From assembly GCA_028704515.1 (NCBI GenBank), contig JAQWFH010000003.1, forward strand, positions 1 through 64,000: a DNA stretch of 64,000 nucleotides, written 5' to 3'. The DNA is from Eubacteriales bacterium (GTDB taxonomy: Bacteria; Bacillota; Clostridia; Peptostreptococcales; Anaerovoracaceae). The translations under genes were made by a program, and so were the position numbers. The number at the start of each line of letters is the position of its first letter. Positions within the stretch are counted from its first letter, which is position 1. This document shows positions 1-64,000 of this stretch, in pieces. The notes under the pieces were generated by a model. That model was not told where the DNA came from. It saw nothing but the letters and a program-made list of their open reading frames with translations, and made no database searches.

Positions 1-100
1 TGAGGAGGCTCACTGTCAAGCGGACCGTGGGATAAATGCTTCTAGTCCCTTCTTTTTTGTTCCTATCTTCGTTATTCAGCTCTCAAGGTGCTTGCTATGT
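1..100 (-). promoter_or_regulatory. rRNA-operon leader/spacer-like sequence at window edge
   Basis: Read on the minus strand, about 85-68 carries CACCTTGAGAGCTGAATAA. This resembles the conserved ACCTTGAAAACTGNATA element found in Firmicute rRNA leaders and 16S-23S spacers, next to the boxA antitermination signal. No rRNA gene is inside the window, so an rRNA gene further left is inferred. The stretch carries no convincing ORF. Confidence 0.35.
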
Positions 101-104
101 TTTT

Positions 105-1256
105 TCATAGGTTAGTAGACACTATCCGTTTGCTTTGCGAGCTTTCGCTCATAGCTTTATTAAATTCTGCAGAAAGCTCTTCAAACAGCTTTTTTACAGT
201 AGTTATTTCTTTTACTCGCCAACCATTTGCTCCTATGAAAGCAAAGCCTTGGTCTTGTTTGCCTATGCAGGCATTTATCAGAGCTGATGAAATACAATAC
301 GGAGCCTCTTTCCCGGCACAGTTTGTTATACAATGTCTGGGGCACGACTTCGGATGCTGCTCACCCTCTTTTGCTTGACTTAGAAATTTGTTCATAAATG
401 CACGCCCCGGAAGCCCAACAGGACTTTCTATAATAGCTATATCATCTTGCGTACAATTAATGTATGTTTCCTTAAAGGAGATATCTGCATCACATTCCTC
501 CGTTACTACAAACCGTGTGCCGATTTGTACTGCCGAAGCTCCCAAAGCCATAATGCGATGGATATCCTCACCCGTGAAGACTCCGCCTCCCGCAATTAAC
601 GGAATTTCTTTACCTGTTTCTTCTTCTATTCGTCTTATTTCTTTAAGAACCTCGGGAATCAACGATTCTAATTGGAATTTAGGGTCTTCTATTTGCTCTT
701 TACTAAAGCCCAGGTGCCCTCCCGCCGCCGGTCCTTCCAATACGAATGCATCCGGAATGTATTGGTATTTCTTCATCCATCTCTTTGCTATCAAAGCGGC
801 CGCCTTTGCAGATGAGATGATCGGAACAAGCTTTGTCTTGCCCTCATCTTTTAAGCTCTCCGGAAGATCGAGAGGAAGTCCGGCTCCCGCAAATATTATG
901 TCTATTCCTTCTTCTACAGCGGCCTTCGCCGTCTGTGCAAATTCAGTAATAGCTACCATGATATTTACTCCAAGCACACCTGTTGTCATTTTCTTCGCTG
1001 CACGTATTTCTTGTCTGAGTACAGAAATATTTCTGCTTTCCTTTCGCTCTTTCGCCAGCGCGGCGACCTCTTCATCGATAAGCGGTATGCCTAAGTGCCC
1101 GATGGCTACGGAGGAAATGACTCCCACCCCACCTTGATCTGCAACGGCGGCAGCAAGCTTTTTACCCGAAATACCTATACCCATCCCGCCTTGCACAATA
1201 GGAACGCGAATGTTTAGCTCACCTATTTTTAGACTTTTTCCATGCCAATCAACCAT
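105..1256 (-). CDS. Nitronate monooxygenase / FabK-like flavoprotein
   Basis: FMN-dependent TIM-barrel protein of the nitronate monooxygenase / enoyl-ACP reductase II superfamily (about 383 aa). The FMN phosphate-binding region is visible as QGGMG near the N-terminus, AGGGVFTGEDI in the middle and GASAVQIGTRF after it. A C-terminal Cys cluster (CPRHCITNC, then PYC) is typical of the long clostridial members and absent from FabK at 3018-3965. The ATG at 1256 is chosen because GAGGAGGAG lies just upstream; the ATG at 1280 is an alternative. It is the last gene of the fab operon, 46 bp after fabG. It could oxidise nitronates or act as a second enoyl reductase; the sequence does not decide. Confidence 0.8.
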   Translation of the reverse strand: MVDWHGKSLKIGELNIRVPIVQGGMGIGISGKKLAAAVADQGGVGVISSVAIGHLGIPLIDEEVAALAKERKESRNISVLRQEIRAAKKMTTGVLGVNIMVAITEFAQTAKAAVEEGIDIIFAGAGLPLDLPESLKDEGKTKLVPIISSAKAAALIAKRWMKKYQYIPDAFVLEGPAAGGHLGFSKEQIEDPKFQLESLIPEVLKEIRRIEEETGKEIPLIAGGGVFTGEDIHRIMALGASAVQIGTRFVVTEECDADISFKETYINCTQDDIAIIESPVGLPGRAFMNKFLSQAKEGEQHPKSCPRHCITNCAGKEAPYCISSALINACIGKQDQGFAFIGANGWRVKEITTVKKLFEELSAEFNKAMSESSQSKRIVSTNL

Positions 1257-1302
1257 AAAATCACGCTCCTCCTCGAGCATTTCTTCTTCCCTTAAAATAA
1301 AA

Positions 1303-2043
1303 TTAAATGTATATGCCGCCGTCAACCTTTATAATTTCTCCCGTTATATAAGCTGCGTTTTCACTTGCCAAGAATACTGCGGTATTCGCAATATCTTCAG
1401 GGCGACCCATTTTTTTGAGGGGTATCATCGCAACAACGCTTTCCTTTGCTGCATCCTGCATCTTATCTGTCATATCCGTAACGATGAAACCCGGAGCAAT
1501 TGCATTGCACGTAATGCCTCTTGGTGCCAATTCTCTTGCAACACTCTTTGTCAGGCCTATTACTCCGGCCTTTGCGGATGAATAGTTTGCCTGACCTGCA
1601 TTTCCCATCATTCCCGATACTGATGCGATATTTATAATCGTTCCTCTCTTTTGTTTCATAAACGGTCCGCACATATGCTTTATCATATAGAACGAGCCTT
1701 TAAGATTTGTATCGACTACCTCGTCGAATTCTTCTTTTTTCATAGTCAAAATTAAGTTATCTCTTGTAATGCCTGCGTTATTTACAAGAATGTCTATATT
1801 TCCAAAGCGAGATAGCACTTCCTTTACAGATTTCCCCGAAGCTTCAAAATCCGATACATCACATTGCCAACATTCTGCCTCAACGCCTAATTTTTTCACG
1901 CTTTCGCATGTTTCTCGGGCTGCCTTCTCGTTGCCTGCATAAAACAATGCTACATTGGCTCCCTGAGCACCCATAGCCAATGCAATAGCTTTTCCGATAC
2001 CTCTTGAGCCACCCGTTATCAATGCTGTCTTGCCTTTTAACAT
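1303..2043 (-). CDS. fabG: 3-oxoacyl-ACP reductase FabG
   Basis: Short-chain dehydrogenase that reduces 3-ketoacyl-ACP with NADPH in type II fatty-acid elongation; 246 aa, cytosolic. The cofactor motif TGGSRGIG lies at residues 10-17, NNAGIT in the middle, and the catalytic YSSAK with its Ser upstream in ASVSGMMG. The C-terminus AAYITGEIIKVDGG is typical of FabG. The ATG at 2043 is preferred over the one at 2055 because GGAG sits six bases upstream. It lies between fabD and the FabK-like gene in the fab operon. Confidence 0.95.
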   Translation of the reverse strand: MLKGKTALITGGSRGIGKAIALAMGAQGANVALFYAGNEKAARETCESVKKLGVEAECWQCDVSDFEASGKSVKEVLSRFGNIDILVNNAGITRDNLILTMKKEEFDEVVDTNLKGSFYMIKHMCGPFMKQKRGTIINIASVSGMMGNAGQANYSSAKAGVIGLTKSVARELAPRGITCNAIAPGFIVTDMTDKMQDAAKESVVAMIPLKKMGRPEDIANTAVFLASENAAYITGEIIKVDGGIYI

Positions 2044-2109
2044 CTTTATCTCCATTCTTATTTCTTAACCATGTGCGTTTCAACGACGCAAGGAACACTC
2101 TGCTGCGTC

Positions 2110-3030
2110 TTATAAAAGAGCCTCTGCAACTAATTTGAGATCCTCTGTATTTTCTACTTTATATACCACAGCCTCCGGTGAGATTTTTTTAATCAATCCG
2201 CCGAGAGTCTTACCGGGTCCGACTTCAACAAAGGTGTCAAAGCCAGCCTCAAGCATTTGCTCCACAATTTTTTGCCACTGTACCGGAGATTTTATTTGTG
2301 CGGCAATTAGAGCTTTCCCGGCCTCTTCTTGCTCGGGATAAATCTCGGCATTTAAATTTGCATACACGTCAAGAAATGGCTTTTGATATGTGATGTGTGT
2401 TAAAAATCTTTCCACCTCTTTGGAAGCCTCTGCCATATATGCGCTGTGGAATGCTCCGCTTACTTTTAGCGGCATTGCCAGTCCTTTGGCTTCCTTTACC
2501 TTCAGAGAAAAAGCTTTAATGCTTTCTTTATCTCCTGCCACAACCGTCTGTCCGGGGCTGTTAAAATTTACAGCCCATATGTTTTTATAATCTTTGCAGA
2601 GAGCTTCTACCTCCTGCGCTTTTAATTTTAAAACAGCTGCCATACATCCATCGCTATTTTCGGCGGCTTCATTCATAGCTTCCGCTCTTTTTATTACAAG
2701 GCGGAACCCGTCCTCTTCAGTGAAGGCTCCTGCAAATGTAAGTGCAGGAATTTCTCCTAACGAGAACCCCGCAACGCCTTTAGGCTGTATTCCTATTTCC
2801 TTAAGAGCCGCGGCGATAGCCAAATCCACTGCAAAAAGGCAAGGCTGCGTGTTTTTTGTGAGTGCGAGCTCCTCCGGCGTGCCTTCGAAGCACTGCTTTG
2901 ATGTTCCTGGGCGAAGACTATCCGTCATATCGAATACCTTTGCCGCAGCTTCCGAGGAGTTATAGATATCCTTGCCCATTCCGGGATACTGAGCCCCCTG
3001 ACCTGCAAATACGAATGCTATATTACGCAT
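2110..3030 (-). CDS. fabD: Malonyl-CoA:ACP transacylase FabD
   Basis: Transfers malonyl from CoA to acyl carrier protein to feed fatty-acid elongation; 306 aa. The acyltransferase signature is present: FAGQGAQ at the N-terminus, nucleophile Ser90 in GFSLGE, an SPGQ motif, catalytic His in SGAFHS, and VEVGPGKTL near the end. The ATG at 3030 has GGAGG upstream. The start lies inside the end of fabK (13-bp overlap), so the two are probably translationally coupled. Confidence 0.95.
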   Translation of the reverse strand: MRNIAFVFAGQGAQYPGMGKDIYNSSEAAAKVFDMTDSLRPGTSKQCFEGTPEELALTKNTQPCLFAVDLAIAAALKEIGIQPKGVAGFSLGEIPALTFAGAFTEEDGFRLVIKRAEAMNEAAENSDGCMAAVLKLKAQEVEALCKDYKNIWAVNFNSPGQTVVAGDKESIKAFSLKVKEAKGLAMPLKVSGAFHSAYMAEASKEVERFLTHITYQKPFLDVYANLNAEIYPEQEEAGKALIAAQIKSPVQWQKIVEQMLEAGFDTFVEVGPGKTLGGLIKKISPEAVVYKVENTEDLKLVAEALL

Positions 3031-3965
3031 TTTGTTCCTCCACATAATACTTTTTCGGCTTCCTCAAATATTTCACTGATTATTTGCGATGCAGGCTGCT
3101 CTTTATTTACAAGTGCCGCAATCTGGCCACACATAAAGCTGCCCTTTTTCTCATCCCCTAGTAGCGCCGCCGCTCGCAGCGATCCCCCGCCGAAGGCTTC
3201 CAGCTCTTCATTGCTTATGCTGCTGTCGTATTCCATTTTTAAAAATTCTTTCGCAAACGGTGTCTTGAGAACTCTCACAGGATGCCCGAGCCTCTTACCG
3301 GTAGTAGTCGTGTCAATATCCTTTGCCTTTAGAATTTTGTCTTTATATGTTCGGTGCACACCGCATTCTTCCGCGACCAAAAAACGCGTTCCCAGCTGTA
3401 CGCCTGAGGCCCCGAGCATGAATACTGCCGCAATACCTCTGCCGTCTGCAATTCCACCCGCAGCTATGACGGGAATATCAACAGCATCGCAAACCTGGGG
3501 AACAAGTGCCATCGTCGTAATTTCACCAACATGGCCTCCGGATTCTCCTCCTTCGGCTATGACAGCTGACGCTCCTTTTCTTGCAACCAATTTTGCAATA
3601 GCTGTAGAAGGGACTACAGGAATAACCTTTATCCCTGCTGCTCTCCAAGCTTCCATATATTTTGCCGGATTTCCTGCTCCGGTTGTTACAACCGGCACTT
3701 TTTCTTCGATAATAATTTGTGCGACTTCATCTACGTATGGGCTCATCAGCATAATATTTACGCCAAAGGGCTTATCTGTAAGCGCTCTCACCTTATTAAT
3801 TTCAGATCTCAGATGCTCACCGTCAGCATTCATGGCGGATATAAGGCCAAGCCCGCCACCGTTTGACACGGCCGCCGCCAACCTTGCATCCGCAATCCAA
3901 GCCATCCCTCCCTGTAAAATAGGGTATTTAATTCCAAGCAGTTCACATATAGGTGTTTTAATCAT
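3018..3965 (-). CDS. fabK: Enoyl-ACP reductase II FabK
   Basis: FMN-containing enoyl-ACP reductase that completes each elongation cycle; 315 aa. It starts directly with the barrel (MIKTPICELLGIKYPILQGGMAWI) and has the family motifs TTGAGNP, AEGGESGGHVGE, AAGGIADGRGI and GASGVQLGTRF. It replaces FabI, which is absent from the window, so the pathway should be insensitive to triclosan by family precedent. It lies between acpP and fabD in the order usual for Clostridia and streptococci. Confidence 0.93.
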   Translation of the reverse strand: MIKTPICELLGIKYPILQGGMAWIADARLAAAVSNGGGLGLISAMNADGEHLRSEINKVRALTDKPFGVNIMLMSPYVDEVAQIIIEEKVPVVTTGAGNPAKYMEAWRAAGIKVIPVVPSTAIAKLVARKGASAVIAEGGESGGHVGEITTMALVPQVCDAVDIPVIAAGGIADGRGIAAVFMLGASGVQLGTRFLVAEECGVHRTYKDKILKAKDIDTTTTGKRLGHPVRVLKTPFAKEFLKMEYDSSISNEELEAFGGGSLRAAALLGDEKKGSFMCGQIAALVNKEQPASQIISEIFEEAEKVLCGGTKCVI

Positions 3966-4012
3966 TTTAATACCTTTACTTTTTCGTTTTCATAGCCCTT
4001 AGGTTTTAACTT

Positions 4013-4243
4013 CTATTTTTGTTCAAGTCCTTCATCTATAGCTCTTACTACATCTCCTACAGTCTTTAAGCTTTCATTCATTTCGAGTTGAATTCCAAAC
4101 TCATCTTCAAGATTCATAACAAGCTCAACTGTGTCCAATGAATCCAACGAAAGATCCGCCCATGTGCTTTCAAGCTTAATGCTATCCTTTTCGCAATCCT
4201 TTGCATCTACCAATAATTCTACTACTTTGTCAAATGTTGTCAT
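4013..4243 (-). CDS. acpP: Acyl carrier protein
   Basis: Small acidic four-helix carrier (76 aa) that holds growing acyl chains on a phosphopantetheine arm. The attachment Ser35 lies in LSLDSLDTVEL. The ATG at 4243 has AAAGGAG eight bases upstream. The 98-bp gap to fabH holds a GC-rich hairpin at about 4262-4283 (CGATTGCC paired with GGCAGTCG) just before the ribosome site. It could protect or process the highly translated acpP message; that is inference. Confidence 0.95.
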   Translation of the reverse strand: MTTFDKVVELLVDAKDCEKDSIKLESTWADLSLDSLDTVELVMNLEDEFGIQLEMNESLKTVGDVVRAIDEGLEQK

Positions 4244-4341
4244 TTCTTTCTCCTTTATACTCCGACTGCCGCCTGGCAATCGCGCCTTTCTTTTTTAATT
4301 TTTATTTATAAAAGGTTTTGATGGCTTTCGCCTCTTTCCTT

Positions 4342-5313
4342 CTATTTCTCTCTCCATCTTATAGCACAGGCTGCCGTAGTTAATCCTGCTCCAAATGCTG
4401 ACATTAAAAGAATATCGCCATCCTTAAATGTTCCCAGCTTATTATACTCGTCGAGCAAAATTGGAATCGATGCTGCAGAAGTATTTCCTCTTTTGTCGAT
4501 ATTCACAAGGAATCTTTCTGACGGTATTTCGGGAATTTTACTTATCGCAAAATCAATAATTCTGCGGTTAGCCTGATGCGGTAATACGTATGCAATGTCC
4601 TTCCCCATCAAATTAGCTTCCTTCATAACTCTTTTCAAATCCCTAGCCATGGATACAGAGGCAAATTTAAAAACCTCCTGACCATCCATAGAAAGATAAT
4701 TGTTGAAGTTATCCGGAGCTTGTTGCGTAAACGGGCAGTTCCCCTTTACATTTTCCGCGTAAAGTACCTTGTGATTCCCTTTAGAGGCTATTTGAGATGA
4801 CAAGAAATCTTCTCCTTCCCCCAGGACTACAGCTCCGGCTCCGTCTGCAAAGATAATAGATGTGCTTCGCTCTGTCCAATCCGCTAATTTCGACATCTGC
4901 TCGGCACCTATGACCAGCACATTCTTAACGCGCTTTCTCTCATAGTATCCCGCCGCTACATCGAGTGCATATAAGAACCCGCTGCATGCTGCGTTTATAT
5001 CAAATGACGGACATGTTGCTCCAATTCGCTCCTGTACAAGGCAGGCCATAGACGGTGTTATATAATCGCCGCTTATTGTAGCACACAAAATCAAGTCCAA
5101 ATCCTTCACAGAAATGCCTGCATCATTCATGGCATCCTCGGCTGCTGCACAGGCGAGATCGGTTACACTTTCTTCGCCGCATACATATCTTTCGCTAATT
5201 CCTGTCCTTGTCTTTATCCATTCGTCGTTCGTATCCATGATTTTTACTAAATCTTCATTTGTTTTGCACAGTGAAGGTTTTCCGCTACCGGTTCCCATTA
5301 TTGTAAAACTCAT
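4342..5313 (-). CDS. fabH: 3-oxoacyl-ACP synthase III FabH
   Basis: Condenses acetyl-CoA or a branched primer with malonyl-ACP to begin fatty-acid synthesis; 323 aa, thiolase fold. The catalytic triad is visible: Cys110 in NAACSGFLYA, His in LPHQANRRII, and Asn in RGNTSAASIP. The C-terminal GAGLTTAACAIRW is typical. The start overlaps the fabT stop by 4 bp, so repressor and first enzyme are co-translated. Confidence 0.95.
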   Translation of the reverse strand: MSFTIMGTGSGKPSLCKTNEDLVKIMDTNDEWIKTRTGISERYVCGEESVTDLACAAAEDAMNDAGISVKDLDLILCATISGDYITPSMACLVQERIGATCPSFDINAACSGFLYALDVAAGYYERKRVKNVLVIGAEQMSKLADWTERSTSIIFADGAGAVVLGEGEDFLSSQIASKGNHKVLYAENVKGNCPFTQQAPDNFNNYLSMDGQEVFKFASVSMARDLKRVMKEANLMGKDIAYVLPHQANRRIIDFAISKIPEIPSERFLVNIDKRGNTSAASIPILLDEYNKLGTFKDGDILLMSAFGAGLTTAACAIRWREK

Positions 5314-5795
5314 TTAATTCCCTTTGCCTCCAATTTTTCTTGCAATATTTCATTTCGATCGTCGATATATTCCTTTAATTTTGAAATACCTTTTATCATT
5401 ACCTGCTTTTCTTCTTCAGTTAATTGCGTCGATAAATTTCTCGTTAAATTTCTGTGGAAATATTCGTGACCCGAATTAACCTTGCGCCCCTTCGCCGTAA
5501 GCTTTACAAAAACAACTCTTCCATCAGATTCGGATTTGAACTTTTCCGCATATCCTTTTTTAATGAGCTTATTAATCGCTACCGTCACTGACGGAAGCGT
5601 AATTTCAAGCTCAGTCGCCAAATCGCTTATAGTTCTTCCTTTTTCCGCTCCCTTAGCAGCAGCACCGATTAGGTGAATTTCACTAATAGAAAGATTTATT
5701 TTAGTAAATCTTCGAATAGTCTGCTGTTCCATCTTTCCGATAGAGTTAAATGTATCTACAATTAGCTCATTCAACCTTTCTGCAAAGCTATCCAT
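5310..5795 (-). CDS. fabT: MarR-family fatty-acid regulator, FabT-like
   Basis: Winged-helix MarR protein of 161 aa heading the fab operon. The helix-turn-helix and wing run through ISDLATELEITLPSVTVAINKL and SDGRVVFVKLTAKG. Known FabT proteins repress fab genes when bound to acyl-ACP. The position as first gene, the 4-bp overlap with fabH and a doubled operator in front support that role and autoregulation. The C-terminal extension (about residues 140-161) is charged and probably helical. Confidence 0.85.
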   Translation of the reverse strand: MDSFAERLNELIVDTFNSIGKMEQQTIRRFTKINLSISEIHLIGAAAKGAEKGRTISDLATELEITLPSVTVAINKLIKKGYAEKFKSESDGRVVFVKLTAKGRKVNSGHEYFHRNLTRNLSTQLTEEEKQVMIKGISKLKEYIDDRNEILQEKLEAKGIK

Positions 5796-5842
5796 AATGT
5801 TCCCGCCTTTCCAAATAATACTATGGTATATTTTTAAATTAA

Positions 5843-5904
5843 TTAGATTGTCTAATTAATTAGATTGTCTAACTAATTATATATATGCTTATTATATATG
5901 TCAA
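5843..5904 (-). promoter_or_regulatory. fabT promoter with tandem FabT-type operators
   Basis: On the minus strand a perfect sigma-A promoter is present: TTGACA at 5904-5899, a 17-bp spacer, and TATAAT at 5881-5876. Immediately downstream are two copies of the dyad TTAGACAATCTAA (5872-5860 and 5855-5843), 17 bp apart, covering the expected start site. The core GATTRTC matches the FabT box as I recall it. Repression by blocking the start site is inferred. Confidence 0.75.
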
Positions 5905-5942
5905 TTACTTTTTCAAAAAATGTGTAAAAATATACAAGCACT

Positions 5943-5981
5943 AAAAAAGGACAGAATGAATTATGCTCACTCTATCCTTTT
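5943..5981 (-). terminator. Terminator of the blaI-blaR operon
   Basis: On the minus strand AAAAGGATAGA pairs with TCTGTCCTTTT (one G-U pair), followed by T residues. It lies about 40 bp after the BlaR stop and before the fabT promoter. Confidence 0.6.
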
Positions 5982-6021
5982 CTCTCTTGTTCTTTAATTA
6001 TTGTTTTAATGCCTTTTGTAT

Positions 6022-8376
6022 TTAATACGCGCTTTTCTCTGTTATCTTCATTTTATCCATATTTAGGCCACCGCCCGGAGTCAATTCAAAATCCATAATT
6101 CTTGTTTTTTTGCCGCTTTCAGTGTCGCAATGTAGCTGAATAATACACCTCTGCATATTTCCAATCGCATTTGACAGTATGCTTACGTTGTTGATACTGC
6201 ACTCTTGTATGTAGCTGTCAAATGATGAAACATTATAATTTAGAATTAAGCCAAACGGTTCCTCCTCAGTCAGCAATACGATGCCTTTGTCTTCCTTCGT
6301 ATAAGTTCCGGAGGAAAAATCCATTAAGTGATTCATAGGCAAAGCTCGAATGATTTTACTTGTTTTTACAGCATTTCCAACATATTTGTTTTCTAGATAC
6401 TTCAGAATATTGCCTTGAATTTCGTGGTAGTACCAGATAGAGGTAAGCTCGTAAGCCACACTTTCCAAACCTTTTTCCTCTATATCTTCCTCACTCAAAA
6501 ATCCGACAAAGTAAAATTGATGGATATCCTCGACATCATTTTTATCCAGGTACACATTCTCTGTAAAAAGCAAATATTTTTCTTGATATCGCTGTGCACC
6601 CTTTTTCGTTATCGAAAAGTCTGTGCCGTTATACGTATCATAGCTATAGAGCTCTTTATATTCCGGGAAAACCTCATAATCGGCTTTATATATGTAAGCG
6701 TTCGGATAAATTTCGGCAAGCGGCGAATCCTTTTTCACCTTTACCGGCACAAGTGAATGGATCTTATAACCGCTTATAGCCTTATCCACCGGAAGCTTAA
6801 TATCTTTATTTGCTTGGAGATAGTTTTTAAGAAGCTTATTTGCGGAGCTATTGCCTTTCTGGTTCATTTCATCAAGATAGTACTTAATGTTTCCACCGAA
6901 CGAGGTTAACAATCCGTCTTCGGGGCGCTCGAGATATCTTGTGGTTTTCAATATATTCAAAAGGTCTTTCTGCGAGGCTTGCTCCTCCTCCGCCCAAACT
7001 GCGTACATAGCCCATCCTGCACCGATTGCCCAATTATAACGTTTACCTTCCTTTTCAGTTACTGCGGTAAAATATTTGCCGACCGTTCCCGACCAATCGT
7101 AGCCATCTATGGCATCAATTTTCTCCACTTGCCCGGGCAGGCTTTTCTTGATATCGTTAACGATGTCCGTTTTTTCGGCAAGTTGTGCTGTATCTTTGAG
7201 AGTTCCATATCGGGCGCTTTGTGCCGCCCCTATTGCATTGTGAACTTCGGCAGACATTGGAAGATAGGCAGTTCCGGCCTTCCCTCCGTCAAATATCAAT
7301 TGTCCTTCTTTCGTCTTTTCAATCCCTTTTATCCACTTGCCTGGTATATCAAAAATAACGTTGTCGATATCTTGCTGTGTTGGGTATGTTACTGTTTTTA
7401 TTGCTGAAGCACCGTTTAGCAAAAGAGATAAGGTGAATAGGGCGGCAACGCAGGCAACCGTTGCGGTTGCCCAAACCTTCGGTTTTTTTAAAGCTGCCAT
7501 CCGATTAATCCTCCTCACGACTTCCTTTTCCCCTGAAATAAGCGAGGAAGTCGCAAGTAGGAACTGCGTTCCCACGGCAGCCTTTAAAAGCGTTGCCGCA
7601 TAGCCCTTTCCCTCTTCTGTGATTTTTATTACCCTTTCATCGCAATATATTTCCATATCTCTTCTAAAAACATAGAAACAGAGCCAAATGACAGGATTAT
7701 ACCAAAACAAGCAAAGAACGGTTACAGAAAGGATGTTCAACCATATATCCTTATTTTTATAATGGCACAGCTCATGTATAATAACGTAGCGTAACTCTTC
7801 TCTGCTATACCCTGAGCTTATATATATAACCGGTCTTATGATTCCGGCAAGCATAGGAGAATCGGCCCCTGTTTTTAAACGAATATCGCTTTTTACCCCT
7901 ACTTGCCTTTTGCATTCCTCAAATAGTTCTAAAATATCGCCTGCATTACAGAGAGGCAATTTATAATACGCCCTCATATATAGGATATGTCGCGTCAAAA
8001 ATAATGCAAAAAGAAGCAATGTAAAGAGCAAAGGAGTTTTATGCCATTGTATGGGCATTTGAGATGTAGTTACTAGCTCTTTAGTCTTCGCGTTCTGTTT
8101 TTCATATTCAACCGTCGCTGCAATATCTTCACTCGGTGTAAATTCCCTGTACTCTTCTTGCGTTTCATATGAAGGAACATATGTAGCTAAAGCAAAATCA
8201 CTCTCCGGCAGCAATCCCTTAATCGGAAAAAAGGCAATCTGGAATATGAGCACGAGCCAGATGAGCACATGAGCTCTAGGTGTAATCTTTTCTTTTAAAA
8301 CAAACTTGATTGTTAAAATGCCAACAGCCGCAATAGTTGTCATTATTACAAAATTCGTAAATTCATAAATATCCAT
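6022..8376 (-). CDS. BlaR1/MecR1-type M56 membrane metallopeptidase with novel sensor domain
   Basis: Membrane sensor-protease of 784 aa. Hydrophobic segments near residues 5-28, 37-55 and 114-134 precede the M56 zinc motif HELCH (His201, Glu202, His205), then a further membrane region (WLNILSVTVLCLFWYNPVIWLCFYVF) and the downstream EIYCDERV motif. A last hydrophobic segment (about 305-330) leads to an extracytoplasmic domain of about 450 residues. In BlaR1/MecR1 that position holds a penicillin-binding domain with SxxK and KTG motifs; I see neither here. The ligand is therefore unknown. It is preceded by a BlaI-type repressor (10-bp gap), its expected cleavage target. The ATG at 8376 has AAGGAG upstream. 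Confidence 0.82.
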   Translation of the reverse strand: MDIYEFTNFVIMTTIAAVGILTIKFVLKEKITPRAHVLIWLVLIFQIAFFPIKGLLPESDFALATYVPSYETQEEYREFTPSEDIAATVEYEKQNAKTKELVTTSQMPIQWHKTPLLFTLLLFALFLTRHILYMRAYYKLPLCNAGDILELFEECKRQVGVKSDIRLKTGADSPMLAGIIRPVIYISSGYSREELRYVIIHELCHYKNKDIWLNILSVTVLCLFWYNPVIWLCFYVFRRDMEIYCDERVIKITEEGKGYAATLLKAAVGTQFLLATSSLISGEKEVVRRINRMAALKKPKVWATATVACVAALFTLSLLLNGASAIKTVTYPTQQDIDNVIFDIPGKWIKGIEKTKEGQLIFDGGKAGTAYLPMSAEVHNAIGAAQSARYGTLKDTAQLAEKTDIVNDIKKSLPGQVEKIDAIDGYDWSGTVGKYFTAVTEKEGKRYNWAIGAGWAMYAVWAEEEQASQKDLLNILKTTRYLERPEDGLLTSFGGNIKYYLDEMNQKGNSSANKLLKNYLQANKDIKLPVDKAISGYKIHSLVPVKVKKDSPLAEIYPNAYIYKADYEVFPEYKELYSYDTYNGTDFSITKKGAQRYQEKYLLFTENVYLDKNDVEDIHQFYFVGFLSEEDIEEKGLESVAYELTSIWYYHEIQGNILKYLENKYVGNAVKTSKIIRALPMNHLMDFSSGTYTKEDKGIVLLTEEEPFGLILNYNVSSFDSYIQECSINNVSILSNAIGNMQRCIIQLHCDTESGKKTRIMDFELTPGGGLNMDKMKITEKSAY

Positions 8377-8386
8377 AATCAGCTCC

Positions 8387-8755
8387 TTACATCTTGTCAA
8401 TGATTTTTATAAGTTCTTTTTTCTCCTCGTCACTCAATTCTGCCCCCTTTGAGAACGAAGCTACAAAGCCAAGTATAGAATCATCAAAAACTCTGCTCAT
8501 GAATTTTTTCACCACATTCCTTTTACATTCATCCTCCTGCAGCATCGGATAATATTTGAAATTATTCGGTGTACTTTTATCCGCAGAAATCACTCCCTTT
8601 TCCGCAAGTCGCCCGACCATTGTTCTTATCGTTGTATAGCTCCAGTCAGAATCCTCTATACGTTCCGTTATCTGCTTCAAAGTCAGCATCGGCTCTTCCC
8701 AAAGCACTTTCATTATTTTCCATTCCGCTTCACTTATGTTTGTATTCTTTTTCAT
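8387..8755 (-). CDS. BlaI/MecI/CopY-family repressor
   Basis: Penicillinase-repressor family winged helix of 122 aa. The N-terminal ISEAEWKIMKVLWEEPMLTL and the recognition region WSYTTIRTMVGRLAEKGVI are diagnostic; the C-terminal helices would dimerise and carry the protease-sensitive site. It forms a two-gene operon with the BlaR1-like peptidase and probably represses it through the inverted repeat at 8770-8809. The inducing signal is unknown because the partner lacks a beta-lactam-binding domain. Confidence 0.9.
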   Translation of the reverse strand: MKKNTNISEAEWKIMKVLWEEPMLTLKQITERIEDSDWSYTTIRTMVGRLAEKGVISADKSTPNNFKYYPMLQEDECKRNVVKKFMSRVFDDSILGFVASFSKGAELSDEEKKELIKIIDKM

Positions 8756-8769
8756 ATGTCAACCTCCTT

Positions 8770-8821
8770 GACTACAAATGTAATCTGTTATTAGTTTACA
8801 TTTGTAGTCATCAATTGTCAA
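8770..8821 (-). promoter_or_regulatory. blaI promoter and BlaI-type operator
   Basis: A perfect 14-bp inverted repeat, GACTACAAATGTAA at 8770-8783 and its complement at 8796-8809, is separated by 12 bp. Each arm contains the TACANNTGTA dyad of BlaI/MecI operators. On the minus strand TTGACA (8821-8816), a 17-bp spacer and TAAACT (8798-8793) form the promoter, so one operator covers the -10 region and the other lies downstream. Confidence 0.85.
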
Positions 8822-8849
8822 TCCCTTTTTAATAATAGAGTTTTGTTTA

Positions 8850-8901
8850 ATAAAAATAGAGAAAATCTCGCCTATATGGGCAAAGCCATTTATGCGAGAT
8901 T
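8850..8901 (-). terminator. Terminator of the Cys-rich protein gene
   Basis: On the minus strand AATCTCGC (8901-8894) pairs with GCGAGATT (8871-8864), with a small inner GGC/GCC stem, followed by TTTTCTCTATTTTT. Confidence 0.65.
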
Positions 8902-8940
8902 ATTTACTCATAGATTTTTATATATCTTTTATATATTGAT

Positions 8941-9129
8941 TTATTTTTCGTCGTGAGGGTCGCGGGAACCGCAGCTACAAGAATTTCCACCCGAACCGCA
9001 ATTACCTCGGCATCCAATGCAGCCACCCCTTTTCCCTGCCTTCCTTATAGAGCGTATCGCCAGGCCTACAATAACAAGAAGAACCGCGGAAATCGCTATC
9101 GTACCTAAATTTTCAATTATAAATTCCAT
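8941..9129 (-). CDS. FeoB-associated Cys-rich membrane protein
   Basis: Sixty-two residues: one N-terminal membrane segment (TIAISAVLLVIVGLAI), a basic stretch, then a Cys/Gly tail with GGCIGCRGNCGSGG and SCSCGS. This matches the small FeoB-associated Cys-rich family, which normally sits beside a ferrous iron transporter. No feoA or feoB lies in the window. The ATG at 9129 follows GAGGTG. A 16-bp palindrome in the promoter suggests metal control. Confidence 0.75.
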   Translation of the reverse strand: MEFIIENLGTIAISAVLLVIVGLAIRSIRKAGKRGGCIGCRGNCGSGGNSCSCGSRDPHDEK

Positions 9130-9205
9130 TCTTTTCACCTCATATTTAAACTACATAAGCTATTCAATACTATATACTAGCAACAGATAAATAATTCTCT
9201 TTTTT

Positions 9206-9234
9206 ATTATACCCATAAGTTAGCATATGCTAAC
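9206..9234 (-). promoter_or_regulatory. Palindromic operator and promoter of the Cys-rich protein gene
   Basis: GTTAGCATATGCTAAC at 9219-9234 is a perfect 16-bp palindrome. On the minus strand a TATAAT box lies at 9211-9206, placing the palindrome over the -35 region. TTAG...CTAA arms resemble operators of DtxR-type metal repressors; a DtxR/MntR-type gene is encoded at 21464-21838. The link between the two is inference. Confidence 0.6.
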
Positions 9235-9261
9235 ACTGTTTTCAATTATTTTCTGATAAAA

Positions 9262-9287
9262 TAATCGGGCTCTCGAAAGCCCGATTA
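9262..9287 (-). terminator. Terminator after the LTA-synthase-like gene
   Basis: A perfect 10-bp stem TAATCGGGCT (9262-9271) with AGCCCGATTA (9278-9287) and a 6-nt loop, seven bases after the stop. It is followed on the minus strand by a modest T-rich run. Confidence 0.75.
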
Positions 9288-9294
9288 TAGAAAT

Positions 9295-11280
9295 TTATTC
9301 TGTTGTCGACAATATATCGTTATTGCTGTTCCTGTCTACCTGGCTGACTTTCATCCTTTCGACATCCTCGGGATCGACCTTTTCAAGAAGCCCCAATATG
9401 TTTGCCCCCAGATAAATTGTCCTAAGGACTTCACCGTCCAGAGAGATTTTACTGCATTCGGTAAAATTTTCACCCTTTATATACAGCTTTTCACCAATCT
9501 GCACCATTTCATTTATCTTTATCTCATTTATACCCATTTTAATATCGACAGGCTTGAATAGATCTTTCTTGCCATATATATAACGTTCCCCGTATAACAT
9601 ATCGTACTGTAGCACTTTTAAATTGGAAAAATAATTATCATCCTTTAAATGATTTTGATGGAATTTTGTCATTGTACCTGCATCGATACCTATACGATTA
9701 AAAATTTCCGCTGTAAGCTGATAAGTTGCAATGTTCTCCCGGTCTTTCTTTTTCATCCCAAAATTATCCCACATTATATACTCTGTCTTATACACGCTTC
9801 CAGTATTCATTTCTTGCTCTGTCATTTCCAATGCAGGCAGATGATCGCCGTACATCACAAGCACAATCTTCTCATCGTACGCTTCCAGCTCATTTATGAG
9901 CTGCATTATGAATTTATCCATATCATACATCTGATTGACATAATATTCATATTCCCATTTAAGCGTTTGCGAAGGCGCAGACGTGACTTTGATTTCCGGA
10001 TTTTTGATAACCTCATCGACAGGGTACTTACCGTGCCCTTGTACCGAAATCGCATATATGTAGTCTGGTCCTTTTGACGAATCCAACGCTGCTGTAATTT
10101 GCTCCGTAATAACCCCGTCCTTAGCCCAATTAAGCGGCGTTTTGCTCACATTGCTCATGTATTCGAGAGAGGTGAATGTGTCAAATCCAAGATTTGCAAA
10201 CACTTCATTTCTGCCGTAAAATACCCCGCGGTGATTATGTATAGCATGCGTGGTGTAGCCTAAATCTTTAAGAATATATGGGTAGCTTTCGCATGTTTGC
10301 TTTTTTAATATAGACTTGTACGGATATTCTCCCGGCCCGAAGAATTTAACTGACATTCCGGAGATAGTTTCAAATTCAGTGTTCGCGGTCCCCGCTCCTA
10401 CCGACGGAACGGTTAAATATCCGGTTGAATATTTTTTCTGCAGCTGCTTCCAGTTAGGGGTCGCAGGCTCTGAAAGCTCGATGCTGTTTACAAGCTCCGG
10501 ATTTATAAATGATTCCAATTGAAGGAAAATAATATTGATATCATCTTTTCCGTTTTTATCGCCACTGAGCTCGGAATATCCGCTTTTAGACAATTCTCCC
10601 TTGTCAAATACATTCAAAACCTGTTCTTCGGAATATCCGGCAGGCTTCTTTATTCCTGTGTTGAGCCAAGTGTTTATAAAGCAATAAGGTACGCCGTAAT
10701 CTCTGTATGCATACGCAAGGTTTCCGAAAAAAGTATCGACGATTCCTGTTTTCACGACGAATCCCGTGGATCCTGCCAAAACAAAGACTACTGCCATAAA
10801 GGCCGCAAAACCTTTTTTGAAATCCACCTCTTTCTTTTTCGGTGCGAATAAGAATAGAGACGCAAGAATACCAAATAAAACTGTAAAAGCTACAATAATA
10901 AGGATTATCTCTTTTGTTGTAAAATAATTTGTAATAATTGTAATTCCGTCTGTCAGGTTGTCAATATCTTTGACGGTGAAGGGCGTCATTCTGTGTGATA
11001 ATATCACGCCGTTTGTAACGCCTATTGTAAGCCAGGCACTGCCTATCACTATATACGTAAAGATTCTTCTCTTGAAAAATATGACAATCGAAAGCGTCGC
11101 AAATATAATTATTGTATTGTAAATAAAGATCTCCGGTTGAAAAACCAGATACTTTAATCCGTTCAAAATCGATTGGCGCGCAAGTGATTCAATTACAAAA
11201 TCAATTGTCATTGCAAGCAAAAGGCTTATGGCAAACCAATTGTTAAGATACTTGCCGCAAAACTGCTTAAATTGTTTCAT
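9295..11280 (-). CDS. LTA synthase family phosphoglycerol transferase (sulfatase fold)
   Basis: Membrane enzyme of 661 aa. About five hydrophobic segments fill residues 1-185, followed by an extracellular alkaline-phosphatase/sulfatase-fold domain. NIIFLQLESF provides the metal-binding Glu, GAGTANTEFETISGM the expected Thr nucleophile, and HNHRGVFYGRNEVFANLGFD and VMYGDHLPALE the His/Asp ligands. Family members polymerise glycerol phosphate from phosphatidylglycerol or modify envelope polymers; the exact product is not decided. It follows ksgA by 24 bp and is probably in the same transcript, with a strong hairpin after it. Confidence 0.85.
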   Translation of the reverse strand: MKQFKQFCGKYLNNWFAISLLLAMTIDFVIESLARQSILNGLKYLVFQPEIFIYNTIIIFATLSIVIFFKRRIFTYIVIGSAWLTIGVTNGVILSHRMTPFTVKDIDNLTDGITIITNYFTTKEIILIIVAFTVLFGILASLFLFAPKKKEVDFKKGFAAFMAVVFVLAGSTGFVVKTGIVDTFFGNLAYAYRDYGVPYCFINTWLNTGIKKPAGYSEEQVLNVFDKGELSKSGYSELSGDKNGKDDINIIFLQLESFINPELVNSIELSEPATPNWKQLQKKYSTGYLTVPSVGAGTANTEFETISGMSVKFFGPGEYPYKSILKKQTCESYPYILKDLGYTTHAIHNHRGVFYGRNEVFANLGFDTFTSLEYMSNVSKTPLNWAKDGVITEQITAALDSSKGPDYIYAISVQGHGKYPVDEVIKNPEIKVTSAPSQTLKWEYEYYVNQMYDMDKFIMQLINELEAYDEKIVLVMYGDHLPALEMTEQEMNTGSVYKTEYIMWDNFGMKKKDRENIATYQLTAEIFNRIGIDAGTMTKFHQNHLKDDNYFSNLKVLQYDMLYGERYIYGKKDLFKPVDIKMGINEIKINEMVQIGEKLYIKGENFTECSKISLDGEVLRTIYLGANILGLLEKVDPEDVERMKVSQVDRNSNNDILSTTE

Positions 11281-11304
11281 TCTAACTTTTTCTCCTGTTC
11301 CCGT

Positions 11305-12192
11305 TTACCCCTGGTTTTTAGATTTTAAAATACTTGTCAATTGGTTGGCAATGAGCGCAAACTCCTCTATTGACAGCGTTTCTGCTCTCCTTATCGGATC
11401 GATTCCAACAGCTTCAAGGAGTCCCCTTGTCTCCTCTTTGTTCAATCCGCATATTCCTGTTAAGGAGTTAAGTAATGTTTTCCTGCGTTGCCCAAAGGAC
11501 GCCTTTATACATGCAAAAAACAAATCCTCGTCATCGAGGGATACCGGCTTCTTTTCCCTTATGTCAAGCCTAAGCACTGCAGAGTCAACCTTTGGCTCCG
11601 GTATAAAAACATGCCTGGAAACCTTTGCAACGTCTATAACCTCACAGTAATATTGGACTGCTGCCGAAATAGCGCCGTATATCTTCCCTCCGGGGGTTGC
11701 CTTTATTCTTTCTGCAACCTCCTTTTGCATCATTACTATGACAATGTCAGCCTTAACATTCTCTTCAAGGATCTTCATTATTATAGGCGTCGTTATATAA
11801 TAAGGTAAATTCCCTATTATCTTTACTCCTCTTATCGTTGGATCCTCTGCCTTCTTACGCTCTATTATTACATTTAAATCTGTTTTCAGTATATCGGCGT
11901 TAATGATTTCAACGTTATTATAAAGAGCAAGAGTTTCACTAAGGATGGGGATTAAATTCTTGTCTATTTCCAATGCCACAACATGGCCCGCCCTTTGCGC
12001 AGCCTCTGCGGTAAGCACTCCAATCCCCGGCCCTATTTCAATTACCATATCGTTTTCCGAAATATCGGCCGCCTCTATTATCTTATCTATAATATTTTTA
12101 TCTGTAAGGAAATTTTGTCCAAGGCTCTTTGAAAGCCTGAATTTATGCTTGTCCCTTATCTCATTTATCGTTGATCTTGCGTAGAGCTTCAT
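11305..12192 (-). CDS. rsmA: 16S rRNA (adenine1518-N6/adenine1519-N6) dimethyltransferase RsmA/KsgA
   Basis: Dimethylates two adjacent adenines in helix 45 of 16S rRNA with SAM; 295 aa. N-terminal KSLGQNFLTD, the SAM site IEIGPGIGVLT, the acidic ALEIDKN and the catalytic NLPYYITTPI are all present. The C-terminal helical domain has ASFGQRRKTLLNSL. The ATG at 12192 has AGGAG upstream and lies inside the 3' end of rnmV, so the pair is overlapping, as in other Firmicutes. Confidence 0.95.
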   Translation of the reverse strand: MKLYARSTINEIRDKHKFRLSKSLGQNFLTDKNIIDKIIEAADISENDMVIEIGPGIGVLTAEAAQRAGHVVALEIDKNLIPILSETLALYNNVEIINADILKTDLNVIIERKKAEDPTIRGVKIIGNLPYYITTPIIMKILEENVKADIVIVMMQKEVAERIKATPGGKIYGAISAAVQYYCEVIDVAKVSRHVFIPEPKVDSAVLRLDIREKKPVSLDDEDLFFACIKASFGQRRKTLLNSLTGICGLNKEETRGLLEAVGIDPIRRAETLSIEEFALIANQLTSILKSKNQG

Positions 12193-12712
12193 TATACTCC
12201 TCTCTAGTAATACCATATTTATTTAATTTCGTGAGAAATGCCGAGGCATTGCCATACCCTATCCCGAGAATTTCTCCGAGTGCGCTTCGCCTCTGCGAGG
12301 CGTTATTCTTATCAGTGAGCCCTCCTTCAACGAGATCTCTTTGAATAAATTCATTATAAACTTCTTCCTTTGTGCACCTTGCCTTTTCCAAGGCCTTTGA
12401 AATAGCTTCCGGAGAAGCATTTTCAATTCCTATATCTCCATTTCGCTCAGCCTCCTTGACGCTGAGGAAAGCTTCTTTTGCACCGGGAAATCTTGCCTTT
12501 ACTTTCTTCCTTATCTCATTGCCTGAAAAATCGGGGTCTGTAAATATTATAATTCCGCGCATATTTGCGGCGTTTTCAATCAGCTGCCAGGTTATTTTTT
12601 TGATACCAAAGCCATGTGTTTCTATAGTATCGGTGTTAACCGCTCTTTTTATAGCCGCCGTATCGTTGCGGCCCTCTACAATAATCACTTCTTTAATAGT
12701 TTTATTCTTCAT
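12161..12712 (-). CDS. rnmV: Ribonuclease M5
   Basis: Toprim-domain nuclease that matures 5S rRNA; 183 aa. The Toprim motifs are VEGRND (residues 13-18) and FTDPDFSGNEIR (about 56-67). The C-terminal domain, with VEGGLTDKNNASQRR, is typical of RNase M5. It overlaps the end of divIC by 11 bp and the start of rsmA by 32 bp, within a densely packed operon. Confidence 0.93.
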   Translation of the reverse strand: MKNKTIKEVIIVEGRNDTAAIKRAVNTDTIETHGFGIKKITWQLIENAANMRGIIIFTDPDFSGNEIRKKVKARFPGAKEAFLSVKEAERNGDIGIENASPEAISKALEKARCTKEEVYNEFIQRDLVEGGLTDKNNASQRRSALGEILGIGYGNASAFLTKLNKYGITREEYNEALRKINDK

Positions 12713-13199
12713 CTTTTATCTTTTCTTTTCCTTCGGTATCCTCTTCTAAATTAGTTTCCGAAAAAATATAAAGTACCTCCCCGGGCCTTACTAATCTTAG
12801 TTGCGTTCTTGCTTGCGCTTCTATATATTCGGGATTATTAACCTCCTCAAGCTGTTTCTCAAGCTTAATTTTCATCGCCGCAAGCTCTGCGTTTTGCTGT
12901 TGAATCTTCGCTCTCTCAGCTCTAAGCGATACTATGTTAATCAAAGAGGCACTTACAAGCACAACAACGCCGAGAAGAATGGCTATATATGCCCAACGCC
13001 TTCTTTTCTTTCTGATCTTTTTGCGCTGTGTAACATTGCCTTCCGGTTCATAAAATTTTTCCTCCTCAAGCAAACCAGCCGAATCACTGGAATCCTTCAA
13101 GCTCTTTCTTTTTGAACGTCTCTCTTTTCTTGCTTCCGATATGTTCACTACCTGCGAATTCTTCTTGAATTCGCGGCTTCTTCTTCTTTTCTTAAGCAC
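12702..13199 (-). CDS. divIC: Septum formation initiator, DivIC/FtsB family
   Basis: Small bitopic division protein. A strongly basic cytoplasmic region (KKRRRSREFKK, RRSKRKS, RKKIRKKRRRW) precedes one membrane segment (YIAILLGVVVLVSASLI), then an extracellular coiled coil with YIEAQARTQLRLVRPGEVLYIF, the conserved DivIC end. The GTG at 13199 is chosen because GAGGG lies seven bases upstream; an in-frame ATG at 13262 has no ribosome site and starts inside a duplicated segment. It acts in the divisome at mid-cell. It lies between yabQ and rnmV, the gene order of sporulating Firmicutes. Confidence 0.85.
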   Translation of the reverse strand: MLKKRRRSREFKKNSQVVNISEARKERRSKRKSLKDSSDSAGLLEEEKFYEPEGNVTQRKKIRKKRRRWAYIAILLGVVVLVSASLINIVSLRAERAKIQQQNAELAAMKIKLEKQLEEVNNPEYIEAQARTQLRLVRPGEVLYIFSETNLEEDTEGKEKIKDEE

Positions 13200-13230
13200 G
13201 GTGAGGCCCTCTTCCCTGCGTATAGGGATC

Positions 13231-13355
13231 AATTTTGTTACATTTGTGCGTTTATTTATCATCAGTGCAAGTCGTTGATGCGGCTTGCTTCACAACGATA
13301 CAATGAACGCATCCGAGACAAAATTTGTTAATTTTGTTACATTTGTGCGTTTATT
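13231..13355. repeat. 26-bp direct repeat spanning yabQ end and divIC upstream region
   Basis: Positions 13231-13256 and 13330-13355 are identical over 26 bp (AATTTTGTTACATTTG followed by TGCGTTTATT), with a period of 99 bp. One copy forms the yabQ stop region; the other is read in a different frame as the possible divIC N-terminus. It looks like a local duplication. Confidence 0.85.
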
Positions 13356-13678
13356 ATAACATAAAAGATTTTTTTCCACAACAAAACCCCTGCGACAAAG
13401 GATATAAACGCATGAAACGTAATTTTACCATAACAGCAGTAATAAAGAAAGGAAAATGCAGCAACGGCAACAGTGGTAAAAAATACAATTTCTCCTACCC
13501 ATTCCAAGGAAATATTGATTGCTTTTTTCACCTTTTCTTTTTTTTGGCTTTTATCTATTCGCATTTTAATCGATGTTATGAATGCATCATAAACATCTCT
13601 AATAATGCCGGCAAGAACACCTGCGGCAAGCATTATTATACACTCATATATCTGACTTTGTATCAGCTCTGTCAACAC
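13337..13678 (-). CDS. yabQ: Spore cortex biosynthesis protein YabQ
   Basis: Integral membrane protein of 113 aa with hydrophobic segments near residues 10-30, 60-80 and 90-108, and the family-typical start (LIQSQIYECIIMLAAGVLAGIIRDVYDAF). In Bacillus subtilis YabQ is made in the mother cell, localises to the outer forespore membrane and is needed for cortex formation. It starts with GTG one base after the yabP stop, so the two are coupled. Its presence points to a spore-forming lineage. Confidence 0.85.
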   Translation of the reverse strand: MLTELIQSQIYECIIMLAAGVLAGIIRDVYDAFITSIKMRIDKSQKKEKVKKAINISLEWVGEIVFFTTVAVAAFSFLYYCCYGKITFHAFISFVAGVLLWKKIFYVIINAQM

Positions 13679-13679
13679 G

Positions 13680-13940
13680 TTATCTCAAGAGACGCTTCCT
13701 AAAGCTCCCCTGCTCCTTATCTTTTTTATGAGTGTACACGACAGAGTTTATACTCCCGTTTACAGAAATTTTTCCCTCAGCCAAATCGAGCTTTTGAATG
13801 TTAAGCTTTTCGCCTTTTACCTCAAGATTACCCTGCGCCAAAACAATCATTATCTTTTCCTCATTAAAAGTTGAAACATCCTTTACTGCCGTAACTGTAA
13901 GTCTTTCCCTGTTATCAATGCTAAGAACATGATTATCCAT
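13680..13940 (-). CDS. yabP: Sporulation protein YabP
   Basis: Beta-rich 86-aa protein of the YabP/YqfC family with the typical LSIDNRERLTVTAVKDVSTFNEEKI opening and LAQGNLEVKGEKLNIQKLDL centre. It forms a pair with yabQ. The ATG at 13940 is preceded by AAAGGGGG and a run of T; this ribosome site lies in the right arm of a strong hairpin (13948-13988). A sigma-E-like promoter overlaps the left arm, which fits mother-cell expression. Confidence 0.88.
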   Translation of the reverse strand: MDNHVLSIDNRERLTVTAVKDVSTFNEEKIMIVLAQGNLEVKGEKLNIQKLDLAEGKISVNGSINSVVYTHKKDKEQGSFRKRLLR

Positions 13941-13947
13941 AAAAAAT

Positions 13948-13996
13948 CCCCCTTTCCACATATTGCATTATATGTGTTAAAAGGGGGGTATTATTC
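13948..13996 (-). promoter_or_regulatory. Terminator-like hairpin and sigma-E-like promoter before yabP
   Basis: On the minus strand CCCCCCTTTTAACACATAT pairs with ATATGTGGAAAGGGGG and is followed by ATTTTTT and the yabP ATG, so the yabP ribosome site is in the stem. Overlapping the left arm is GAATAAT (13996-13990), a 15-bp spacer and CATATAAT (13974-13967), close to the sigma-E consensus. A transcript from it would lack the left arm. Confidence 0.6.
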
Positions 13997-14007
13997 TTTA
14001 TTATTTG

Positions 14008-15843
14008 TTACTCTATATTTGGTGTTCCTCTACTCATCCTTGGCGCAACGGGCAGTATGATTGTCACTCTGGTGCCCTTGCCCTCCTTGCTGTCAAGCTC
14101 TATGCTTCCTCCATGGTTTTCCATAATTTGCTTTGATATGGAAAGACCGAGTCCCGTACCTCCCATATCTCTGGCTCTTGCCTTGTCTATACGGAAAAAT
14201 CGCTCAAATACCCTCGCAAGCTCGCTCTCCGGTATCCCTATACCGTTATCGGTAACAGTAATTCGGGCCTCTTTGCCGACAACAAAGGCGTCGATATCTA
14301 TTCTCCCGCCGTCTTGCGTGTATTTTATTGCGTTTGATATGATATTGAGAATTACCTGCTCTATTCTGTCCCTTTGCATTACAACATATATGAGCTTGTT
14401 TGCGTCAAAAAGGCAATTCACCTTCTGGTTCTTAGCTGCGGCAGTCAATTCAATATTTCTGATTACATTGGAAAGCAGGAGTATTATATTCCCTTCATTC
14501 ATGATTAAACTGTCCTGGTGGCTCTCCATTCTGAATAGCTGGAGCAGATCTTTGACAAGCCTGTTCATGCGATCTGTTTCCGCATCTATTATTTCGAGGA
14601 ATTGCTTTTCAATTTCCAAGTCGACCGAAACCGTGTCAAGGAGCGTTTCTGTATAGCTTTTGATTGTAGTCAGAGGGGTCTTCAATTCGTGAGAAACGTT
14701 AACCACAAAATCCATCTGCATTTTTTCCGACTTTATTCTCTGAGTTATATCCTGAATAATCATTATAACTCCTATTTCTATGCCGTTCTCATCCCTAAAT
14801 CTGTCAAATCTCATATCGTAGGTGTTGCCCCCGACTTCAAAAATTTCATTGTCGGCCCCCGCAATGCACCTCTCCTTCAGGTTTTCAAGGCCTAGATCCG
14901 GGTTGAAGGAAAGCATAAGCGAATCGTAATCCTCATTTCCTATTTGATCGCTAATAGGCTTCAATATCCTTATAGCCGCTTCATTGATATGAATTATTTT
15001 ACCGGAAAGATCGACTGCAAGCAGTCCGTCAGCCATATGCCTTAGCACTGTTTCAAGTTTATTTTTTTCTCCCGCAATCTGAGAAACGGCATCGTCGAGT
15101 CGCAGACGAAGGTGATTAAACATCTCTGCGAGGCGACCGATTTCATCGTCCGATTTTGCCTTTATCTCCTCTGAAAAGTCACCTGTCGACATCTTCTCGG
15201 CTCTTTCGGTCAAGTCATTTATTGGTTCGGTAATGCTCTTGGATATTAAATAACTTAAGAGGAAGGTGACGAACAAGCCTATCATCATGGCTCTCACCAA
15301 TATTTTCTTGGATTGATCCATGGCGTCCTGTGTTGAGCTCATATCCGCTCTTAGGTAAAGAATCCCATCAGTTTGTTTTTCTGCAGATTTTATAGGAAAC
15401 ACCATGCTCATCACAGGTATTTCACTACCCCCGGAAACAATGTGCCCCTGCGCTTGGCCGGTTTTCCCCGAAAGCGCGTAAAGCAGAAGCCCGTTGTCAA
15501 GGATACCCACAGCGCTCCTGCCCCTGTTTGCATTATTTGATGCGACGATTTGTAAATCTCCGTCTATTACAAAAATCTCTTGTGGAAGCGTTTTTGTCCA
15601 AGCCTCTACATTTGCCTGAATCTCTTCCTTGTTTTCTTGAAGCGGGAGCAACGTCGAAAGAGAAGTCATCAATGTTCCTTCTGTGACAGTCTTTTCCATA
15701 TTTGTACGCACAGAACTGACATAGTACTCTTCTAGTTGGTTGAGTAAAAAAACTCCGATAATCGTTGTTGCCAAAAAGACGAGCATACAATAAAGCAGTA
15801 TTATTTTCCACTGTATGCTTTGTCCCGCTTTTCTTATTTTCAT
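14008..15843 (-). CDS. walK: WalK-type sensor histidine kinase
   Basis: Membrane histidine kinase of 611 aa. A first membrane helix (about residues 13-32), an extracellular sensor domain of roughly 150 residues and a second helix (about 185-203) are followed by HAMP (KSITEPINDLTERAEKMSTGDF), PAS (LRHMADGLLAVDLSGKI), the phospho-acceptor box VSHELKTPLTTIKSY, and ATPase motifs NIISNAIKYT, DNGIGI and GGTGLGLSI. Architecture and origin-proximal position match WalK/YycG, which controls cell-wall turnover. It follows walR by 4 bp. The yycH, yycI and yycJ genes that follow in Bacillus are replaced here by yabP and yabQ. Confidence 0.85.
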   Translation of the reverse strand: MKIRKAGQSIQWKIILLYCMLVFLATTIIGVFLLNQLEEYYVSSVRTNMEKTVTEGTLMTSLSTLLPLQENKEEIQANVEAWTKTLPQEIFVIDGDLQIVASNNANRGRSAVGILDNGLLLYALSGKTGQAQGHIVSGGSEIPVMSMVFPIKSAEKQTDGILYLRADMSSTQDAMDQSKKILVRAMMIGLFVTFLLSYLISKSITEPINDLTERAEKMSTGDFSEEIKAKSDDEIGRLAEMFNHLRLRLDDAVSQIAGEKNKLETVLRHMADGLLAVDLSGKIIHINEAAIRILKPISDQIGNEDYDSLMLSFNPDLGLENLKERCIAGADNEIFEVGGNTYDMRFDRFRDENGIEIGVIMIIQDITQRIKSEKMQMDFVVNVSHELKTPLTTIKSYTETLLDTVSVDLEIEKQFLEIIDAETDRMNRLVKDLLQLFRMESHQDSLIMNEGNIILLLSNVIRNIELTAAAKNQKVNCLFDANKLIYVVMQRDRIEQVILNIISNAIKYTQDGGRIDIDAFVVGKEARITVTDNGIGIPESELARVFERFFRIDKARARDMGGTGLGLSISKQIMENHGGSIELDSKEGKGTRVTIILPVAPRMSRGTPNIE

Positions 15844-15847
15844 TGCG

Positions 15848-16546
15848 CTACGGCCTCCTGAAGTAATAACCTATTCCTCTTTTTGTCATGATGTACTTCG
15901 GATTGCTTGAGTCATCCTCAAGCTTTTCACGTAGCCTTCTTACCGTTACGTCTACCGTGCGGATATCTCCGTAATACTCATATCCCCAAACCTCTTCAAG
16001 GAGTTGCTCTCTTGAAAAAACCTTGTCCTCTCGCTCCGCAAGATACTTGAGCAATTCAAATTCTCTTAATGTGAGCTCCAGAGGCGTTTCATCCTTCCTG
16101 ACCTCATACCTATTCATATCTATTGCAAGATTGCCGAACTCTTGTATATTTGAAGGCTCACTTTTGGCCGTACTTATAAAATCAGCGCGCCTTATATTCG
16201 CTTTTATTCTAGCAATAAGCTCTCTCATCCCAAAAGGCTTCGTCATATAATCGTCCGCCCCTAGTTCAAGCCCGAGGACCTTATCTAATTCCTCCTCCTT
16301 GGCGGTAAGCATGATAATTGGAACCATGCTCTTCTCTCTTACCTTTTTACAGACGGCAAATCCGTCCATAATCGGAAGCATTACATCGAGAAGTATAAGA
16401 TCTGGCATTAATGACAGGGCCTTGTTCAATCCGTCCTGGCCATCATAAGCAGCAATAGCTTCAAAGCCTTCTTTTGTAAGATTAAATTTTATGATGTCGG
16501 ATATGGACTTTTCATCTTCTATTATAAGCACCCTTTTTGATTCCAT
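15848..16546 (-). CDS. walR: WalR-type response regulator (OmpR family)
   Basis: DNA-binding response regulator of 232 aa. The receiver domain shows the acidic pair IIEDEKS, the phospho-acceptor Asp in LILLDVMLPIMDG and the LTAKEEE and DDYMTKPF motifs; the C-terminal OmpR winged helix includes LTLREFELLKYL and TVDVTVRRLREKLE. The ATG at 16546 follows AAGGGG. It is first in the walRK transcript, with a near-consensus promoter in front, and is divergent from a subtilisin gene. Confidence 0.88.
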   Translation of the reverse strand: MESKRVLIIEDEKSISDIIKFNLTKEGFEAIAAYDGQDGLNKALSLMPDLILLDVMLPIMDGFAVCKKVREKSMVPIIMLTAKEEELDKVLGLELGADDYMTKPFGMRELIARIKANIRRADFISTAKSEPSNIQEFGNLAIDMNRYEVRKDETPLELTLREFELLKYLAEREDKVFSREQLLEEVWGYEYYGDIRTVDVTVRRLREKLEDDSSNPKYIMTKRGIGYYFRRP

Positions 16547-16577
16547 GATTTCAACCCCTTTTCCCATGATAAGTTAA

Positions 16578-16606
16578 ATTATATCAAAAAATATATGTAA
16601 AGTCAA
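16578..16606 (-). promoter_or_regulatory. walR promoter
   Basis: On the minus strand TTGACT (16606-16601), a 17-bp spacer and TATAAT (16583-16578), 32 bp before the walR start. Confidence 0.75.
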
Positions 16607-16659
16607 AATTATCATCCCCCGCATATTATGTATTACTATTATTTTGGAGGCCAAATTAT

Positions 16660-17724
16660 ATGACTATCCCATACATCGTTTTTTCAAAACGCTCCTGCGG
16701 GGAGCTTCGCTCTTGTATTGTTGAAAATTACGGGCTCATTCGGCACGAATATCCATTTATCAATGCGATGTGCATAGAGGTCCCAGAAGAAAAGGTTGCA
16801 CGGATTAAAAAGCACAGACTTGTTTCCATGGTTCTTAGAGACGGTGTTGTAAAGAAAATGTCTACAAGTGATAGCGCTTATGCTGCGCATCTACCTATAG
16901 CAATCCCCTTTTCCGCAACTGGCGGATACGGAGTAACCATTGCAATTATTGACACTGGTATATCACCACATTATGATTTTCTAAAGCCGCACTGCCGTCT
17001 TTTTGCATTTAAAGATGTTATATCAAACGAGGTTCTCCCGTACGACGACGATGGACACGGAACACACGTGGCCGGAATTGCCGCGGGCAACGGTCATTCC
17101 TGCAATGGTCACATTAAGGGCACCGCCCCTCTTGCAAATATTGTAGCCGTAAAAGCCCTCGACGAAACGGGAAGCGGTACATCATCCGATATACTTGCCG
17201 CCATGCAGTGGATCTCGGATAATAAAGAAAGATACAATATACGTGTATTAAATCTTTCCTTTGGGGTTCCATCCGAAGAAGAAGATGCTCCCGATCCTCT
17301 CGTTGTAGGAACAACTGCCCTTGTGCGGCAAGGAATAACAGTAATTGCGGCTGCCGGCAACTCGGGGCCTAAGTCTCGCACAATAAGCTCTCCTGGTATA
17401 AATCCTCTTATAGTAACCGTAGGCGCTTACGGCCCTAATGGGATTGCAGATTTCTCAAGCAGGGGCCCTGTCAACTACTCTGTAAGAAAGCCTGATCTGC
17501 TTGCCCCTGGTGTAAACATAGCCTCCATGAATGCGTTAAACCCCAAAGCATATGCCATGCAAACGGGGACCTCTATGTCCTGCCCCTATGTTTCGGGGCT
17601 TGCCGCTTGCATTATAAGCGAGTACCCACGTCTTTCTCCAAAGGGGGTTAAGCGTCTTCTTAGGAATCTGGCGGTTCCTATGCGGGGTATATCAATAGAT
17701 ATCCAAGGAGCTGGCTTCCTATAG
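16660..17724 (+). CDS. Subtilisin-like serine peptidase, probably intracellular (S8)
   Basis: Peptidase S8 of 354 aa with the full triad: Asp98 in IIDTGIS, His133 in DGHGTHVAGI and Ser305 in GTSMSCP, plus the oxyanion Asn in AAAGNSG. There is no signal peptide or membrane segment. The first 90 residues look like an inhibitor-type prodomain (basic, with YPFINAMCIEVPEEKV). It is therefore probably cytosolic, like the Isp proteases of Bacillus, or exported by an unknown route. GGAGG precedes the ATG. Its 3' end overlaps that of the next, convergent gene by 6 bp. Confidence 0.9.
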   Translation: MTIPYIVFSKRSCGELRSCIVENYGLIRHEYPFINAMCIEVPEEKVARIKKHRLVSMVLRDGVVKKMSTSDSAYAAHLPIAIPFSATGGYGVTIAIIDTGISPHYDFLKPHCRLFAFKDVISNEVLPYDDDGHGTHVAGIAAGNGHSCNGHIKGTAPLANIVAVKALDETGSGTSSDILAAMQWISDNKERYNIRVLNLSFGVPSEEEDAPDPLVVGTTALVRQGITVIAAAGNSGPKSRTISSPGINPLIVTVGAYGPNGIADFSSRGPVNYSVRKPDLLAPGVNIASMNALNPKAYAMQTGTSMSCPYVSGLAACIISEYPRLSPKGVKRLLRNLAVPMRGISIDIQGAGFL

Positions 17725-18525
17725 TATGATTTGCATTCCAACCCCGACTTCACCTATATTGAGGTCTTTTCCCATTTCGATTTTTGCTTTTAACGATACA
17801 CAGTGGCAAGGGTAAAAATACCTTATTTGCTGATCTTTAAAATATTCTTTTGTTCTTGTAAGCCTCTCATTGTTTTCAAATAAATGAAAGCCTCCCAAGA
17901 CTCCTGAAATTTTTTGGACGCCGCATACTTGCTTGGCATGTTCCGCTATATTGCATATGCCTCGGTGTGAGCAGCCTGTTATTATGAATAGTCCTTGTTC
18001 GCCTATATATGCCAATGCTGTATCCTCAGTAAGGGAATCCGGCATAGATTTGCCATCCTTTGTTACAACCCCGATGGAGGGAATCTCCTCAAAATCATTT
18101 TTCATAGGTATCTCACCTAAGAATACAAGCCTCGGCGTTATAAACACGGGCTCCTTTGAAAGTTTAAGCCTCAGCATAGCTGATATCTCCTCTACCGAAA
18201 ATGGCGCCCCTATATCCTCTCCTTCATAATTCTTTTTATCAAAGCATCCCGGATGCGCTATAAGAGTTTTTTCGCTCAAATCGTATTCCTCTTTGAGAAA
18301 TTTAAGCCCTCGTGCGTGGTCGTTATGCCCGTGCGAAAGAATAATCGTATCTATCTTCTCCAGGAGTATTCCCATCTTGTTTGCATTAGAAATAAGAATA
18401 TCTGAATACCCCATGTCAAAGAGGAGCTTACTGTCACCTTCTTCAATATAATATGAAACGGCGGGTTCGCCCAAATAATATTGATCTATATATGTATGGT
18501 TATCGACAAGTACTGTCAGCTTCAT
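17719..18525 (-). CDS. Metallo-beta-lactamase-fold hydrolase
   Basis: Protein of 268 aa with the MBL zinc motif LSHGHNDHARG, a distal TGCSHRGICNI and a GGFHLF motif. These resemble the group annotated as 7,8-dihydropterin-6-methyl-4-(beta-D-ribofuranosyl)aminobenzene-phosphate synthase-like; the substrate is not known. The ATG at 18525 with GGAGTG upstream begins MKLTVLVDNHTYI; a longer reading frame to 18672 has no support. It is convergent with the subtilisin gene and shares its last bases, with no terminator between. Confidence 0.8.
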   Translation of the reverse strand: MKLTVLVDNHTYIDQYYLGEPAVSYYIEEGDSKLLFDMGYSDILISNANKMGILLEKIDTIILSHGHNDHARGLKFLKEEYDLSEKTLIAHPGCFDKKNYEGEDIGAPFSVEEISAMLRLKLSKEPVFITPRLVFLGEIPMKNDFEEIPSIGVVTKDGKSMPDSLTEDTALAYIGEQGLFIITGCSHRGICNIAEHAKQVCGVQKISGVLGGFHLFENNERLTRTKEYFKDQQIRYFYPCHCVSLKAKIEMGKDLNIGEVGVGMQIIL

Positions 18526-18659
18526 TCTATCACACTCCTTTTTAAAATGATTATATCTTATACTTATTGCAAAATCAACGAAAGTAATAGCGTCAGCGCC
18601 TGCCTCTGTGTTATATTTCATAAAATTAAAAATTTTTTTGTTTTCATTCACAAAAACTG

Positions 18660-18688
18660 TTGACATTCCCAAAAGAATATAATAAAAT
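18660..18688 (+). promoter_or_regulatory. aroF promoter
   Basis: TTGACA at 18660-18665, a 17-bp spacer and TAAAAT at 18683-18688. Transcription would start near 18695, giving a leader of about 165 nt before the aroF ATG. The rest of the 334-nt gap (18526-18659) shows nothing else recognisable. Confidence 0.75.
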
Positions 18689-18719
18689 TTAACTTGTAAA
18701 ACTCCTTTTATAAAACTAA

Positions 18720-18798
18720 TACTGAGAATGAACTCAGTACATCAAAAGCTACACTCTTTTACCGCCTCCGTAATTCCCTTGCGGAGGTTTTGCTTTTT
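18720..18798 (+). terminator. Attenuator-like leader of aroF
   Basis: Inside the aroF leader a small hairpin (TACTGAG 18720-18726 with CTCAGTA 18733-18739) is followed by a terminator: CCTCCG 18765-18770, CGGAGG 18782-18787, then TTTTGCTTTTTTG. The terminator sits between promoter and gene, so aroF must be read through it. No T-box motif or convincing antiterminator was found. Confidence 0.6.
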
Positions 18799-18859
18799 TG
18801 TTGTAGCACTGCTTTTTCCGTGATAGAATATGTGTAGACAAAATAGAAAGGAATACACA

Positions 18860-19693
18860 ATGCAGGAAAATACAAATCCGAGCAACTTAATGGTAAGTCG
18901 AGAATATAAGCCTAAAGATACCGTCATTACAATCGGTGAAGGAACTTCTGCCGTTAAAGTCGGCGGAGATAATTTTTTTATAATAGCCGGTCCCTGCACT
19001 GTCGAATCGCCTGAAATGGTTTGCCGAATTGCAGAAGCGGTGAAACATGCGGGAGCAACAATCTTAAGAGGCGGAGCTTTTAAGCCTCGCACCTCTCCCT
19101 ATTCCTTCCAAGGCAATGAGGCAGAAGGTTTGAAATGGCTAGCCGAAGCAAAAAAGCGCACCGGACTACCCGTCGTTTCTGAAATAACGTCGATATCTCA
19201 GTTACATCTGTTTAATGAAATAGATATTCTTCAGGTGGGCTCACGCAATATGCAAAACTATGAGCTTCTAAAGGCTCTCGGGAAAATAGATAAGCCGGTT
19301 CTTCTCAAAAGAGGCGTCTCTGCCTCGCTGACAGATTTTCTTTTGAGCGCCGAATATATAGTTTCCGGTGGAAATCCAAACGTTATTTTGTGCGAGAGAG
19401 GCATACGCACTTTCGAAAGAGAGACGCGTAATACACCCGATATCGCCGCCATCCCTTTGCTTCGACAAATGACACATTTACCGGTAATATCCGATCCTTC
19501 ACATTCCACAGGCCTTTCCGAATTGGTAAGTCCGCTTGCTTTGGCCGCGACTGCAGCCGGCGCGGAAGGTATAATGATAGAGGTTCACGATAACCCTAAA
19601 GCGGCTTTATGCGACGGCAGACAAAGTATAACGCCTCCAGAATTCGAGCTTTTGATAGGTAAAATCCGCAAAATTGCAGAGACTGTAAAATAA
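18860..19693 (+). CDS. aroF: 3-deoxy-7-phosphoheptulonate synthase (DAHP synthase, AroF type)
   Basis: Condenses phosphoenolpyruvate with erythrose 4-phosphate to start aromatic amino-acid synthesis; 277 aa TIM barrel of the I-beta/KDO8P-like class. Visible motifs are IIAGPCTVES, LRGGAFKPRTSPYSFQG, QVGSRNMQN, LLKRGVSA, LCERGIRTFE and SDPSHSTG, which include the metal Cys and His. There is no N-terminal ferredoxin-like or chorismate-mutase regulatory domain, so feedback control of the enzyme is not evident. The attenuator-like leader may take that role. The ATG at 18860 follows AAAGGA. Confidence 0.95.
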   Translation: MQENTNPSNLMVSREYKPKDTVITIGEGTSAVKVGGDNFFIIAGPCTVESPEMVCRIAEAVKHAGATILRGGAFKPRTSPYSFQGNEAEGLKWLAEAKKRTGLPVVSEITSISQLHLFNEIDILQVGSRNMQNYELLKALGKIDKPVLLKRGVSASLTDFLLSAEYIVSGGNPNVILCERGIRTFERETRNTPDIAAIPLLRQMTHLPVISDPSHSTGLSELVSPLALAATAAGAEGIMIEVHDNPKAALCDGRQSITPPEFELLIGKIRKIAETVK

Positions 19694-19746
19694 GATTCTT
19701 TATATTTTTTCTACACTACTGACACAAAAGCATCACAAACATACAG

Positions 19747-19872
19747 TATAATTGTCTCATAAGTAAGGGGTATTTACTTATGAACTTTCCTTTTTTATTT
19801 GATACACACGCTTTCAAGGAAAATCCGGTTCTGTCCGGGTTTTTTCTTTTTGTTTTTTGTAATAATTGTTGA
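19747..19872 (+). other. Candidate small transcript with 30-codon ORF
   Basis: A TATAAT at 19747-19752 (no good -35) precedes a perfect 9-bp hairpin, CATAAGTAA 19758-19766 with TTACTTATG 19774-19782. The hairpin encloses AAGGGG and ends in an ATG opening a 30-codon frame rich in Phe (19780-19872). A terminator lies inside the frame. It may be a leader, a small RNA, or only the aroF 3' region. Confidence 0.35.
19821..19856 (+). terminator. Rho-independent terminator between aroF and niaP
   Basis: AAATCCGG (19821-19828) pairs with CCGGGTTT (19835-19842), followed by a T-rich run to 19856. It can end aroF transcription or the small transcript before niaP. Confidence 0.8.
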
Positions 19873-19995
19873 TTTTTACAAAAGGCGGTGTTAAACTGTA
19901 AAACGTAGTGTCAAGACAGGTGAATATACATATTCAAGTTCCCTTGAGTCTAGTATCCAGTGGGACAAGATGGGTAAAATAAATATAACACCTGT
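19869..19995 (+). promoter_or_regulatory. niaP promoter with NiaR-like operator
   Basis: TTGATT (19869-19874), a 17-bp spacer and TAAACT (19892-19897) form a promoter. At the expected start lies GTGTCAAGACAGGTG (19908-19922), whose reverse complement resembles the niacin-responsive NiaR operator as I recall it. A second copy of the complementary half, ACACCTGT, lies at 19988-19995 just before the ribosome site. The sequence between shows no other feature. Confidence 0.55.
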
Positions 19996-20021
19996 AAATA
20001 ATATTTATTAAAGGAGAGGTC

Positions 20022-21362
20022 ATGTTAAATATTGCACATAGGATCGATCGACTCCCATCTACTCCCATGCTGAGAAAAATAATATTTGTAGTGGGTATAG
20101 GCTGGTTGTTCGATGCGATGGATCAAGGAATGGTTTCGGGAGTTATGGCCGCCATTGGAACAGATTGGGGTTTGACGACGGCGCAACTGGGTTTTCTAGG
20201 AAGCTCAGGCATGCTGGGTATGGCTCTTGGGGCCGCGGTATCGGGTATGGCTGCCGACAGATTCGGACGTAAAAATATAATTATGTACACATTGCTAATT
20301 TTCGGTTTTGGCAGCATTCTGTCAGGCTTTGCAATGAATTATACCATGCTTTTGGTCTTAAGATTCATAACCGGCTTTGGCCTCGGCGGAGAGCTGCCTG
20401 CAGCTTCAACCCTTGTAAGTGAATTCTCACCGACAAAAATTAGAGGACGAAATGTCATTATCTTGGAAAGCTTCTGGGCTTGGGGTTGGATTTTAGCTGC
20501 CTTAGTTGCCTATATGCTGATTCCGGTCTATGGATGGCGTATAGCGTTCTTCGTAGGCGGTGTACCGGCTCTGTTTGCTGCTTATTTGAGAAGGGGAGTT
20601 CCTGAATCCCCAAGATATCTCGAAGCCTCCGGCAAAGTTGAAGAAGCTGATAAGCTTGTAAAAATCATGGAAAAGCAAGCCGGAATTACGGACAATGTCG
20701 ATAACATCTCGCAATATGAAAATAATGGGGAATCGAAGATAAAGGTAACCTTTAAAGATCTTTGGTCCAAAAAATATATAAGAAGTACTGTTGTTCTATG
20801 GGTAATATGGTTCGGTATAAATTTCGGTTATTATGGGTTTGTTTTATGGACCCCGACCTTGCTTGTAGGTAAGGGCTTTGCCTTGGTAAAGAGCTTTGAA
20901 TTCACATTAATTATGTGCCTTGCTCAGCTACCCGGATATTTCAGTGCGGCCTATCTCGTCGAAAGGATCGGCAGAAAAAAAGTTCTTTCCATTTATTTCA
21001 CAGGAACTGCGTTAGCTGCCTGGATGTTTGGACATGCCGGCAGTGTTACTGAGATTTTGATTTATGGCTCTTTACTATATTTCTTCAGTCTGGGAGCTTG
21101 GGGATGCGTTTATGCATACACACCTGAGATCTATCCGACAGTCGCAAGAGGAACAGGCGTAGGTTGGGCGGCAGCTTTTGGACGTGTCGGCGCTTTCACC
21201 GCACCTCTCGTCGTTCCGGTAATATACACCGCCTTTGGAGAACAGAATGGCTATACCTATGTTTTCGTAGCGCTTACAGCAGTATTTGCTTGCGTCGCAT
21301 TGGTTGTAGCACTTTTCGGAAAGGAAACTATGGGCAAGTCCTTAGAGGAAATAAGCTCCTGA
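20022..21362 (+). CDS. MFS transporter, NiaP-like (niacin/aromatic acid)
   Basis: Twelve-helix major facilitator of 446 aa. The loop 2-3 signature is MAADRFGRKNI and the repeated loop 8-9 version ERIGRKKV; RFITGFGLGGELPAAS and PESPRYLEASGK are typical of the sugar/aromatic-acid:proton symporter branch that contains NiaP. The N-terminal FDAMDQGMVSGVMAAIGTDWGLT also fits NiaP. Niacin as substrate is supported by the NiaR-like operator, but sequence alone cannot exclude another organic acid. AAAGGAGAGG precedes the ATG. Confidence 0.75.
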   Translation: MLNIAHRIDRLPSTPMLRKIIFVVGIGWLFDAMDQGMVSGVMAAIGTDWGLTTAQLGFLGSSGMLGMALGAAVSGMAADRFGRKNIIMYTLLIFGFGSILSGFAMNYTMLLVLRFITGFGLGGELPAASTLVSEFSPTKIRGRNVIILESFWAWGWILAALVAYMLIPVYGWRIAFFVGGVPALFAAYLRRGVPESPRYLEASGKVEEADKLVKIMEKQAGITDNVDNISQYENNGESKIKVTFKDLWSKKYIRSTVVLWVIWFGINFGYYGFVLWTPTLLVGKGFALVKSFEFTLIMCLAQLPGYFSAAYLVERIGRKKVLSIYFTGTALAAWMFGHAGSVTEILIYGSLLYFFSLGAWGCVYAYTPEIYPTVARGTGVGWAAAFGRVGAFTAPLVVPVIYTAFGEQNGYTYVFVALTAVFACVALVVALFGKETMGKSLEEISS

Positions 21363-21410
21363 TTTACCGTCTAGGCTCATAGCTCAATGTAGTAAATACC
21401 GCAAAATTCT

Positions 21411-21441
21411 AAAGGTCACGGAAATCATCCCGTGACCTTTT
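21411..21441. terminator. Bidirectional terminator between niaP and dtxR-type gene
   Basis: AAAGGTCACGG pairs with CCGTGACCTTT, with A and T runs on the two sides. It serves the two convergent genes. Confidence 0.85.
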
Positions 21442-21463
21442 AAAATTTATGTAATACTAAGCG

Positions 21464-21838
21464 TTACTTTTCATGCGAGCAAAGTGCGCTTTTGAGTTTC
21501 TGATATGTCTCCTCGCTCAAATCGTGCTCTATTCTGCATGCATCATTTTTTGCATTTTCGGCACTTACGCCCAAAACCTCTTGAAAATATCTCGTTATCG
21601 TGCGGTGCCTGTCATAAATTTGCTCTGCTTTTGCCCGCCCTTTTTTTGTAAGAACAATATACCCGGATTCATCTATTACAATATAATCCGATTTTTTTAG
21701 GATTCCCATAGCTCGACTCACACTCGGTTTAGAATAACCCAGATCCGTAGCAATATCTATGGAACGAACATTTCCTATTGCTTTCTCCAATACGAGTATA
21801 GTCTCAAGATAGTCTTCGCCCGATTCACGAATAGCCAT
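21464..21838 (-). CDS. DtxR/MntR-family metal-dependent regulator
   Basis: Winged-helix metalloregulator of 124 aa. The N-terminal ESGEDYLETILVLEK, the recognition helix YSKPSVSRAMGILKKSDYI and the metal-ligand region HRTITRYFQEVLGV...DACRIEHDLSEET match the short MntR-type proteins without an SH3 domain. It would bind Mn2+ or Fe2+ and repress uptake genes. No transporter is adjacent. The palindrome at 9219-9234 is a candidate target within the window. The ATG at 21838 follows GGAGGAG. Confidence 0.88.
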   Translation of the reverse strand: MAIRESGEDYLETILVLEKAIGNVRSIDIATDLGYSKPSVSRAMGILKKSDYIVIDESGYIVLTKKGRAKAEQIYDRHRTITRYFQEVLGVSAENAKNDACRIEHDLSEETYQKLKSALCSHEK

Positions 21839-21898
21839 ATTCTCCTCCACTTCTTACAATAAGACCGAACTCAAGCCTCATATTTATAAATGCAGTTC

Positions 21899-22795
21899 CT
21901 ATAACAAATGATTTTCTATAATCTGCTTGTCAAAGTCAAAATCTTCTATCTGCAGATAATATTCCGCCGAATCAATCAGTGCCTTCATAGGGCAAAGTCC
22001 TATCAATTCGGTTCCTATGACGGAAACACCGTAGCGTGCGGCTTCAGCTCTTACCAGCTCCGTTACTCTATAAAGAGGCGTAACTGTAAAGTCCGTCATA
22101 TTGATTGAAACCTGAGCAATATTTCTGTCCTTAAGCATTACACCCAAAGCTTTTACGCATTCGAGTCCTCCGCCGGATTTTCTTATAATTTTTGAGATTT
22201 TATTTGCAATTTCAATATTGTCGGTACCCAAATTGATATTATATGCTACAAGCGGTGGCCTTGCCCCTACAGCTACCACTCCTCCTGTAGGATGTATGCG
22301 GCGCCCCCCGAAATCAGGAGCCCATTGCTCGTCCTTGACCTTTTCAGCCATTCCTTCGAATTGCCCTTTTCTCACTGCAGCAAGATTCTGTCTGTGAGGT
22401 GCCGTTGCTGATTTTTCATAAAGGAAAACCGGCAGGTTCGCCTCCTCTGCAACACGACGTCCAACCCTCTCTGCAAGCTCGACACACTCTTCGGTTGTGG
22501 TGTCCTTAATAGGAACAAACGGCATTACGTCCACGCATCCCATTCTCGGATGCTCTCCCTCGTGCTTTGTTAGGTCGATAAGCTCAACTGCCTTCTTTGC
22601 AAGCTTTACACTTGCCTCCTCGCACGCCTCCGGACTTCCCATGTATGTTATAACCGTTCTGTTGTGACTCGCATCAGAGGAATAATCAAGCAGCGAGCAT
22701 CCTGGTGTCGTGCGGATTTGATCTACGCACGCTTCAATTATATCCTTATTTCTGCCTTCTGAAATATTCGGTATACTTTCAATTATCTTAGCCAT
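21899..22795 (-). CDS. ftcD: Glutamate formimidoyltransferase
   Basis: Transfers the formimino group of N-formimino-L-glutamate to tetrahydrofolate, the last histidine-degradation step yielding glutamate; 298 aa. It corresponds only to the formiminotransferase half of mammalian FTCD. NISEGRN at the N-terminus, the region SHNRTVITYMG with the expected catalytic His, and GARPPLVAYNINL are family landmarks. It is the last gene of the hut operon; the cyclodeaminase half is the separate preceding gene. Confidence 0.93.
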   Translation of the reverse strand: MAKIIESIPNISEGRNKDIIEACVDQIRTTPGCSLLDYSSDASHNRTVITYMGSPEACEEASVKLAKKAVELIDLTKHEGEHPRMGCVDVMPFVPIKDTTTEECVELAERVGRRVAEEANLPVFLYEKSATAPHRQNLAAVRKGQFEGMAEKVKDEQWAPDFGGRRIHPTGGVVAVGARPPLVAYNINLGTDNIEIANKISKIIRKSGGGLECVKALGVMLKDRNIAQVSINMTDFTVTPLYRVTELVRAEAARYGVSVIGTELIGLCPMKALIDSAEYYLQIEDFDFDKQIIENHLL

Positions 22796-22817
22796 TTAAA
22801 TACCCTTCCTTTGTAAA

Positions 22818-23444
22818 TTAAAACGTTGCAAGTACTGCTTCATATATTTCATCCGCGATAGCCGAACTTCTTTCGACCATTGCCCTTCCTTCTTTTTCAA
22901 AAAGTGCCTTTTTATCTGCATCCTTTATCGAAGGAAGGTTTATTTTTACATTTAGCCATGAGCCTAGAAGTGCGCTTTTCAAGCTTAGAGCAGCTACTCC
23001 CAAATCAGACGAAACGTTAGGATTAGAATTCCCTACAAGTTTTTTTGTGATGATGAGAGCTTCTTCACTCAGCTTCATGGATTCGAACGGAACCTCTGTT
23101 GCTTTCAGCGTAGCAGCCGCTATCGCCTTACTTCTTTCTTTCTTTTGCTCATCTGTATCTTTAGGCATTTTGTAAGCGGCGGTTACTTCGTTAAATGCTA
23201 AGGTGTCATTATCTATAGCTTCGATAAATGCCTTCAGAAGCGCTTCGCCTTTCTTAAGAACATCTTCACATATCGGAAAAAATTCAGCATATTTTTCTCT
23301 TCCGAATGTCAGATTTACTACCATAAGGGAAAGAGCCGTTCCCTGAGCTCCTGCGAGAGCGCTGACGCTGCCGCCACCCGGAGCAGGTGCATCGGTAGAT
23401 AAAAGATCTAAGAATTGTGTGACTTCCATTTGTGCTAATTTCAT
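22818..23444 (-). CDS. fchA: Formimidoyltetrahydrofolate cyclodeaminase/methenyl-THF cyclohydrolase family
   Basis: All-helical protein of 208 aa, the FTCD C-terminal domain/FchA family. It releases ammonia from 5-formimino-THF to give 5,10-methenyl-THF; FchA relatives instead hydrolyse methenyl-THF. The folate-binding DAPAPGGGSVSALAGAQGTAL and MVVNLTFGREKY motifs are clear. Placement between hutI and the formiminotransferase gene supports the cyclodeaminase role, supplying ammonia and one-carbon units. Confidence 0.9.
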   Translation of the reverse strand: MKLAQMEVTQFLDLLSTDAPAPGGGSVSALAGAQGTALSLMVVNLTFGREKYAEFFPICEDVLKKGEALLKAFIEAIDNDTLAFNEVTAAYKMPKDTDEQKKERSKAIAAATLKATEVPFESMKLSEEALIITKKLVGNSNPNVSSDLGVAALSLKSALLGSWLNVKINLPSIKDADKKALFEKEGRAMVERSSAIADEIYEAVLATF

Positions 23445-23471
23445 AATTTTTTCTCCCTCTATATCTCTATA

Positions 23472-24707
23472 TTACACTAAAATTCCGTTCTTAATAGTCT
23501 CCAGTGCCATGTTTGAACCGAATCTATAGCATACCATTTCCATATCCGGCGCATCCCAGATAACAAAGTCCGCTTGCTTGCCCGGCTCTATGGTTCCTAC
23601 CTTGTCACCCATACCGATCCCGCAAGCAGAGTTTATTGTAACGGCCGTCAGTATTTCTTCAGGTCTCATCCTATATTTTAAATATCCCAAATTCATCGCA
23701 AACTGCAGACTAAGGGATGGGCATGATCCCGGGTTGAAATCCGAGGCTATTGCTACAGGAATCCCCAGCTCTATCATCCTTCTTGCCGGTGCAAAGGTTT
23801 TGCCTAAATAAAAAGAAGTTGCGGGCAGCAGCATCGCCGTAGTTCCGGCTTGCTTCATCGCTGCCATTCCCTTTTCTCCTATAGCGATCAAATGCTCTGC
23901 AGAAACGGCGCCCATCTTACCGGCAAGTTCCGAACCGCCGATTTCTTCTATTTCATCCGCATGAATCTTTAATTTAAAGCCAAGGTCCTTTGCTGTCTGC
24001 ATATATCTTTCCGTCTGTGGAACATCAAATACACCGGTTTCACAAAATACATCGCAAAACTCCGCAAGCCCTTCCTCTTTTATATGAGGAAGCACCTCAT
24101 TACAAAGAAATTCTATAAATTCATCTGTTCTGCCCTTGTATTCGTCAGGTACGGCATGCGCGCCCATAAATGTTGAAACAATACTCATCGGATGATCTTC
24201 GTTTAATTTTTTGGCAACCTTAAGCATCTTCACTTCATTTTCAAGATCAAGACCGTAGCCGCTCTTTATCTCACATGCCGTAATGCCGAGGCAAAGCATT
24301 TCATCCAAGAAGCCCTGAGTCTTATCGTACAGCTCTTTGAAGGAGCTCTCCCTTGTTTTTCTTACAGTGTCGAGTATTCCTCCTCCCGCTGCGAGGATAT
24401 CCAAATAGCTAGCTCCCGCGAGCTTTAACGGTATTTCATGCTGACGATATCCACCGAAAACGAGATGTGTATGCCCCTCGACCAATCCCGGGGTAACAAG
24501 CTTTCCTTCTGCATCTATTATCATTCCTGCATTTCCACTGCCATTGGGCAGCTTTCCGTCCGAGGTTATTTCCTTTATTATCCCGTCCTCGCAAAGAATT
24601 GCGGCATTCTTTATTTTCCTGTTTTCTCCCTGCTCCTCGCCTTTATGGGGGTAGCTTCCTATCGGGGTTTGCAGAATGCCTATGTTTTTTATCAACAATT
24701 TACTCAT
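23472..24707 (-). CDS. hutI: Imidazolonepropionase HutI
   Basis: Amidohydrolase of 411 aa that opens the imidazolone ring to give N-formimino-L-glutamate. Metal ligands are visible in VEGHTHLVFGG, in KIHADEIEEIGG with AEHLIAIG, and Asp in ASDFNPGSCPS. The length is normal for HutI. It starts 8 bp after the hutU stop within the hut operon. Confidence 0.95.
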   Translation of the reverse strand: MSKLLIKNIGILQTPIGSYPHKGEEQGENRKIKNAAILCEDGIIKEITSDGKLPNGSGNAGMIIDAEGKLVTPGLVEGHTHLVFGGYRQHEIPLKLAGASYLDILAAGGGILDTVRKTRESSFKELYDKTQGFLDEMLCLGITACEIKSGYGLDLENEVKMLKVAKKLNEDHPMSIVSTFMGAHAVPDEYKGRTDEFIEFLCNEVLPHIKEEGLAEFCDVFCETGVFDVPQTERYMQTAKDLGFKLKIHADEIEEIGGSELAGKMGAVSAEHLIAIGEKGMAAMKQAGTTAMLLPATSFYLGKTFAPARRMIELGIPVAIASDFNPGSCPSLSLQFAMNLGYLKYRMRPEEILTAVTINSACGIGMGDKVGTIEPGKQADFVIWDAPDMEMVCYRFGSNMALETIKNGILV

Positions 24708-24715
24708 ATCATCAC

Positions 24716-26764
24716 CTATTTAAAAAATTCACTTACGGTAGCGTCTACGAGCTCACTATCTGCCACATATGGTATAGTAATGTGACCTGCTCCTTTTGCA
24801 ATTGCGTTGTCCGGCATGCCATAATTGACATTATATGCGACTGCTGTCTCGACTGCATTTTCATTCCTTGCCCAGCTTCTCCTCGCTACTCCTCCAATTA
24901 CATCCCACATCATCGCCGATTTTATTATGTCATCAACTCTTTGGGATCCGTCAAGCACAAGACCGAAGCCGCCGTTAATTGACTTTCCAATGCCTACGCC
25001 TCCTCCGTTATGGAGTGCGCACAGTGACATTCCTCTTGCGGCGTTTCCCGCAAAACATTGTGTAGCCATGTCAGCCATCACATTGGAGCCGTCTTTGATG
25101 TTAGCGGTCTCTCTGAAAGGCGAATCGGTTCCCGATACGTCGTGATGATCTCGGCCCAGCATTACAGGCCCAATCTTACCCTCTCTTACAAGCTCGTTGA
25201 ATTTAAGGGCGATTTTCGTCCTGCCTTCCGCATCCTGATATAGAATTCTTGCTTGCGTACCTACTACAAGCTTGTTTTTCTTTGCGTCTCTTATCCAGGC
25301 CCAATTGTCTCTGTCCTGGAATCTTCTGTTCGGGTCTATGCAGTCCATAGCCGCCTTGTCTGTCGCATCCAAATCCTCAGGTTTGCCGGAAAGGCATACC
25401 CATCTGAACGGCCCGTAGCCGTAATCAAACAGCATCGGCCCCATTATATCCTCAACGTAGGAAGGCCATATGAAGCCATCCTTTTCATCGTATCCGTTCT
25501 TTGATATTTCCTTTACTCCGGCATCATACATTGCTTTCATAAATGAATTGCCGTAATCAAAGAAATATGTCCCATTTTCGGTCAACCCTTTAATTGCATT
25601 AAAATGTCTATGCAAGGTTTTATCGACCTCAACGCAGAATTTATCTCTATTTTCATGAAGCATCTTCGTTCTTTCATCAAATGTCATTGCGGTCGGGCAA
25701 TACCCTCCGTTATATACATTGTGACAAGAAGTTTGGTCTGACAACAGGTCTATCGTAAAATTCTTTGAAACGGCAGCCTCAAGAAGGTCGACTATATTCC
25801 CGTTATATGCTATGGAGATGCTCTCTTTCTTTTCTCTTTTTTCATCCGCAAGCGCAAATACTTCGTCGATATCATCAAATATTACATCAACCCAGCCCTG
25901 ATTGAGCCTTGTTTCAATTCTGGATAAATCCACCTCTGCAAATATGCCTATCGCATTTGCGATGTTTGCGGCCTTAGGCTGAGCACCGCTCATTCCTCCC
26001 AGTCCCGAGGATACAAATACATATCCTTGGAGGTCGCCGTCTTCAGGCACGCCAAGCGTCTTGCGCCCTGCGTTAAGTATCGTGTTGAATGTTCCGTGAA
26101 CTATGCCTTGCGGCCCGATATACATCCATCCGCCGGCGGTCATCTGTCCGTAGTTTGCTACACCCATCTGCTCTGCAATTTCCCAATCGTCAAGGTTGTC
26201 AAACATTCCCACCATAAGAGAATTAGTCAAAATTACTCTCGGCGCCGTAGGCTTTGACGGAAAGAGGCCTAGAGGATGCCCCGAGGATACTACGAGCGTT
26301 TGATCCTCCGTCAACTCTTCAAGGTATTTCTTTATAAGGCTGTACTGGAGCCAATTTTGGCAGGGTTGACCTGTTTCTCCGTACGTAACGAGCTCATAAG
26401 GGTATAGCGCTATTTCAAAGTCAAGGTTATTGTCTATCATTACCTGGAAAGCCTTACCTTCTACGCATTTTCCCTTGTATTCGTTTATTGGCTTGCCGTA
26501 AATCCTTCCTTCAGGTCTATACCTATATGCGTAAATTCTTCCGTATTCCTTTAGCTCCTTCATAAACTCGGGAGCAAGGACTGCATGCAATTCCTGCGGC
26601 ACATATCTTAGCGCATTTTTGAGCGCGATCTTCGCCTGTGCTTCAGTAAGGCGGAAGCCTCTGTCCGGAGCTCTCCTTATTCCCTCAATAAAGTCGGGAT
26701 ACTCCGGAAGGTTTACATCTAATTTAACGGTCATGGCACTTGCAATTTGCTTATTATCAAGCAT
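24716..26764 (-). CDS. hutU: Urocanate hydratase HutU (long form)
   Basis: NAD+-dependent urocanase of 682 aa that adds water to urocanate to make imidazolonepropionate. It is longer than the roughly 550-aa proteobacterial enzyme, as is usual in Clostridia and Fusobacteria. NAD-binding and active-site landmarks include YVFVSSGLGGMSGAQPKAANIANA, DQTSCHNVYNGGYCP and GRDHHDVSGTDSPFRET. It follows hutH by 18 bp. Confidence 0.95.
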   Translation of the reverse strand: MLDNKQIASAMTVKLDVNLPEYPDFIEGIRRAPDRGFRLTEAQAKIALKNALRYVPQELHAVLAPEFMKELKEYGRIYAYRYRPEGRIYGKPINEYKGKCVEGKAFQVMIDNNLDFEIALYPYELVTYGETGQPCQNWLQYSLIKKYLEELTEDQTLVVSSGHPLGLFPSKPTAPRVILTNSLMVGMFDNLDDWEIAEQMGVANYGQMTAGGWMYIGPQGIVHGTFNTILNAGRKTLGVPEDGDLQGYVFVSSGLGGMSGAQPKAANIANAIGIFAEVDLSRIETRLNQGWVDVIFDDIDEVFALADEKREKKESISIAYNGNIVDLLEAAVSKNFTIDLLSDQTSCHNVYNGGYCPTAMTFDERTKMLHENRDKFCVEVDKTLHRHFNAIKGLTENGTYFFDYGNSFMKAMYDAGVKEISKNGYDEKDGFIWPSYVEDIMGPMLFDYGYGPFRWVCLSGKPEDLDATDKAAMDCIDPNRRFQDRDNWAWIRDAKKNKLVVGTQARILYQDAEGRTKIALKFNELVREGKIGPVMLGRDHHDVSGTDSPFRETANIKDGSNVMADMATQCFAGNAARGMSLCALHNGGGVGIGKSINGGFGLVLDGSQRVDDIIKSAMMWDVIGGVARRSWARNENAVETAVAYNVNYGMPDNAIAKGAGHITIPYVADSELVDATVSEFFK

Positions 26765-26782
26765 GGCTGTTCTCCTTTTACA

Positions 26783-28315
26783 CTACATCAATTTACCAAT
26801 CACTTTTTCTACAGCATCGACAATAGAATTGTCCTTTATCATTTCATCAAATTTTACGAGTTCGTTATGCATTATTATATCTTCGTCAACAGGATCTGAT
26901 AATGTTCTTATATAATCGTACGCTGCCCTTGTTCCCGCCGACAATTTTTCTATATAATCATCGCGTAACCATATCGCTTGCGCCGCCGATGCGAGCTCAA
27001 TTCCTATTACCTTTTGCGTATTGTCAAGAACCATGGCGGCAGTTCTTGCGGACGTCGTACCCATCGATACGTGATCCTCCTGATTTCCTGATGACGGGAT
27101 TGAATCTACGCATGCCGGATGGTCATATATTTTATTTTCGGAAACCATAGAAGCCGCCGCGTATTGTGCAATCATAAATCCCGAGCATACTCCGCCGTGT
27201 TTTGTAAGGAACGGAGGAAGTCCCTCCGAAAGATATGGATTTATAAGCCTTTCAGCTCTTCTCTCTGAAATATTCGCGAGTTCCGAAATTGCTATCTTCA
27301 AGAAATCAAACGTCAACGCCATAGGCTGTCCGTGGAAGTTGCCTCCCGATATAACTTCGTCTTCATCCGGGAAAATAAGCGGATTGTCTGTCACCGCATT
27401 TATTTCTGCGGAAACCTTCTTGTACGCGTATTCTATAGCATCTCTTGATGCACCATGAACCTGCGGTATACATCTGAGCGAATACGGATCCTGTACCTTC
27501 GCTGGATTTACAGGCCCTACATTTTTACTTCCGTTTAGTATATTAAGGATATTCTTAGCGGCTGTCTTCTGGCCCTCTTGACCACGGAGGTCGTGAACCT
27601 TATGGTCGAAAGCTTTTGTTATGCCGTTGAGCGCTTCCATGGTCATAGCGGCTGCAATGTCAGCAACCTTTATAAGGTTCATTGCATCGTACAAAACATT
27701 AAGCCCTATGGCCGTCATCACTTGGGTACCATTGTTGAGTGCAAGCCCTTCCTTTGCGGCAAGCTCTATTACCTTTATGCCGGCTTTGTCCATAGCTTCC
27801 TTGCTACTGATCACCTCACCCTTATACTCGGCTTTTCCTTCGCCCATCATAGTAAGTACGATGTGCGAAAGTGGTGCAAGATCTCCGGAGGAACCGAGTG
27901 AGCCCTTTTCGGGAACAATCGGGTGAACTCCTTTATTAAGCATATCTATCAGCGTATTAAGGGTTTCCGATCTTATTCCGGAGTTTCCCCTTGCAAGCGC
28001 ATTACATCTTAGGAGCATAGCCGCCCTGACCACATGTGTCGGAAGAGGATTCCCCATAGCACATGTATGGCTTATAATTAGATTTTTTTGCAATGCGGCA
28101 GTCTCTTCCTTTGAAATCAATACATTTGCAAACTGCCCAAAACCGGTAGTCAATCCGTAAATAATATCTCCGTTTTCAAGCTTTGCTTCAATATAGTCTC
28201 TTGCCTTCTTTACAGCTGCTTTCGAGTCTTCCGTTAGCTCTACCTGTTCGTGTCCTCTACAAACCTGAATAACCTGCTCAACCGTAAGATCTCGTCCGTT
28301 TATTTTAATCGACAT
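26783..28315 (-). CDS. hutH: Histidine ammonia-lyase HutH with SSG cofactor triad
   Basis: Eliminates ammonia from histidine to give urocanate; 510 aa. The self-formed MIO cofactor normally arises from Ala-Ser-Gly; here the triad is Ser142-Ser143-Gly144 in GSLGSSGDLAPL, at exactly the classical positions. Other active-site landmarks are the N-terminal YGLTTGFGQFA, LALNNGTQVMTA and NFHGQPMAL. It is the first hut gene. I recall SSG variants among anaerobe homologues, so activity is likely, but an aromatic amino-acid lyase or mutase cannot be excluded from this alone; the downstream hut genes make histidase by far the best call. Confidence 0.95.
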   Translation of the reverse strand: MSIKINGRDLTVEQVIQVCRGHEQVELTEDSKAAVKKARDYIEAKLENGDIIYGLTTGFGQFANVLISKEETAALQKNLIISHTCAMGNPLPTHVVRAAMLLRCNALARGNSGIRSETLNTLIDMLNKGVHPIVPEKGSLGSSGDLAPLSHIVLTMMGEGKAEYKGEVISSKEAMDKAGIKVIELAAKEGLALNNGTQVMTAIGLNVLYDAMNLIKVADIAAAMTMEALNGITKAFDHKVHDLRGQEGQKTAAKNILNILNGSKNVGPVNPAKVQDPYSLRCIPQVHGASRDAIEYAYKKVSAEINAVTDNPLIFPDEDEVISGGNFHGQPMALTFDFLKIAISELANISERRAERLINPYLSEGLPPFLTKHGGVCSGFMIAQYAAASMVSENKIYDHPACVDSIPSSGNQEDHVSMGTTSARTAAMVLDNTQKVIGIELASAAQAIWLRDDYIEKLSAGTRAAYDYIRTLSDPVDEDIIMHNELVKFDEMIKDNSIVDAVEKVIGKLM

Positions 28316-28354
28316 CCTTGTTTCTCCAATCTTGGCTTATAAATATAGATTTTT

Positions 28355-28424
28355 TGTATAAATATACATTTGTTTGTACTTCCCTTAATTTTTATATTAT
28401 ATCAAACAAACTTTATTTTTCCAA
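28355..28424 (-). promoter_or_regulatory. hut operon promoter and candidate operator
   Basis: On the minus strand TTGGAA (28424-28419), a 17-bp spacer and a perfect TATAAT (28401-28396). About 28 bp downstream lies the dyad TGTATA-TT-TATACA (28368-28355), followed by a second TATATTTATA. This could be the site of an unidentified hut regulator. Confidence 0.6.
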
Positions 28425-28430
28425 CAACAA

Positions 28431-28464
28431 AATGAGCGGGGTGACTAAATTCCCGCTCATTTTT
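28431..28464 (-). terminator. Terminator of the MBL-fold gene
   Basis: AATGAGCGGG and CCCGCTCATT form a strong stem followed by a T-run in either direction. It lies after the MBL gene on the minus strand and insulates the hut promoter. Confidence 0.8.
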
Positions 28465-28544
28465 ACGCTTTAACTCGCTATCGCTTTGCTCTGTATAAAT
28501 ATTAGTATCTGTATTTTCTTGCTTATGATTTATATGTTCCTAAA

Positions 28545-29423
28545 TTAAATTTTTCTCCATAGCAATCTTGCGCCGTTCACCTCTGCCGCCGCCTTCCCCT
28601 CATCGTACAAATAGGACAAATACGAGCGAACCGTACTTCCTATCAGCACGTACTGGTTGAAGTCCATCGTCAAGCCATAGTGTTCAAATATCTTTTCAAG
28701 GACCTCTTCAAACATAAGAGGATTCTCTATAATTTTTAATATGGTTTCTATTATTTCATACACCTTTTCTCTATTAATACGAGATAATTCTGCGATGCTT
28801 TCATAAGGCTCCGCATGAGAGGGTATAAAAAGCTCACCTTTAAGTGTATCGACCAAATCCAGCGTTTGCAAATATGCACGCACATCGTAAATAAACGATA
28901 AATGATATTTCTCAATGATACTTGCTCCGAACATGCAGTCTCCCAAAAACCACACATCGTCCGGTGTCTTTATCCCTATCATATCAAAATAATGTCCGGG
29001 CAGTTCTATATATTCCATGCCGGCCACCAACTTCAGCTCTCTTATGTCCTTCGCTTTGGATTCCTTTGCCATAAGGAATTTATTTCTCAGTGAAGCGAAA
29101 GGATATCCTCCGTATAGAAAAGAAGGCTCAAGTATCGGCTTTTCTGTAAAAAGTCGTTCCGCTCCGAGAGAATATGCAGAGCAGTCCCATCTGTCAATCA
29201 GCATTTTGTTGCCGCCAATATGATCGGCATTTGAATGTGTATTGATAATCGCCGCAGCCTTCCAACCCTTTTCTTTAAAAATTTTATCTACTTTGCGGCC
29301 GGCATCCTTGTCGTTTCCGCTGTCAATAAGATATACTTCATCATCGCTCACTCTATATATACCTATCTTTGCAGGGCATTGTATATAGAAAGTATTCTTA
29401 CCCACTTGTATCAGCTCGTACAA
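28545..29423 (-). CDS. MBL-fold metallohydrolase with altered metal motif
   Basis: Protein of 292 aa with a metallo-beta-lactamase fold: LIDSGNDKDAGRK, the metal motif INTHSNADHIGG, ELPGHYFDMIGI and VWFLGDCMFG. The usual HxHxDH is HSNADH, so the second His is Asn, a variant found in a known subgroup of MBL proteins. A helical C-terminal region (about 200-292) resembles a winged-helix tail. The start is a TTG with AAGGAAGTG upstream. The function is unknown. Confidence 0.75.
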   Translation of the reverse strand: MYELIQVGKNTFYIQCPAKIGIYRVSDDEVYLIDSGNDKDAGRKVDKIFKEKGWKAAAIINTHSNADHIGGNKMLIDRWDCSAYSLGAERLFTEKPILEPSFLYGGYPFASLRNKFLMAKESKAKDIRELKLVAGMEYIELPGHYFDMIGIKTPDDVWFLGDCMFGASIIEKYHLSFIYDVRAYLQTLDLVDTLKGELFIPSHAEPYESIAELSRINREKVYEIIETILKIIENPLMFEEVLEKIFEHYGLTMDFNQYVLIGSTVRSYLSYLYDEGKAAAEVNGARLLWRKI

Positions 29424-29610
29424 ACTCGATCACTTCCTTTCCATTTATCTTTTTATTACAGTATACTTTAAGTCGACCGGGCCCGCAATAAATAAAATGT
29501 AATTTTATGCAAATAAAAAAACAAGAGTCGCATTCGTTTACTATTGGCCAACTTATTTGAGGCATAGTATAACTGTTGCAAACCCTTGCTTTGTATATCA
29601 TATTATTATT

Positions 29611-31446
29611 TTAAATGCTGCAAGCACCGTTCTCACACAAATAGCTTTTGCTCGAATAGATTGTCATCAGCCCGAGCATAGCAAAAGGACAGGTTTCTGG
29701 GAAGCCTCTCGTAGCCCCGCATATAAATTCAATCTGCTTTTTCGCAGCCTCCTCTGCCTCCGGCAATCTCGTCTGCTTTGCCAGCCTTGCAAAGAAAAAC
29801 GCAGCTGCGGAATTCCCGGAAGGAACAGCACCGTCATATATTTCCTTCGGTCTGCTTATCAGCTTTTCGCCGTCCTTATCTGTTAGGAAAAAGCCCTTCG
29901 AGCCATCCGCAAATCTATTTTTTATTTCCTTAAATATAGCAACCGCCTTGTCCAAATACGCGTCATCCACAGTCACATCGTAAAGCTCTGCCAGAGCCCA
30001 GCCGTAAAATGCGTAATCGTCCAGGTGACCGATACCGGCTGTTTCCTTGTCCATCACTCTCACATGCATTCCACCGTCTTCAGTCACCAGATGTTTTTCT
30101 ATAAACGCCGCGCCCTCTTTTGCTCTTTCTGTGTATTCGTTTTTTTCAAGAAGGCGTCCCGCCTTTGCAAATGCGGCAACGGCCATTGCATTCCATGATG
30201 CGAGCTGCTTTTCATCCTTATGCAACTTCATTCTACCTCTTCTATATTCAAGAAGCTTTTGCCTGCATCTCTCAGCCCTTTCATCGTCAAATAAAGCTTC
30301 AAAGCTGTCATTATCCAGTAAATTCAAAATGTTTTTGCCCTCAAAATTGCCTTCATTACTTATCCCGTATTGGGCACAAAAGTATACTGCATCATCTCCG
30401 AGCAAATCGTGAATTTCTCTTATCGAAAATACGTAATACTTTCCCTCCTCACCCTCACTGTCTGCATCCTGGGCTGAATAAAAGCCTCCTTCCGAGGAAG
30501 ACATTTCTGATATCAGGTATTCAAGAATTGATGAGCATATATTCTTATAAAGCTCCTTTTTTGTGAGCGCGAAGGCTTCGGCGTAGCATATAGCAAGAAG
30601 TGCATTGTCGTAAAGCATCTTTTCAAAATGCGGGGCAAGCCATCTTTCATCGGTAGAATAACGGCTGAAGCCACCCCCAATATGATCGAATATTCCACCT
30701 CTATACATTTGAATAAGAGTCTTTTCAGCAACATGAAGGAACCTCTCATCGCCGGTCAAATCATAATATCTCAGGAGCAGCATCAGATTTTGCGGTGAAG
30801 GAAACTTAGGTCTTCCTCCGAAGCCTCCGTTTTTCTTATCGAACATAGGGATAAATGCCTCCGCCGCCTGTTTAAGTACATCGGCAAACTCATCCTGCAG
30901 CTGTCCTACATATGTTCCTTGTGAGAGCGTTTCTTTCTTAAGTGCTGCCAATATCCTATGTCCTGTTTCAAGGAGAGCCTCCTTAGAATTCTTCCAAGTA
31001 AATTCTACAGCCTCCAAAATACTCAATATTCCCCTTATTCCGTATCTGTCATGCTTGGGTAGATACGTGGCAGCATAAAACGGAACTGCCTCCGGTGACA
31101 TAATTATAGTGAGAGGCCATCCCCCGCTGCCCGTCAATCCCTGGCAAACTTTCATATATATAGAGTCTATATCCGGGCGCTCTTCCTTATCGACTTTAAC
31201 GCAGACAAAACCCTCATTGAGCGCGGCTGCGACCTCCGAATCCTCAAAGGATTCATGCTCCATCACGTGACACCAATGGCAAGTGCTGTATCCTATCGAC
31301 AAGAAAACCGGCTTATCTTCAGCCTTTGCTTTTTCGAAAGCCTCATCACCCCATGGGTACCAGTCTACGGGATTATATGCGTGCTGTCGTAAATAAGGGG
31401 ATTTTTCATTGATTAATCTATTGGACACAGTGTTATTATTCGTCAT
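29611..31446 (-). CDS. Thioredoxin-domain protein, YyaL/DUF255 family
   Basis: Cytosolic protein of 611 aa. The N-terminal thioredoxin-like domain starts [21 protein letters not shown] and has the redox motif [14 protein letters not shown]; the rest is an alpha/alpha six-hairpin barrel like cellobiose epimerases ([49 protein letters not shown]). It is somewhat shorter than many family members. The family has no settled biochemical role. AAAGGTGAT precedes the ATG. Confidence 0.85.
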
Positions 31447-31615
31447 ATTATCACCTTTCTCGTATCATATCTCCGATTATATTGGGTTTCTTTTATAATA
31501 CCCAAAATTTAAGGATACTACTATTAAAAGTAATATCCTTGAGTAATTTTATTAATTTACTTGCTTGTGTATTATTGTTGTCAATCTACTCACCGATTAA
31601 AGTGTGCCTTTTGCT

Positions 31616-31978
31616 CTATTTGGGGAAAACCCTCAATTGTACAGATACTCCATTTGGATCGTAAACGTAGAAATAACGAGTTTTGTCCCCGGGATCCTGA
31701 ATTGGGGAAGGATTAAGACCCTTGTCCACTGCAAGTTTGTGCATTTCATCAAGCTTATCCGTTTCAAAGCAGATGAACATGCCTTTTCCTTTAAACCTCA
31801 CGCCTTCCGGCATATAGATCAGTTCAATCTCCGTTTCTCCGCTTCCATTTGTCAGAAAAGCAATTTCTCCCTGGCCTGCCTTAGAACGGCGAGAAATAGT
31901 TAGTTCTGTAATCGTTTTATAAAATTCGATAGATTCGTCCATGTTGCTGACCCTTAATGATACGTGCTTAATATGCAT
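31616..31978 (-). CDS. VOC-family glyoxalase-like protein
   Basis: A 120-aa vicinal oxygen chelate protein with HIKHVSLRVSNMDESIEFYKT and a second half ending FYVYDPNGVSVQL; the usual metal ligands (His, Glu, Glu) can be placed. It resembles lactoylglutathione lyase-like proteins that detoxify methylglyoxal, but clostridial members often act on other thiol adducts. GGAGAG precedes the ATG. The 170-bp gap to the previous gene contains an AAGGATA/TATCCTT stem at about 31511-31540. Confidence 0.75.
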   Translation of the reverse strand: MHIKHVSLRVSNMDESIEFYKTITELTISRRSKAGQGEIAFLTNGSGETEIELIYMPEGVRFKGKGMFICFETDKLDEMHKLAVDKGLNPSPIQDPGDKTRYFYVYDPNGVSVQLRVFPK

Positions 31979-31993
31979 AATTTCTCTCCTTTT

Positions 31994-32260
31994 TTATATA
32001 TGATTTTTGCTAAGTAATAATTTCTCATTATGCTTGAGCCTCTTGAGAGCCGCCTCGCGTTTCAATGCCTCGCTTTTGGTCGGGAAGCATTCGCTGTAAA
32101 GCAATTTCACCGGCAGACGGGAGCGAGTATATTTTGCTCCGATCCCCTTATTGTGTACTGCGGTTCGGCGCTCGGGATCCGTCGTATAACCGCTATAAAT
32201 GCTTCCGTCGCCGCAGAGTAGCATATATGCGTAATGTCCTTTAGTTTCTTCTTTTTTCAT
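31994..32260 (-). CDS. GIY-YIG nuclease-family protein, YhbQ/YazA type
   Basis: A stand-alone 88-aa GIY-YIG domain: YAYMLLCGDGSIYSGYT is the GIY-YIG region, followed by DPERRTAVHNKGIGAKYTRSR with the conserved Arg, and Glu in SKSEALKREAALKRL. These are UPF0213 proteins of uncertain DNA-repair role. It lies 15 bp before the VOC gene on the same strand. Confidence 0.85.
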   Translation of the reverse strand: MKKEETKGHYAYMLLCGDGSIYSGYTTDPERRTAVHNKGIGAKYTRSRLPVKLLYSECFPTKSEALKREAALKRLKHNEKLLLSKNHI

Positions 32261-32352
32261 TTGGTGTTTCCCTTGCTTTCCTTTTGGCTCCTTGTAAATC
32301 CTCTGATATGGTTACGAAAGCCTTTAATATTTAGTTAGGAATCGTATATTTT

Positions 32353-32994
32353 TTATAATACTTCCTCAATTCCTATGGAAATGCAAATTACCTCACCACA
32401 AAATTCTGCTGTTCTCTGCATGAAATGTGCCGGCTTAGGTAGATGAAACACGATGGTCTTGTCGGCCTTTATCGAATCTCTGTCGGCCTCCCCGCTGTCC
32501 CCGTTGACCCCGCTTGGAATATCAAGTGCATAAACTCGGGCTTCTGATTTATTTATCCCTGCCACTACTTCCCTTGTTTGCCCACGGAGCTCGCCATGAA
32601 ACCCTGTACCGAATATTGCATCTACGATAATATCCGCTTCTTCTATCTCCGCCCCTATATCTTCAGATATTCGCAATGTCGTTATCCTCATTCGCCGGCA
32701 AAGGTTATAGTTTTTTATAGCATCCTCAGTCTTCGGTTCTCCCTCTGTCAAAACCAATGTAACGTTTGCCCCGATTTCAGTGAGCTTTCGAGCCACAACA
32801 AATCCATCGCCGCCGTTGTTTCCTTTTCCGCAGGCAACAATAATTCTTTTTCCTACTACAGATTCAAACTTAACTATTTGATCTGTGGCTCCCGTACCCG
32901 CGTTTTCCATCATATTATAATAGGATAGTCCTGCCTCGGATGCCCTTCTCTCTATTTCCTTCATTTGCACTGATGTAACGGTTATCATTGACAT
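32353..32994 (-). CDS. nnrE: NAD(P)H-hydrate epimerase (YjeF N-terminal domain)
   Basis: Interconverts the R and S forms of damaged NAD(P)H hydrate; 213 aa Rossmann-like domain. Landmarks are MKEIERRASEAGLSYYNMMENAG, VACGKGNNGGDGFVVAR, IVDAIFGTGFHGELRG and ALDIPSGVNGD. It lacks the C-terminal ADP-dependent dehydratase domain with which it is often fused, so the dehydratase must be encoded elsewhere. Confidence 0.9.
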   Translation of the reverse strand: MSMITVTSVQMKEIERRASEAGLSYYNMMENAGTGATDQIVKFESVVGKRIIVACGKGNNGGDGFVVARKLTEIGANVTLVLTEGEPKTEDAIKNYNLCRRMRITTLRISEDIGAEIEEADIIVDAIFGTGFHGELRGQTREVVAGINKSEARVYALDIPSGVNGDSGEADRDSIKADKTIVFHLPKPAHFMQRTAEFCGEVICISIGIEEVL

Positions 32995-33019
32995 AAATCC
33001 CCCCTCTTATCATATTTTT

Positions 33020-33562
33020 TTACAATTCTGCAATATAATGAATTATAGGCTTAATCGTGTCCCTATCTGTGAAATCGACGTTCTTGCCATAACTGTCCAG
33101 CATTTCTTTATCTTCACTTCTGAATGAGTTAGTATCCTTCTTCTTCATCATTTTGTATAGCATTGCCATCATAGCCTTATGAACAGGACCAAGTTTGGAA
33201 TAGTCCATTGCTCCCCGCAGATGGAATATTTTTATTTTTTCCAGCATATCCGGAGTAAGCGCCTTTGAAAGACCGGCTCTAATATTGTCTACGTTTCCTT
33301 TATCTTCCGGGTCTGCCAATCCGCATGTAAAAAGAATTATGTCCTTATCTCTAATCGCCTTAAAATTTTCTACCAGTAAGCTTATGCCGCTTATACCACC
33401 CGCATAAATACCTCCACCGTAAATAATTGTGTCATATTTCTCCAATTGCTTTGGTTTTATAGACCTTTTTTCGTACAAATCACAACCAAGATCTTCAGCA
33501 ATCCATTCCGCATACTTTTTTGCGGCACCATATTTTGATTGATATATCACAACTTTTTTCAT
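33020..33562 (-). CDS. Flavodoxin-domain protein (HemG-like)
   Basis: A 180-aa long-chain flavodoxin-type protein. The FMN phosphate loop is YQSKYGAAKKYAEWIAEDL, and IIYGGGIYAGGISG and FTCGLADPEDKG provide the flavin-facing loops. It resembles HemG-type flavodoxin domains, but no heme genes are nearby, so the partner and substrate are unknown. The ATG at 33562 follows GGGG. It is divergent from panB. Confidence 0.78.
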   Translation of the reverse strand: MKKVVIYQSKYGAAKKYAEWIAEDLGCDLYEKRSIKPKQLEKYDTIIYGGGIYAGGISGISLLVENFKAIRDKDIILFTCGLADPEDKGNVDNIRAGLSKALTPDMLEKIKIFHLRGAMDYSKLGPVHKAMMAMLYKMMKKKDTNSFRSEDKEMLDSYGKNVDFTDRDTIKPIIHYIAEL

Positions 33563-33725
33563 ATCTATACCCCACAAATTTTATTCTTTATCATAATAAT
33601 ACAGCAATTTTATTGAAGTGTCTATTGCGCTTTAATATGCAAGTCTATCAATCACGGCAATTTAAAAATGAAAAAAATTACTCTTTGATTATAATTTTCA
33701 GAAGTATAAAGGTTGCCAAGTGCCC

Positions 33726-33754
33726 TTGTATAAAAAATCCAGGGAGCCTATAAT
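33726..33754 (+). promoter_or_regulatory. panB promoter
   Basis: TTGTAT (33726-33731), a 17-bp spacer and TATAAT (33749-33754), 38 bp before the panB start. Confidence 0.65.
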
Positions 33755-33792
33755 AGTTATAACTTTATAATACGGTTTTGGGAGGGATAAAA

Positions 33793-34656
33793 ATGAGTAG
33801 AAAAACTATATTGGATTTTTATAGGATGAAAGAAGAAAATGATAAAATTACATGGGTCGTTTTGTATGATTCTTGTATGGCATCATGCGCAGAGGATGCC
33901 GGCATGGATATGATATTAGTTGGTGATTCGATGGGTATGGCTGTTTATGGCCTGCCGGGCACCGTCCCCGTAACAATGGATATGTGTATTGCACATACAC
34001 AGGGCGTGCGCCGCGGCGCTCCGAATACCTATCTTGTAGGTGATATGCCTTTTGGCGCATACCATGCGAGCACAGAGGATGCCGTTAATAATGCAGTTCG
34101 CTTTATGAAAGAAGCCGACGTGGATGCAATCAAGCTTGAGGGTGGCGTTGCCGTTACAGATAAAATTAAAGCGATTTCACAGGCGGGCATAGTAGTAATC
34201 GGCCATATAGGGCTGACTCCTCAGTCCTCAGCGGCTCTGGGCGGCTTCAAGGCGCAGGGAAGAACGACCGACAGTGCAAGAGCCATCGTGGATGATGCCG
34301 TTGCCGTATACAAGGCAGGCGCACGAATGCTCCTACTGGAAGGTGTTCCCGAAGAGGTATGTGCCTTCGTCCATAAAATTCTCCCTATACCAGTACTCGG
34401 TATAGGTGCGGGGGCCGCTTGTGACGGTCAGTGTGTTCTTACCGTTGATTTACTTGGAATGTTTAGAAACTTTACACCAAAGTTTGTAAAGAAATATGCC
34501 CAGGTCGGCGAAATTGCCGTCAACTGCCTAAAGGAATATATAAGCGATGTAAAAAGTGGAGCATTCCCGGGTCCTGAACACAAATATAAAGTTTCAGGGG
34601 ATATGGAGGAGTTTAACAAGCTTTTTGCTCAATTAGAAAAAACTCTTGACTTATAA
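33793..34656 (+). CDS. panB: 3-methyl-2-oxobutanoate hydroxymethyltransferase PanB
   Basis: Adds a hydroxymethyl group from 5,10-methylene-THF to ketoisovalerate to make ketopantoate for pantothenate/CoA; 287 aa. The Mg-binding ILVGDSMGM, VGDMPFGAYHAS, IKLEGG, GHIGLTPQ and LGIGAGAACDGQ motifs match PanB. No panC, panD or panE is nearby. The ATG at 33793 follows GGGAGGG. It is a single-gene transcript bounded by its own promoter and a strong terminator. Confidence 0.93.
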   Translation: MSRKTILDFYRMKEENDKITWVVLYDSCMASCAEDAGMDMILVGDSMGMAVYGLPGTVPVTMDMCIAHTQGVRRGAPNTYLVGDMPFGAYHASTEDAVNNAVRFMKEADVDAIKLEGGVAVTDKIKAISQAGIVVIGHIGLTPQSSAALGGFKAQGRTTDSARAIVDDAVAVYKAGARMLLLEGVPEEVCAFVHKILPIPVLGIGAGAACDGQCVLTVDLLGMFRNFTPKFVKKYAQVGEIAVNCLKEYISDVKSGAFPGPEHKYKVSGDMEEFNKLFAQLEKTLDL

Positions 34657-34667
34657 TAAATATTTGC

Positions 34668-34710
34668 AAAATGGGGGGAGAAGCCAATCATGGTTTCTCC
34701 CCCCATTTGT
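34668..34710. terminator. Bidirectional terminator between panB and the LysR gene
   Basis: AAATGGGGGGAGAA and TTTCTCCCCCCATTT form a long perfect stem with an 11-nt loop, followed by T-rich sequence on both sides. It serves the convergent panB and LysR genes. Confidence 0.85.
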
Positions 34711-34729
34711 TTTCTTCTGTATCTCCTAC

Positions 34730-35629
34730 TTAACCGGTGAGACGATTAAAATAATCATAAACAAATTTCGTAAACAACTCCGCTTGAGGTGACAGTATAC
34801 TATCGTTCTTTTTCACAAAATAAAACGCTCTCTTTGGCATCTCTATATCCACCGGGATTACAGAAATTAAATTGTTTTTAATATGCTCTCTCGCTGCTAT
34901 TTCAGAGACAACCGCAATACCTAGCCCCCTTGAAACCGCGTGGATTATGCTTTGAGAATCCGATAATTGCGCAATTACCTTCAGCTTCTCTGGTTTAATA
35001 CCGAGCTTTTTCAAGAGTTGCTCGGCGTGATATTTTGTGGCGGAGCCCTCCTCGCGAACAATGAAATTTTCAGAATAAATATATGACTCCAAACCGTTTT
35101 TAGGTATGTGTGCATCTCCCGGAGAAATTAAGACAAGTTCTTCTGCGAGAATAAATTTATAATTACATTTATTACTTGCATCTTTGCTTCCAACGATTCC
35201 CAACTCGCAATTTTGAGCTAAGATATTGCTGATGACATCCTCCGTATCGGACTGAAATATGCTAAAGCGCATATTTGGATACACTTTGTTAAAATCAATC
35301 ATTATGTCTGGCAAAATGTAATGCGCCGGCACAGATGATGCGTATATTTCTATTTTGCCCTCGGTTGAGCCCGAACGGCTTTTTATTGAAAAAAATGCTT
35401 TTTCTTTAAGTGAAATTATATTTTTTGCGTACTCGTATAGGATCTTCCCGTTTTTTGTGAGTTTCACACCATTTCTTGTTCTTATTATAAGCTTCGTCCC
35501 AAATTCTTTTTCGAGGCTGCTTATATAATTACTTACGGACGGCTGAGATATAAATAACTCCTCAGCGGCCTTGGAAAACCCCGAAAGTTCGATTGTTTTT
35601 ATATATGCTTCCAATTGCTTAAAGTCCAT
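34730..35629 (-). CDS. LysR-family regulator, selenium-metabolism-associated type
   Basis: LysR-type regulator of 299 aa: the N-terminal helix-turn-helix FSKAAEELFISQPSVSNYISSLEKEFG is followed by a two-lobed periplasmic-binding-like effector domain. The opening MDFKQLEAYIKTIELSGFSKAAEEL resembles the LysR group that accompanies yedF in anaerobes (recall, not a search). It is divergent from the double-cubane operon and shares with it a perfect 13-bp inverted repeat (35660-35692). It is therefore the likely local activator, with an unknown effector, perhaps a sulfur or selenium metabolite. The ATG at 35629 follows GGAGG. Confidence 0.85.
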   Translation of the reverse strand: MDFKQLEAYIKTIELSGFSKAAEELFISQPSVSNYISSLEKEFGTKLIIRTRNGVKLTKNGKILYEYAKNIISLKEKAFFSIKSRSGSTEGKIEIYASSVPAHYILPDIMIDFNKVYPNMRFSIFQSDTEDVISNILAQNCELGIVGSKDASNKCNYKFILAEELVLISPGDAHIPKNGLESYIYSENFIVREEGSATKYHAEQLLKKLGIKPEKLKVIAQLSDSQSIIHAVSRGLGIAVVSEIAAREHIKNNLISVIPVDIEMPKRAFYFVKKNDSILSPQAELFTKFVYDYFNRLTG

Positions 35630-35659
35630 ATCCGCCTCCATCTTTTATTATTTTTTCTG

Positions 35660-35720
35660 ATACAAGTTATTATATATATTAATAACTTGTATTACAATAA
35701 TTAATTTTCAAACATATTAT
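35660..35720 (+). promoter_or_regulatory. LysR operator and promoter of the double-cubane operon
   Basis: ATACAAGTTATTA (35660-35672) and TAATAACTTGTAT (35680-35692) are perfect inverted repeats around TATATAT. A promoter abuts it: TTACAA (35692-35697), a 17-bp spacer and TATTAT (35715-35720). The operator just upstream of -35 is the usual place for activation by LysR proteins. Confidence 0.75.
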
Positions 35721-35774
35721 TGTATTAGAGCTATTAAAAAGCAGAATATTCGAACTAAGGGAAGGGGATTTGCT

Positions 35775-36929
35775 ATGAATAAAAATGAAGTGCCTAGTAT
35801 TTTCGAAACCTTCGGAGATGCTAGAAAGCAAGGGTTTATCGCTGTTAAGAATTTAAAGGATCAGGGGAAAAAGGTTGTGGGTGTATTTTGTACATACTCT
35901 CCTGTCGAAATAATTCTTGCGGCAGGCGCTGTTTCTGTAGGCATATGCGCATTCAGCGACGAAACAATTGCAGAGGCAGAGAAGGTTCTTCCCAAGAACC
36001 TATGTCCGCTAATCAAGTCCAGCTATGGATTTGCTGTTACTGAAAAATGCCCATATATGTACTTTGCGGACCTGGTCGTGGGCGAAACAACTTGCGATGG
36101 CAAGAAGAAAATGTACGAGCTGCTTTCAGAAATAAAAAACGTACATGTTATGCAACTGCCTCAAACTCAAGAAGATGAGGTTTCAAAGGACCTTTGGTAC
36201 AAAGAGGTTCTGCTTCTCAAAGATAGGATTGAAAAAGATTTTGGTATTACCATTACAGATGAAGATATCAAGAAAGCAATCCGTCTGAAGAATGAGGAAA
36301 GAAAGCTTCTAAAAGAATTTTATGAGCTGAGCAAGTCTTGCCCTCCTCCGATTACGGGCGCTGAGCAGCTTAAAGTACTGTATGGCTCTCAGTTTAAATT
36401 CGATATCGAACAGAAAAACAAGGAGCTTCGTGATACAATAGACAAAGTCAAGACGGATTACGCAAACGGCATTGAAAATGTCTCGAATGATGCAAAGAGA
36501 ATACTTATTACAGGCTGCCCTCTTGCCGGAGTCACTGAAAAAATAGTGACGGCCATAGAAGCGTCCGGCGGTGTTGTGGTCGCCTATGAAAACTGCATCG
36601 GCGTAAAGCCGGCTGACAGATTGGTCGATGAAGAAGGAGACCCTTATAAGGCGCTTGCCGAAAGGTATTTGAACATCGGCTGCTCCGTAATGACACCGAA
36701 CAATAAAAGAATGGAGCTGATTACAAGCCTGGTAAAGGAATTCAACGTGGACGGAGTTGTGGAAATGACCTTGCAGGCCTGCCATACATACAACATTGAG
36801 ACAAATACCGTCAGAGAATTGTTGCAAAAGCAGGATATTCCTTTTATCACCGTAGAGACCGATTACTCCACGTCGGATGTGGCACAGCTAAAGACGAGAA
36901 TGGCTGCTTTCATTGAAATGATATCATGA
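35775..36929 (+). CDS. Double-cubane cluster protein, 2-hydroxyacyl-CoA dehydratase family
   Basis: Iron-sulfur protein of 384 aa in the HgdB/FldC-like superfamily, of the single-subunit double-cubane (DCCP, YjiM-like) group. Cys residues are visible at 39 (FCTYSP), 58, 77 (NLCPLI), 92, 107 (ETTCDGKK), 248 (TGCPLAG), 274 (ENCIG), 303 and 336 (LQACHTYN); cluster ligands will be among these. VGETTCDGKKKMYELL is the family signature. The characterised DCCP carries a [8Fe-9S] cluster and reduces small molecules at low potential using its ATP-dependent activase. The activase gene follows with a 4-bp overlap, and sulfur/selenium carrier genes follow that. The physiological substrate is unknown. It is not a true dehydratase, which would need a partner subunit. 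Confidence 0.88.
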   Translation: MNKNEVPSIFETFGDARKQGFIAVKNLKDQGKKVVGVFCTYSPVEIILAAGAVSVGICAFSDETIAEAEKVLPKNLCPLIKSSYGFAVTEKCPYMYFADLVVGETTCDGKKKMYELLSEIKNVHVMQLPQTQEDEVSKDLWYKEVLLLKDRIEKDFGITITDEDIKKAIRLKNEERKLLKEFYELSKSCPPPITGAEQLKVLYGSQFKFDIEQKNKELRDTIDKVKTDYANGIENVSNDAKRILITGCPLAGVTEKIVTAIEASGGVVVAYENCIGVKPADRLVDEEGDPYKALAERYLNIGCSVMTPNNKRMELITSLVKEFNVDGVVEMTLQACHTYNIETNTVRELLQKQDIPFITVETDYSTSDVAQLKTRMAAFIEMIS

Positions 36930-37705
36930 AAAAGTATTTTGCCGGAATAGATTCAGGATCTACAATGTGTAAATCCGTTTTGTTCGACGGCGAAACAATA
37001 TTAGACATTAACACAGTTAAAACAGGGTGGAATCCTAAGCTTTCTTCTGCGGAAAGCTTAGGTGTTTTGCTGGAACGGAACAATATTAGTAAAAATGATG
37101 TCTATGTTTCGACAACAGGATACGGGCGGGAAGCTGTGGATTTTGCCGATTATTCATTTACAGAAATTACATGCCACGCATATGGAGGCATATACCTTAT
37201 ACCAAACATCCAAGGTATCATAGATATCGGCGGTCAAGACAGTAAGGTCATAGAAATAAAGAACGGAAAAGTTGTTAACTTCTTTATGAACGATAAATGC
37301 GCTGCAGGGACAGGCCGCTTTTTAAGTATGGCTTCCGAAACCTTAGATATTGACCTTAAAGATATCGACGCATTTTCAGATTTGAGCGACCCCGTTTCAA
37401 TCAACAGCATGTGCACAGTCTTTGCAGAATCTGAAATAATCGGGTTATTGGCCATGCAAAGCGACCGTTCAAAAATTATGGCGGGTGTGCTTTATTCAAT
37501 TGCCAAAAAGATACAACAGCAATCCAGCAAGTTGGATTTTTCCGAAGATATGCCTTTGCTTATGACCGGAGGCCTTACAATCTCAAAAGCACTTATCGAT
37601 ACAATAGCTACAACCATAGGCCACGAAGTTATAACTCACAAGTACGCCTTGCATGCAGGTGCTATAGGAGCTTGTATATGTGCAAACAAACAACTGCGTA
37701 AATAA
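36926..37705 (+). CDS. Acyl-CoA dehydratase activase-type ATPase (DCCP reductase)
   Basis: ASKHA-fold ATPase of 259 aa that drives single electrons to the double-cubane protein at the cost of ATP. GIDSGSTMCKSV (phosphate 1), TGYGRE, IDIGGQDSKVI (phosphate 2) and MTGGL near the end are diagnostic. Cys125 (NDKCAAGTGRF) and Cys163 (NSMCTVFAESE) are the expected ligands of the single [4Fe-4S] cluster bridging the homodimer. Its ATG overlaps the preceding stop, implying equal production. Confidence 0.92.
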   Translation: MKKYFAGIDSGSTMCKSVLFDGETILDINTVKTGWNPKLSSAESLGVLLERNNISKNDVYVSTTGYGREAVDFADYSFTEITCHAYGGIYLIPNIQGIIDIGGQDSKVIEIKNGKVVNFFMNDKCAAGTGRFLSMASETLDIDLKDIDAFSDLSDPVSINSMCTVFAESEIIGLLAMQSDRSKIMAGVLYSIAKKIQQQSSKLDFSEDMPLLMTGGLTISKALIDTIATTIGHEVITHKYALHAGAIGACICANKQLRK

Positions 37706-37723
37706 CCGGGAGGTGGAGAAGTA

Positions 37724-38845
37724 ATGATTTATTTTGATAACAGTGCGACTACAATAGCAAAACCGCCGGAGGTCGCCGAAGCAGTGCTGTACGCCATCAA
37801 CAATTTTGGCAATGCAAGTCGCTCCTTTTACGACGCCGCGTTGCTTGCGAACCGCGAAATATTTAAAACCCGTGCCGAAATTTCAGAGCTTGTAGGTCTT
37901 GATGAGCCTTTGAACGTTGCCTTTACCTGTTCAGCTACAGAAAGCCTCAATTTGGTTATCGCGGGTTTAATAAAAAAGGGAGACTCCGTGATAACTACGG
38001 TAACGGAGCACAACTCCGTTCTCCGACCTCTGTATCTGGCGGGATGCGATTTGGATTTTATTGATTGCGATGACGAAGGAGTTTTACGTTTGGACGAAAT
38101 AGAAAAATTGATAAAGCCTTCAACGAGATTTCTTGTCTGTACTCATGGCTCTAACGTAACAGGAAACATTACGGATGTAAAACGTATTTACGAGATATGT
38201 AAATCACATAATATAACTATGATATTAGATATCTCACAAACGTTTGGATTAATCGATGTCACTTTCGATATGGCAGATATTCTGTGCTTTACGGGGCACA
38301 AGGGTCTGTTTGGCCCCCAGGGGACAGGCGGTATAATCGTAAACGGTAGCTTTGACTTCGATATTGTCAAGACGGGTGGTGCCGGAGTTAAGAGCTTCGA
38401 AAGATTTCAGCAGAAGGAAATGCCTGATATTTTTGAAGCAGGTACACATAACAGTCACGGCATATACGGCTTGCAAAAGGGTGTACAATTTATAAAAAAA
38501 ATAGGAACGGGCGCTATACATTTAAAGGAACGGAAATTAGCTGAACGCTTTTACACCGGGATTAAAAATTTAAAGGGGATTACGCTTTACGGTGACTTTT
38601 CGGGATATGACCGCTTACCTGTCATATCCGTCAACCTAGAAGGGATGACTTCTGCAGATTTAGCGACAAGTCTATGGGAAAATTACGAAATAGCCACACG
38701 TGCGGGAAGCCATTGTGCACCACTGCTGCATAAAAGATTTAATACCGTTGACATGGGTATGGTGAGATTCTCATTTTCATACTTTAATACATATGAGGAA
38801 ATTGATATATGCATTTGCGCTCTTAAAAATATTGCAGGTTATTGA
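37724..38845 (+). CDS. Class V aminotransferase, cysteine desulfurase/selenocysteine lyase-like
   Basis: PLP enzyme of 373 aa. IYFDNSATTIAKP opens the fold, TEHNSVLRP and DISQTFG line the cofactor, Lys193 (FTGHKGLFGPQG) binds PLP and Cys331 (TRAGSHCAPLLH) is the persulfide/selenide-forming residue. It belongs to the SufS/CsdB-like side that accompanies yedF in anaerobes. It should release sulfur from cysteine or selenium from selenocysteine and pass it to the next two gene products. No Fe-S scaffold gene (iscU, sufU) is beside it, which argues against general cluster assembly. GGGAGGTGGAG precedes the start. Confidence 0.9.
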   Translation: MIYFDNSATTIAKPPEVAEAVLYAINNFGNASRSFYDAALLANREIFKTRAEISELVGLDEPLNVAFTCSATESLNLVIAGLIKKGDSVITTVTEHNSVLRPLYLAGCDLDFIDCDDEGVLRLDEIEKLIKPSTRFLVCTHGSNVTGNITDVKRIYEICKSHNITMILDISQTFGLIDVTFDMADILCFTGHKGLFGPQGTGGIIVNGSFDFDIVKTGGAGVKSFERFQQKEMPDIFEAGTHNSHGIYGLQKGVQFIKKIGTGAIHLKERKLAERFYTGIKNLKGITLYGDFSGYDRLPVISVNLEGMTSADLATSLWENYEIATRAGSHCAPLLHKRFNTVDMGMVRFSFSYFNTYEEIDICICALKNIAGY

Positions 38846-38856
38846 GGTGAACACTT

Positions 38857-39129
38857 ATGGAATATGTTATTACATTTAAAAACACGAACTTTGCTATAAA
38901 AGCGGAGCAGATTTTACTTGCAGACAGATTACGTGTGACGGTTATGCCCCTACCCTCCCAAATCAAAGCCGGATGCGGTATATGTCTTAGAATTAATCCC
39001 GAACAGATTGGGAGCGCCTTGAAAATTTTGAAAAGTAACCACATAGGCGAAACCGTAATATATTTAAAGAGGGTCGACAATAATAGAACCTCTTTCCAAG
39101 AAATCGTTGATAGCGCTATATTAATGTAA
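38857..39129 (+). CDS. DUF3343 protein, putative sulfur/selenium carrier
   Basis: A 90-aa alpha/beta protein of the DUF3343 family. The conserved motif KAGCGICLRI places Cys40 and Cys43 at a loop suited to carrying a persulfide or selenide. It lies 11 bp after the desulfurase-like gene and 16 bp before yedF. A carrier role is inferred from this position and the Cys pair; I know of no settled biochemistry. Confidence 0.82.
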   Translation: MEYVITFKNTNFAIKAEQILLADRLRVTVMPLPSQIKAGCGICLRINPEQIGSALKILKSNHIGETVIYLKRVDNNRTSFQEIVDSAILM

Positions 39130-39145
39130 GAAAGGGGAAATTTCT

Positions 39146-39760
39146 ATGCAAATTATTGATGTTCTAGGAAAGCCTTGCCCTATACCTGTGATAGAAGCGA
39201 GAAAAGCCTTATCTGATCAGGATGTGGAAACTGTGCTGATTAAGGCAGACAATATGATTGCCGTTCAAAATCTCGAAAGAATGGCGAATGGCTTAGGATA
39301 TAGCTTCGGTTATGAAAAAAAATCCGAAAGTCTTTTTGAAATTACAATTAATAAGGAAGGAAAAGCGCCTCCTCCAAGTATACCTTCCGATACTCTTCAA
39401 ATAGAATCCTGCGTATTGCCTACCGACCGGCTTGTCGTAGTTATAGGCCGCGATACTATGGGAGCGGGCGCCGAGGATCTTGGAAAAATATTAATAAAAG
39501 GGTTTATTTATTCATTAACGGAACTTCCTATTCCGCCGATGTATATTATTTTCCTTAATTCAGGTGCATATTTAACTTCCGAAGAAGCTAATACTATTGA
39601 TGATTTAAAAAGGCTCGAGGAAAAAGGGACGGAAATTTATACATGCGGCACATGCTCCAATTTCTATGGGCTGCAGGATAAGCTAGCGGTTGGCTCAATC
39701 ACCGATATGTACGGAATCACAGAAAAAATGGCGTCTGCCACAAACTTAATTAATATCTAA
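39146..39760 (+). CDS. yedF: YedF: TusA-like sulfurtransferase fused to a DsrE-like domain
   Basis: Two-domain protein of 204 aa. Residues 1-70 are a TusA/SirA fold with Cys11 in LGKPCPIPVIEARK; residues 93-204 are a DsrE/F-like domain with TCGTCSNFYGL (Cys167, Cys170). This architecture is the yedF family, linked by genome surveys to selenium use. It ends the operon, and a strong terminator follows. It is likely an acceptor of sulfur or selenium from the desulfurase-like enzyme; its target here may be the double-cubane protein, which is inference. No selA, selB or selD lies in the window. Confidence 0.9.
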   Translation: MQIIDVLGKPCPIPVIEARKALSDQDVETVLIKADNMIAVQNLERMANGLGYSFGYEKKSESLFEITINKEGKAPPPSIPSDTLQIESCVLPTDRLVVVIGRDTMGAGAEDLGKILIKGFIYSLTELPIPPMYIIFLNSGAYLTSEEANTIDDLKRLEEKGTEIYTCGTCSNFYGLQDKLAVGSITDMYGITEKMASATNLINI

Positions 39761-39819
39761 GTCTATTTTGGAGCGCTTCCCTTTGGTCTAGCGTTGTCAA
39801 TTCTATATAATCTTACATC

Positions 39820-39858
39820 AAAAGGGGTTGCCTAAAAGCATGAGTACCCCTTTTTTTA
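39820..39858 (+). terminator. Terminator of the double-cubane/yedF operon
   Basis: AAAAGGGGT (39820-39828) pairs with ACCCCTTTT (39846-39854), followed by a T-run to 39858. Confidence 0.85.
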
Positions 39859-39900
39859 ATCCCCTAATACTTTTGAGCCATACGCATAAAGTAAAATTTG

Positions 39901-39978
39901 TGTATTTTTATTCAATATTCTATTGACATTTGTTCTTATGGGCATATAATATCTCTATAACTTATGACTATTTATTCA
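39901..39978 (+). promoter_or_regulatory. Arginine operon promoter with two ARG boxes
   Basis: TTGACA (39923-39928), a 16-bp spacer and TATAAT (39945-39950). TGTATTTTTATTCA (39901-39914) matches the ArgR half-box TGNATWWWWATNCA exactly, just upstream of -35. A near match, TGACTATTTATTCA (39965-39978), lies downstream of the start point, just before the argG ribosome site. ArgR repression by arginine is inferred. Confidence 0.8.
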
Positions 39979-39993
39979 TTTGGAGGTATAATT

Positions 39994-41223
39994 ATGAATA
40001 ACAAATCTACTATAAAAAAAGTGGTTCTCGCATATTCGGGAGGCCTTGACACATCTATTATAATCCCATGGCTAAAGGAAAATTACAACAACTGTGAGGT
40101 AATCGCCGTTTCGGGAGACGTCGGCCAAGGCACAGAGCTGGAGGGACTTGAAGAGAAGGCAATTAAAACAGGAGCTTCAAAGCTGTATATTGAAGACCTA
40201 AAAAAAGAGTTTATTGAGGATTTTATTTACCCTACACTCAAGGCAGGCGCTGTATATGAAGGCGAATATCTTCTAGGCACCGCATTTGCCCGGCCTTGCA
40301 TAGCGAAAAGAATTACAGAAATTGCTTTAGCGGAAAACGCTGACGCTATATGCCACGGCTGCACCGGAAAAGGCAACGACCAGGTTCGTTTTGAGCTTGG
40401 AATCAAGGCGTTTGCGCCTAAAATGAAGATAATCGCTCCATGGCGCGAATGGGATATCAAATCTCGTGACGAAGAAATAGATTATGCCGAAGCACACAAC
40501 ATTCCTTTGAAGATCAGCAGAGAAACAAATTATTCGAAGGATAAAAACCTTTGGCACCTATCTCATGAAGGGCTTGACCTTGAAGATCCTGCAAATGAGC
40601 CACAATATGCAAAGGAGAATTTCCTTGAAATGTCTGTGGATCACGAAAATGCCCCGGATACTCCGGCTTATGTAAAAATTTCCTTTGAAAAAGGAATTCC
40701 GGTTGCTATTGACGGGAAAACCCTTGGACCGGTCGAGCTCATTACCGAGCTGAATAAACTGGGTGGCGAAAATGCCATAGGACTTTGCGACATCGTTGAA
40801 AATCGACTCGTAGGAATGAAAAGTCGCGGTGTATATGAAACCCCGGGAGGAGCCATTTTGTATCGAGCACATAAGGTTCTTGAAACAATCACTTTGGATC
40901 GTGACACAATTCACTACAAAGAGCTCATCGCTTCAAGGTTTGCGGAACTCGTATACTACGGTCAATGGTTTACTCCTTTGCGCGAAGCACTTTCTGCTTT
41001 CGTCGACAAGACACAAGAAACTGTTACCGGAGATGTGACTCTTAAACTTTACAAAGGCAATATGATAAACGCAGGAGTTACGTCACCTTACTCTCTCTAT
41101 TGGGAAGAGCTTGCTACATTTGATGAAGATGATGTATTCAATCACAAGGATGCTGAAGGATTTATAAATTTATTCGGGCTTCCTATAACAGTCAAAGCAT
41201 TGCTTAAAGACAATTGGAAATAA
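39994..41223 (+). CDS. argG: Argininosuccinate synthase
   Basis: Joins citrulline and aspartate with ATP to give argininosuccinate; 409 aa. The ATP-pyrophosphatase loop is [15 protein letters not shown], and [31 protein letters not shown] and [10 protein letters not shown] are family landmarks. The ATG at 39994 follows GGAGG. It is the first gene of a nine-gene arginine operon controlled by ARG boxes. Confidence 0.95.
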
Positions 41224-41281
41224 TAAAAGAAATTACTTTAACTGAACGATAAATAATATTTAAGAGATAAGAGGAAGAGAT

Positions 41282-42655
41282 ATGCTTTGGAAAGGTCGCT
41301 TTAAAAAAGAATTAAATGAACAAGCCAATGAATTTAACGCATCCATAACTATTGATAAGGCTTTGTCGAAACATGATATAGTCGCATCTGTCGCTCATGC
41401 AGAGATGCTGTGTAGGACGGGAATAATTACGGAGGCAGATAATAAGGAAATTGCGGAAGGTCTTAATCAAATTCTTTCAGAGCTTGAAGCGGGCACTCTC
41501 TCTGTTGACGAATCTTGCGAGGACATCCACACATTCGTCGAAGGTCTGCTCACCTCACGAATAGGCGATGCCGGCAAGCGTTTGCATACTGCACGAAGCA
41601 GAAACGATCAAGTGGCTACAGATTTCAGATTATACCTGCGAGATGAGGCTACAGACACTGTGGAACTGTTAAAGGATTTTTGTGAAGCTCTCTGTGAAAT
41701 AGCATCCGAGCATACATCTTCCATAATGCCCGGATATACGCATTTGCAAAGAGGGCAACCCGTTACCTTCGGGCATCATCTTATGGCATACGTCTACATG
41801 TTCATTCGTGATATCGACAGAATTAAGGATGCCTGCAAGCGCATGAATGTAATGCCGCTTGGCTCGGGCGCTCTTGCCGGAACAACCTTCTCTATAAACA
41901 GGAATATTACCGCAGAAATCCTTGGCTTCGATAAGCCTTGCGAGAATTCAATGGACGGAGTATCCGACAGAGATTTTGTTCTTGAGCTATCCTTTTGTTT
42001 ATCTGTAGTAATGACCCATATTTCACGACTTTGCGAGGAAATTATAATGTGGAATTCATGGGAATTCAAATTTATTGAGCTTGATGATAGCTATACTACG
42101 GGCTCAAGTATAATGCCTCAAAAGAAAAACCCCGATATTGCGGAGCTTGCACGCGGCAAAACAGGTCGCGTGTACGGTTCCCTTGTATCCTTACTTACAG
42201 TATTTAAGTCGCTGCCCCTCGCTTACAACAAAGATATGCAGGAGGATAAGGAACCCCTTCTAGACAGCTTCAAAACTGTAAATGATTGTCTCTTGCTTAT
42301 CGCACCTATGATGGCAACAATGACTGTAAACAAGGAAAATATGCGTACGGCAGCGGCAAAGGGCTTTATTAACGCAACCGACTGCGCCGATTATCTTACG
42401 AAAAAGGGCATGCCTTTTAGAACGGCTTACAAGATAACCGGGGAGCTCGTTGCATACGCAATAGACAACAATAAAACATTAGAGCAGCTAACACAGGAAG
42501 AATTCAACAAATTTAGCGATCTCTTCGCAGACGATATATATATTGATATATCCTTGGAAAACTGTGTCGCCAAAAGAACCTCAGAGGGAGGTCCCTGCGA
42601 AGAATCGCTTCTCAAACAAATAAGACTTGCAAAGGAGGCGATAGGCCGTGCATAA
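41282..42655 (+). CDS. argH: Argininosuccinate lyase
   Basis: Splits argininosuccinate into arginine and fumarate; 457 aa of the fumarase/aspartase superfamily. HTARSRNDQVATDFRLY, the catalytic TSHL-equivalent region GYTHLQRGQPVTFGHH and the signature GSSIMPQKKNPDIAEL are present. Its end overlaps argC by 8 bp. Confidence 0.95.
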   Translation: MLWKGRFKKELNEQANEFNASITIDKALSKHDIVASVAHAEMLCRTGIITEADNKEIAEGLNQILSELEAGTLSVDESCEDIHTFVEGLLTSRIGDAGKRLHTARSRNDQVATDFRLYLRDEATDTVELLKDFCEALCEIASEHTSSIMPGYTHLQRGQPVTFGHHLMAYVYMFIRDIDRIKDACKRMNVMPLGSGALAGTTFSINRNITAEILGFDKPCENSMDGVSDRDFVLELSFCLSVVMTHISRLCEEIIMWNSWEFKFIELDDSYTTGSSIMPQKKNPDIAELARGKTGRVYGSLVSLLTVFKSLPLAYNKDMQEDKEPLLDSFKTVNDCLLLIAPMMATMTVNKENMRTAAAKGFINATDCADYLTKKGMPFRTAYKITGELVAYAIDNNKTLEQLTQEEFNKFSDLFADDIYIDISLENCVAKRTSEGGPCEESLLKQIRLAKEAIGRA

Positions 42656-43583
42656 GATATTTATCGACGGAAAAGAAGGAACAACAGGTCTTCGTATATA
42701 TGAAAGGTTAAGCTCCTACGAAGGCATTGAGCTTATGCTTCTTTCCGAAGAAAAAAGAAAGGATCCGCAGGCGAGAGCAGAAATGATAAACTCCTCGGAT
42801 ATTACCTTCCTATGTCTACCCGACGATGCCGCAAGAGAATCGTTGGCTCTTGTGAAAAACGAGCATACAAAGGTTATAGATACCTCTACAGCTCATCGCA
42901 CCTCCGACGCCTTCACATACGGCTTTCCCGAGCTTTCACAGCATCAAAGAGAAGAAATAAAAGGCTGCAAACGCCTTGCAGTACCAGGCTGCCATGCAAG
43001 CGGCTTTATTGCTCTCATATACCCCCTCGTCAAGCTTGGAGTTTTAGACAAAGCTTCTCTTATGAGCTTTTGGTCAATTACCGGCTACTCAGGAGGAGGG
43101 AAAAAAATGATTGCTGATTATGAAGCTAACGACAGATCTCCTGCTCTTTCTGCCCCGCGAAGCTATGCTTTATCACAGAGCCATAAGCATCTGAAGGAAA
43201 TTAAGCATATGACTTCTCTGACGAGAGAGCCTATTTTTTCTCCTATTGTAAGCGATTTCTATAGCGGTATGCTCGTCTCAATACCTCTTTTCAGTGAGCA
43301 ATTGAAAGGAGCTTTGACACCAAAACAGATATCAGCGCTATATGAAGAATATTATAACGATCAGAAGCTGCTCAGCGTCTCTCCTTATGAGGAAGGCAAC
43401 GGCAGCTCCGGCGCAAACAAATTGAGCGGCAGTGATGCCATGAAGATAAAGGTATGGGGCAACGAGGAAAGAATAACCCTTACAGCTTTGTACGACAACC
43501 TTGGCAAAGGTGCCTCAGGCGCTGCTATTCAATGTATGAATTTGATGTTAGGGTTTGATGAAACAAAAGGCCTTTGCCTTTAA
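42648..43583 (+). CDS. argC: N-acetyl-gamma-glutamyl-phosphate reductase, short (type 2) form
   Basis: NADPH-dependent reduction of N-acetylglutamyl phosphate to the semialdehyde; 311 aa. IFIDGKEGTTGLRIYERL is the nucleotide loop and the active Cys is in AVPGCHASGF. The short form with this N-terminus belongs to the less common ArgC branch, best known in proteobacteria, rather than the roughly 345-aa form typical of Firmicutes. The start is GTG with AAAGGAGG upstream, inside the end of argH. Confidence 0.92.
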   Translation: MHKIFIDGKEGTTGLRIYERLSSYEGIELMLLSEEKRKDPQARAEMINSSDITFLCLPDDAARESLALVKNEHTKVIDTSTAHRTSDAFTYGFPELSQHQREEIKGCKRLAVPGCHASGFIALIYPLVKLGVLDKASLMSFWSITGYSGGGKKMIADYEANDRSPALSAPRSYALSQSHKHLKEIKHMTSLTREPIFSPIVSDFYSGMLVSIPLFSEQLKGALTPKQISALYEEYYNDQKLLSVSPYEEGNGSSGANKLSGSDAMKIKVWGNEERITLTALYDNLGKGASGAAIQCMNLMLGFDETKGLCL

Positions 43584-43597
43584 GAAAGGGAATTACT

Positions 43598-44818
43598 ATG
43601 AAAATTATATCCGGCGGAGTTTGTGCCGCAAAAGGTTTTACCGCAGCCGGTATTTACTCCGGAATTAAAAAAAATAAAGAAAAAAAAGATCTCGCTCTTA
43701 TAAAAAGTTCTGTTAAAGCAAATGCAGCCGTCGTATTTACGACAAACAATGTAAAAGCTGCGCACATCGGTGTAAGCGCAAAACATATTTCCGACGGCAT
43801 GGCTGAAGCTATTCTCTGCAACAGTGGGAATGCAAACACCTGCACCACCAATGGAGCTGAAATTGCTCTGAACACATGCAAGCTCGTCGGTAAGTCCCTA
43901 CACATAAATGCCTCCGATGTTTTAGTCGCTTCAACGGGAGTCATCGGTCAGGATTTAGCCCCACAGCCGTTTGAAACCGGGATACCGCAGCTCGTATCGT
44001 TATTAGACGATTCGGAAGAAGCTTCAAATAGTGCCGCCAGCGCTATAATGACAACTGACCTTGTTGATAAGCAATACGCTGTCAGTTTTGAGCTTGCCGG
44101 TAAAACATGTACAATCGGTGCCATTGCAAAAGGATCCGGGATGATATGCCCAAACATGGCGACTATGCTCGCATTTGTCACGACAGATGTGGCTATTTCT
44201 TCCGAGATGCTCCAAAAGGCGTTATCAGATGACGTACAGGATAGCTTTAATATGGTAAGCGTTGACGGTGATACCTCAACGAATGATACCTGCATAATAC
44301 TGGCAAACGGTCTTGCCGGAAATCCAAAGATAATCGAAGAAGGGGCCGATTTTGACGTATTCAAGGAAGCTCTTGCAAAAGTTACAATCGCCCTCAGCCG
44401 CATGATAGCGAAGGATGGTGAGGGTGCTACAAAGCTTATAGCATGCGAGGTAACCGGATCTGTCGACAAAAAATCCGCCGCTGCCATCGCAAAGAGCGTT
44501 ATAAAATCAAGCCTTGTAAAGACTACAATACTGGGTGCAGATGCTAACTGGGGGCGTGTGCTTTGTGCAATAGGCTACAGTGATATAGATATTAATCCTG
44601 ATAAAATAGACGTTGCCTTTGCTTCCGCTGCAGGGAAAATAATGGTGTGCGAAGGCGGAGCCGGAGTCAATTTCTCCGAAGATCTGGCAAAGAAAATTCT
44701 TCTTGAGGATGAAGTGGAAATAAAAATTTGCTTGAACGTTGGGACAGAGAAAGCGACAGCATGGGGCTGTGACCTTACTTATGAGTATGTAAGAATTAAC
44801 GGAGACTATAGAAGCTGA
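43598..44818 (+). CDS. argJ: Bifunctional glutamate N-acetyltransferase/ornithine acetyltransferase
   Basis: Recycles the acetyl group from acetylornithine to glutamate and can start the pathway from acetyl-CoA; 406 aa. The self-cleavage site with Thr as nucleophile is KGSGMICPNMATMLAF; GANWGRVLCAIGYS and the C-terminal TAWGCDLTYEYVRINGDYRS complete the match. No argA or argE is in the window, fitting the cyclic pathway. The ATG at 43598 follows AAAGGG. Confidence 0.95.
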   Translation: MKIISGGVCAAKGFTAAGIYSGIKKNKEKKDLALIKSSVKANAAVVFTTNNVKAAHIGVSAKHISDGMAEAILCNSGNANTCTTNGAEIALNTCKLVGKSLHINASDVLVASTGVIGQDLAPQPFETGIPQLVSLLDDSEEASNSAASAIMTTDLVDKQYAVSFELAGKTCTIGAIAKGSGMICPNMATMLAFVTTDVAISSEMLQKALSDDVQDSFNMVSVDGDTSTNDTCIILANGLAGNPKIIEEGADFDVFKEALAKVTIALSRMIAKDGEGATKLIACEVTGSVDKKSAAAIAKSVIKSSLVKTTILGADANWGRVLCAIGYSDIDINPDKIDVAFASAAGKIMVCEGGAGVNFSEDLAKKILLEDEVEIKICLNVGTEKATAWGCDLTYEYVRINGDYRS

Positions 44819-44841
44819 TATTCACAAAGGAGATGAAAAAA

Positions 44842-45693
44842 ATGAATCTTGCTACGGATATTCGTGCGCAGGTGCTTATCGAAGCCCTTCCGTACATCCA
44901 AAAGTACTACAATAAAATACTCGTCGTTAAATACGGCGGCAATGCGATGATAAATGAGGATCTTAAAAAAGCGGTAATGGGTGATTTGGTTCTGCTTTCT
45001 CTGATTGGCATCAAGGTTGTACTCGTTCACGGTGGCGGCCCGGAAATATCGGATTACCTTTCTAAAATAGGTAAAGAAAGTGAATTCAAGGACGGTCTTC
45101 GCGTTACGGATAAGGATACAATAGAAATCGTTCAAATGGTACTCGCAGGAAAGATAAATAAAGATCTTGTTCACCTTATAGATAATACCGGCGGCAAAGC
45201 TATAGGCCTTTGCGGTATTGACAACAAGCTGATTGAAGCAAAAATGCTTGATGAAGGCTTGGGCTTTGTAGGCGAGATTACTAATATCAATCCCGAGCCG
45301 ATTCTCGACCTGCTTGACAAGGGCTATATTCCCGTTGTTGCTACAGTAGGCTGCGACAGCGACGGAAATGTTTATAACATCAATGCCGATACCGTAGCTT
45401 CAAGACTTGCCGGCACTTTAAAAGCGGAGAGTTTAATATCGATGACAGATATACGCGGGCTTTTGAGGGATAAAAATGACGATTCGACCCTGATTTCCGA
45501 GGTACAGGTGAGCGATGCTCCTCGTCTGATAAAGGAAGGCGTTATCTCCGGAGGAATGATCCCTAAGGTTGAAAGCTGTATAGAGGCTATAAGAAGAGGC
45601 GTAAAACGTGTATTTATAATAGACGGCAGAGTTCCCCATTCCATACTCATGGAGGTTCTTACTGACCGAGGCATCGGTACGATGTTTAAATAA
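44842..45693 (+). CDS. argB: Acetylglutamate kinase
   Basis: Phosphorylates N-acetylglutamate; 283 aa amino-acid-kinase fold. VVKYGGNAM, LVHGGGPEIS, GLRVTDKDTIEIVQMVLAGKINKDLV and GGMIPKVESCIEAIRRGVKRVFIIDG are diagnostic. The ATG at 44842 is chosen because AAAGGAG lies eight bases upstream; the in-frame ATG at 44833 touches that site. This is usually the feedback-regulated step in cyclic pathways, but I cannot confirm arginine sensitivity from the sequence. Confidence 0.95.
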   Translation: MNLATDIRAQVLIEALPYIQKYYNKILVVKYGGNAMINEDLKKAVMGDLVLLSLIGIKVVLVHGGGPEISDYLSKIGKESEFKDGLRVTDKDTIEIVQMVLAGKINKDLVHLIDNTGGKAIGLCGIDNKLIEAKMLDEGLGFVGEITNINPEPILDLLDKGYIPVVATVGCDSDGNVYNINADTVASRLAGTLKAESLISMTDIRGLLRDKNDDSTLISEVQVSDAPRLIKEGVISGGMIPKVESCIEAIRRGVKRVFIIDGRVPHSILMEVLTDRGIGTMFK

Positions 45694-45705
45694 GGCGGTG
45701 AAAGC

Positions 45706-46866
45706 ATGAATACAAAATTTCTGGATAAAACATATATAAGCAATACCTATAAGAGATTTGATGTAGTCTTTACACATGGCTCCGGAGCTCTTCTCTTTGA
45801 TGACCAGGGAAAAGAATATATCGATCTTTCGGGCGGAATTGCAGTAAATACCTTTGGAATAAATGACGAAGAGTGGGTTGCTGCTGTTTGTGCTCAGGCA
45901 AAAAAATTGCAGCACGTGTCAAACCTTTACTTTACAGAACCTCAAACAAAGCTTGCGGAAATTCTTTGCAGCAGGACAGGCGCAAAGAAGGTGTTTTTTT
46001 CAAACTCCGGAGCTGAAGCAAATGAATGTATGATAAAGGCAGCAAGAAAATATTCGTCCGTAAGCGGAAATACCTCAAATATTATAACCCTTAAAAATTC
46101 CTTCCACGGTCGAACGATCACCACACTCTCGGCAACCGGGCAGGAAAATTATCACAAGGACTTCGGCCCTTTCTTAGACGGCTTTTTCCATGCCGAGGCA
46201 AATAATTTTTCGGATATGGAAACACTGGTCGAAAGCGCAAAACCTTGCGGAATTATGATAGAGCTTATACAAGGAGAGGGCGGAATATATGTCCTGGAAA
46301 AAGAATATGTGAAGCAGCTTGAAGCTTTATGCAAAGAAAAGGACATCCTACTCATGATTGACGAGGTACAGACAGGAAATGGACGCACAGGTCAGCTGTA
46401 CGCATTCCAAGAATACGACATAAATCCGGATCTAGTCTCAACCGCAAAGGGGCTTGCAGGAGGACTCCCTATGGGTGCAACCTTGATGTTTGAGAAGGCA
46501 GAGAATGTCCTGGGCGCAGGCGATCACGGATCAACCTTTGGCGGAAATCCCGTTGCTGCAGCGGCTGCAGTAAGCGTTTTATCGCGCATCGACGATAGAC
46601 TGTTATCCGATGTAAAAGCTAAATCGCGCTATATAATCGACTCGCTCAACAACGCAGAAGGAGTTTGCGAAGTATCAGGTTTAGGGCTTATGCTCGGTAT
46701 TCTGCCAAGCAAAGCTGAAGCTAAAGATATAGTTGAAAATTGTCTTAAAAGAGGGGTTTTGCTTTTGACCGCAAAAGATCGCATCAGGCTTTTACCCCCA
46801 TTAAATATCGGAATGAACCATATAAAAAAAGCCATGGCTATACTTAAGGAGGAACTTGCAAAATGA
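45706..46866 (+). CDS. argD: Acetylornithine aminotransferase
   Basis: PLP-dependent transfer of an amino group from glutamate to N-acetylglutamate semialdehyde; 386 aa. IDLSGGIAVNTFG, SNSGAEANECMIKAAR, NSFHGRTITTLSATGQ, IDEVQTGNGRTG and the PLP Lys in STAKGLAGGLPMGA are present. It ends in a 4-bp overlap with argF. Confidence 0.95.
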   Translation: MNTKFLDKTYISNTYKRFDVVFTHGSGALLFDDQGKEYIDLSGGIAVNTFGINDEEWVAAVCAQAKKLQHVSNLYFTEPQTKLAEILCSRTGAKKVFFSNSGAEANECMIKAARKYSSVSGNTSNIITLKNSFHGRTITTLSATGQENYHKDFGPFLDGFFHAEANNFSDMETLVESAKPCGIMIELIQGEGGIYVLEKEYVKQLEALCKEKDILLMIDEVQTGNGRTGQLYAFQEYDINPDLVSTAKGLAGGLPMGATLMFEKAENVLGAGDHGSTFGGNPVAAAAAVSVLSRIDDRLLSDVKAKSRYIIDSLNNAEGVCEVSGLGLMLGILPSKAEAKDIVENCLKRGVLLLTAKDRIRLLPPLNIGMNHIKKAMAILKEELAK

Positions 46867-47771
46867 AGCATCTATTAAAAATGTCCGATCTTTCAGGCGA
46901 GGAGATAACTGAAATACTAAATCTCGCCGATCAGCTGAAGTATGAGCATCTTAACGGCATACCTCATGATCATCTCAAAGGCAAAACTCTTGGAATGATA
47001 TTTGAAAAGTCTTCTACAAGGACTCGTGTATCTTTTGAATCCGGCATGTTTCAACTCGGAGGCTATGCCCTTTTCTTGAGCTCAAACGACCTTCAAATCG
47101 GCCGAGGCGAGCCGATAGAAGACACAGCTAGGGTACTTTCGCGTTATTTGGACGCAATCATGATAAGAACCTTTGAGCAGGAGAAACCGGAAGCCTTAGC
47201 CAAATACGGTTCCATTCCTATTATAAACGGACTTACAGACTATTCACATCCTTGCCAGGTTTTGGCGGATTTGATGACAATAAGAGAATATAAGGGTTAT
47301 TTAAAAGGACTCAAGCTTGCCTACATAGGCGACGGGAACAATATGGCAAATTCCTTGATCGTAGGAGCAATTAAGACCGGTATGAGCATTGCGGTTGCCT
47401 GCCCTAACGGATGGCTGCCCGATGCCGAACTTATAGAATGGGCACATAATAACGGTACTCTTACCATAACGGAAAATATTCTCGAAGCCACGAAAGATGC
47501 GGATGTCGTCTGTACTGATGTATGGACATCCATGGGGCAAGAGGGCGAAAGCGAAGGTCGCAAAAGAGCCTTTCATGACTACCAAATCAATGACAATGTA
47601 ATGGCTGTTGCAAAAGATGACGCAATAGTTCTTCATTGTTTGCCGGCTCACAGAGAAGAAGAAATCACCGCCAAGGTTTTTGAGGAGCATGCCAAGGAAA
47701 TTTTTGATGAAGCCGAAAACAGGCTTCACGCACAGAAAGCTATTCTTGTAAAACTTCTCGCACAGAAATAA
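46863..47771 (+). CDS. argF: Ornithine carbamoyltransferase
   Basis: Makes citrulline from ornithine and carbamoyl phosphate; 302 aa. The carbamoyl-phosphate loop FEKSSTRTRVSFE, HPCQVLADLMTI and the ornithine motif HCLPAHREEEIT are intact. It directly precedes carA and carB, its suppliers of carbamoyl phosphate, and the first codons overlap the argD stop. Confidence 0.95.
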   Translation: MKHLLKMSDLSGEEITEILNLADQLKYEHLNGIPHDHLKGKTLGMIFEKSSTRTRVSFESGMFQLGGYALFLSSNDLQIGRGEPIEDTARVLSRYLDAIMIRTFEQEKPEALAKYGSIPIINGLTDYSHPCQVLADLMTIREYKGYLKGLKLAYIGDGNNMANSLIVGAIKTGMSIAVACPNGWLPDAELIEWAHNNGTLTITENILEATKDADVVCTDVWTSMGQEGESEGRKRAFHDYQINDNVMAVAKDDAIVLHCLPAHREEEITAKVFEEHAKEIFDEAENRLHAQKAILVKLLAQK

Positions 47772-47793
47772 ATCATTAATATGGAGAATGCCA

Positions 47794-48864
47794 ATGAAAA
47801 AAGTTTACCTTGTACTATCTAACGGAAAAATATTTGAAGGAGAAAGCTTCGGTTACGAAAAAGAGGTTTTCGGCGAACTCGTATTTACGACTTCCATGAC
47901 GGGTTATATCGAAACTCTTTCCGATCCCGGGTTTTGTGGGCAAATTGTAGTTTCCACCTTCCCTCTTATCGGTAATTACGGAGCCATGGAGGAAGATATG
48001 CAAAGCGCTATCCCGTCATTAAAAGCTCTTGTCGTTCGCCATATGTGCGAACAACCTTCGAATTTCCGTGCTACCGGTACTCTTGACACATTTATGAAAA
48101 AATACGGCATTGTAGGCATTTCCGGCATAGATACTCGTGAGCTTACCTCTATAATAAGAGAGCACGGATCACAGGTCGCCTTTATATGTGAGAGCGTTAC
48201 CGATCAAATTATCGAGCTTGCAAAAAATTATAAAATAATCGAAGCTTGCAAAGAAGTCGGCACCAAAGAAATTAAAACCTTTAGCTCCGAAGGATGTTCG
48301 AAATATAATGTTACCGTTATAGATTATGGGGTGCAAAAGAATCTTATCGATAACCTTATCCACCTGGGGTGCAATGTGTCTCTAGTCCCCCGCTACACTA
48401 CTGCCGAGGATATTATTTCTACTAACCCCGACGGAATTATTCTTTCGGGAGGACCAGGCAATCCCCAGAACCATACAGAAAGCATAGAGATAATTAAAGC
48501 ACTTATAGGGAAAAAACCTATTCTCGGCGTTTGCCTCGGTCACCAGCTTCTTGCTCTTGCAATGGGCGCGCAGACCTTTAAGATGAAGTGCGGGCATAGA
48601 GGTGAAAACCAGCCTGTTATTCAGCCCGGAACCTGCCGTACATATATAACAAGTCAAAACCACGGATATGCTGTTGATGCTGGATCCCTTCCCCCTTTTG
48701 CAAAGGTGCTGTATGAAAATGCAAACGATGGAACATGCGAAGGGATAGAATATCCGAAGCACTGTGCATTCTCTGTACAATTTCGTCCACAGGCAAGCGA
48801 TGCTTCCGGCGGTTCAAGCCCTGTATTTGATCACTTTATAAAGATGATAGGAGGCGAAATATAA
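47794..48864 (+). CDS. carA: Carbamoyl-phosphate synthase small subunit, degenerate glutaminase triad
   Basis: CarA normally hydrolyses glutamine and channels ammonia to CarB. This 356-aa protein has the full two-domain length and retains the nucleophile Cys247 in LGVCLGHQLL and the oxyanion loop SGGPGNP. The other two triad residues are changed: the motif that is HPEAS in functional CarA reads RPQAS, with Arg331 for His and Gln333 for Glu. The usual GxNHPV loop is GENQPV. Glutaminase activity is therefore unlikely (inference from family mechanism). It may serve as a structural partner for ammonia-fed CarB. The ATG at 47794 has GGAG upstream; the stop overlaps carB by one base. Confidence 0.9.
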   Translation: MKKVYLVLSNGKIFEGESFGYEKEVFGELVFTTSMTGYIETLSDPGFCGQIVVSTFPLIGNYGAMEEDMQSAIPSLKALVVRHMCEQPSNFRATGTLDTFMKKYGIVGISGIDTRELTSIIREHGSQVAFICESVTDQIIELAKNYKIIEACKEVGTKEIKTFSSEGCSKYNVTVIDYGVQKNLIDNLIHLGCNVSLVPRYTTAEDIISTNPDGIILSGGPGNPQNHTESIEIIKALIGKKPILGVCLGHQLLALAMGAQTFKMKCGHRGENQPVIQPGTCRTYITSQNHGYAVDAGSLPPFAKVLYENANDGTCEGIEYPKHCAFSVQFRPQASDASGGSSPVFDHFIKMIGGEI

Positions 48865-51800
48865 TGCCGAAAGATAAAAGTATATCAAAGGTTCTTATTA
48901 TAGGCTCCGGCCCCATTATTATAGGGCAAGCTGCCGAATTTGATTATGCCGGAACACAGGCATGCCGAGTTCTGAAGGCTGAAGGCATTGATGTTGTACT
49001 TGTAAATTCAAATCCTGCAACGATTATGACCGACAATTCACTTGCAGACGAAATATATCTGGAACCTCTTACAGTAAAAACAGTAAAAAGAATAATTTTG
49101 AAAGAAAGACCGGATGCTCTCCTTGCGAGTCTCGGAGGACAGACGGGTTTAAATATAGCAATGGAGCTCTATAGAGAAGGCTTTCTGGCAAAGCATGATG
49201 TTCGCCTTATAGGCACAAATGCCGATGCGATAGATAAGGCTGAAGACCGCGATCTTTTCAAGCAGACTATGACAGAAATCAATCAGCCCCTCATCCCCTC
49301 AGATATAGCAAACGATATTAATTTTGCTGTAAAAATAGCAGAGGAGCTAGGCTATCCCGTTATTGTACGACCTGCTTTCACCATGGGCGGTGCCGGAGGC
49401 GGAGTCGCACAAAATGAAGAAGACCTTATAAAGATAGCTAAGAACGGTCTCGACCTCTCCCCTATCTCTCAGATTTTAATAGAAAAATATATATATGGCT
49501 GGAAAGAAATAGAGTTTGAAGTCATGCGGGATTCCTGCGATAACGCTATCTGCATATGCTCAATGGAAAACTTTGACCCTGTGGGCGTTCATACAGGAGA
49601 TTCTATAGTAGCAGCCCCGGCACTTACACTTTCAGATAAGGAATACAGTATGCTAAGGAACGCTTCCCTAGAAATTATCCGTGCCTTAGGAATAGAGGGA
49701 GGCTGCAACTGCCAATTTGCGCTGAACCCAAACAGTTTCGAATATGCGGTTATAGAAGTAAATCCGAGAGTATCTCGTTCTTCAGCTCTTGCGAGCAAGG
49801 CAACGGGTTATCCAATAGCAAAGGTAACCGCTAAAATCGCTTTGGGATACACTCTCCCTGAAATAAAAAATGATATCACAAAAGAGACATACGCTTGCTT
49901 TGAACCGGCGATCGACTATGTAGTCGTAAAACTGCCTAAATGGCCTTTTGAAAAATTCCATCACAGCGCGCGTAAGCTCGGAACTCAAATGAAAGCTACC
50001 GGCGAAGTAATGGCTATTGCTCCTTCATTTGAGCAGGCTCTTATGAAGGCGGTGCGAGGAGTCGAAATATCTCTTGACACCTTAAACCGTGTTCCGACAA
50101 CCTCAATGGATATACGCCATAGGCTTCATCGGGTAAATGATGTGCGCATATTCACTATTTTCGAGGCTCTCAAAAATAATATTTCTGTAGATGAGATAAA
50201 TGAAATAACTAAAATAGATAAATGGTTCCTTTATAAGATTAAAAATCTTGCAGATTACGAGCTCTCCGTTCAGGATAAAGCTCTGGACCACACCACATAT
50301 ATAAAGGGGAAGAATTTTGGCTACACGGATGAAGCCCTACGCCGAATCTGCGGGCATGATTTCGATTTCACACTGGAATACTCCTATAAATCGGTAGACA
50401 CGTGTGCGGCCGAATTTGCGGCGGATACACCTTACTTCTATGCAACATACGACCGAGTATGTGAATCTCGCCCAATACAGCGCAACGAAAAGGACCGTAT
50501 CATTGTTCTGGGCTCAGGTCCTATCCGCATTGGCCAGGGGATTGAATTTGACTATTCATCCGTACACTGCATCAACACCCTAAAGGAATTGGGATATGAA
50601 GTAATAATAATAAACAACAACCCGGAAACTGTATCCACCGACTTCGATATCTCGGACCGCCTCTATTTTGAGCCGCTCTGCGAAGAAGATGTTATGAATG
50701 TCATCAACGTAGAAAAGCCTATAGGTGTAGTCGTAGCCTTCGGCGGCCAAACGGCAATCAAGCTAACAAAATTCCTTCATGCAGCAGGAATTAATATTCT
50801 GGGTACGTCTGCAGAAAGTATCGATCTTGCAGAGAACAGAGAGAGATTCGATGACCTACTGCAATCGTTTAACATAAAGCGCCCTAGCGGTTGCGCTGTG
50901 TATAATAAGGAAGAAGCTGTCGCCGCTGCCAAAGAGTTGGGATATCCTGTTCTTGTGCGCCCATCATATGTCATAGGCGGACAAAATATGACTATTGCAT
51001 ATAGCGCTGAGGAAATCTTTGATTATATGGATGTCATTTTAGAACAAGGAAATGATGACCCCGTACTCATCGATCAATATTTGATGGGCACCGAGCTTGA
51101 GGTTGACGTGATTTCCGACGGTGAAGAAATACTCATCCCCGGTATTATGCAACATATAGAAAGAGCCGGCGTTCATTCAGGTGACTCGATCGCAGTGTAT
51201 CCACCGTATAGCTTGACTGATAAAATGCTCAAAAAGGTGATCGACTGTTCTGAGAAGCTTGCATTGGCTATCGGAACAAAGGGTCTTGTAAACATACAAT
51301 TTCTGATATATCACAATGACCTTTATGTAATAGAGGTCAATCCGAGAGCTTCCCGGACAATACCTTATATAAGCAAAGTTACCGGCATACCTATGGTAGA
51401 TATAGCCACAAGAGTTATGACTGATGAAAAACTCGACAATCTCGGCTACGGCACAGGGCTCTACCCTACCCCTCCTTATATAGCCGTAAAGGTTCCTGTT
51501 TTTTCGTTTGAAAAATTATCGGACGTAAACACACAGCTTGGTCCGGAAATGAAATCAACAGGAGAGGTTCTGGGCATCGGAAAAACGCTTGAAGAAGCCT
51601 TGTATAAAGGTCTTCTGGCCGCAGGTACGAAAATACCGGATCCTGATTCACGCAAAGGCGGTGTCCTCATAACCGTTTCCAAGCAGGATAGGTTCGAAAT
51701 AGTGGCTCTTGCAAAAAAGCTTGACGACCTCGGAATGAAAATCTATGCAACAGACGGAACCGCAAAAGAAATACGGAATTTAGGGATAGATGTACAAGAA

Positions 51801-52898
51801 GTAAAAAAGCTTTACGAATCGAATGATATGCTCAATCTCCTTGAAAATGATAAAATTGATTTTATCGTATATACAGGGGGGAAAAGCAAGGATTGTATCG
51901 ATGATTTTATCAAGCTCAATCGCAGGGCACTTCAGCTTTCCGTAGCTTGTCTTACATCGCTTGATACCGCAAATGTTCTAGCCGATATAATGGCAAGTCG
52001 CTTTAACGAAAATAATACGGAGCTCATAGATATAAACCACATGCGGAAGGTTCGCGGCAAGCTATCCTTTGCGAAAATGCAGAGTTCAGGTAACGACTAT
52101 ATATATGTCGATAATTTTGACGGCAAGCTTGAATGTCCGGAATCCCTTGCGATAAATCTCTCTAACCGCCATTACGGCATAGGTGCCGATGGGCTTGTTC
52201 TCATAGAATATTCAAAAGTGGCGGATGCAAAAATGCGTATGTTCAATAAAGACGGCTCAGAGAGCAATAGCGCCGGAAATTCAATACGCTGCGTTGCGAA
52301 ATATCTTTATGATAAGGGTTTAGTCAAGAAGCAGGTAATGTCGATAGAAACAGGAAGCGGCATTAATACAACCCGCTTATATATAATAAACGGTCGTGTA
52401 GGTGAGGTGACCGCTTCGATAGGCAAGGCGGAATTTAAACCATCATTAGTGCCTGTCAATCTTGATGGAGACCGCATACTTGGCCGTAAAGTCCAAATTG
52501 CAGGTAAAAACTATGACATCAGTTGTGTGAGCGTAGGCAACCCCCACTGTGTTGTTTTCGCAGACAAGGTCGATGAAATAGATATGGAGGCTATCGGCCC
52601 GCTCTTTGAGAATGACCCTATTTTCCCTGAGCGCGTGAACACTGAGTTTGTTCGCTTTGTAAATCCTTTCATTCTTAAAATGAGAGTCTGGGAGCGAGGA
52701 AACGGTGAAACTCTTGCTTGCGGTACAGGTGCCTGCGCTGCAGTTATCATCGCATGCGAAAAAGGGTTGTGCAAAAAAAATGAGGATATTACCGTAAAAG
52801 TAAAGGGTGGCGATCTCATTGTAAATTACAAGGATGATGGGAGCGTAACCTTGACAGGAAATGCAGACCTCATTTTCGAAGGCACAATTGAATATTAA
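48864..52898 (+). CDS. carB: Carbamoyl-phosphate synthase large subunit fused to a DapF-like epimerase domain
   Basis: A 1344-aa fusion. Residues 1-1059 are CarB: two ATP-grasp synthetase halves (IIGSGPIIIGQAAEFDYAG and VLGSGPIRIGQGIEFDYSS; RPAFTMGGAGGG and RPSYVIGGQNM) and a diverged C-terminal allosteric domain (about 930-1059). From about residue 1060, at an internal Met (52041), the chain continues in frame into a whole diaminopimelate-epimerase-like domain: MQSSGNDYIYVDNF, NRHYGIGADGLVLIE, GNPHCVVFADKVDE, MRVWERGNGETLACGTGACAA. The second catalytic Cys is present (Cys1286), but the first is replaced: DGSESNSAGNSIRC has Ala1137 where DapF has Cys. True DAP epimerisation is thus doubtful. 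No good ribosome site precedes 52041, so one polypeptide is likely. Last gene of the arg operon. Confidence 0.93.
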   Translation: MPKDKSISKVLIIGSGPIIIGQAAEFDYAGTQACRVLKAEGIDVVLVNSNPATIMTDNSLADEIYLEPLTVKTVKRIILKERPDALLASLGGQTGLNIAMELYREGFLAKHDVRLIGTNADAIDKAEDRDLFKQTMTEINQPLIPSDIANDINFAVKIAEELGYPVIVRPAFTMGGAGGGVAQNEEDLIKIAKNGLDLSPISQILIEKYIYGWKEIEFEVMRDSCDNAICICSMENFDPVGVHTGDSIVAAPALTLSDKEYSMLRNASLEIIRALGIEGGCNCQFALNPNSFEYAVIEVNPRVSRSSALASKATGYPIAKVTAKIALGYTLPEIKNDITKETYACFEPAIDYVVVKLPKWPFEKFHHSARKLGTQMKATGEVMAIAPSFEQALMKAVRGVEISLDTLNRVPTTSMDIRHRLHRVNDVRIFTIFEALKNNISVDEINEITKIDKWFLYKIKNLADYELSVQDKALDHTTYIKGKNFGYTDEALRRICGHDFDFTLEYSYKSVDTCAAEFAADTPYFYATYDRVCESRPIQRNEKDRIIVLGSGPIRIGQGIEFDYSSVHCINTLKELGYEVIIINNNPETVSTDFDISDRLYFEPLCEEDVMNVINVEKPIGVVVAFGGQTAIKLTKFLHAAGINILGTSAESIDLAENRERFDDLLQSFNIKRPSGCAVYNKEEAVAAAKELGYPVLVRPSYVIGGQNMTIAYSAEEIFDYMDVILEQGNDDPVLIDQYLMGTELEVDVISDGEEILIPGIMQHIERAGVHSGDSIAVYPPYSLTDKMLKKVIDCSEKLALAIGTKGLVNIQFLIYHNDLYVIEVNPRASRTIPYISKVTGIPMVDIATRVMTDEKLDNLGYGTGLYPTPPYIAVKVPVFSFEKLSDVNTQLGPEMKSTGEVLGIGKTLEEALYKGLLAAGTKIPDPDSRKGGVLITVSKQDRFEIVALAKKLDDLGMKIYATDGTAKEIRNLGIDVQEVKKLYESNDMLNLLENDKIDFIVYTGGKSKDCIDDFIKLNRRALQLSVACLTSLDTANVLADIMASRFNENNTELIDINHMRKVRGKLSFAKMQSSGNDYIYVDNFDGKLECPESLAINLSNRHYGIGADGLVLIEYSKVADAKMRMFNKDGSESNSAGNSIRCVAKYLYDKGLVKKQVMSIETGSGINTTRLYIINGRVGEVTASIGKAEFKPSLVPVNLDGDRILGRKVQIAGKNYDISCVSVGNPHCVVFADKVDEIDMEAIGPLFENDPIFPERVNTEFVRFVNPFILKMRVWERGNGETLACGTGACAAVIIACEKGLCKKNEDITVKVKGGDLIVNYKDDGSVTLTGNADLIFEGTIEY

Positions 52899-52905
52899 AA
52901 CTCTT

Positions 52906-52935
52906 ACAGCTATCAACTTTTTGATAGCTGTTTTA
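52906..52935 (+). terminator. Terminator of the arginine operon
   Basis: ACAGCTATCAA (52906-52916) pairs perfectly with TTGATAGCTGT (52921-52931), followed by TTTATT. It lies seven bases after the carB-dapF stop. Confidence 0.85.
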
Positions 52936-52991
52936 TTGACATTCATATCTTTATTGTGTTATGCTTTTATCAGAATTGAGAATTATTCCCA
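52936..52991 (+). promoter_or_regulatory. zur promoter with 7-1-7 Fur-family box
   Basis: TTGACA (52936-52941), an 18-bp spacer and TATGCT (52960-52965). At the start site TGAGAAT-T-ATTCCCA (52977-52991) is a 7-1-7 inverted repeat close to the Fur/Zur/PerR consensus. Autoregulation by the encoded Fur-family protein is inferred. Confidence 0.7.
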
Positions 52992-53014
52992 AATTGATCA
53001 AGGAGGCTTTATAC

Positions 53015-53428
53015 TTGAAAAAATACAAAACAAAGCAAAGGCAACAGCTTACTTTATTTTTTGAGAACAATTACGACAAACAATTTACGATATCACAGCT
53101 TGCAGATAACATTGAAGGAATAGGTACAAGTTCTCTCTACCGAAATGTTAATCAACTGGTATCGGAAGGGCTGGTTCGCCGCTTTCAATCTGAGGAAAGC
53201 AGAAAGTTTCTTTATCAATATATCGGTAACAGTGATTGCGACCAGCATTTTCATTTGAAATGTAATAAATGCGGACGTATAGAGCATATGGATAATAATT
53301 TCTCAGATCTTTTTATCAAAATAGTAAAATCCGGCAATAATTTTGATATAGACGCTAGCAGGACAATTTTATTTGGTTTCTGTTTATCGTGTAAAGAAAA
53401 TGAAGCGGAGGATATCTCTATTGAATAA
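53015..53428 (+). CDS. zur: Fur-family regulator, Zur-like
   Basis: A 137-aa Fur-type repressor: winged helix with ISQLADNIEGIGTSSLYRNVNQLVSEGLVRRF, the metal/hinge region DQHFHLKCNKCGRIEHMD and a second CxxC in GFCLSCKEN that would hold structural zinc. Its position before a zinc-type ABC transporter supports zinc sensing. The TTG at 53015 is chosen because AAGGAGG lies eight bases upstream; the earlier in-frame ATG at 52961 lies within the promoter. Confidence 0.85.
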   Translation: MKKYKTKQRQQLTLFFENNYDKQFTISQLADNIEGIGTSSLYRNVNQLVSEGLVRRFQSEESRKFLYQYIGNSDCDQHFHLKCNKCGRIEHMDNNFSDLFIKIVKSGNNFDIDASRTILFGFCLSCKENEAEDISIE

Positions 53429-54425
53429 AATATTAATGTGTCTGGCAACCGTACTTGTTATTGTGTTATCTTTTACGGGATGCGACGAGCAAGTATCACC
53501 GTCTTCAAGCTCGGATCTGAAGATTGTTGCAACTACTTTCCCTCAATACGATTGGGTGCGCGAAATCCTGGGTGAACACTCGCAAAACACAGACTTGACT
53601 TTACTTTTGGATAACGGCGCAGACTTGCATAGCTACCAACCTACTGTTCAAGATATTTCAATTATATCAGACTGTGATATGTTTATCTACGTGGGCGGTA
53701 CATCGGATGCATGGGTAGAGGATGCGTTGCAGTCTGCCTCAAATAAAGACATGATTGTCATAAATCTATTAGATGTCTTGGACGATACCGTAAAAGAAGA
53801 AGAAATTAAAGATGGCATGGAGCATATGGAAGGCGATCACGATGATCGCGCGCGCGGGCACGAAGACCTACTCCATGACCAGAAGTACGCTGTAGATGAG
53901 CACGTGTGGCTTTCCTTGGAAAATGCTCAATTGTTCTGCTCCCATATTGCAAGTGAGCTCTGTAATCTTAATCCACAAAATGCCGAGGATTACAAAAGTA
54001 ATGCCAAGGAATATAATTCTCAGCTTGCTAAGCTTGAGTCGGAATATGAAAGCACTGTAGATAATGCATCGTTTAAAACTATTCTATTTGGCGACCGCTT
54101 TCCTTTCCGATACTTAACTGATGATGTTAATCTTGATTACTTTGCCGCTTTCCCGGGCTGCTCCTCCGAAACTGAAGCGAGCTTTGATACCATAAAGTTT
54201 CTTGCAGATAAGACCGATGAGCTTGGGCTGAAAAGCGTATTGGTAACAGAGTCATCCGATAAGCTAATCGCCAGAACAATTATTCAAAATACCAGTCAAA
54301 AAAATCAAAAAATTATTGTTTTAGATTCAATGCAATCAATTAAGAAATCTGATATTTTTTCCGGACAAACCTATCTTTCTATTATGAAAGATAACTTGCA
54401 GGCATTGAAGGGCGCCTTAAATTAA
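53421..54425 (+). CDS. znuA: Zinc ABC transporter substrate-binding lipoprotein
   Basis: Cluster A-I metal-binding lipoprotein of about 334 aa. A signal peptide ends in the lipobox LSFTGC. Metal ligands are seen in LHSYQPTVQD and DEHVWLS; between them a flexible His/Asp-rich loop (MEHMEGDHDDRARGHEDLLHD) is typical of zinc-specific members. At the usual third His position the chain reads FGDRFPFRYL, so that ligand differs. The start is TTG with GGAGG upstream, overlapping the zur stop by 8 bp. Acts outside the membrane with ZnuB and ZnuC. Confidence 0.88.
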   Translation: MNKILMCLATVLVIVLSFTGCDEQVSPSSSSDLKIVATTFPQYDWVREILGEHSQNTDLTLLLDNGADLHSYQPTVQDISIISDCDMFIYVGGTSDAWVEDALQSASNKDMIVINLLDVLDDTVKEEEIKDGMEHMEGDHDDRARGHEDLLHDQKYAVDEHVWLSLENAQLFCSHIASELCNLNPQNAEDYKSNAKEYNSQLAKLESEYESTVDNASFKTILFGDRFPFRYLTDDVNLDYFAAFPGCSSETEASFDTIKFLADKTDELGLKSVLVTESSDKLIARTIIQNTSQKNQKIIVLDSMQSIKKSDIFSGQTYLSIMKDNLQALKGALN

Positions 54426-54445
54426 AAAAGGACGAGATGATATAA

Positions 54446-55153
54446 ATGCTATTATTAAACGCTCAAGAGCTTTGCCTCGGATATGAAGGCAAAAGAGTGG
54501 CCTCCTCTATCACATTTTGTGTGAGGCCCGGTGACTATTTGTTTATTGTCGGCGAAAACGGTTCCGGCAAAAGCACTTTGATGAAAACTGTTTTGGGGCT
54601 TCTCTCTCCGATTGAAGGTGAAATTACGCTTGGAGATGGGCTGAAACATAATGAAATCGGGTATTTACCTCAGCAAACGGTGGTACAAAGAGATTTTCCG
54701 GCTTCAGTCCGGGAAGTTGTCTTGTCTGGATGCTTGAAGCGCTCCGGCCCTTGCCTCTTTTATACGCGCGAAGATAAGGAATGCGCAGCAACAAACATGG
54801 AGAAATTAGGGATATCCGCACTTTCTAAACACTGCTATCGCGAACTTTCAGGCGGCCAACAACAGCGAGTCCTTCTTGCCCGAGCCTTATGTGCAGCCCG
54901 CAAAATTCTTTTGCTTGACGAGCCGGTAGCAGGTCTGGACCCTAAGGCTGCAATGGATATGTATCAAATTATCAAGGAACTGAACGAAAAGCACGGTCTT
55001 ACAATTGTAATGATATCTCACGATGTTTCGGCTGCGATAAAATATGCAAGCCATATCCTGCATATAAAAGAAAACTCAAGCTTTTTCGGAAATAAGCAGG
55101 ATTATCTTGAAACAGATATGGGTAAAAATTTTAGCAATATTGGCGAGAGGTGA
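54446..55153 (+). CDS. znuC: Zinc ABC transporter ATP-binding protein
   Basis: ATPase of 235 aa that powers zinc uptake. Walker A GENGSGKST, Q-loop GYLPQQ, signature LSGGQQQRVLLARAL, Walker B ILLLDEPVAGLD and switch MISHDV are intact. AAAGGACGAG precedes the ATG. It lies between the binding-protein and permease genes. Confidence 0.93.
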   Translation: MLLLNAQELCLGYEGKRVASSITFCVRPGDYLFIVGENGSGKSTLMKTVLGLLSPIEGEITLGDGLKHNEIGYLPQQTVVQRDFPASVREVVLSGCLKRSGPCLFYTREDKECAATNMEKLGISALSKHCYRELSGGQQQRVLLARALCAARKILLLDEPVAGLDPKAAMDMYQIIKELNEKHGLTIVMISHDVSAAIKYASHILHIKENSSFFGNKQDYLETDMGKNFSNIGER

Positions 55154-55159
55154 AGTACA

Positions 55160-56011
55160 ATGGATATAATGATAGACAAATTGATCTTATACTTTGAATA
55201 TCCTTTCGTTCGCTATGCTTTGATTGTTAGCGTCTTAATCTCCCTGTGCGCGTCTCTTTTAGGCGTCCCTCTTGTATTGAAACGCTTTTCTTTTATCGGC
55301 GATGGACTTTCTCATGTAGCCTTTGGGGCATTTGCGGTTGCTGTTATCTTAAATCCCATCAACATTATGTTGATTATCGCTCCGATTACCGTTTTTTGCG
55401 CAATACTTCTGCTTCGAACGGGACAAAATTCAAAAATTAAAGGCGACGCATCCTTAGCAATACTCTCAGTCAGCTCGCTGGCAATCGGTTATCTTCTTAT
55501 GAATGTATTTTCAACTTCCCCCAATATCTCGGGAGATGTTTGTGCCACACTTTTCGGCTCCACATCTATTTTGACATTATCACTGCTCGATGTATGGATT
55601 TGTATTATCATGTCCATTTTTGTTATCGGTATCTTTTTATTATTTTATAATCGCATTTTTTCGGTTACCTTTGATGAAAGCTTTGCCACGGCAACCGGTA
55701 CAAAAGCTTCTCACTACAATTTACTGATTGCAGTTGTTACAGCCCTTGTAATCGTTTTGGCGATGAACCTTGTGGGCGCACTTTTAGTTTCGGCCCTCAT
55801 AATTTTCCCGGCAATAACGGCAATGAGAATATTTAAGAGCTTCAAAGGCGTTGTGATTTGTGCCGTCATAATTTCTGTTGTATGTTCAACAACGGGGCTT
55901 CTGATTTCAATTCTGGCAGGTACACCGGTAGGTTCAACCATCGTCGTTACACACCTTTGTATTTTTGCAATCTTTACAGGCGTTAAGCAACTTACGCGGG
56001 GAAGGATATGA
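55160..56011 (+). CDS. znuB: Zinc ABC transporter permease
   Basis: Integral membrane permease of 283 aa with about eight hydrophobic segments. FIGDGLSHVAFGAFAVA and MNLVGALLVSALIIFPAITAMR are the family coupling and channel motifs. It follows znuC by 6 bp and is followed by a terminator at 56049-56082. Confidence 0.93.
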   Translation: MDIMIDKLILYFEYPFVRYALIVSVLISLCASLLGVPLVLKRFSFIGDGLSHVAFGAFAVAVILNPINIMLIIAPITVFCAILLLRTGQNSKIKGDASLAILSVSSLAIGYLLMNVFSTSPNISGDVCATLFGSTSILTLSLLDVWICIIMSIFVIGIFLLFYNRIFSVTFDESFATATGTKASHYNLLIAVVTALVIVLAMNLVGALLVSALIIFPAITAMRIFKSFKGVVICAVIISVVCSTTGLLISILAGTPVGSTIVVTHLCIFAIFTGVKQLTRGRI

Positions 56012-56048
56012 GAAAGCTTCTTACTTACAGCTTCTACTCCCAGAACAT

Positions 56049-56082
56049 AATGCTGTAGGCTTCTCAGTAAACAGCATTTTTA
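56049..56082 (+). terminator. Terminator of the zinc operon
   Basis: AATGCTGT (56049-56056) pairs with ACAGCATT (56071-56078), followed by TTTACT. Confidence 0.65.
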
Positions 56083-56137
56083 CTCTCGATAAATAGCCTA
56101 TATCAATATTTTCGTTGAAATACAGCGAATAATTGCC

Positions 56138-56183
56138 TTGACAAGAGGTGTTTGCATTAGTATATTAGAATGTACTAATGCAA
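56138..56183 (+). promoter_or_regulatory. Promoter and ArsR-type operator
   Basis: TTGACA (56138-56143), a 17-bp spacer and TATATT (56161-56166). TTGCATTAGTA (56152-56162) and TACTAATGCAA (56173-56183) form a perfect 11-bp inverted repeat over the spacer and -10. It is the likely site of the ArsR protein encoded 170 bp downstream. Confidence 0.8.
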
Positions 56184-56262
56184 TTTCTCAAATATATACT
56201 ATTATATCGCTATCATGCCGATGACGATAAATGTATAAAATATAAAAAAGGCGCACACGCAT

Positions 56263-56288
56263 CCCCCATCTCCCCCATCTCCCCCATC
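56263..56288. repeat. Three tandem 9-bp repeats
   Basis: CCCCCATCT occurs at 56263-56271 and 56272-56280, with a third copy of eight bases at 56281-56288, in the leader of the arsR transcript. It is an unusually C-rich run in AT-rich sequence and a candidate for length variation. The rest of the 341-nt gap 56012-56352 holds the terminator and promoter listed separately. Confidence 0.9.
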
Positions 56289-56352
56289 AATATAGACGCG
56301 CTAGCTTGAACAAATCAGAGCGAGGCTTATTTTCAAAGGAGTGTAATAAATA

Positions 56353-56673
56353 ATGGAACACGAAACAAAAAAAATTGCTGAGTTGCTTAAAATCCTTGCA
56401 AATGAACATCGCATTATGATTTTATGCATTCTCCTAAAAAAACCCGAGACTGTTGGAAATATTCTGATGCAAATTGGGGATATTTCACAATCGGCTCTTT
56501 CCCAGCATTTATCGATATTAAAGCGGCATAATATATTGAATTCCCATAAAAAAGGACAGAAGGTAACATATTCAATAGCGGATCCCCATGTAGAGAAAAT
56601 TCTTGATACAATAAAGGTCTGTTACTGTGAGAAAGATAAAAAGAAAGGCGGAACTCTTAATGAAAGCTCTTAA
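56353..56673 (+). CDS. ArsR/SmtB-family regulator
   Basis: A 106-aa winged helix: KILANEHRIMILCILLKKPETVGNILMQIGDISQSALSQHLSILKRHNIL is a clear ArsR core, followed by the wing VTYSIADPHVEKIL. The classical metal Cys pair (ELCVCDL) is absent; there is a C-terminal CYCEK. It may thus sense a redox or persulfide signal or a metal through other ligands; this is open. It overlaps the next gene by 14 bp and probably controls it through the operator at 56152-56183. Confidence 0.85.
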   Translation: MEHETKKIAELLKILANEHRIMILCILLKKPETVGNILMQIGDISQSALSQHLSILKRHNILNSHKKGQKVTYSIADPHVEKILDTIKVCYCEKDKKKGGTLNESS

Positions 56674-57199
56674 GAAGGCAGGAATTATAGGTGGTGCCGT
56701 AATCGGAGGTGTAGTAGGCGGAGCATTTTCCGTTATCGGTGCCGTTTCAAAGGTAAAGGTTCTGGATGAGATTGGGGCTAGCGTTATAGATTCAAGCATA
56801 ACGACAGGCGCAATAGCGGGAAACCTAGTAAGTGGCACAGCGGATGTTCTGGCCGGTAAGATTATAAAGAAACCAAAGCTTGTTAAGCGCGGTAAGAATG
56901 ATCTTAGGAAAAGTGGCGGAGATATCGTTGATAATTTTTTTGAAAACTTGGCGATTACACTTGAAAACGGAAATGAAATTATCGATGGAGTAAAAGCAAA
57001 GGACAGGCGTCGCGCTCTTGCGGGAACAAAAACCTTTTTTAAAATGGCGGCTGTCGGCGCTTTGACCTCAGGCGCTATGAAGATATCGGAAGAAGGCGTA
57101 CGCTCTTCGAAATCTCAAGAAACCCATGAAGAACATGATTGTAATCAAGAAACCGGCCTTGTTTCGCCGGAAACCAATGATAATAAACCTAATGAGTAG
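56660..57199 (+). CDS. Glycine-zipper protein of unknown function
   Basis: Protein of 179 aa that I do not recognise. Residues 5-30 are a Gly-zipper hydrophobic stretch (GIIGGAVIGGVVGGAFSVIGAV), with a second Gly/Ala/Ser-rich segment around 45-65 (GAIAGNLVSGTADVLAG), basic linkers (KKPKLVKRGKNDLRK), a helix (VDNFFENLAITLENGNEIIDG) and an acidic His-rich tail (SQETHEEHDCNQETG). This suggests membrane insertion or oligomerisation. The start at 56660 lies inside arsR, so the pair forms one unit. No signal peptide is evident. Confidence 0.7.
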   Translation: MKALKKAGIIGGAVIGGVVGGAFSVIGAVSKVKVLDEIGASVIDSSITTGAIAGNLVSGTADVLAGKIIKKPKLVKRGKNDLRKSGGDIVDNFFENLAITLENGNEIIDGVKAKDRRRALAGTKTFFKMAAVGALTSGAMKISEEGVRSSKSQETHEEHDCNQETGLVSPETNDNKPNE

Positions 57200-57253
57200 C
57201 AGTTCTTTGTTTTTGCACGAAAAATAAGCAAAGAATTAATTTTGGAGGGGCTT

Positions 57254-58048
57254 ATGCGTAAAATTTGTATTTTTCTGTTTTCTGGTACCGGAATGACTCA
57301 ATATGTCATAAATAAAGCGAAAGCGGAGTTTGAGAAAAGCACTGCTGTCGTTGATTTGAAGTGTATTGAACATTGCCTGGTAGAAGAAATCGAATTGTCC
57401 GACTATGATGAGATTGGCTTTGCTTATCCTGTACATTCCTTTAATGCGCCTAAAAAAGTAATTAATTTTATAAAATTACTACCTCAAGGCAATCATATAC
57501 CCACATTTATTTTTGCGACAGCGGGTGAACAAAATACACTAAATTATGCATCGTCAAATTTATTGCGGAAGATCTTGAATAAGAAGGGCTTTGATATATT
57601 TTATGAGGGATTATTCGCAATGCCGTCAAACTTTGCTATGAAATATGAAGAAAACAAGGTGCAAGAGCTGCTTGACAATGTAAATGCTGACATTTGCAGA
57701 GCGGTATATCAAATCAATAAAAATTGTTATTTTATTTTAAAGCGAAGCTTTGGCTCAAATCTGCTTGCTTTTTTCGGTCGAGCCGAATGGTTTGGAGCAA
57801 GGTGCATTGGTAAATTTTTTTATGCCGACAAATCCTGCATTTTCTGCGGAAAGTGCGAGAAGCACTGCCCAAATCAAAATATCCAAGTCACAGACAATGT
57901 CATCAAGTTCGGAAGACAATGCGGTTTATGCATGCGCTGTGTGTATCTATGCCCCGCTGGTTCAATAAAATTGCGTCAGCCGTTTAAGTTTATCGCCTTT
58001 GACCGTTGGTATGAGAATCCCGAGCTGAAAATCCCTGGAAAACAATAA
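57254..58048 (+). CDS. EFR1-type flavodoxin-ferredoxin fusion protein
   Basis: A 264-aa electron-transfer protein. The N-terminal flavodoxin-like domain has the FMN loop LFSGTGMTQYVINKA and YPVHSFNAPKKV; the C-terminal part carries two [4Fe-4S] motifs, CIFCGKCEKHCP and CGLCMRCVYLCP, each with the fourth Cys as Cys-Pro. This is the EFR1 family common in anaerobes, with undefined partners. The ATG at 57254 follows GGAGG. A strong terminator follows. Confidence 0.88.
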   Translation: MRKICIFLFSGTGMTQYVINKAKAEFEKSTAVVDLKCIEHCLVEEIELSDYDEIGFAYPVHSFNAPKKVINFIKLLPQGNHIPTFIFATAGEQNTLNYASSNLLRKILNKKGFDIFYEGLFAMPSNFAMKYEENKVQELLDNVNADICRAVYQINKNCYFILKRSFGSNLLAFFGRAEWFGARCIGKFFYADKSCIFCGKCEKHCPNQNIQVTDNVIKFGRQCGLCMRCVYLCPAGSIKLRQPFKFIAFDRWYENPELKIPGKQ

Positions 58049-58069
58049 GCATAGGCTTTAAAAGAAAAA

Positions 58070-58116
58070 GAGGGCATTCGCTTTGCCTATTACGGTATTT
58101 TCGAATGCCCTCAAAA
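58070..58116. terminator. Bidirectional terminator
   Basis: GAGGGCATTCG (58070-58080) pairs perfectly with CGAATGCCCTC (58102-58112), flanked by A-rich and T-rich runs. It lies between the convergent EFR1 and small membrane-protein genes. Confidence 0.85.
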
Positions 58117-58150
58117 TTTTATTTACAAAATTTAACAATTCCTCAGATTG

Positions 58151-58498
58151 TTATTTCTCTGCTTGCGCGGACTCGTCTGCGACTTCTTCGTCCGATTCCT
58201 CAATAGCATCATTCTCAATATTTCCTTCCGCATCTTCACTAACATTCTTCTTTTCTACTGGAGCAACCTTGTCTTTGATATTCTGCATCAGATCAATGAT
58301 TTCTCCTAATGCATAAAGTGCCACTGCCCCAATTAATCCAGGTGCGGCTGTCATCAGCCCTGAAAAGAATACTATAGAGAAAGGATATAAAGGCACATAC
58401 GAGCTGCCTGTCATTATACCCACTGCTATTGCTCCTATTAATACAAGCAACCCTGATAATTTCAATATTTTAGATGTGACATTCTTTGATTTAAACAT
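58151..58498 (-). CDS. Small membrane protein of unknown function
   Basis: A 115-aa protein I do not recognise. Two hydrophobic segments (about residues 13-30, LSGLLVLIGAIAVGIMTG, and 38-65, including SIVFFSGLMTAAPGLIGAVALYALG) precede a strongly acidic tail (EDAEGNIENDAIEESDEEVADESAQAE). GAAAGGGAAAG precedes the ATG at 58498. Lone gene with a shared terminator. Confidence 0.65.
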   Translation of the reverse strand: MFKSKNVTSKILKLSGLLVLIGAIAVGIMTGSSYVPLYPFSIVFFSGLMTAAPGLIGAVALYALGEIIDLMQNIKDKVAPVEKKNVSEDAEGNIENDAIEESDEEVADESAQAEK

Positions 58499-58538
58499 TC
58501 TGTTCTTTCCCTTTCTTTTTTTCGCCGTATATTATATT

Positions 58539-58808
58539 TTAAGCGAATTTATACGCAATCATACAAGCAATAATTATATTAAAAATAAGAGCCGCCGGGA
58601 AAAGTATTCGAAATTTTGTTTTTCGTGTCTTATGATGAAAAACAATCGCCCCTGCGCATGCTCCTACTGCCCCCATCGCAAAAGCCATGCTTATAAGTGT
58701 CTTTTCACTTATCCTTTGTGCTTTTGCTTTGGCTTTGTACTTATCTATACCTATTATAAAAAACGTTAAAATGTTCCATATAATAACTATGTATAACATA
58801 TGTTTCAT
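58539..58808 (-). CDS. DUF1294 family membrane protein
   Basis: An 89-aa protein with three to four short hydrophobic segments and the DUF1294 landmarks IDKYKAKAKAQRISEKTLI and GACAGAIVFHHKTRKTKFR. The function is unknown. The ATG at 58808 is chosen because AAGGAG lies nine bases upstream; another ATG at 58817 touches that site. A parS-like site covers its start codon. Confidence 0.8.
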   Translation of the reverse strand: MKHMLYIVIIWNILTFFIIGIDKYKAKAKAQRISEKTLISMAFAMGAVGACAGAIVFHHKTRKTKFRILFPAALIFNIIIACMIAYKFA

Positions 58809-58816
58809 GTGAAACA
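58801..58816. promoter_or_regulatory. parS: parS-like site 1
   Basis: TGTTTCATGTGAAACA differs from the consensus TGTTTCACGTGAAACA at one position. It lies 17 bp beyond the end of parB and inside the translation start of the DUF1294 gene. ParB binding would nucleate the origin-segregation complex. Confidence 0.8.
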
Positions 58817-58832
58817 TCTCCTTGTATTTCTT

Positions 58833-59723
58833 TTATTCCAACGTTTTCAGCATTTCAATTATTCTTTCGCGCTCATCACCGGAATAATATTCAATTTCTA
58901 TCTTGCCTTTTTTACCTTTTTCTTTTATGCTTACTTTTGTTCCGAGCAATACTTTGAGCTGCTCTTCTACAATTTCTGCGTCTCGACTCTTTGGTGCATT
59001 ACGTCTTACAGGCATTGCTTTTGCTTTTTTCTGTTCTCCTGCTAAACTCTCAGTTTTTCTTACGGATAAGCCTTCTTCTATAACCTTTTTCGCAAGTATC
59101 TTCATAGCTTCAGGATTGGTTGCACCAAGTATAGCTCTTGCATGCCCTGCGCTTAGTCTCCCATCAACTACATCTTCTCTGATTGATTCGGGTAGCTTAA
59201 GAAGCCTTAAAGCATTGGTAATGTAAGGTCTGCTCTTAGATATGCTTTTAGAAACCTGCTCTTGAGTAAGTCCGTATGTATCTATCATACGACTTATCGC
59301 CGACGCCTCTTCGATAGCGTTTAGCTCTTCTCTTTGCACGTTTTCTATGATAGACAGAAGCATATTTTGCTCATCCGAAAGCTCTCTAATTAAGCAAGGA
59401 ATCGTTTTTAACCCTGCTTCTCTGGCGGCTCTATATCTTCTTTCTCCGGCTACTATTTCGTACCCGTTCTCTTGCTTCCTTACGACAATCGGTTGAATCA
59501 GCCCGTGTTCCAATATGGATGCGGCAAGTTCACTTATTTTTTCTTGATCAAATGCCTTTCTTGGCTGATTTACACTTGGTCTTATTTCATTGATATTTAT
59601 ATATCCTACGTTATTTCCGTCGGAGTTACCTTCTTTTTTACTGATTTCATTGGGCTTTATCTCCATGTCCCCGAAAAGCGATTCGAGCCCTTTTCCGAGC
59701 GCTCTCTTCTTTGGTGCTGCCAT
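58833..59723 (-). CDS. parB: Chromosome-partitioning protein ParB (Spo0J)
   Basis: CTP-dependent parS clamp of 296 aa. RKALGKGLESLFG opens the protein, INEIRPSVNQPRKAFDQEKI leads into the N-terminal domain, GERRYRAAREAGLKTIPCLIRELSDEQNMLLSIIENVQREELNAIEEA contains the CTP/arginine-patch motif (GERRYRA), the helix-turn-helix is LTQEQVSKSISKSRPYITNALRLLKLP, and a dimerisation domain ends the chain. The start overlaps the soj stop by one base. Confidence 0.95.
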   Translation of the reverse strand: MAAPKKRALGKGLESLFGDMEIKPNEISKKEGNSDGNNVGYININEIRPSVNQPRKAFDQEKISELAASILEHGLIQPIVVRKQENGYEIVAGERRYRAAREAGLKTIPCLIRELSDEQNMLLSIIENVQREELNAIEEASAISRMIDTYGLTQEQVSKSISKSRPYITNALRLLKLPESIREDVVDGRLSAGHARAILGATNPEAMKILAKKVIEEGLSVRKTESLAGEQKKAKAMPVRRNAPKSRDAEIVEEQLKVLLGTKVSIKEKGKKGKIEIEYYSGDERERIIEMLKTLE

Positions 59724-60496
59724 TAATCTTCCTCCTCAAGCTCCAGGAATTCTTCGGCGAATTCTGTATATGCCTCAGCTCCCTTTGAAGCAGGGTCATA
59801 TTCCGTTATCGGCATTCCAAAGCTTGGCGCTTCGGCAAGCCTGACATTTCTCGGGATCACTGTACTGTAAACCTTATCCTTGAAATATTTCTTGACCTCT
59901 TCCACTACTTGAACGGAAAGGTTTGTCCTTCCATCAAACATACTGAGAATAACGCCTTGTATTTCAAGCTTGGCATTCAAGCTTTTCTTTACAAGATCTA
60001 TAGTACTCATCAGCTGGCTTACGCCTTCTAGAGCATAGAATTCGCACTGTATTGGAATCAGTACGCTGTCTACAGCCGTTAATGAGTTGATAGTCAAAAG
60101 CCCTAATGACGGAGGGCAGTCAATAAATATATAATCGTACTTGTCTTTTACTTTCTCGAGCGCCTTTTTTAAGCGAATCTCTCTGCCTTCCACTTGCACC
60201 ATTTCTATCTCTGCACCGGCGAGATTTACGCTAGCTGGTATTATATCAAGATTTTCCAGCTTCGTTCTCATTATGGCTTTCCCGATAGCAACATTTTTAT
60301 CTATTAATATATTATAGCTTGTATATTGCAAATCCTTCTTGCTGATACCCATACCTGTTGTTGTATTTCCCTGTGGGTCTATATCGACAATCAAAATATG
60401 CTTACCTTTCAGCGCAAGGCAAGCAGCAAGGTTTATATTCGTAGTGGTCTTACCTACGCCACCTTTTTGATTAAAGATTGCTATGGCCTTTCCCAA
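59723..60496 (-). CDS. soj: Chromosome-partitioning ATPase ParA (Soj)
   Basis: Deviant-Walker ATPase of 257 aa acting with ParB in origin segregation and initiation control. The P-loop FNQKGGVGKTTTNINLA, IDIDPQGNTT, IDCPPSLG and IQCEFYALEG motifs are complete. The start is TTG with GGAGG eight bases upstream. It lies between noc and parB, the usual origin-proximal order. Confidence 0.95.
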   Translation of the reverse strand: MGKAIAIFNQKGGVGKTTTNINLAACLALKGKHILIVDIDPQGNTTTGMGISKKDLQYTSYNILIDKNVAIGKAIMRTKLENLDIIPASVNLAGAEIEMVQVEGREIRLKKALEKVKDKYDYIFIDCPPSLGLLTINSLTAVDSVLIPIQCEFYALEGVSQLMSTIDLVKKSLNAKLEIQGVILSMFDGRTNLSVQVVEEVKKYFKDKVYSTVIPRNVRLAEAPSFGMPITEYDPASKGAEAYTEFAEEFLELEEED

Positions 60497-60579
60497 AACC
60501 GTGCCTCCTTTTTGTATAATAAAATCACTTACTAATTATACAATACTTTTTTTGTTTTGGCTACGCTTTTTGAAAAAGT

Positions 60580-60617
60580 AAAAGGTTTCACGTGAAACAT
60601 TTCGCGTAAAACCTTTT
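60580..60617 (-). terminator. parS: noc terminator hairpin containing parS-like site 2
   Basis: GGTTTCACGTGAAACA (60584-60599) differs from consensus parS only at the first base. The same bases form part of a hairpin: AAAAGGTTT (60580-60588) pairs with AAACCTTTT (60609-60617) and CGTGAAA with TTTCGCG inside, followed on the minus strand by ACTTTTTC. One sequence thus appears to serve as a segregation site in DNA and a terminator in RNA. Confidence 0.75.
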
Positions 60618-60630
60618 CTTTTTTAAGTAA

Positions 60631-61440
60631 TTATCTATAGGAGAACCTACTTGCCGCTTGCCTTTTCTTTGGTATTGTTATTAATACTTCAACATATTCC
60701 CCCTTGTCTTCCTGGTAATACTTGGCATTTTTTTCCACTTCGCTGATTGCTGAAAATGCTTTCTTAATTGAATTTAAGTATATTTTGTAATTTATGAAAC
60801 AAATTTTATTCGCTTTGCGTGTTTCTTCTTGCTCCTTATCAATTATGTCCTGAATAAGTTTTTCTGACTGCCTGACGTTCAGCCCATAAGCTATTATTCT
60901 ATCTAAAACTTTTTTCCTTATGTCTTCATCATCAATTTTAAGAATTGCTCTGGCATGTCTTTCTGTAAGCTTATTATTTGCCAGCTGCTCTCTTATATCC
61001 GGAGGTAAGGCTAACAGCCTTATTTTATTTGAAATGGTGGACTGCTGCTTCCCGACACATTTTGCTATTTCGTTCTGCGTCAGATTATGCTCCTCCATGA
61101 GATTCTTATATGCGCACGCTTCTTCTATGTAACTCAGATTCTCTCTCTGAACATTTTCAACAAGCGCAATTATCGCAGCATCTTTCTCATCATCTGCTCT
61201 GACAATTACGGGTATCTTTTTCAAACCCGCCATCTTAGAAGCCCTGAGTCTTCGTTCTCCCGCTATCAAAATATAAAGTCCATACTTGTCCTTTTTTACG
61301 ATAACAGGCTGGAGTACACCGTACTCGATAATTGAATCTCTAAGCTCTATCAGCTCTTCCTCTCTAAAAATCGTCCTTGGTTGTTTAGGATTAGTGCAAA
61401 TCAAATCTATAGATAGTTCTGTTGTCTTTTTCGTCCACAT
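60631..61440 (-). CDS. noc: Nucleoid occlusion protein Noc (ParB family)
   Basis: A 269-aa ParB paralogue. It keeps the CTP-binding GERRLRASKMAGLKKIPVIV and LVENVQRENLSYIEEA motifs and the helix-turn-helix LTQNEIAKCVGKQQSTISNKIRLLALP. Position next to rsmG and upstream of soj marks it as Noc rather than Spo0J. The N-terminal membrane-targeting helix seen in Bacillus Noc is not obvious (MWTKKTTELSIDLI). GGGGAGGGG precedes the ATG. Confidence 0.88.
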   Translation of the reverse strand: MWTKKTTELSIDLICTNPKQPRTIFREEELIELRDSIIEYGVLQPVIVKKDKYGLYILIAGERRLRASKMAGLKKIPVIVRADDEKDAAIIALVENVQRENLSYIEEACAYKNLMEEHNLTQNEIAKCVGKQQSTISNKIRLLALPPDIREQLANNKLTERHARAILKIDDEDIRKKVLDRIIAYGLNVRQSEKLIQDIIDKEQEETRKANKICFINYKIYLNSIKKAFSAISEVEKNAKYYQEDKGEYVEVLITIPKKRQAASRFSYR

Positions 61441-61510
61441 TCACGTATCCCCTCCCCTTTTTTTGTATTTTATCAGAAAAAGCAAGAGAATTATCTGACT
61501 ATTGTTAAAC

Positions 61511-61540
61511 AAAAAACCCCTTACTTCGCTATTTAAGAGG
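61511..61540 (-). terminator. Terminator overlapping the end of rsmG
   Basis: On the minus strand CCTCTTA (61540-61534) pairs with TAAGGGG (61523-61517), followed by TTTTTTG. The left arm lies in the last codons of rsmG. Confidence 0.7.
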
Positions 61541-62248
61541 TTCTTTCGACGGAACACCGGCTTTTCTTGGATATTTTGACGGTGTGTCCTTTATTTTTTT
61601 AATAAATAATATTTTGTGAGAGAGCGAAAAATATGGTAATATCTCTTCCGGAGGCTCATATATGCTTTCAAGCTTGCCCCCGAGCAGCGATATTGCATTC
61701 TCGGCCTCCATAAGCTCCGCCTCTGCGCCGGTTCCCTTGTACGCGAGGAAAAACCCGCCCTTTCTTACAAATGGAAGACAGTATTCCGATAGTGTTGCGA
61801 GGTTTGCAACAGCTCTGGAAACGCAAAGATCGTATTGCGCTCTACATTCCTTTTTGTTTGCAAGATCCTCCGCTCTGGCATGAATTACAGTTGCATTTTT
61901 TATTCCTACTTCCGCACACAATTCCTCTATAATATTAAGTCGCTTTTTAACGGAGTCAACCAGAACGAATTTCTTTTCGGGAAATATTATCGCTAACGGA
62001 ATTCCCGGAAATCCGCCTCCGGTACCTATATCGATCACATTGACGGCATCCCTTACTTGCTTCATTTCCACACAGATAATTGAATCCACAAAATGCTTCG
62101 TTATGAATTCGTCCGGATCCGTTATCGCTGTCATATTAATTTTTTCATTCCAACGGAGTATACCCTCCATGTATGATACAAACCTGCTCTCCATGGTTTT
62201 ATCATATTTAATATTCATGGCGTTCAATACCGCTTTTAATCTGTCCAC
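61529..62248 (-). CDS. rsmG: 16S rRNA (guanine527-N7)-methyltransferase RsmG
   Basis: SAM-dependent methyltransferase of 239 aa acting on 16S rRNA. NEKINMTAITDPDEFITKHFVDSI, the SAM loop VIDIGTGGGFPGIPLAI, VLVDSVKKRLNII and CVSRAVANLATLSEYCLPFV are family landmarks. It starts with GTG directly after the mnmG stop, so the two are translationally linked. Confidence 0.95.
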   Translation of the reverse strand: MDRLKAVLNAMNIKYDKTMESRFVSYMEGILRWNEKINMTAITDPDEFITKHFVDSIICVEMKQVRDAVNVIDIGTGGGFPGIPLAIIFPEKKFVLVDSVKKRLNIIEELCAEVGIKNATVIHARAEDLANKKECRAQYDLCVSRAVANLATLSEYCLPFVRKGGFFLAYKGTGAEAELMEAENAISLLGGKLESIYEPPEEILPYFSLSHKILFIKKIKDTPSKYPRKAGVPSKEPLK

Positions 62249-64000
62249 TTATTTCGCCTCTCTGCGCCTTTGCTTTTCCAAATGTATCAAAAGTACATTG
62301 ATATCCGCAGGTGATACTCCGGAAATTCGGCCGGCCTGACCGATTGAAACAGGTTTAATTGCGTCAAGTTTTTGCTTTGCTTCGATGCGCAACCCTTCCA
62401 CCTTGCTATAATCAAATTGCTGCGAAAGACTTTTATTTTCAAGCCTCTTAAATCTCTCTATCTGAACAAGCTGCTTGTTAATATATCCTTCGTATTTCAT
62501 CTGTACTTCTATCTGCGCCTTCTCATGCTCAGTGAGCTCAGGACGCGTTTCATCGTCTATCTGCGATATACCTTCGTAGGTTACCTGAGGTCTTTTTAAA
62601 AGCTCCGACAATACCGTTTTCATCTGTATCGGGGCTGTTCCCACTGATACAAGAAATTCATTTGCCGTTTCGGGAGACACTCCTTTTGACTTTAAGCGCT
62701 TCAGTTCCTTCTCAACATTTTCCTTCTTTTGGAGATATCTGTCATATCGCTCTTGCGTGACGAGCCCTATTTGATATCCCTTCTCCGTAAGCCTAAGATC
62801 CGCATTGTCTTGCCGAAGGATAAGACGATATTCGGCCCTTGATGTCATAATCCTATACGGTTCATTGGTACCCTTAGTCACAAGGTCGTCTATCAATACT
62901 CCTATATAACCCTCACTTCTGTCTAATATGAACGGCTCTTTTCCGTCGAGCTTAAGCGCCGCATTTATCCCTGCCATAAGCCCTTGTGCAGCGGCTTCTT
63001 CATATCCGGAGCTTCCGTTGAACTGACCCGCACAAAATAGATTTTCAATTCTTTTGCTTTCAAGATTTAACTTGAGATCAAAAGGATCGATACAGTCATA
63101 TTCTATAGCGTAAGCAGGCCTTACTATTTCTAGGTTTTCGAGGCCCGGTATTGTTTTATAAAATGCCTTCTGCACATCCTCAGGAAGAGACGAACTCATC
63201 CCCTGTATATATACCTCATCTGTGGAAAGACCTTCCGGCTCTATGAAAAGCTGGTGGCGCTCCCTATCGGCAAATCTGTTTACCTTGTCCTCTATTGATG
63301 GGCAGTATCTTGCGCCAATGCCCTCTATCTGCCCGCCAAACAACGCTGATCTATGAAAATTTTCTCTTATAACGCTATGAGTTTCCTCGTTTGTGTACGT
63401 AAGCCAACACGAAACCTGTTCCTTTTGAAGCTTTTCATTCATAAATGAGAAAGGCACAATTTGTTCATTGCCCTTTTGCTCACTCATCTTCGAATAATCC
63501 AAGCTCTTTGACAGGGCTCTTGCCGGTGTTCCCGTCTTGAATTTTCTGAGAGGAAGCCCTCTCTTTTTTAAGTTCTCGGCCAGCTCTAAAGATGGCGATA
63601 ATCCGTTAGGTCCACTTGAAAATGCAGCTTCTCCTATATAAATCATACCCCTCAAGAATGTGCCTGTGGCAATTATAACGGCCTTTGCTTTATAGACAGC
63701 ATTTGTTTTGAGGATGACCCCTTCTACCTTGCCTGTCTCATCATCGGTAAGAATATCTACGACCTCACCCTGCTTAAGATCTAAATTTTCCTGTTCTTCC
63801 AGGGTTTTCTTCATCTCAGAATGGTACTGTATTTTGTCGGCCTGTGCTCTCAGAGAATGCACAGCCGGTCCTTTTGCCGTGTTAAGCATTTTGCTCTGTA
63901 TAAATGACTTGTCGATGTTTATTCCCATTTCTCCGCCAAGTGCATCTATCTCTCTCACGAGATGACCTTTGCCAGTCCCCCCTATAGAAGGGTTGCAGAA
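62249..64000 (-). CDS. mnmG: tRNA uridine 5-carboxymethylaminomethyl modification enzyme MnmG (N-terminus outside window)
   Basis: FAD-dependent enzyme that, with MnmE, modifies U34 of certain tRNAs. The visible part starts within [25 protein letters not shown], so roughly the first 40-50 residues, with the FAD dinucleotide loop, lie beyond position 64000. Present are [21 protein letters not shown]-type sequence ([14 protein letters not shown]), the [17 protein letters not shown] segment, [27 protein letters not shown] and the C-terminal [18 protein letters not shown]. First of the mnmG-rsmG pair. Confidence 0.95.

Follow-up and report, generated by a model that had tools for sequence, protein, structure and literature searches.

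In phage T4, early read-through RNAs of I-TevI, e, soc, 49 and segB fold over the ribosome-binding site (RBS), as do those of Aeh1 mobE, and at I-TevI a nearby late promoter gives a translated RNA from which part of the structure is missing (PMC2988022; PMC3014915). These late genes and homing endonucleases share with the locus described here the start-site-dependent closure of the RBS. However, they are phage genes rather than a chromosomal set of developmental genes, and in the excerpts available of these reports they are not described as terminators with a promoter in the loop (PMC2988022; PMC3014915). In the case of Bacillus subtilis sigG (spoIIIG), a large hairpin has been proposed to block translation of the read-through RNA from PspoIIG, and it cannot form in the RNA from PsigG (PMC5942855). 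Both the process, sporulation, and the read-through lock are shared with our element. The sigG case as given in the excerpted source, however, concerns one gene, lies behind an operon that is itself a spore operon and is described as translational, whereas the layout reported below involves several genes, housekeeping genes upstream, a U-tract and a -10 element within the hairpin. Intrinsic (Rho-independent) terminators are likewise made of a GC-rich stem followed by a T-run behind a gene, but in our element the right arm is the Shine-Dalgarno (SD) sequence of the next gene, the tail is the spacer between SD and start codon, and the terminator score is low; in the nested hairpins at large, the loop or left arm carries the promoter of the next gene. 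In IS10 and IS50, transcripts entering from outside fold over the transposase RBS while RNA from the element's own promoter does not, but these are mobile elements with no nested developmental promoter. The yabPQ genes are controlled by SigE in B. subtilis, according to the part of the report available (PMC517825); the yabP gene studied here has a motif resembling the SigE consensus, and this motif lies inside a terminator/RBS hairpin behind walK. Among the matches listed in a search of the openly licensed PMC literature, no title dealt with promoters nested in terminator/RBS hairpins at Clostridia spore genes. Start-site-gated logic as such is already known from phage T4 and B. subtilis sigG, and it is the multi-gene version that is new.

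The window, by which we mean the whole stretch of 64,000 nucleotides that was analysed, comes from a Eubacteriales bacterium of the family Anaerovoracaceae with a genome of 1.93 Mb (1,932,765 bases) in 78 contigs, in which a SigE gene is present (TIGR02835, 385 bits, over the cut-off). The features of the locus are as follows.

14008..15843, minus strand: walK-like sensor kinase gene, its last codons and TAA stop directly upstream of the hairpin element
14010-14008, minus strand: TAA stop of the walK-like gene, read from the sequence
13996-13991, minus strand: -35-like element GAATAA of a putative SigE-type promoter, from the sequence
13987-13979, minus strand: left arm of the hairpin, CCCCCTTTT (anti-SD), from the fold; inside the promoter spacer
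13974-13967, minus strand: -10-like element CATATAAT, from motif search and fold; its CATAT part belongs to the inner stem and its AAT to the loop
13970-13976 with 13957-13963, minus strand: inner stem with a loop of 6 nt, from the fold
13960, minus strand: predicted start of the SigE RNA, placed by spacing 7 nt past the -10 (+/- 2); this RNA would lack the left arm
13956-13948, minus strand: right arm GAAAGGGGG, holding the Shine-Dalgarno sequence AAAGGGGG, from sequence and fold
13946-13941, minus strand: T6 tract, both terminator-like tail and SD-ATG spacer, from the sequence
13680..13940, minus strand: yabP, ATG at 13940; YabP profile TIGR02892 over the cut-off
13337..13678, minus strand: yabQ, the gene after yabP (PF09578, TIGR02893)
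12702..13262, minus strand: divIC/ftsL-like gene, after yabQ (PF04977)

The top profile of the walK-like gene is HK_WalK (NF033092), yet its score is under the cut-off (493 vs 725 bits). The closest named relative of YabP among the matches listed is that of Firmicutes bacterium UBA1440 (87%), others being from Clostridium aminobutyricum, Anaerovorax odorimutans and Sinanaerobacter.

An earlier note on this DNA had proposed a strong hairpin that buries the yabP ribosome site and is followed by T residues, and it had placed it correctly. On the minus strand a hairpin occupies 13939-14001, with the yabP SD buried in its stem and T6 following. The segment 13930-14010 has a minimum free energy of -24.3 kcal/mol as against -11.8 (sd 2.75) for shuffled sequences (z -4.5), with none of 200 shuffles as good, and the predicted fold of a 301-nt read-through RNA still contains the hairpin. 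The sigma-E-like promoter that the note saw overlapping the left part was recovered as the pair GAATAA-N16-CATATAAT in the left half of the hairpin, with the left arm within the spacer and the -10 divided between inner stem and loop. Since the promoter sits in this left half, an RNA beginning near 13960 would be unable to form the hairpin: in the predicted fold the hairpin is absent and folding is no better than that of shuffles (z 0.85), and the predicted cost of opening the SD drops from 16.4 kcal/mol in the long RNA to 1.4 kcal/mol. This agrees with the note's view that such an RNA lacks the left arm and leaves the SD free, as does our own estimate of the start; the promoter matches the consensus, and motif position and fold fit a predicted start beyond the left arm. 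By these folding predictions the element would behave as a start-site-dependent RBS lock, the SD being closed by the hairpin in RNA from upstream promoters. A known Rfam RNA family was rejected as an identity for the element, as both matches (23.9/50 and 21.8/47 bits) fall under the gathering score and no others were found above it. A second in-frame ATG occurs at 13961 (MWKGGFF), 7 codons upstream of the yabP ATG, inside the inner stem and at the predicted transcript start, from which a leaderless or near-leaderless start of yabP may be possible.

The yabP loci of relatives had three sources: a set of 61 genomes, 22 of which contributed, a set of 296 family genomes, 83 of which contributed, and 20 titled loci. 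After dropping 38 duplicates, many of which were one and the same place, the 132 loci yielded 94 distinct upstream regions, including 11 from members of the order beyond the family. A seeded motif search of these 94 regions recovered GCATATACTT together with an upstream G(T/G)(T/C)ATAA, which resembles what we take to be the SigE consensus. The SigE-like -10 motif scores above 6 in 80/94 yabP upstream regions, the -35 in these being supported by sequence and upstream composition, and with the same matrix in 109/864 background genes. When the seeded search was repeated on randomly drawn background upstream regions, in 10 sets of 94 each, 21-32 per set scored above 6. The spacing between the two elements is 16 nt in the window, the mode among yabP relatives being 15. 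The agreement with the presumed consensus, the spacing and the conservation across orthologues point to a SigE-dependent promoter, its -35 being assigned by composition.

An SD-opening cost of at least 8 kcal/mol is found in 38 of the 94 yabP upstream regions, whereas 22 reach it among 816 control genes taken from 61 stretches; gene calls for these controls, as for the scan of the window's own genome below, were simple open reading frame (ORF) calls with starts picked by SD. We term a locus fused if SD opening costs at least 7 kcal/mol and the 6-base window before the start holds at least 5 T. By this definition 23/94 yabP loci are fused, the window's own included, among them those of Anaerovorax odorimutans DSM 5092 (L120) and Sinanaerobacter chloroacetimidivorans (L126) and 2/11 order-level loci (L015, L018). 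The overlap of promoter and hairpin, whose conservation the earlier note had put forward as a check, is kept in part of the family and in the same genus, where locus L004 has an opening cost of 17.2 kcal/mol and, with only 4 T, falls outside the fused count. In 21/23 fused loci, opening the SD in RNA from the predicted SigE start would cost 0.1-5.5 kcal/mol. The best motif match lies upstream of the hairpin in L018 and L051, with a second -10-like site inside it by eye, and in 11/23 fused loci the predicted start leaves 11-12 nt, cutting into the SD. A walK gene is upstream in 17/23 fused and 12/71 non-fused loci (p 9e-7, too small given that the species are related). Between promoter and upstream gene, a distinct terminator was found in 1/23 fused as against 27/71 non-fused loci (p 0.0015, weakened by kinship), so that fused members are nearly always without one; in 44/71 non-fused loci the same search found neither the fused element nor a separate terminator.

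A blind scan ranked by SD opening covered 871 called genes on 985,864 bases (51%) of the window's own genome. Eight of them pass with an opening cost of at least 7 kcal/mol and at least 5 T, comprising six sporulation-family genes, a transpeptidase and a probably false ORF that has no Pfam match and overlaps other frames. The six are the yabP gene of the window and those for SpoIIGA (PF03419; TIGR02854 under the cut-off), SpoIIAA (STAS; TIGR02886 at 112 vs 114.75 bits), PdaA (TIGR02884), SpoIVA (TIGR02836) and CotJA (PF11007); the transpeptidase, a penicillin-binding protein, has sub-cut-off matches to PBP2 and SpoVD. Genes upstream in the same direction encode ribosomal protein L20 (spoIIGA), ThiI (spoIIAA), a MiaB-like radical-SAM/TRAM protein (spoIVA), the walK-like kinase (yabP), a DUF1015 protein (transpeptidase) and an F420-ligase-like protein (pdaA), while for cotJA, which also passes the filter, no clear neighbour in the same direction was seen. 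A tie of the element to walRK alone was rejected, as the same layout is present at spoIIGA, spoIIAA and spoIVA. The common -10 pattern lies inside the hairpin in 5/7 of these spore-type genes, the exceptions being pdaA and the transpeptidase.

Upstream of pdaA (L185:2246-3064), which is SigG-controlled in B. subtilis, a SigE-like pair GACATAA-N15-AGTATATT with the left arm in its spacer was noted by eye. Upstream of the PBP2/SpoVD-like transpeptidase (L155:15685), behind the DUF1015 gene, TGAATA-N15-GAGCAAAAT extends across a AACTCCTT/AAGGAGTT hairpin that has 7 T in a row, and presumably resembles a forespore (SigF/SigG) promoter. A gene for a 69-aa protein with no family match (L141:6233-6439, minus strand, contig C16), behind a same-direction GNAT acetyltransferase gene, has an SD-opening cost of 15.1 kcal/mol, 3 T only and CATAATACT after the left arm; it is a candidate unknown spore gene. 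Partly closed SDs with T-rich spacers were seen at two genes of spore-coat type, cotJA (L194:18177) and a SafA-like LysM gene (L193:14104-14454), at 8.3 and 7.7 kcal/mol. In the organism's own sigE-sigG gap a possible hairpin near the SD was seen by eye, but not the nested layout of promoter and hairpin.

The promoters nested in these hairpins differ from gene to gene. At spoIIGA of the same genome the left arm fills the spacer of TTGACA-N21-TATAAT, a spacing that we take to be like the long spacing of the Spo0A-activated spoIIG promoter of B. subtilis. At spoIIAA an AAGGACA...TATAAT pair lies between the arms, and spoIVA has GCATATT-N14-AATATACT. Presumably the first two are sigma-A-like and the last SigE-like, and on this labelling promoters of different classes would appear to share one layout.

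For comparison across species the best 30 loci of 58, 58 and 59 positive genomes were taken for spoIIGA, spoIIAA and spoIVA, respectively, sets that lean to close relatives; the spoIVA locus L230, and L302 of the class-level spoIIGA search described below, were left out as having no usable start. Of these best-scoring loci, own genome included, 21/30 are fused at spoIIGA, 15/30 at spoIIAA and 11/29 at spoIVA. With opening of at least 10 kcal/mol the counts are 21, 13 and 9, and other thresholds likewise shift them modestly. The non-fused loci number 71/94 at yabP, 9/30 at spoIIGA, 15/30 at spoIIAA and 18/29 at spoIVA. The gene-specific -10 lies between the SD and its pairing partner in 67/70 fused cases of the four genes, against a background, using the combined pattern, of 22/101 SD-paired genes with opening of at least 5 kcal/mol. 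The arms also belong together species by species. Over all loci, own arms pair at -14.5 kcal/mol as against -11.0 for species-permuted arms at spoIIGA, -10.6 against -8.6 at yabP, -10.1 against -9.0 at spoIVA and -11.5 against -10.2 at spoIIAA, with 0 of 5000 permutations as strong at yabP and spoIIGA and 1 each at spoIVA and spoIIAA. Among the fused loci, which is partly circular as these were chosen for pairing, the numbers are 0 for yabP, spoIIGA and spoIVA and 1 for spoIIAA.

Gene context was also compared with the layout; the species in all these tests are related and the p values are too small for that reason. Where L20 is upstream of spoIIGA, 17/20 loci are fused, as against 4/10 in which no L20 was found (p 0.03); L236 and L260 have L20 upstream in the same direction. 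For thiI upstream of spoIIAA the figures are 14/23 and 1/7 without it (p 0.08), and for miaB upstream of spoIVA 7/10 and 4/19 (p 0.017). A same-direction ORF within 250 nt upstream is present in 45/47 fused and 32/42 non-fused loci of spoIIGA, spoIIAA and spoIVA pooled (p 0.011), the same comparison for each of these genes singly being non-significant (p 0.2, 0.3 and 0.6).

A class-level search for spoIIGA gave 28 new loci outside the family from 166 positive genomes, 27 of them evaluable. Two of the 27 are fused (L301, L306), both from a single other family within the class; the fused layout is uncommon outside the family, and our claim is confined to the family. By eye, the -10 of a third spoIIGA locus of that other family (L296) falls within the loop of a terminator-like hairpin whose stem does not include the SD, an arrangement of promoter and terminator that has no RBS lock. 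Among the Anaerovoracaceae genomes searched, yabP was found in 83/296, spoIVA in 59/197, and spoIIGA and spoIIAA in 58/197 each (28-30%), by eye largely the same genomes, which suggests repeated loss of sporulation in the family.

The arms might pair merely by chance, C-rich spacers meeting G-rich SDs, and alignments (MAFFT) indeed show changes on both sides in just 1/5 pairs in A3 and 3/5 in A4, with broken cells in most pairs. The alignment covariation is weak because the arms shift between species, for which reason arms were permuted instead, and in view of the permutation result, of the 22/816 control genes at the same threshold and of own-genome matches that are nearly all spore-type genes, chance is hardly credible. 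It is also very improbable that the palindrome acts as DNA, binding a protein such as a repressor of the spore promoter, rather than as an RNA element: L005, L031 and L236 do contain perfect or near-perfect inverted repeats around the -10, but the arm sequences vary by gene and species while pairing is kept, the U-tract and the SD position go with the arms, and the same layout recurs at promoters apparently of different classes.

Two other alternatives turn on whether the hairpin terminates transcription or closes the RBS. It might be the terminator of the housekeeping operon and nothing else, the promoter and RBS overlapping it through the shortness of the intergenic space and the closure of the RBS being an effectless by-product. 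This would fit the housekeeping nature of the upstream genes in the window's genome, the geometry of L296 and the way in which the U-tract tracks the hairpin (present in 24/60 yabP loci with opening of at least 5 kcal/mol and 1/34 below), but termination does not need the SD as right arm, the yabP loci L008, L021, L027 and L030 have the SD hairpin without a U-tract and the window copy is poor as a terminator by score; such simple compaction is possible, though we doubt it. The terminator score d of the window copy is -18.6, and a terminator scan with a loop limit of 8 returned no terminator-like site at this element, on account of which the terminator side appears weaker here than in many relatives. 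This might be taken to mean that no real termination occurs and that read-through RNA is made with a closed RBS, as in T4 I-TevI. The A before the T-run, the long hairpin and the walK stop just 20 nt ahead of the left arm agree with that, and a terminator several base pairs behind a gene reportedly loses nearly all function, according to the excerpted source (PMC4824070). Yet the strong association of U-tract and hairpin in yabP relatives speaks against it, as does the score d, which exceeds 0 in 14/23 fused yabP loci, 0/71 non-fused loci and 1/150 random genes, a difference partly built into a fused class defined by opening and U-count; a pure translational lock is accordingly unlikely. Given the terminator scores on the one hand and, on the other, the loci whose SD hairpin lacks a U-tract, a double action of termination and lock, in shares varying by locus, is favoured, the lock being perhaps the more important of the two in the window copy.

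The reading we prefer, and judge to be probably correct on the sequence evidence, is that terminator, promoter and RBS lock are fused in this element into a gene boundary insulating spore genes from read-through. A polymerase that enters from the housekeeping gene, which is walK-like at this locus, would transcribe the whole hairpin, which with its U-tract would end part of the read-through RNAs and in the remainder would hold the yabP Shine-Dalgarno sequence closed. During sporulation, SigE polymerase would bind the promoter whose -10 lies within the hairpin and begin its RNA past the left arm, in which neither terminator nor lock could form, so that yabP would be translated. The same nesting at other housekeeping-to-spore boundaries of the family, with other promoter types, would let the start site decide translatability, and production of the spore protein may depend on the start point alone. 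The logic of the earlier note, with read-through RNA locked and spore RNA free, is, at the level of sequence, well supported by the fold, the relatives, the arm pairing and the other spore genes. Its emphasis on translation has to be tempered, as silencing may be largely transcriptional given that 14 of the 23 fused yabP elements also score as terminators; and the layout that it describes at yabP is one case of a layout common to several spore genes.

We infer a wider rule, towards which we lean with some reserve: in this family, spore genes behind a housekeeping gene would have their promoter, of whichever sigma class, nested in the terminator/RBS hairpin at the end of the housekeeping operon, and the choice of promoter alone would decide whether the RNA is completed and translated. 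The rule covers the operons of the first compartment-specific sigma factors, spoIIGA-sigE behind L20, and spoIIAA with its sigma gene behind thiI. At non-homologous loci within a single genome, the roles of terminator, promoter and ribosome-site lock seem to be combined in one compact sequence, which suggests how small genomes silence spore genes directly downstream of highly expressed ones, a ribosomal protein operon for instance. Programs that look for terminators and promoters as separate parts can miss such boundaries, as the terminator scan did here, and the arrangement offers a design for insulated, start-site-gated expression. If the rule is true, the genome itself would protect these organisms from entering sporulation by accident.

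Follow-up and report, generated by a model that had tools for sequence, protein, structure and literature searches.

YedF, DUF3343 and LysR_Se were proposed as selenium genes by Lin et al. (2015; PMC5322559), and the survey-based link of yedF and an associated LysR gene to selenium, on which the initial annotation of the present locus drew, is indeed a published one. In Table 1 of the same work, an activase, a DUF3343 protein, a Sec lyase, YedF, a second DUF3343 protein and an HGD-D protein of Slackia heliotrinireducens (Shel_25420-25470) are given as functionally linked neighbours, so the coupling of a lyase and carriers to an activase and an HGD-D protein is not new. As for the double-cubane-cluster-containing protein (DCCP), its [8Fe-9S] cluster has a unique bridging sulfur, its in vitro substrates so far are acetylene, azide and hydrazine, and a 2025 paper still gave its biological function as unknown (PMC11971306). 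A provisional link of DCCP to selenium has also been made, with DCCP and its reductase drawn in Mlp clusters (PMC10418091). The route by which SelD receives its selenium is likewise unsettled.

Here, we analysed a window of 64,000 nucleotides (the whole stretch taken from contig JAQWFH010000003.1 of an Eubacteriales bacterium), in which LysR_Se on the minus strand diverges from DCCP, activase, PLP enzyme, DUF3343 and YedF genes (35775-39760), followed by a terminator-like hairpin. The features are these:

34730..35641, minus strand: LysR_Se, a LysR-family regulator tied to selenium metabolism, facing away from the operon (NF040786 LysR_Sec_metab, 303.5 bits, cut-off 250)
35660..35692, no strand assigned: perfect palindrome ATACAAGTTATTATATATATTAATAACTTGTAT between the LysR and DCCP genes, a candidate LysR operator
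35775..36929, plus strand: DCCP, a double-cubane-cluster-containing anaerobic reductase of the compact (384 aa) type (NF040772 double_cubane, 540 bits, curated cut-off 350)
36926..37705, plus strand: ATP-dependent activase (DCCP reductase) with cluster cysteines C125 and C163 (TIGR00241, 231 bits, cut-off 125)
37724..38845, plus strand: cysteine desulfurase/selenocysteine lyase-like PLP enzyme (group II, RAGSHCA) with K193 and C331 (TIGR01977, 375 bits, cut-off 377)
38857..39129, plus strand: DUF3343/Se_S_carrier small protein with invariant P33 and C40-G41 (PF11823, 72 bits, cut-off 25)
39146..39760, plus strand: YedF, a TusA-like domain (CPIP) plus a DsrE-like domain (CGTC) (TIGR03527, 196 bits, cut-off 110)
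about 39820..39854, plus strand: intrinsic-terminator-like hairpin with a T run (fold -13.1 kcal/mol, z -2.28)

The five genes, the divergent LysR gene and the terminator are thus all present as had been claimed, and the close spacing agrees with the coordinates (a 4-bp overlap between the DCCP and activase genes, then gaps of 18, 11 and 16 bp), as do the residue positions (K193, C331, CGIC 40-43, CPIP 11-14 and CGTC 167-170). No selenoprotein genes were seen among the in-frame TGA readthroughs in the window, and an Rfam search of the window gave no matches. The intergenic palindrome, which was absent from the initial description, spans 33 nt with perfect arms (13/13) between the divergent LysR and DCCP starts. 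Allowing up to 3 mismatches, the window holds just this one copy (0 in 100 shuffles, with 0 expected), and our search for further copies showed the same for the whole genome, so this exact site does not define a wider regulon; nor was a similar palindrome seen adjoining the LysR_Se genes of relatives. In Calderihabitans, a LysR-like gene lies within the DCCP transcription unit (PMC7306483).

Among the encoded proteins, the DCCP matches the structures 6ENO and 7YYL (E 1e-83), and its eight cysteines (C39, C58, C77, C92, C107, C274, C303 and C336), invariant among 109 DCCPs, align with those of 7YYL. By family score and these eight shared cysteines, the window protein is a predicted double-cubane DCCP, and it is the single copy in the genome. 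The activase is a BcrAD_BadFG ATPase in which the two cysteines of the intersubunit cluster are conserved throughout (76/76), and its structural relatives are 1HUX, 4EHT and chain E of 7YYL. The PLP enzyme, which belongs to the class-V aminotransferases and is of desulfurase/Sec-lyase type, falls 2 bits short of the TIGR01977 (EF2568) cut-off and lies far beneath that of the selenocysteine lyase SclA (NF040779; 305.6 vs 525 bits). Its structural matches are SufS/CsdB structures, and both the PLP lysine K193 and the mobile-loop C331 are retained in 24/24 relatives.

With regard to the carriers, the DUF3343 protein belongs to the Pfam family now called Se_S_carrier and formerly named DUF3343. 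The CGIC motif noticed in the initial annotation does stand at positions 40-43, though not as a conserved dithiol: C40 is found in all 42 rows of the alignment and C43 is a cysteine in just 9, while P33, C40 and G41 alone were invariant among the positions tested. We therefore ruled out CGIC as a conserved redox pair, and the protein looks, from its alignment, like a single-cysteine carrier rather than a dithiol. In the predicted model (pLDDT 92), the strands and helices follow a ferredoxin-like alpha/beta order, with C40 sitting between strands 2 and 3. A structure search returned the generic ferredoxin-like/PII layout, nothing reaching E 0.001, and so no function was read from the fold. Moreover, the CPxP and CGxC motifs of YedF are invariant in 31 sequences. 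The window's genome has one YedF copy above the cut-off and a second DUF3343 gene elsewhere.

From the lack of selA, selB or selD nearby, it had been argued that the operon is of neither the plain cluster-assembly nor the selenoprotein kind. However, contig 18 of the same genome carries selB, selA, tRNA-Sec (UCA), SelD and a glycine reductase cluster, in which GrdA (CFVU) and a GrdE-type protein (STUGTC) are selenoproteins, and SelD itself contains Sec (in-frame TGA in GGUAAK). A SECIS-like fold just 3' of this TGA was no stronger than in shuffles. With selA, selB, selD and tRNA-Sec all present, the genome is predicted to decode Sec. Relatives join these five-gene operon parts with selD, selB or selA in a single operon, which runs counter to the supposed independence from selenoprotein synthesis, and on both grounds the argument from missing neighbours fails. 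In the same family, the orders are DCCP-YedF-ACT-CSD-DUF3343 (L012 and L013), DCCP-DUF3343-ACT-YedF-CSD (L011) and selA-ACT-DCCP-YedF (L014). A congener (G048) has the single run YedF-CSD-DUF3343-SelD-SelB-TrxB-SelA, with DCCP-DUF3343-ACT on another contig, and G020 has DCCP-ACT-DUF3343/SelD-YedF. Among 80 named DCCP loci, Lacrimispora and kin show DCCP-ACT-SelD-LysR_Se-CSD-YedF-DUF3343(-SelB). In a quick maximum-likelihood tree made with no bootstrap, the window DCCP is paired with its closest relative, that of L062 (72% identical). Both sit in a clade of 17 rows (support 99), as do those of the Lacrimispora operons, of Sporomusa (L066) and Treponema (L075), and of termite-gut deltaproteobacteria.

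These gene orders also bear on whether the lyase and carriers mature DCCP by putting the bridging sulfide (or a selenide) into its [8Fe-9S] cluster. Their proximity to DCCP in the operon and the uniqueness of that bridging sulfur (PMC11971306) would suit such a role, which is nonetheless highly improbable, as many genomes have DCCP-activase pairs with the lyase or YedF not nearby, and YedF-CSD-DUF3343 accompanies selD, selA or selB without DCCP in L018, L025 and, in the congener, L007 (DCCP on another contig). Of the relay proposed in the initial annotation, the joining of chalcogen release and carriage to DCCP and its activase under a selenium-associated LysR regulator stands, while delivery of sulfur or selenium into the DCCP cluster finds no support here. 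The neighbourhood survey of DCCP homologues that it called for likewise came out in two ways: DUF3343 is near 29/80 named DCCPs and YedF near 10/80 (same strand, 5 kb), that is, YedF is not adjacent to most of them and the carriers are often located elsewhere, but the genome itself nearly always has selD.

In fact, selD was found in 19/20 genomes with DCCP versus 21/99 without in a family sample of 119 genomes (Fisher p 4e-10), and in 107/108 with DCCP versus 130/250 without in a phylum sample of 358 (Fisher p 8e-23), these p-values ignoring phylogeny although the genomes are phylogenetically non-independent. YedF behaves alike in the family sample (selD in 30/31 genomes with it and 10/88 without), where the one DCCP genome without selD (G108) is 80% complete; among the named DCCP genomes, 46/50 have selD. 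In 14 fixed control genomes, NF040772, PF11823 and selD rose above cut-off in E. coli and M. jannaschii only. HadC-like dehydratases, taken as a control family, were rejected as a specificity control, since they too follow selD genomes (14/15, p 0.02). Part of the DCCP-selD signal may thus be lifestyle, and the DCCP-selenium claim therefore rests on the shared operons as well.

Genomes with DCCP in which selD went undetected (the L062, L070 and L072 MAGs, the Aeromonas isolate L121, and G284) make a role in sulfur, or some other role, possible. In a sulfur module, the desulfurase and carriers would deliver sulfur, DCCP and its activase would reduce a sulfur compound, and the selenium link would be secondary. 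The L062 MAG (Defluviitaleaceae) retains DCCP-ACT; next come genes for an 86-aa CPCC protein, a permease (ArsP_1), an ABC transporter of NMT1 type and a 110-aa protein that has no Pfam match, and then CSD and DUF3343. Aeromonas finlandensis (L121) has DCCP-ACT-DUF3343, and DUF3343 also occurs in selD-less organisms (PMC5322559). Against this, we consider the near-constant presence of selD in the phylum and named DCCP genomes, the family of the LysR_Se regulator, the operons shared with selD or selB, and the full Sec set in the window's genome to render a sulfur module decidedly unlikely.

As DCCP tracks selD and shares operons with selenium genes in relatives, we regard the locus as a module that supplies and handles selenium, of the kind published in 2015, and hold this assignment with high confidence. 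What the data show directly are the gene content, the Sec machinery of the genome, the co-occurrence, the selD/selB operons of relatives and the conserved catalytic residues. Taken as a whole, including a reductive step by DCCP in a Sec-decoding, glycine-reductase anaerobe, the explanation is on balance probable. In such a scheme, LysR_Se would sense selenium status and, probably by way of the palindrome, control the operon that diverges from it, while the PLP enzyme would release selenium from selenocysteine (or sulfur from cysteine). DUF3343, via its single cysteine, and YedF, via its CPxP cysteine and CGxC pair, would hold the protein-bound perselenide or persulfide. ATP hydrolysis by the activase would recharge DCCP, which would give very low-potential electrons for a reductive step yielding selenide for SelD in trans, and SelD would feed SelA/tRNA-Sec and selenoproteins, among them GrdA, GrdE and SelD itself. 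The Se(0)/selenide couple lies far below ferredoxin, and an ATP-charged reductant would thereby be justified. What we infer is in which order the transfers occur, where the operator lies and, most of all, that DCCP acts on a selenium compound and reduces it to selenide; that DCCP and the activase together form selenide for the cell in an ATP-driven reduction of carrier-bound or elemental selenium is a tentative and doubtful proposal.

Alternatively, DCCP and its activase might cleave C-Se (or C-S) bonds, for instance in methylated selenides, during selenium salvage, with the lyase and carriers collecting the selenium. Genes for MtaA/CmuA-like methyltransferases are found near the DCCPs of L047, L066, L074, L078, L079, L088 and L097, and at 5/80 DCCPs on the same strand within 5 kb; many Mlp clusters, which are tied to methyl-selenide metabolism, have DCCP (PMC10418091). 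Relatives of DCCP carry out radical reductions; TudS, a distant one, takes sulfur from 4-thiouridine (PMC11971306). Even so, the window operon has no methyltransferase, the pairing concerns a minority of DCCP loci, and corrinoid methyltransferases could demethylate alone, without DCCP, for which reasons we judge C-Se cleavage rather unlikely.

Returning to selenide formation, this would, if true, be the first physiological function of the [8Fe-9S] DCCP and would fill in a missing step ahead of SelD in anaerobes, with E. coli YjiM-YjiL included. The gene set is of a known kind; what makes it valuable is the strong and testable link that it points to between DCCP and selenium. That DCCP is found almost exclusively in selD genomes, together with the DCCP-SelD-SelB operons, makes the claim specific and checkable in E. 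coli.

Compared with known systems, the window DCCP resembles that of Carboxydothermus hydrogenoformans (6ENO, 7YYL) in its HGD-D family, eight invariant cysteines and ATP-dependent activase partner, though the solved protein is of the longer type (about 421 aa) and ours is compact (384 aa). In E. coli, DCCP, activase and DUF3343 are consecutive as yjiM-yjiL-ytiA, present in nearly all complete genomes of the species, but no lyase or YedF is annotated under the match, making this a minimal version of the module. Deletion of ygfI changed yjiM and yjiL alongside formate hydrogenlyase genes (PMC9068703), a response consistent with anaerobic co-expression and no more. The Slackia cluster, with consecutive locus tags near selD, shares the activase, DUF3343, Sec lyase family, YedF and 2-hydroxyglutaryl-CoA dehydratase-type protein, yet it has two DUF3343 genes, whereas the window has one, a divergent LysR_Se beside DCCP, and selA, selB and selD on another contig. 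Lastly, the Lacrimispora-type selenium operons (L064, L065, L069 and L083) have DCCP, activase, CSD, YedF, DUF3343, LysR_Se and the DCCP tree clade in common with the window, but they differ in carrying selD inside all four, with selB next in three fetched stretches.

The closest relative of the window's double-cubane-cluster protein (DCCP) is found in a Defluviitaleaceae MAG (locus L062), where it is encoded within an operon unlike that of the window and arranged in the following order:

L062:8589-17814, BFD-like ferredoxin, DCCP, activase, CPCC protein, ArsP_1 permease, NMT1-type ABC transporter, 110-aa protein lacking a Pfam match, Cys-desulfurase/Sec-lyase-like PLP enzyme (CSD), DUF3343

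No selD was found in this MAG. A second and longer DCCP type (about 425-440 aa), which forms a separate clade, is found at loci L008, L011, L017, L020, L046, L048, L051, L053, L056, and L060, mostly in the order DCCP-DUF3343-activase, with CSD placed between DCCP and activase in L017.

On contig 18 of the window's own genome (L042, 36919-49681), selB-selA-tRNA-Sec adjoin a glycine reductase cluster that includes GrdA and a GrdE-type protein, both with Sec, and that is followed by a Sec-containing SelD. On contig 17 (L002, 37511-37717), there is a second DUF3343 having one CG Cys, which is flanked by D-Ala-D-Ala carboxypeptidase-like and aminopeptidase-like genes. Elsewhere, in genome G020, DUF3343 and SelD are apparently fused as a single 435-aa ORF (L009:1951-3258) located directly 5' of YedF. 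Within the window itself, urocanase- and histidine ammonia-lyase-type genes (24716-28315) fit an amino-acid-fermenting anaerobe.
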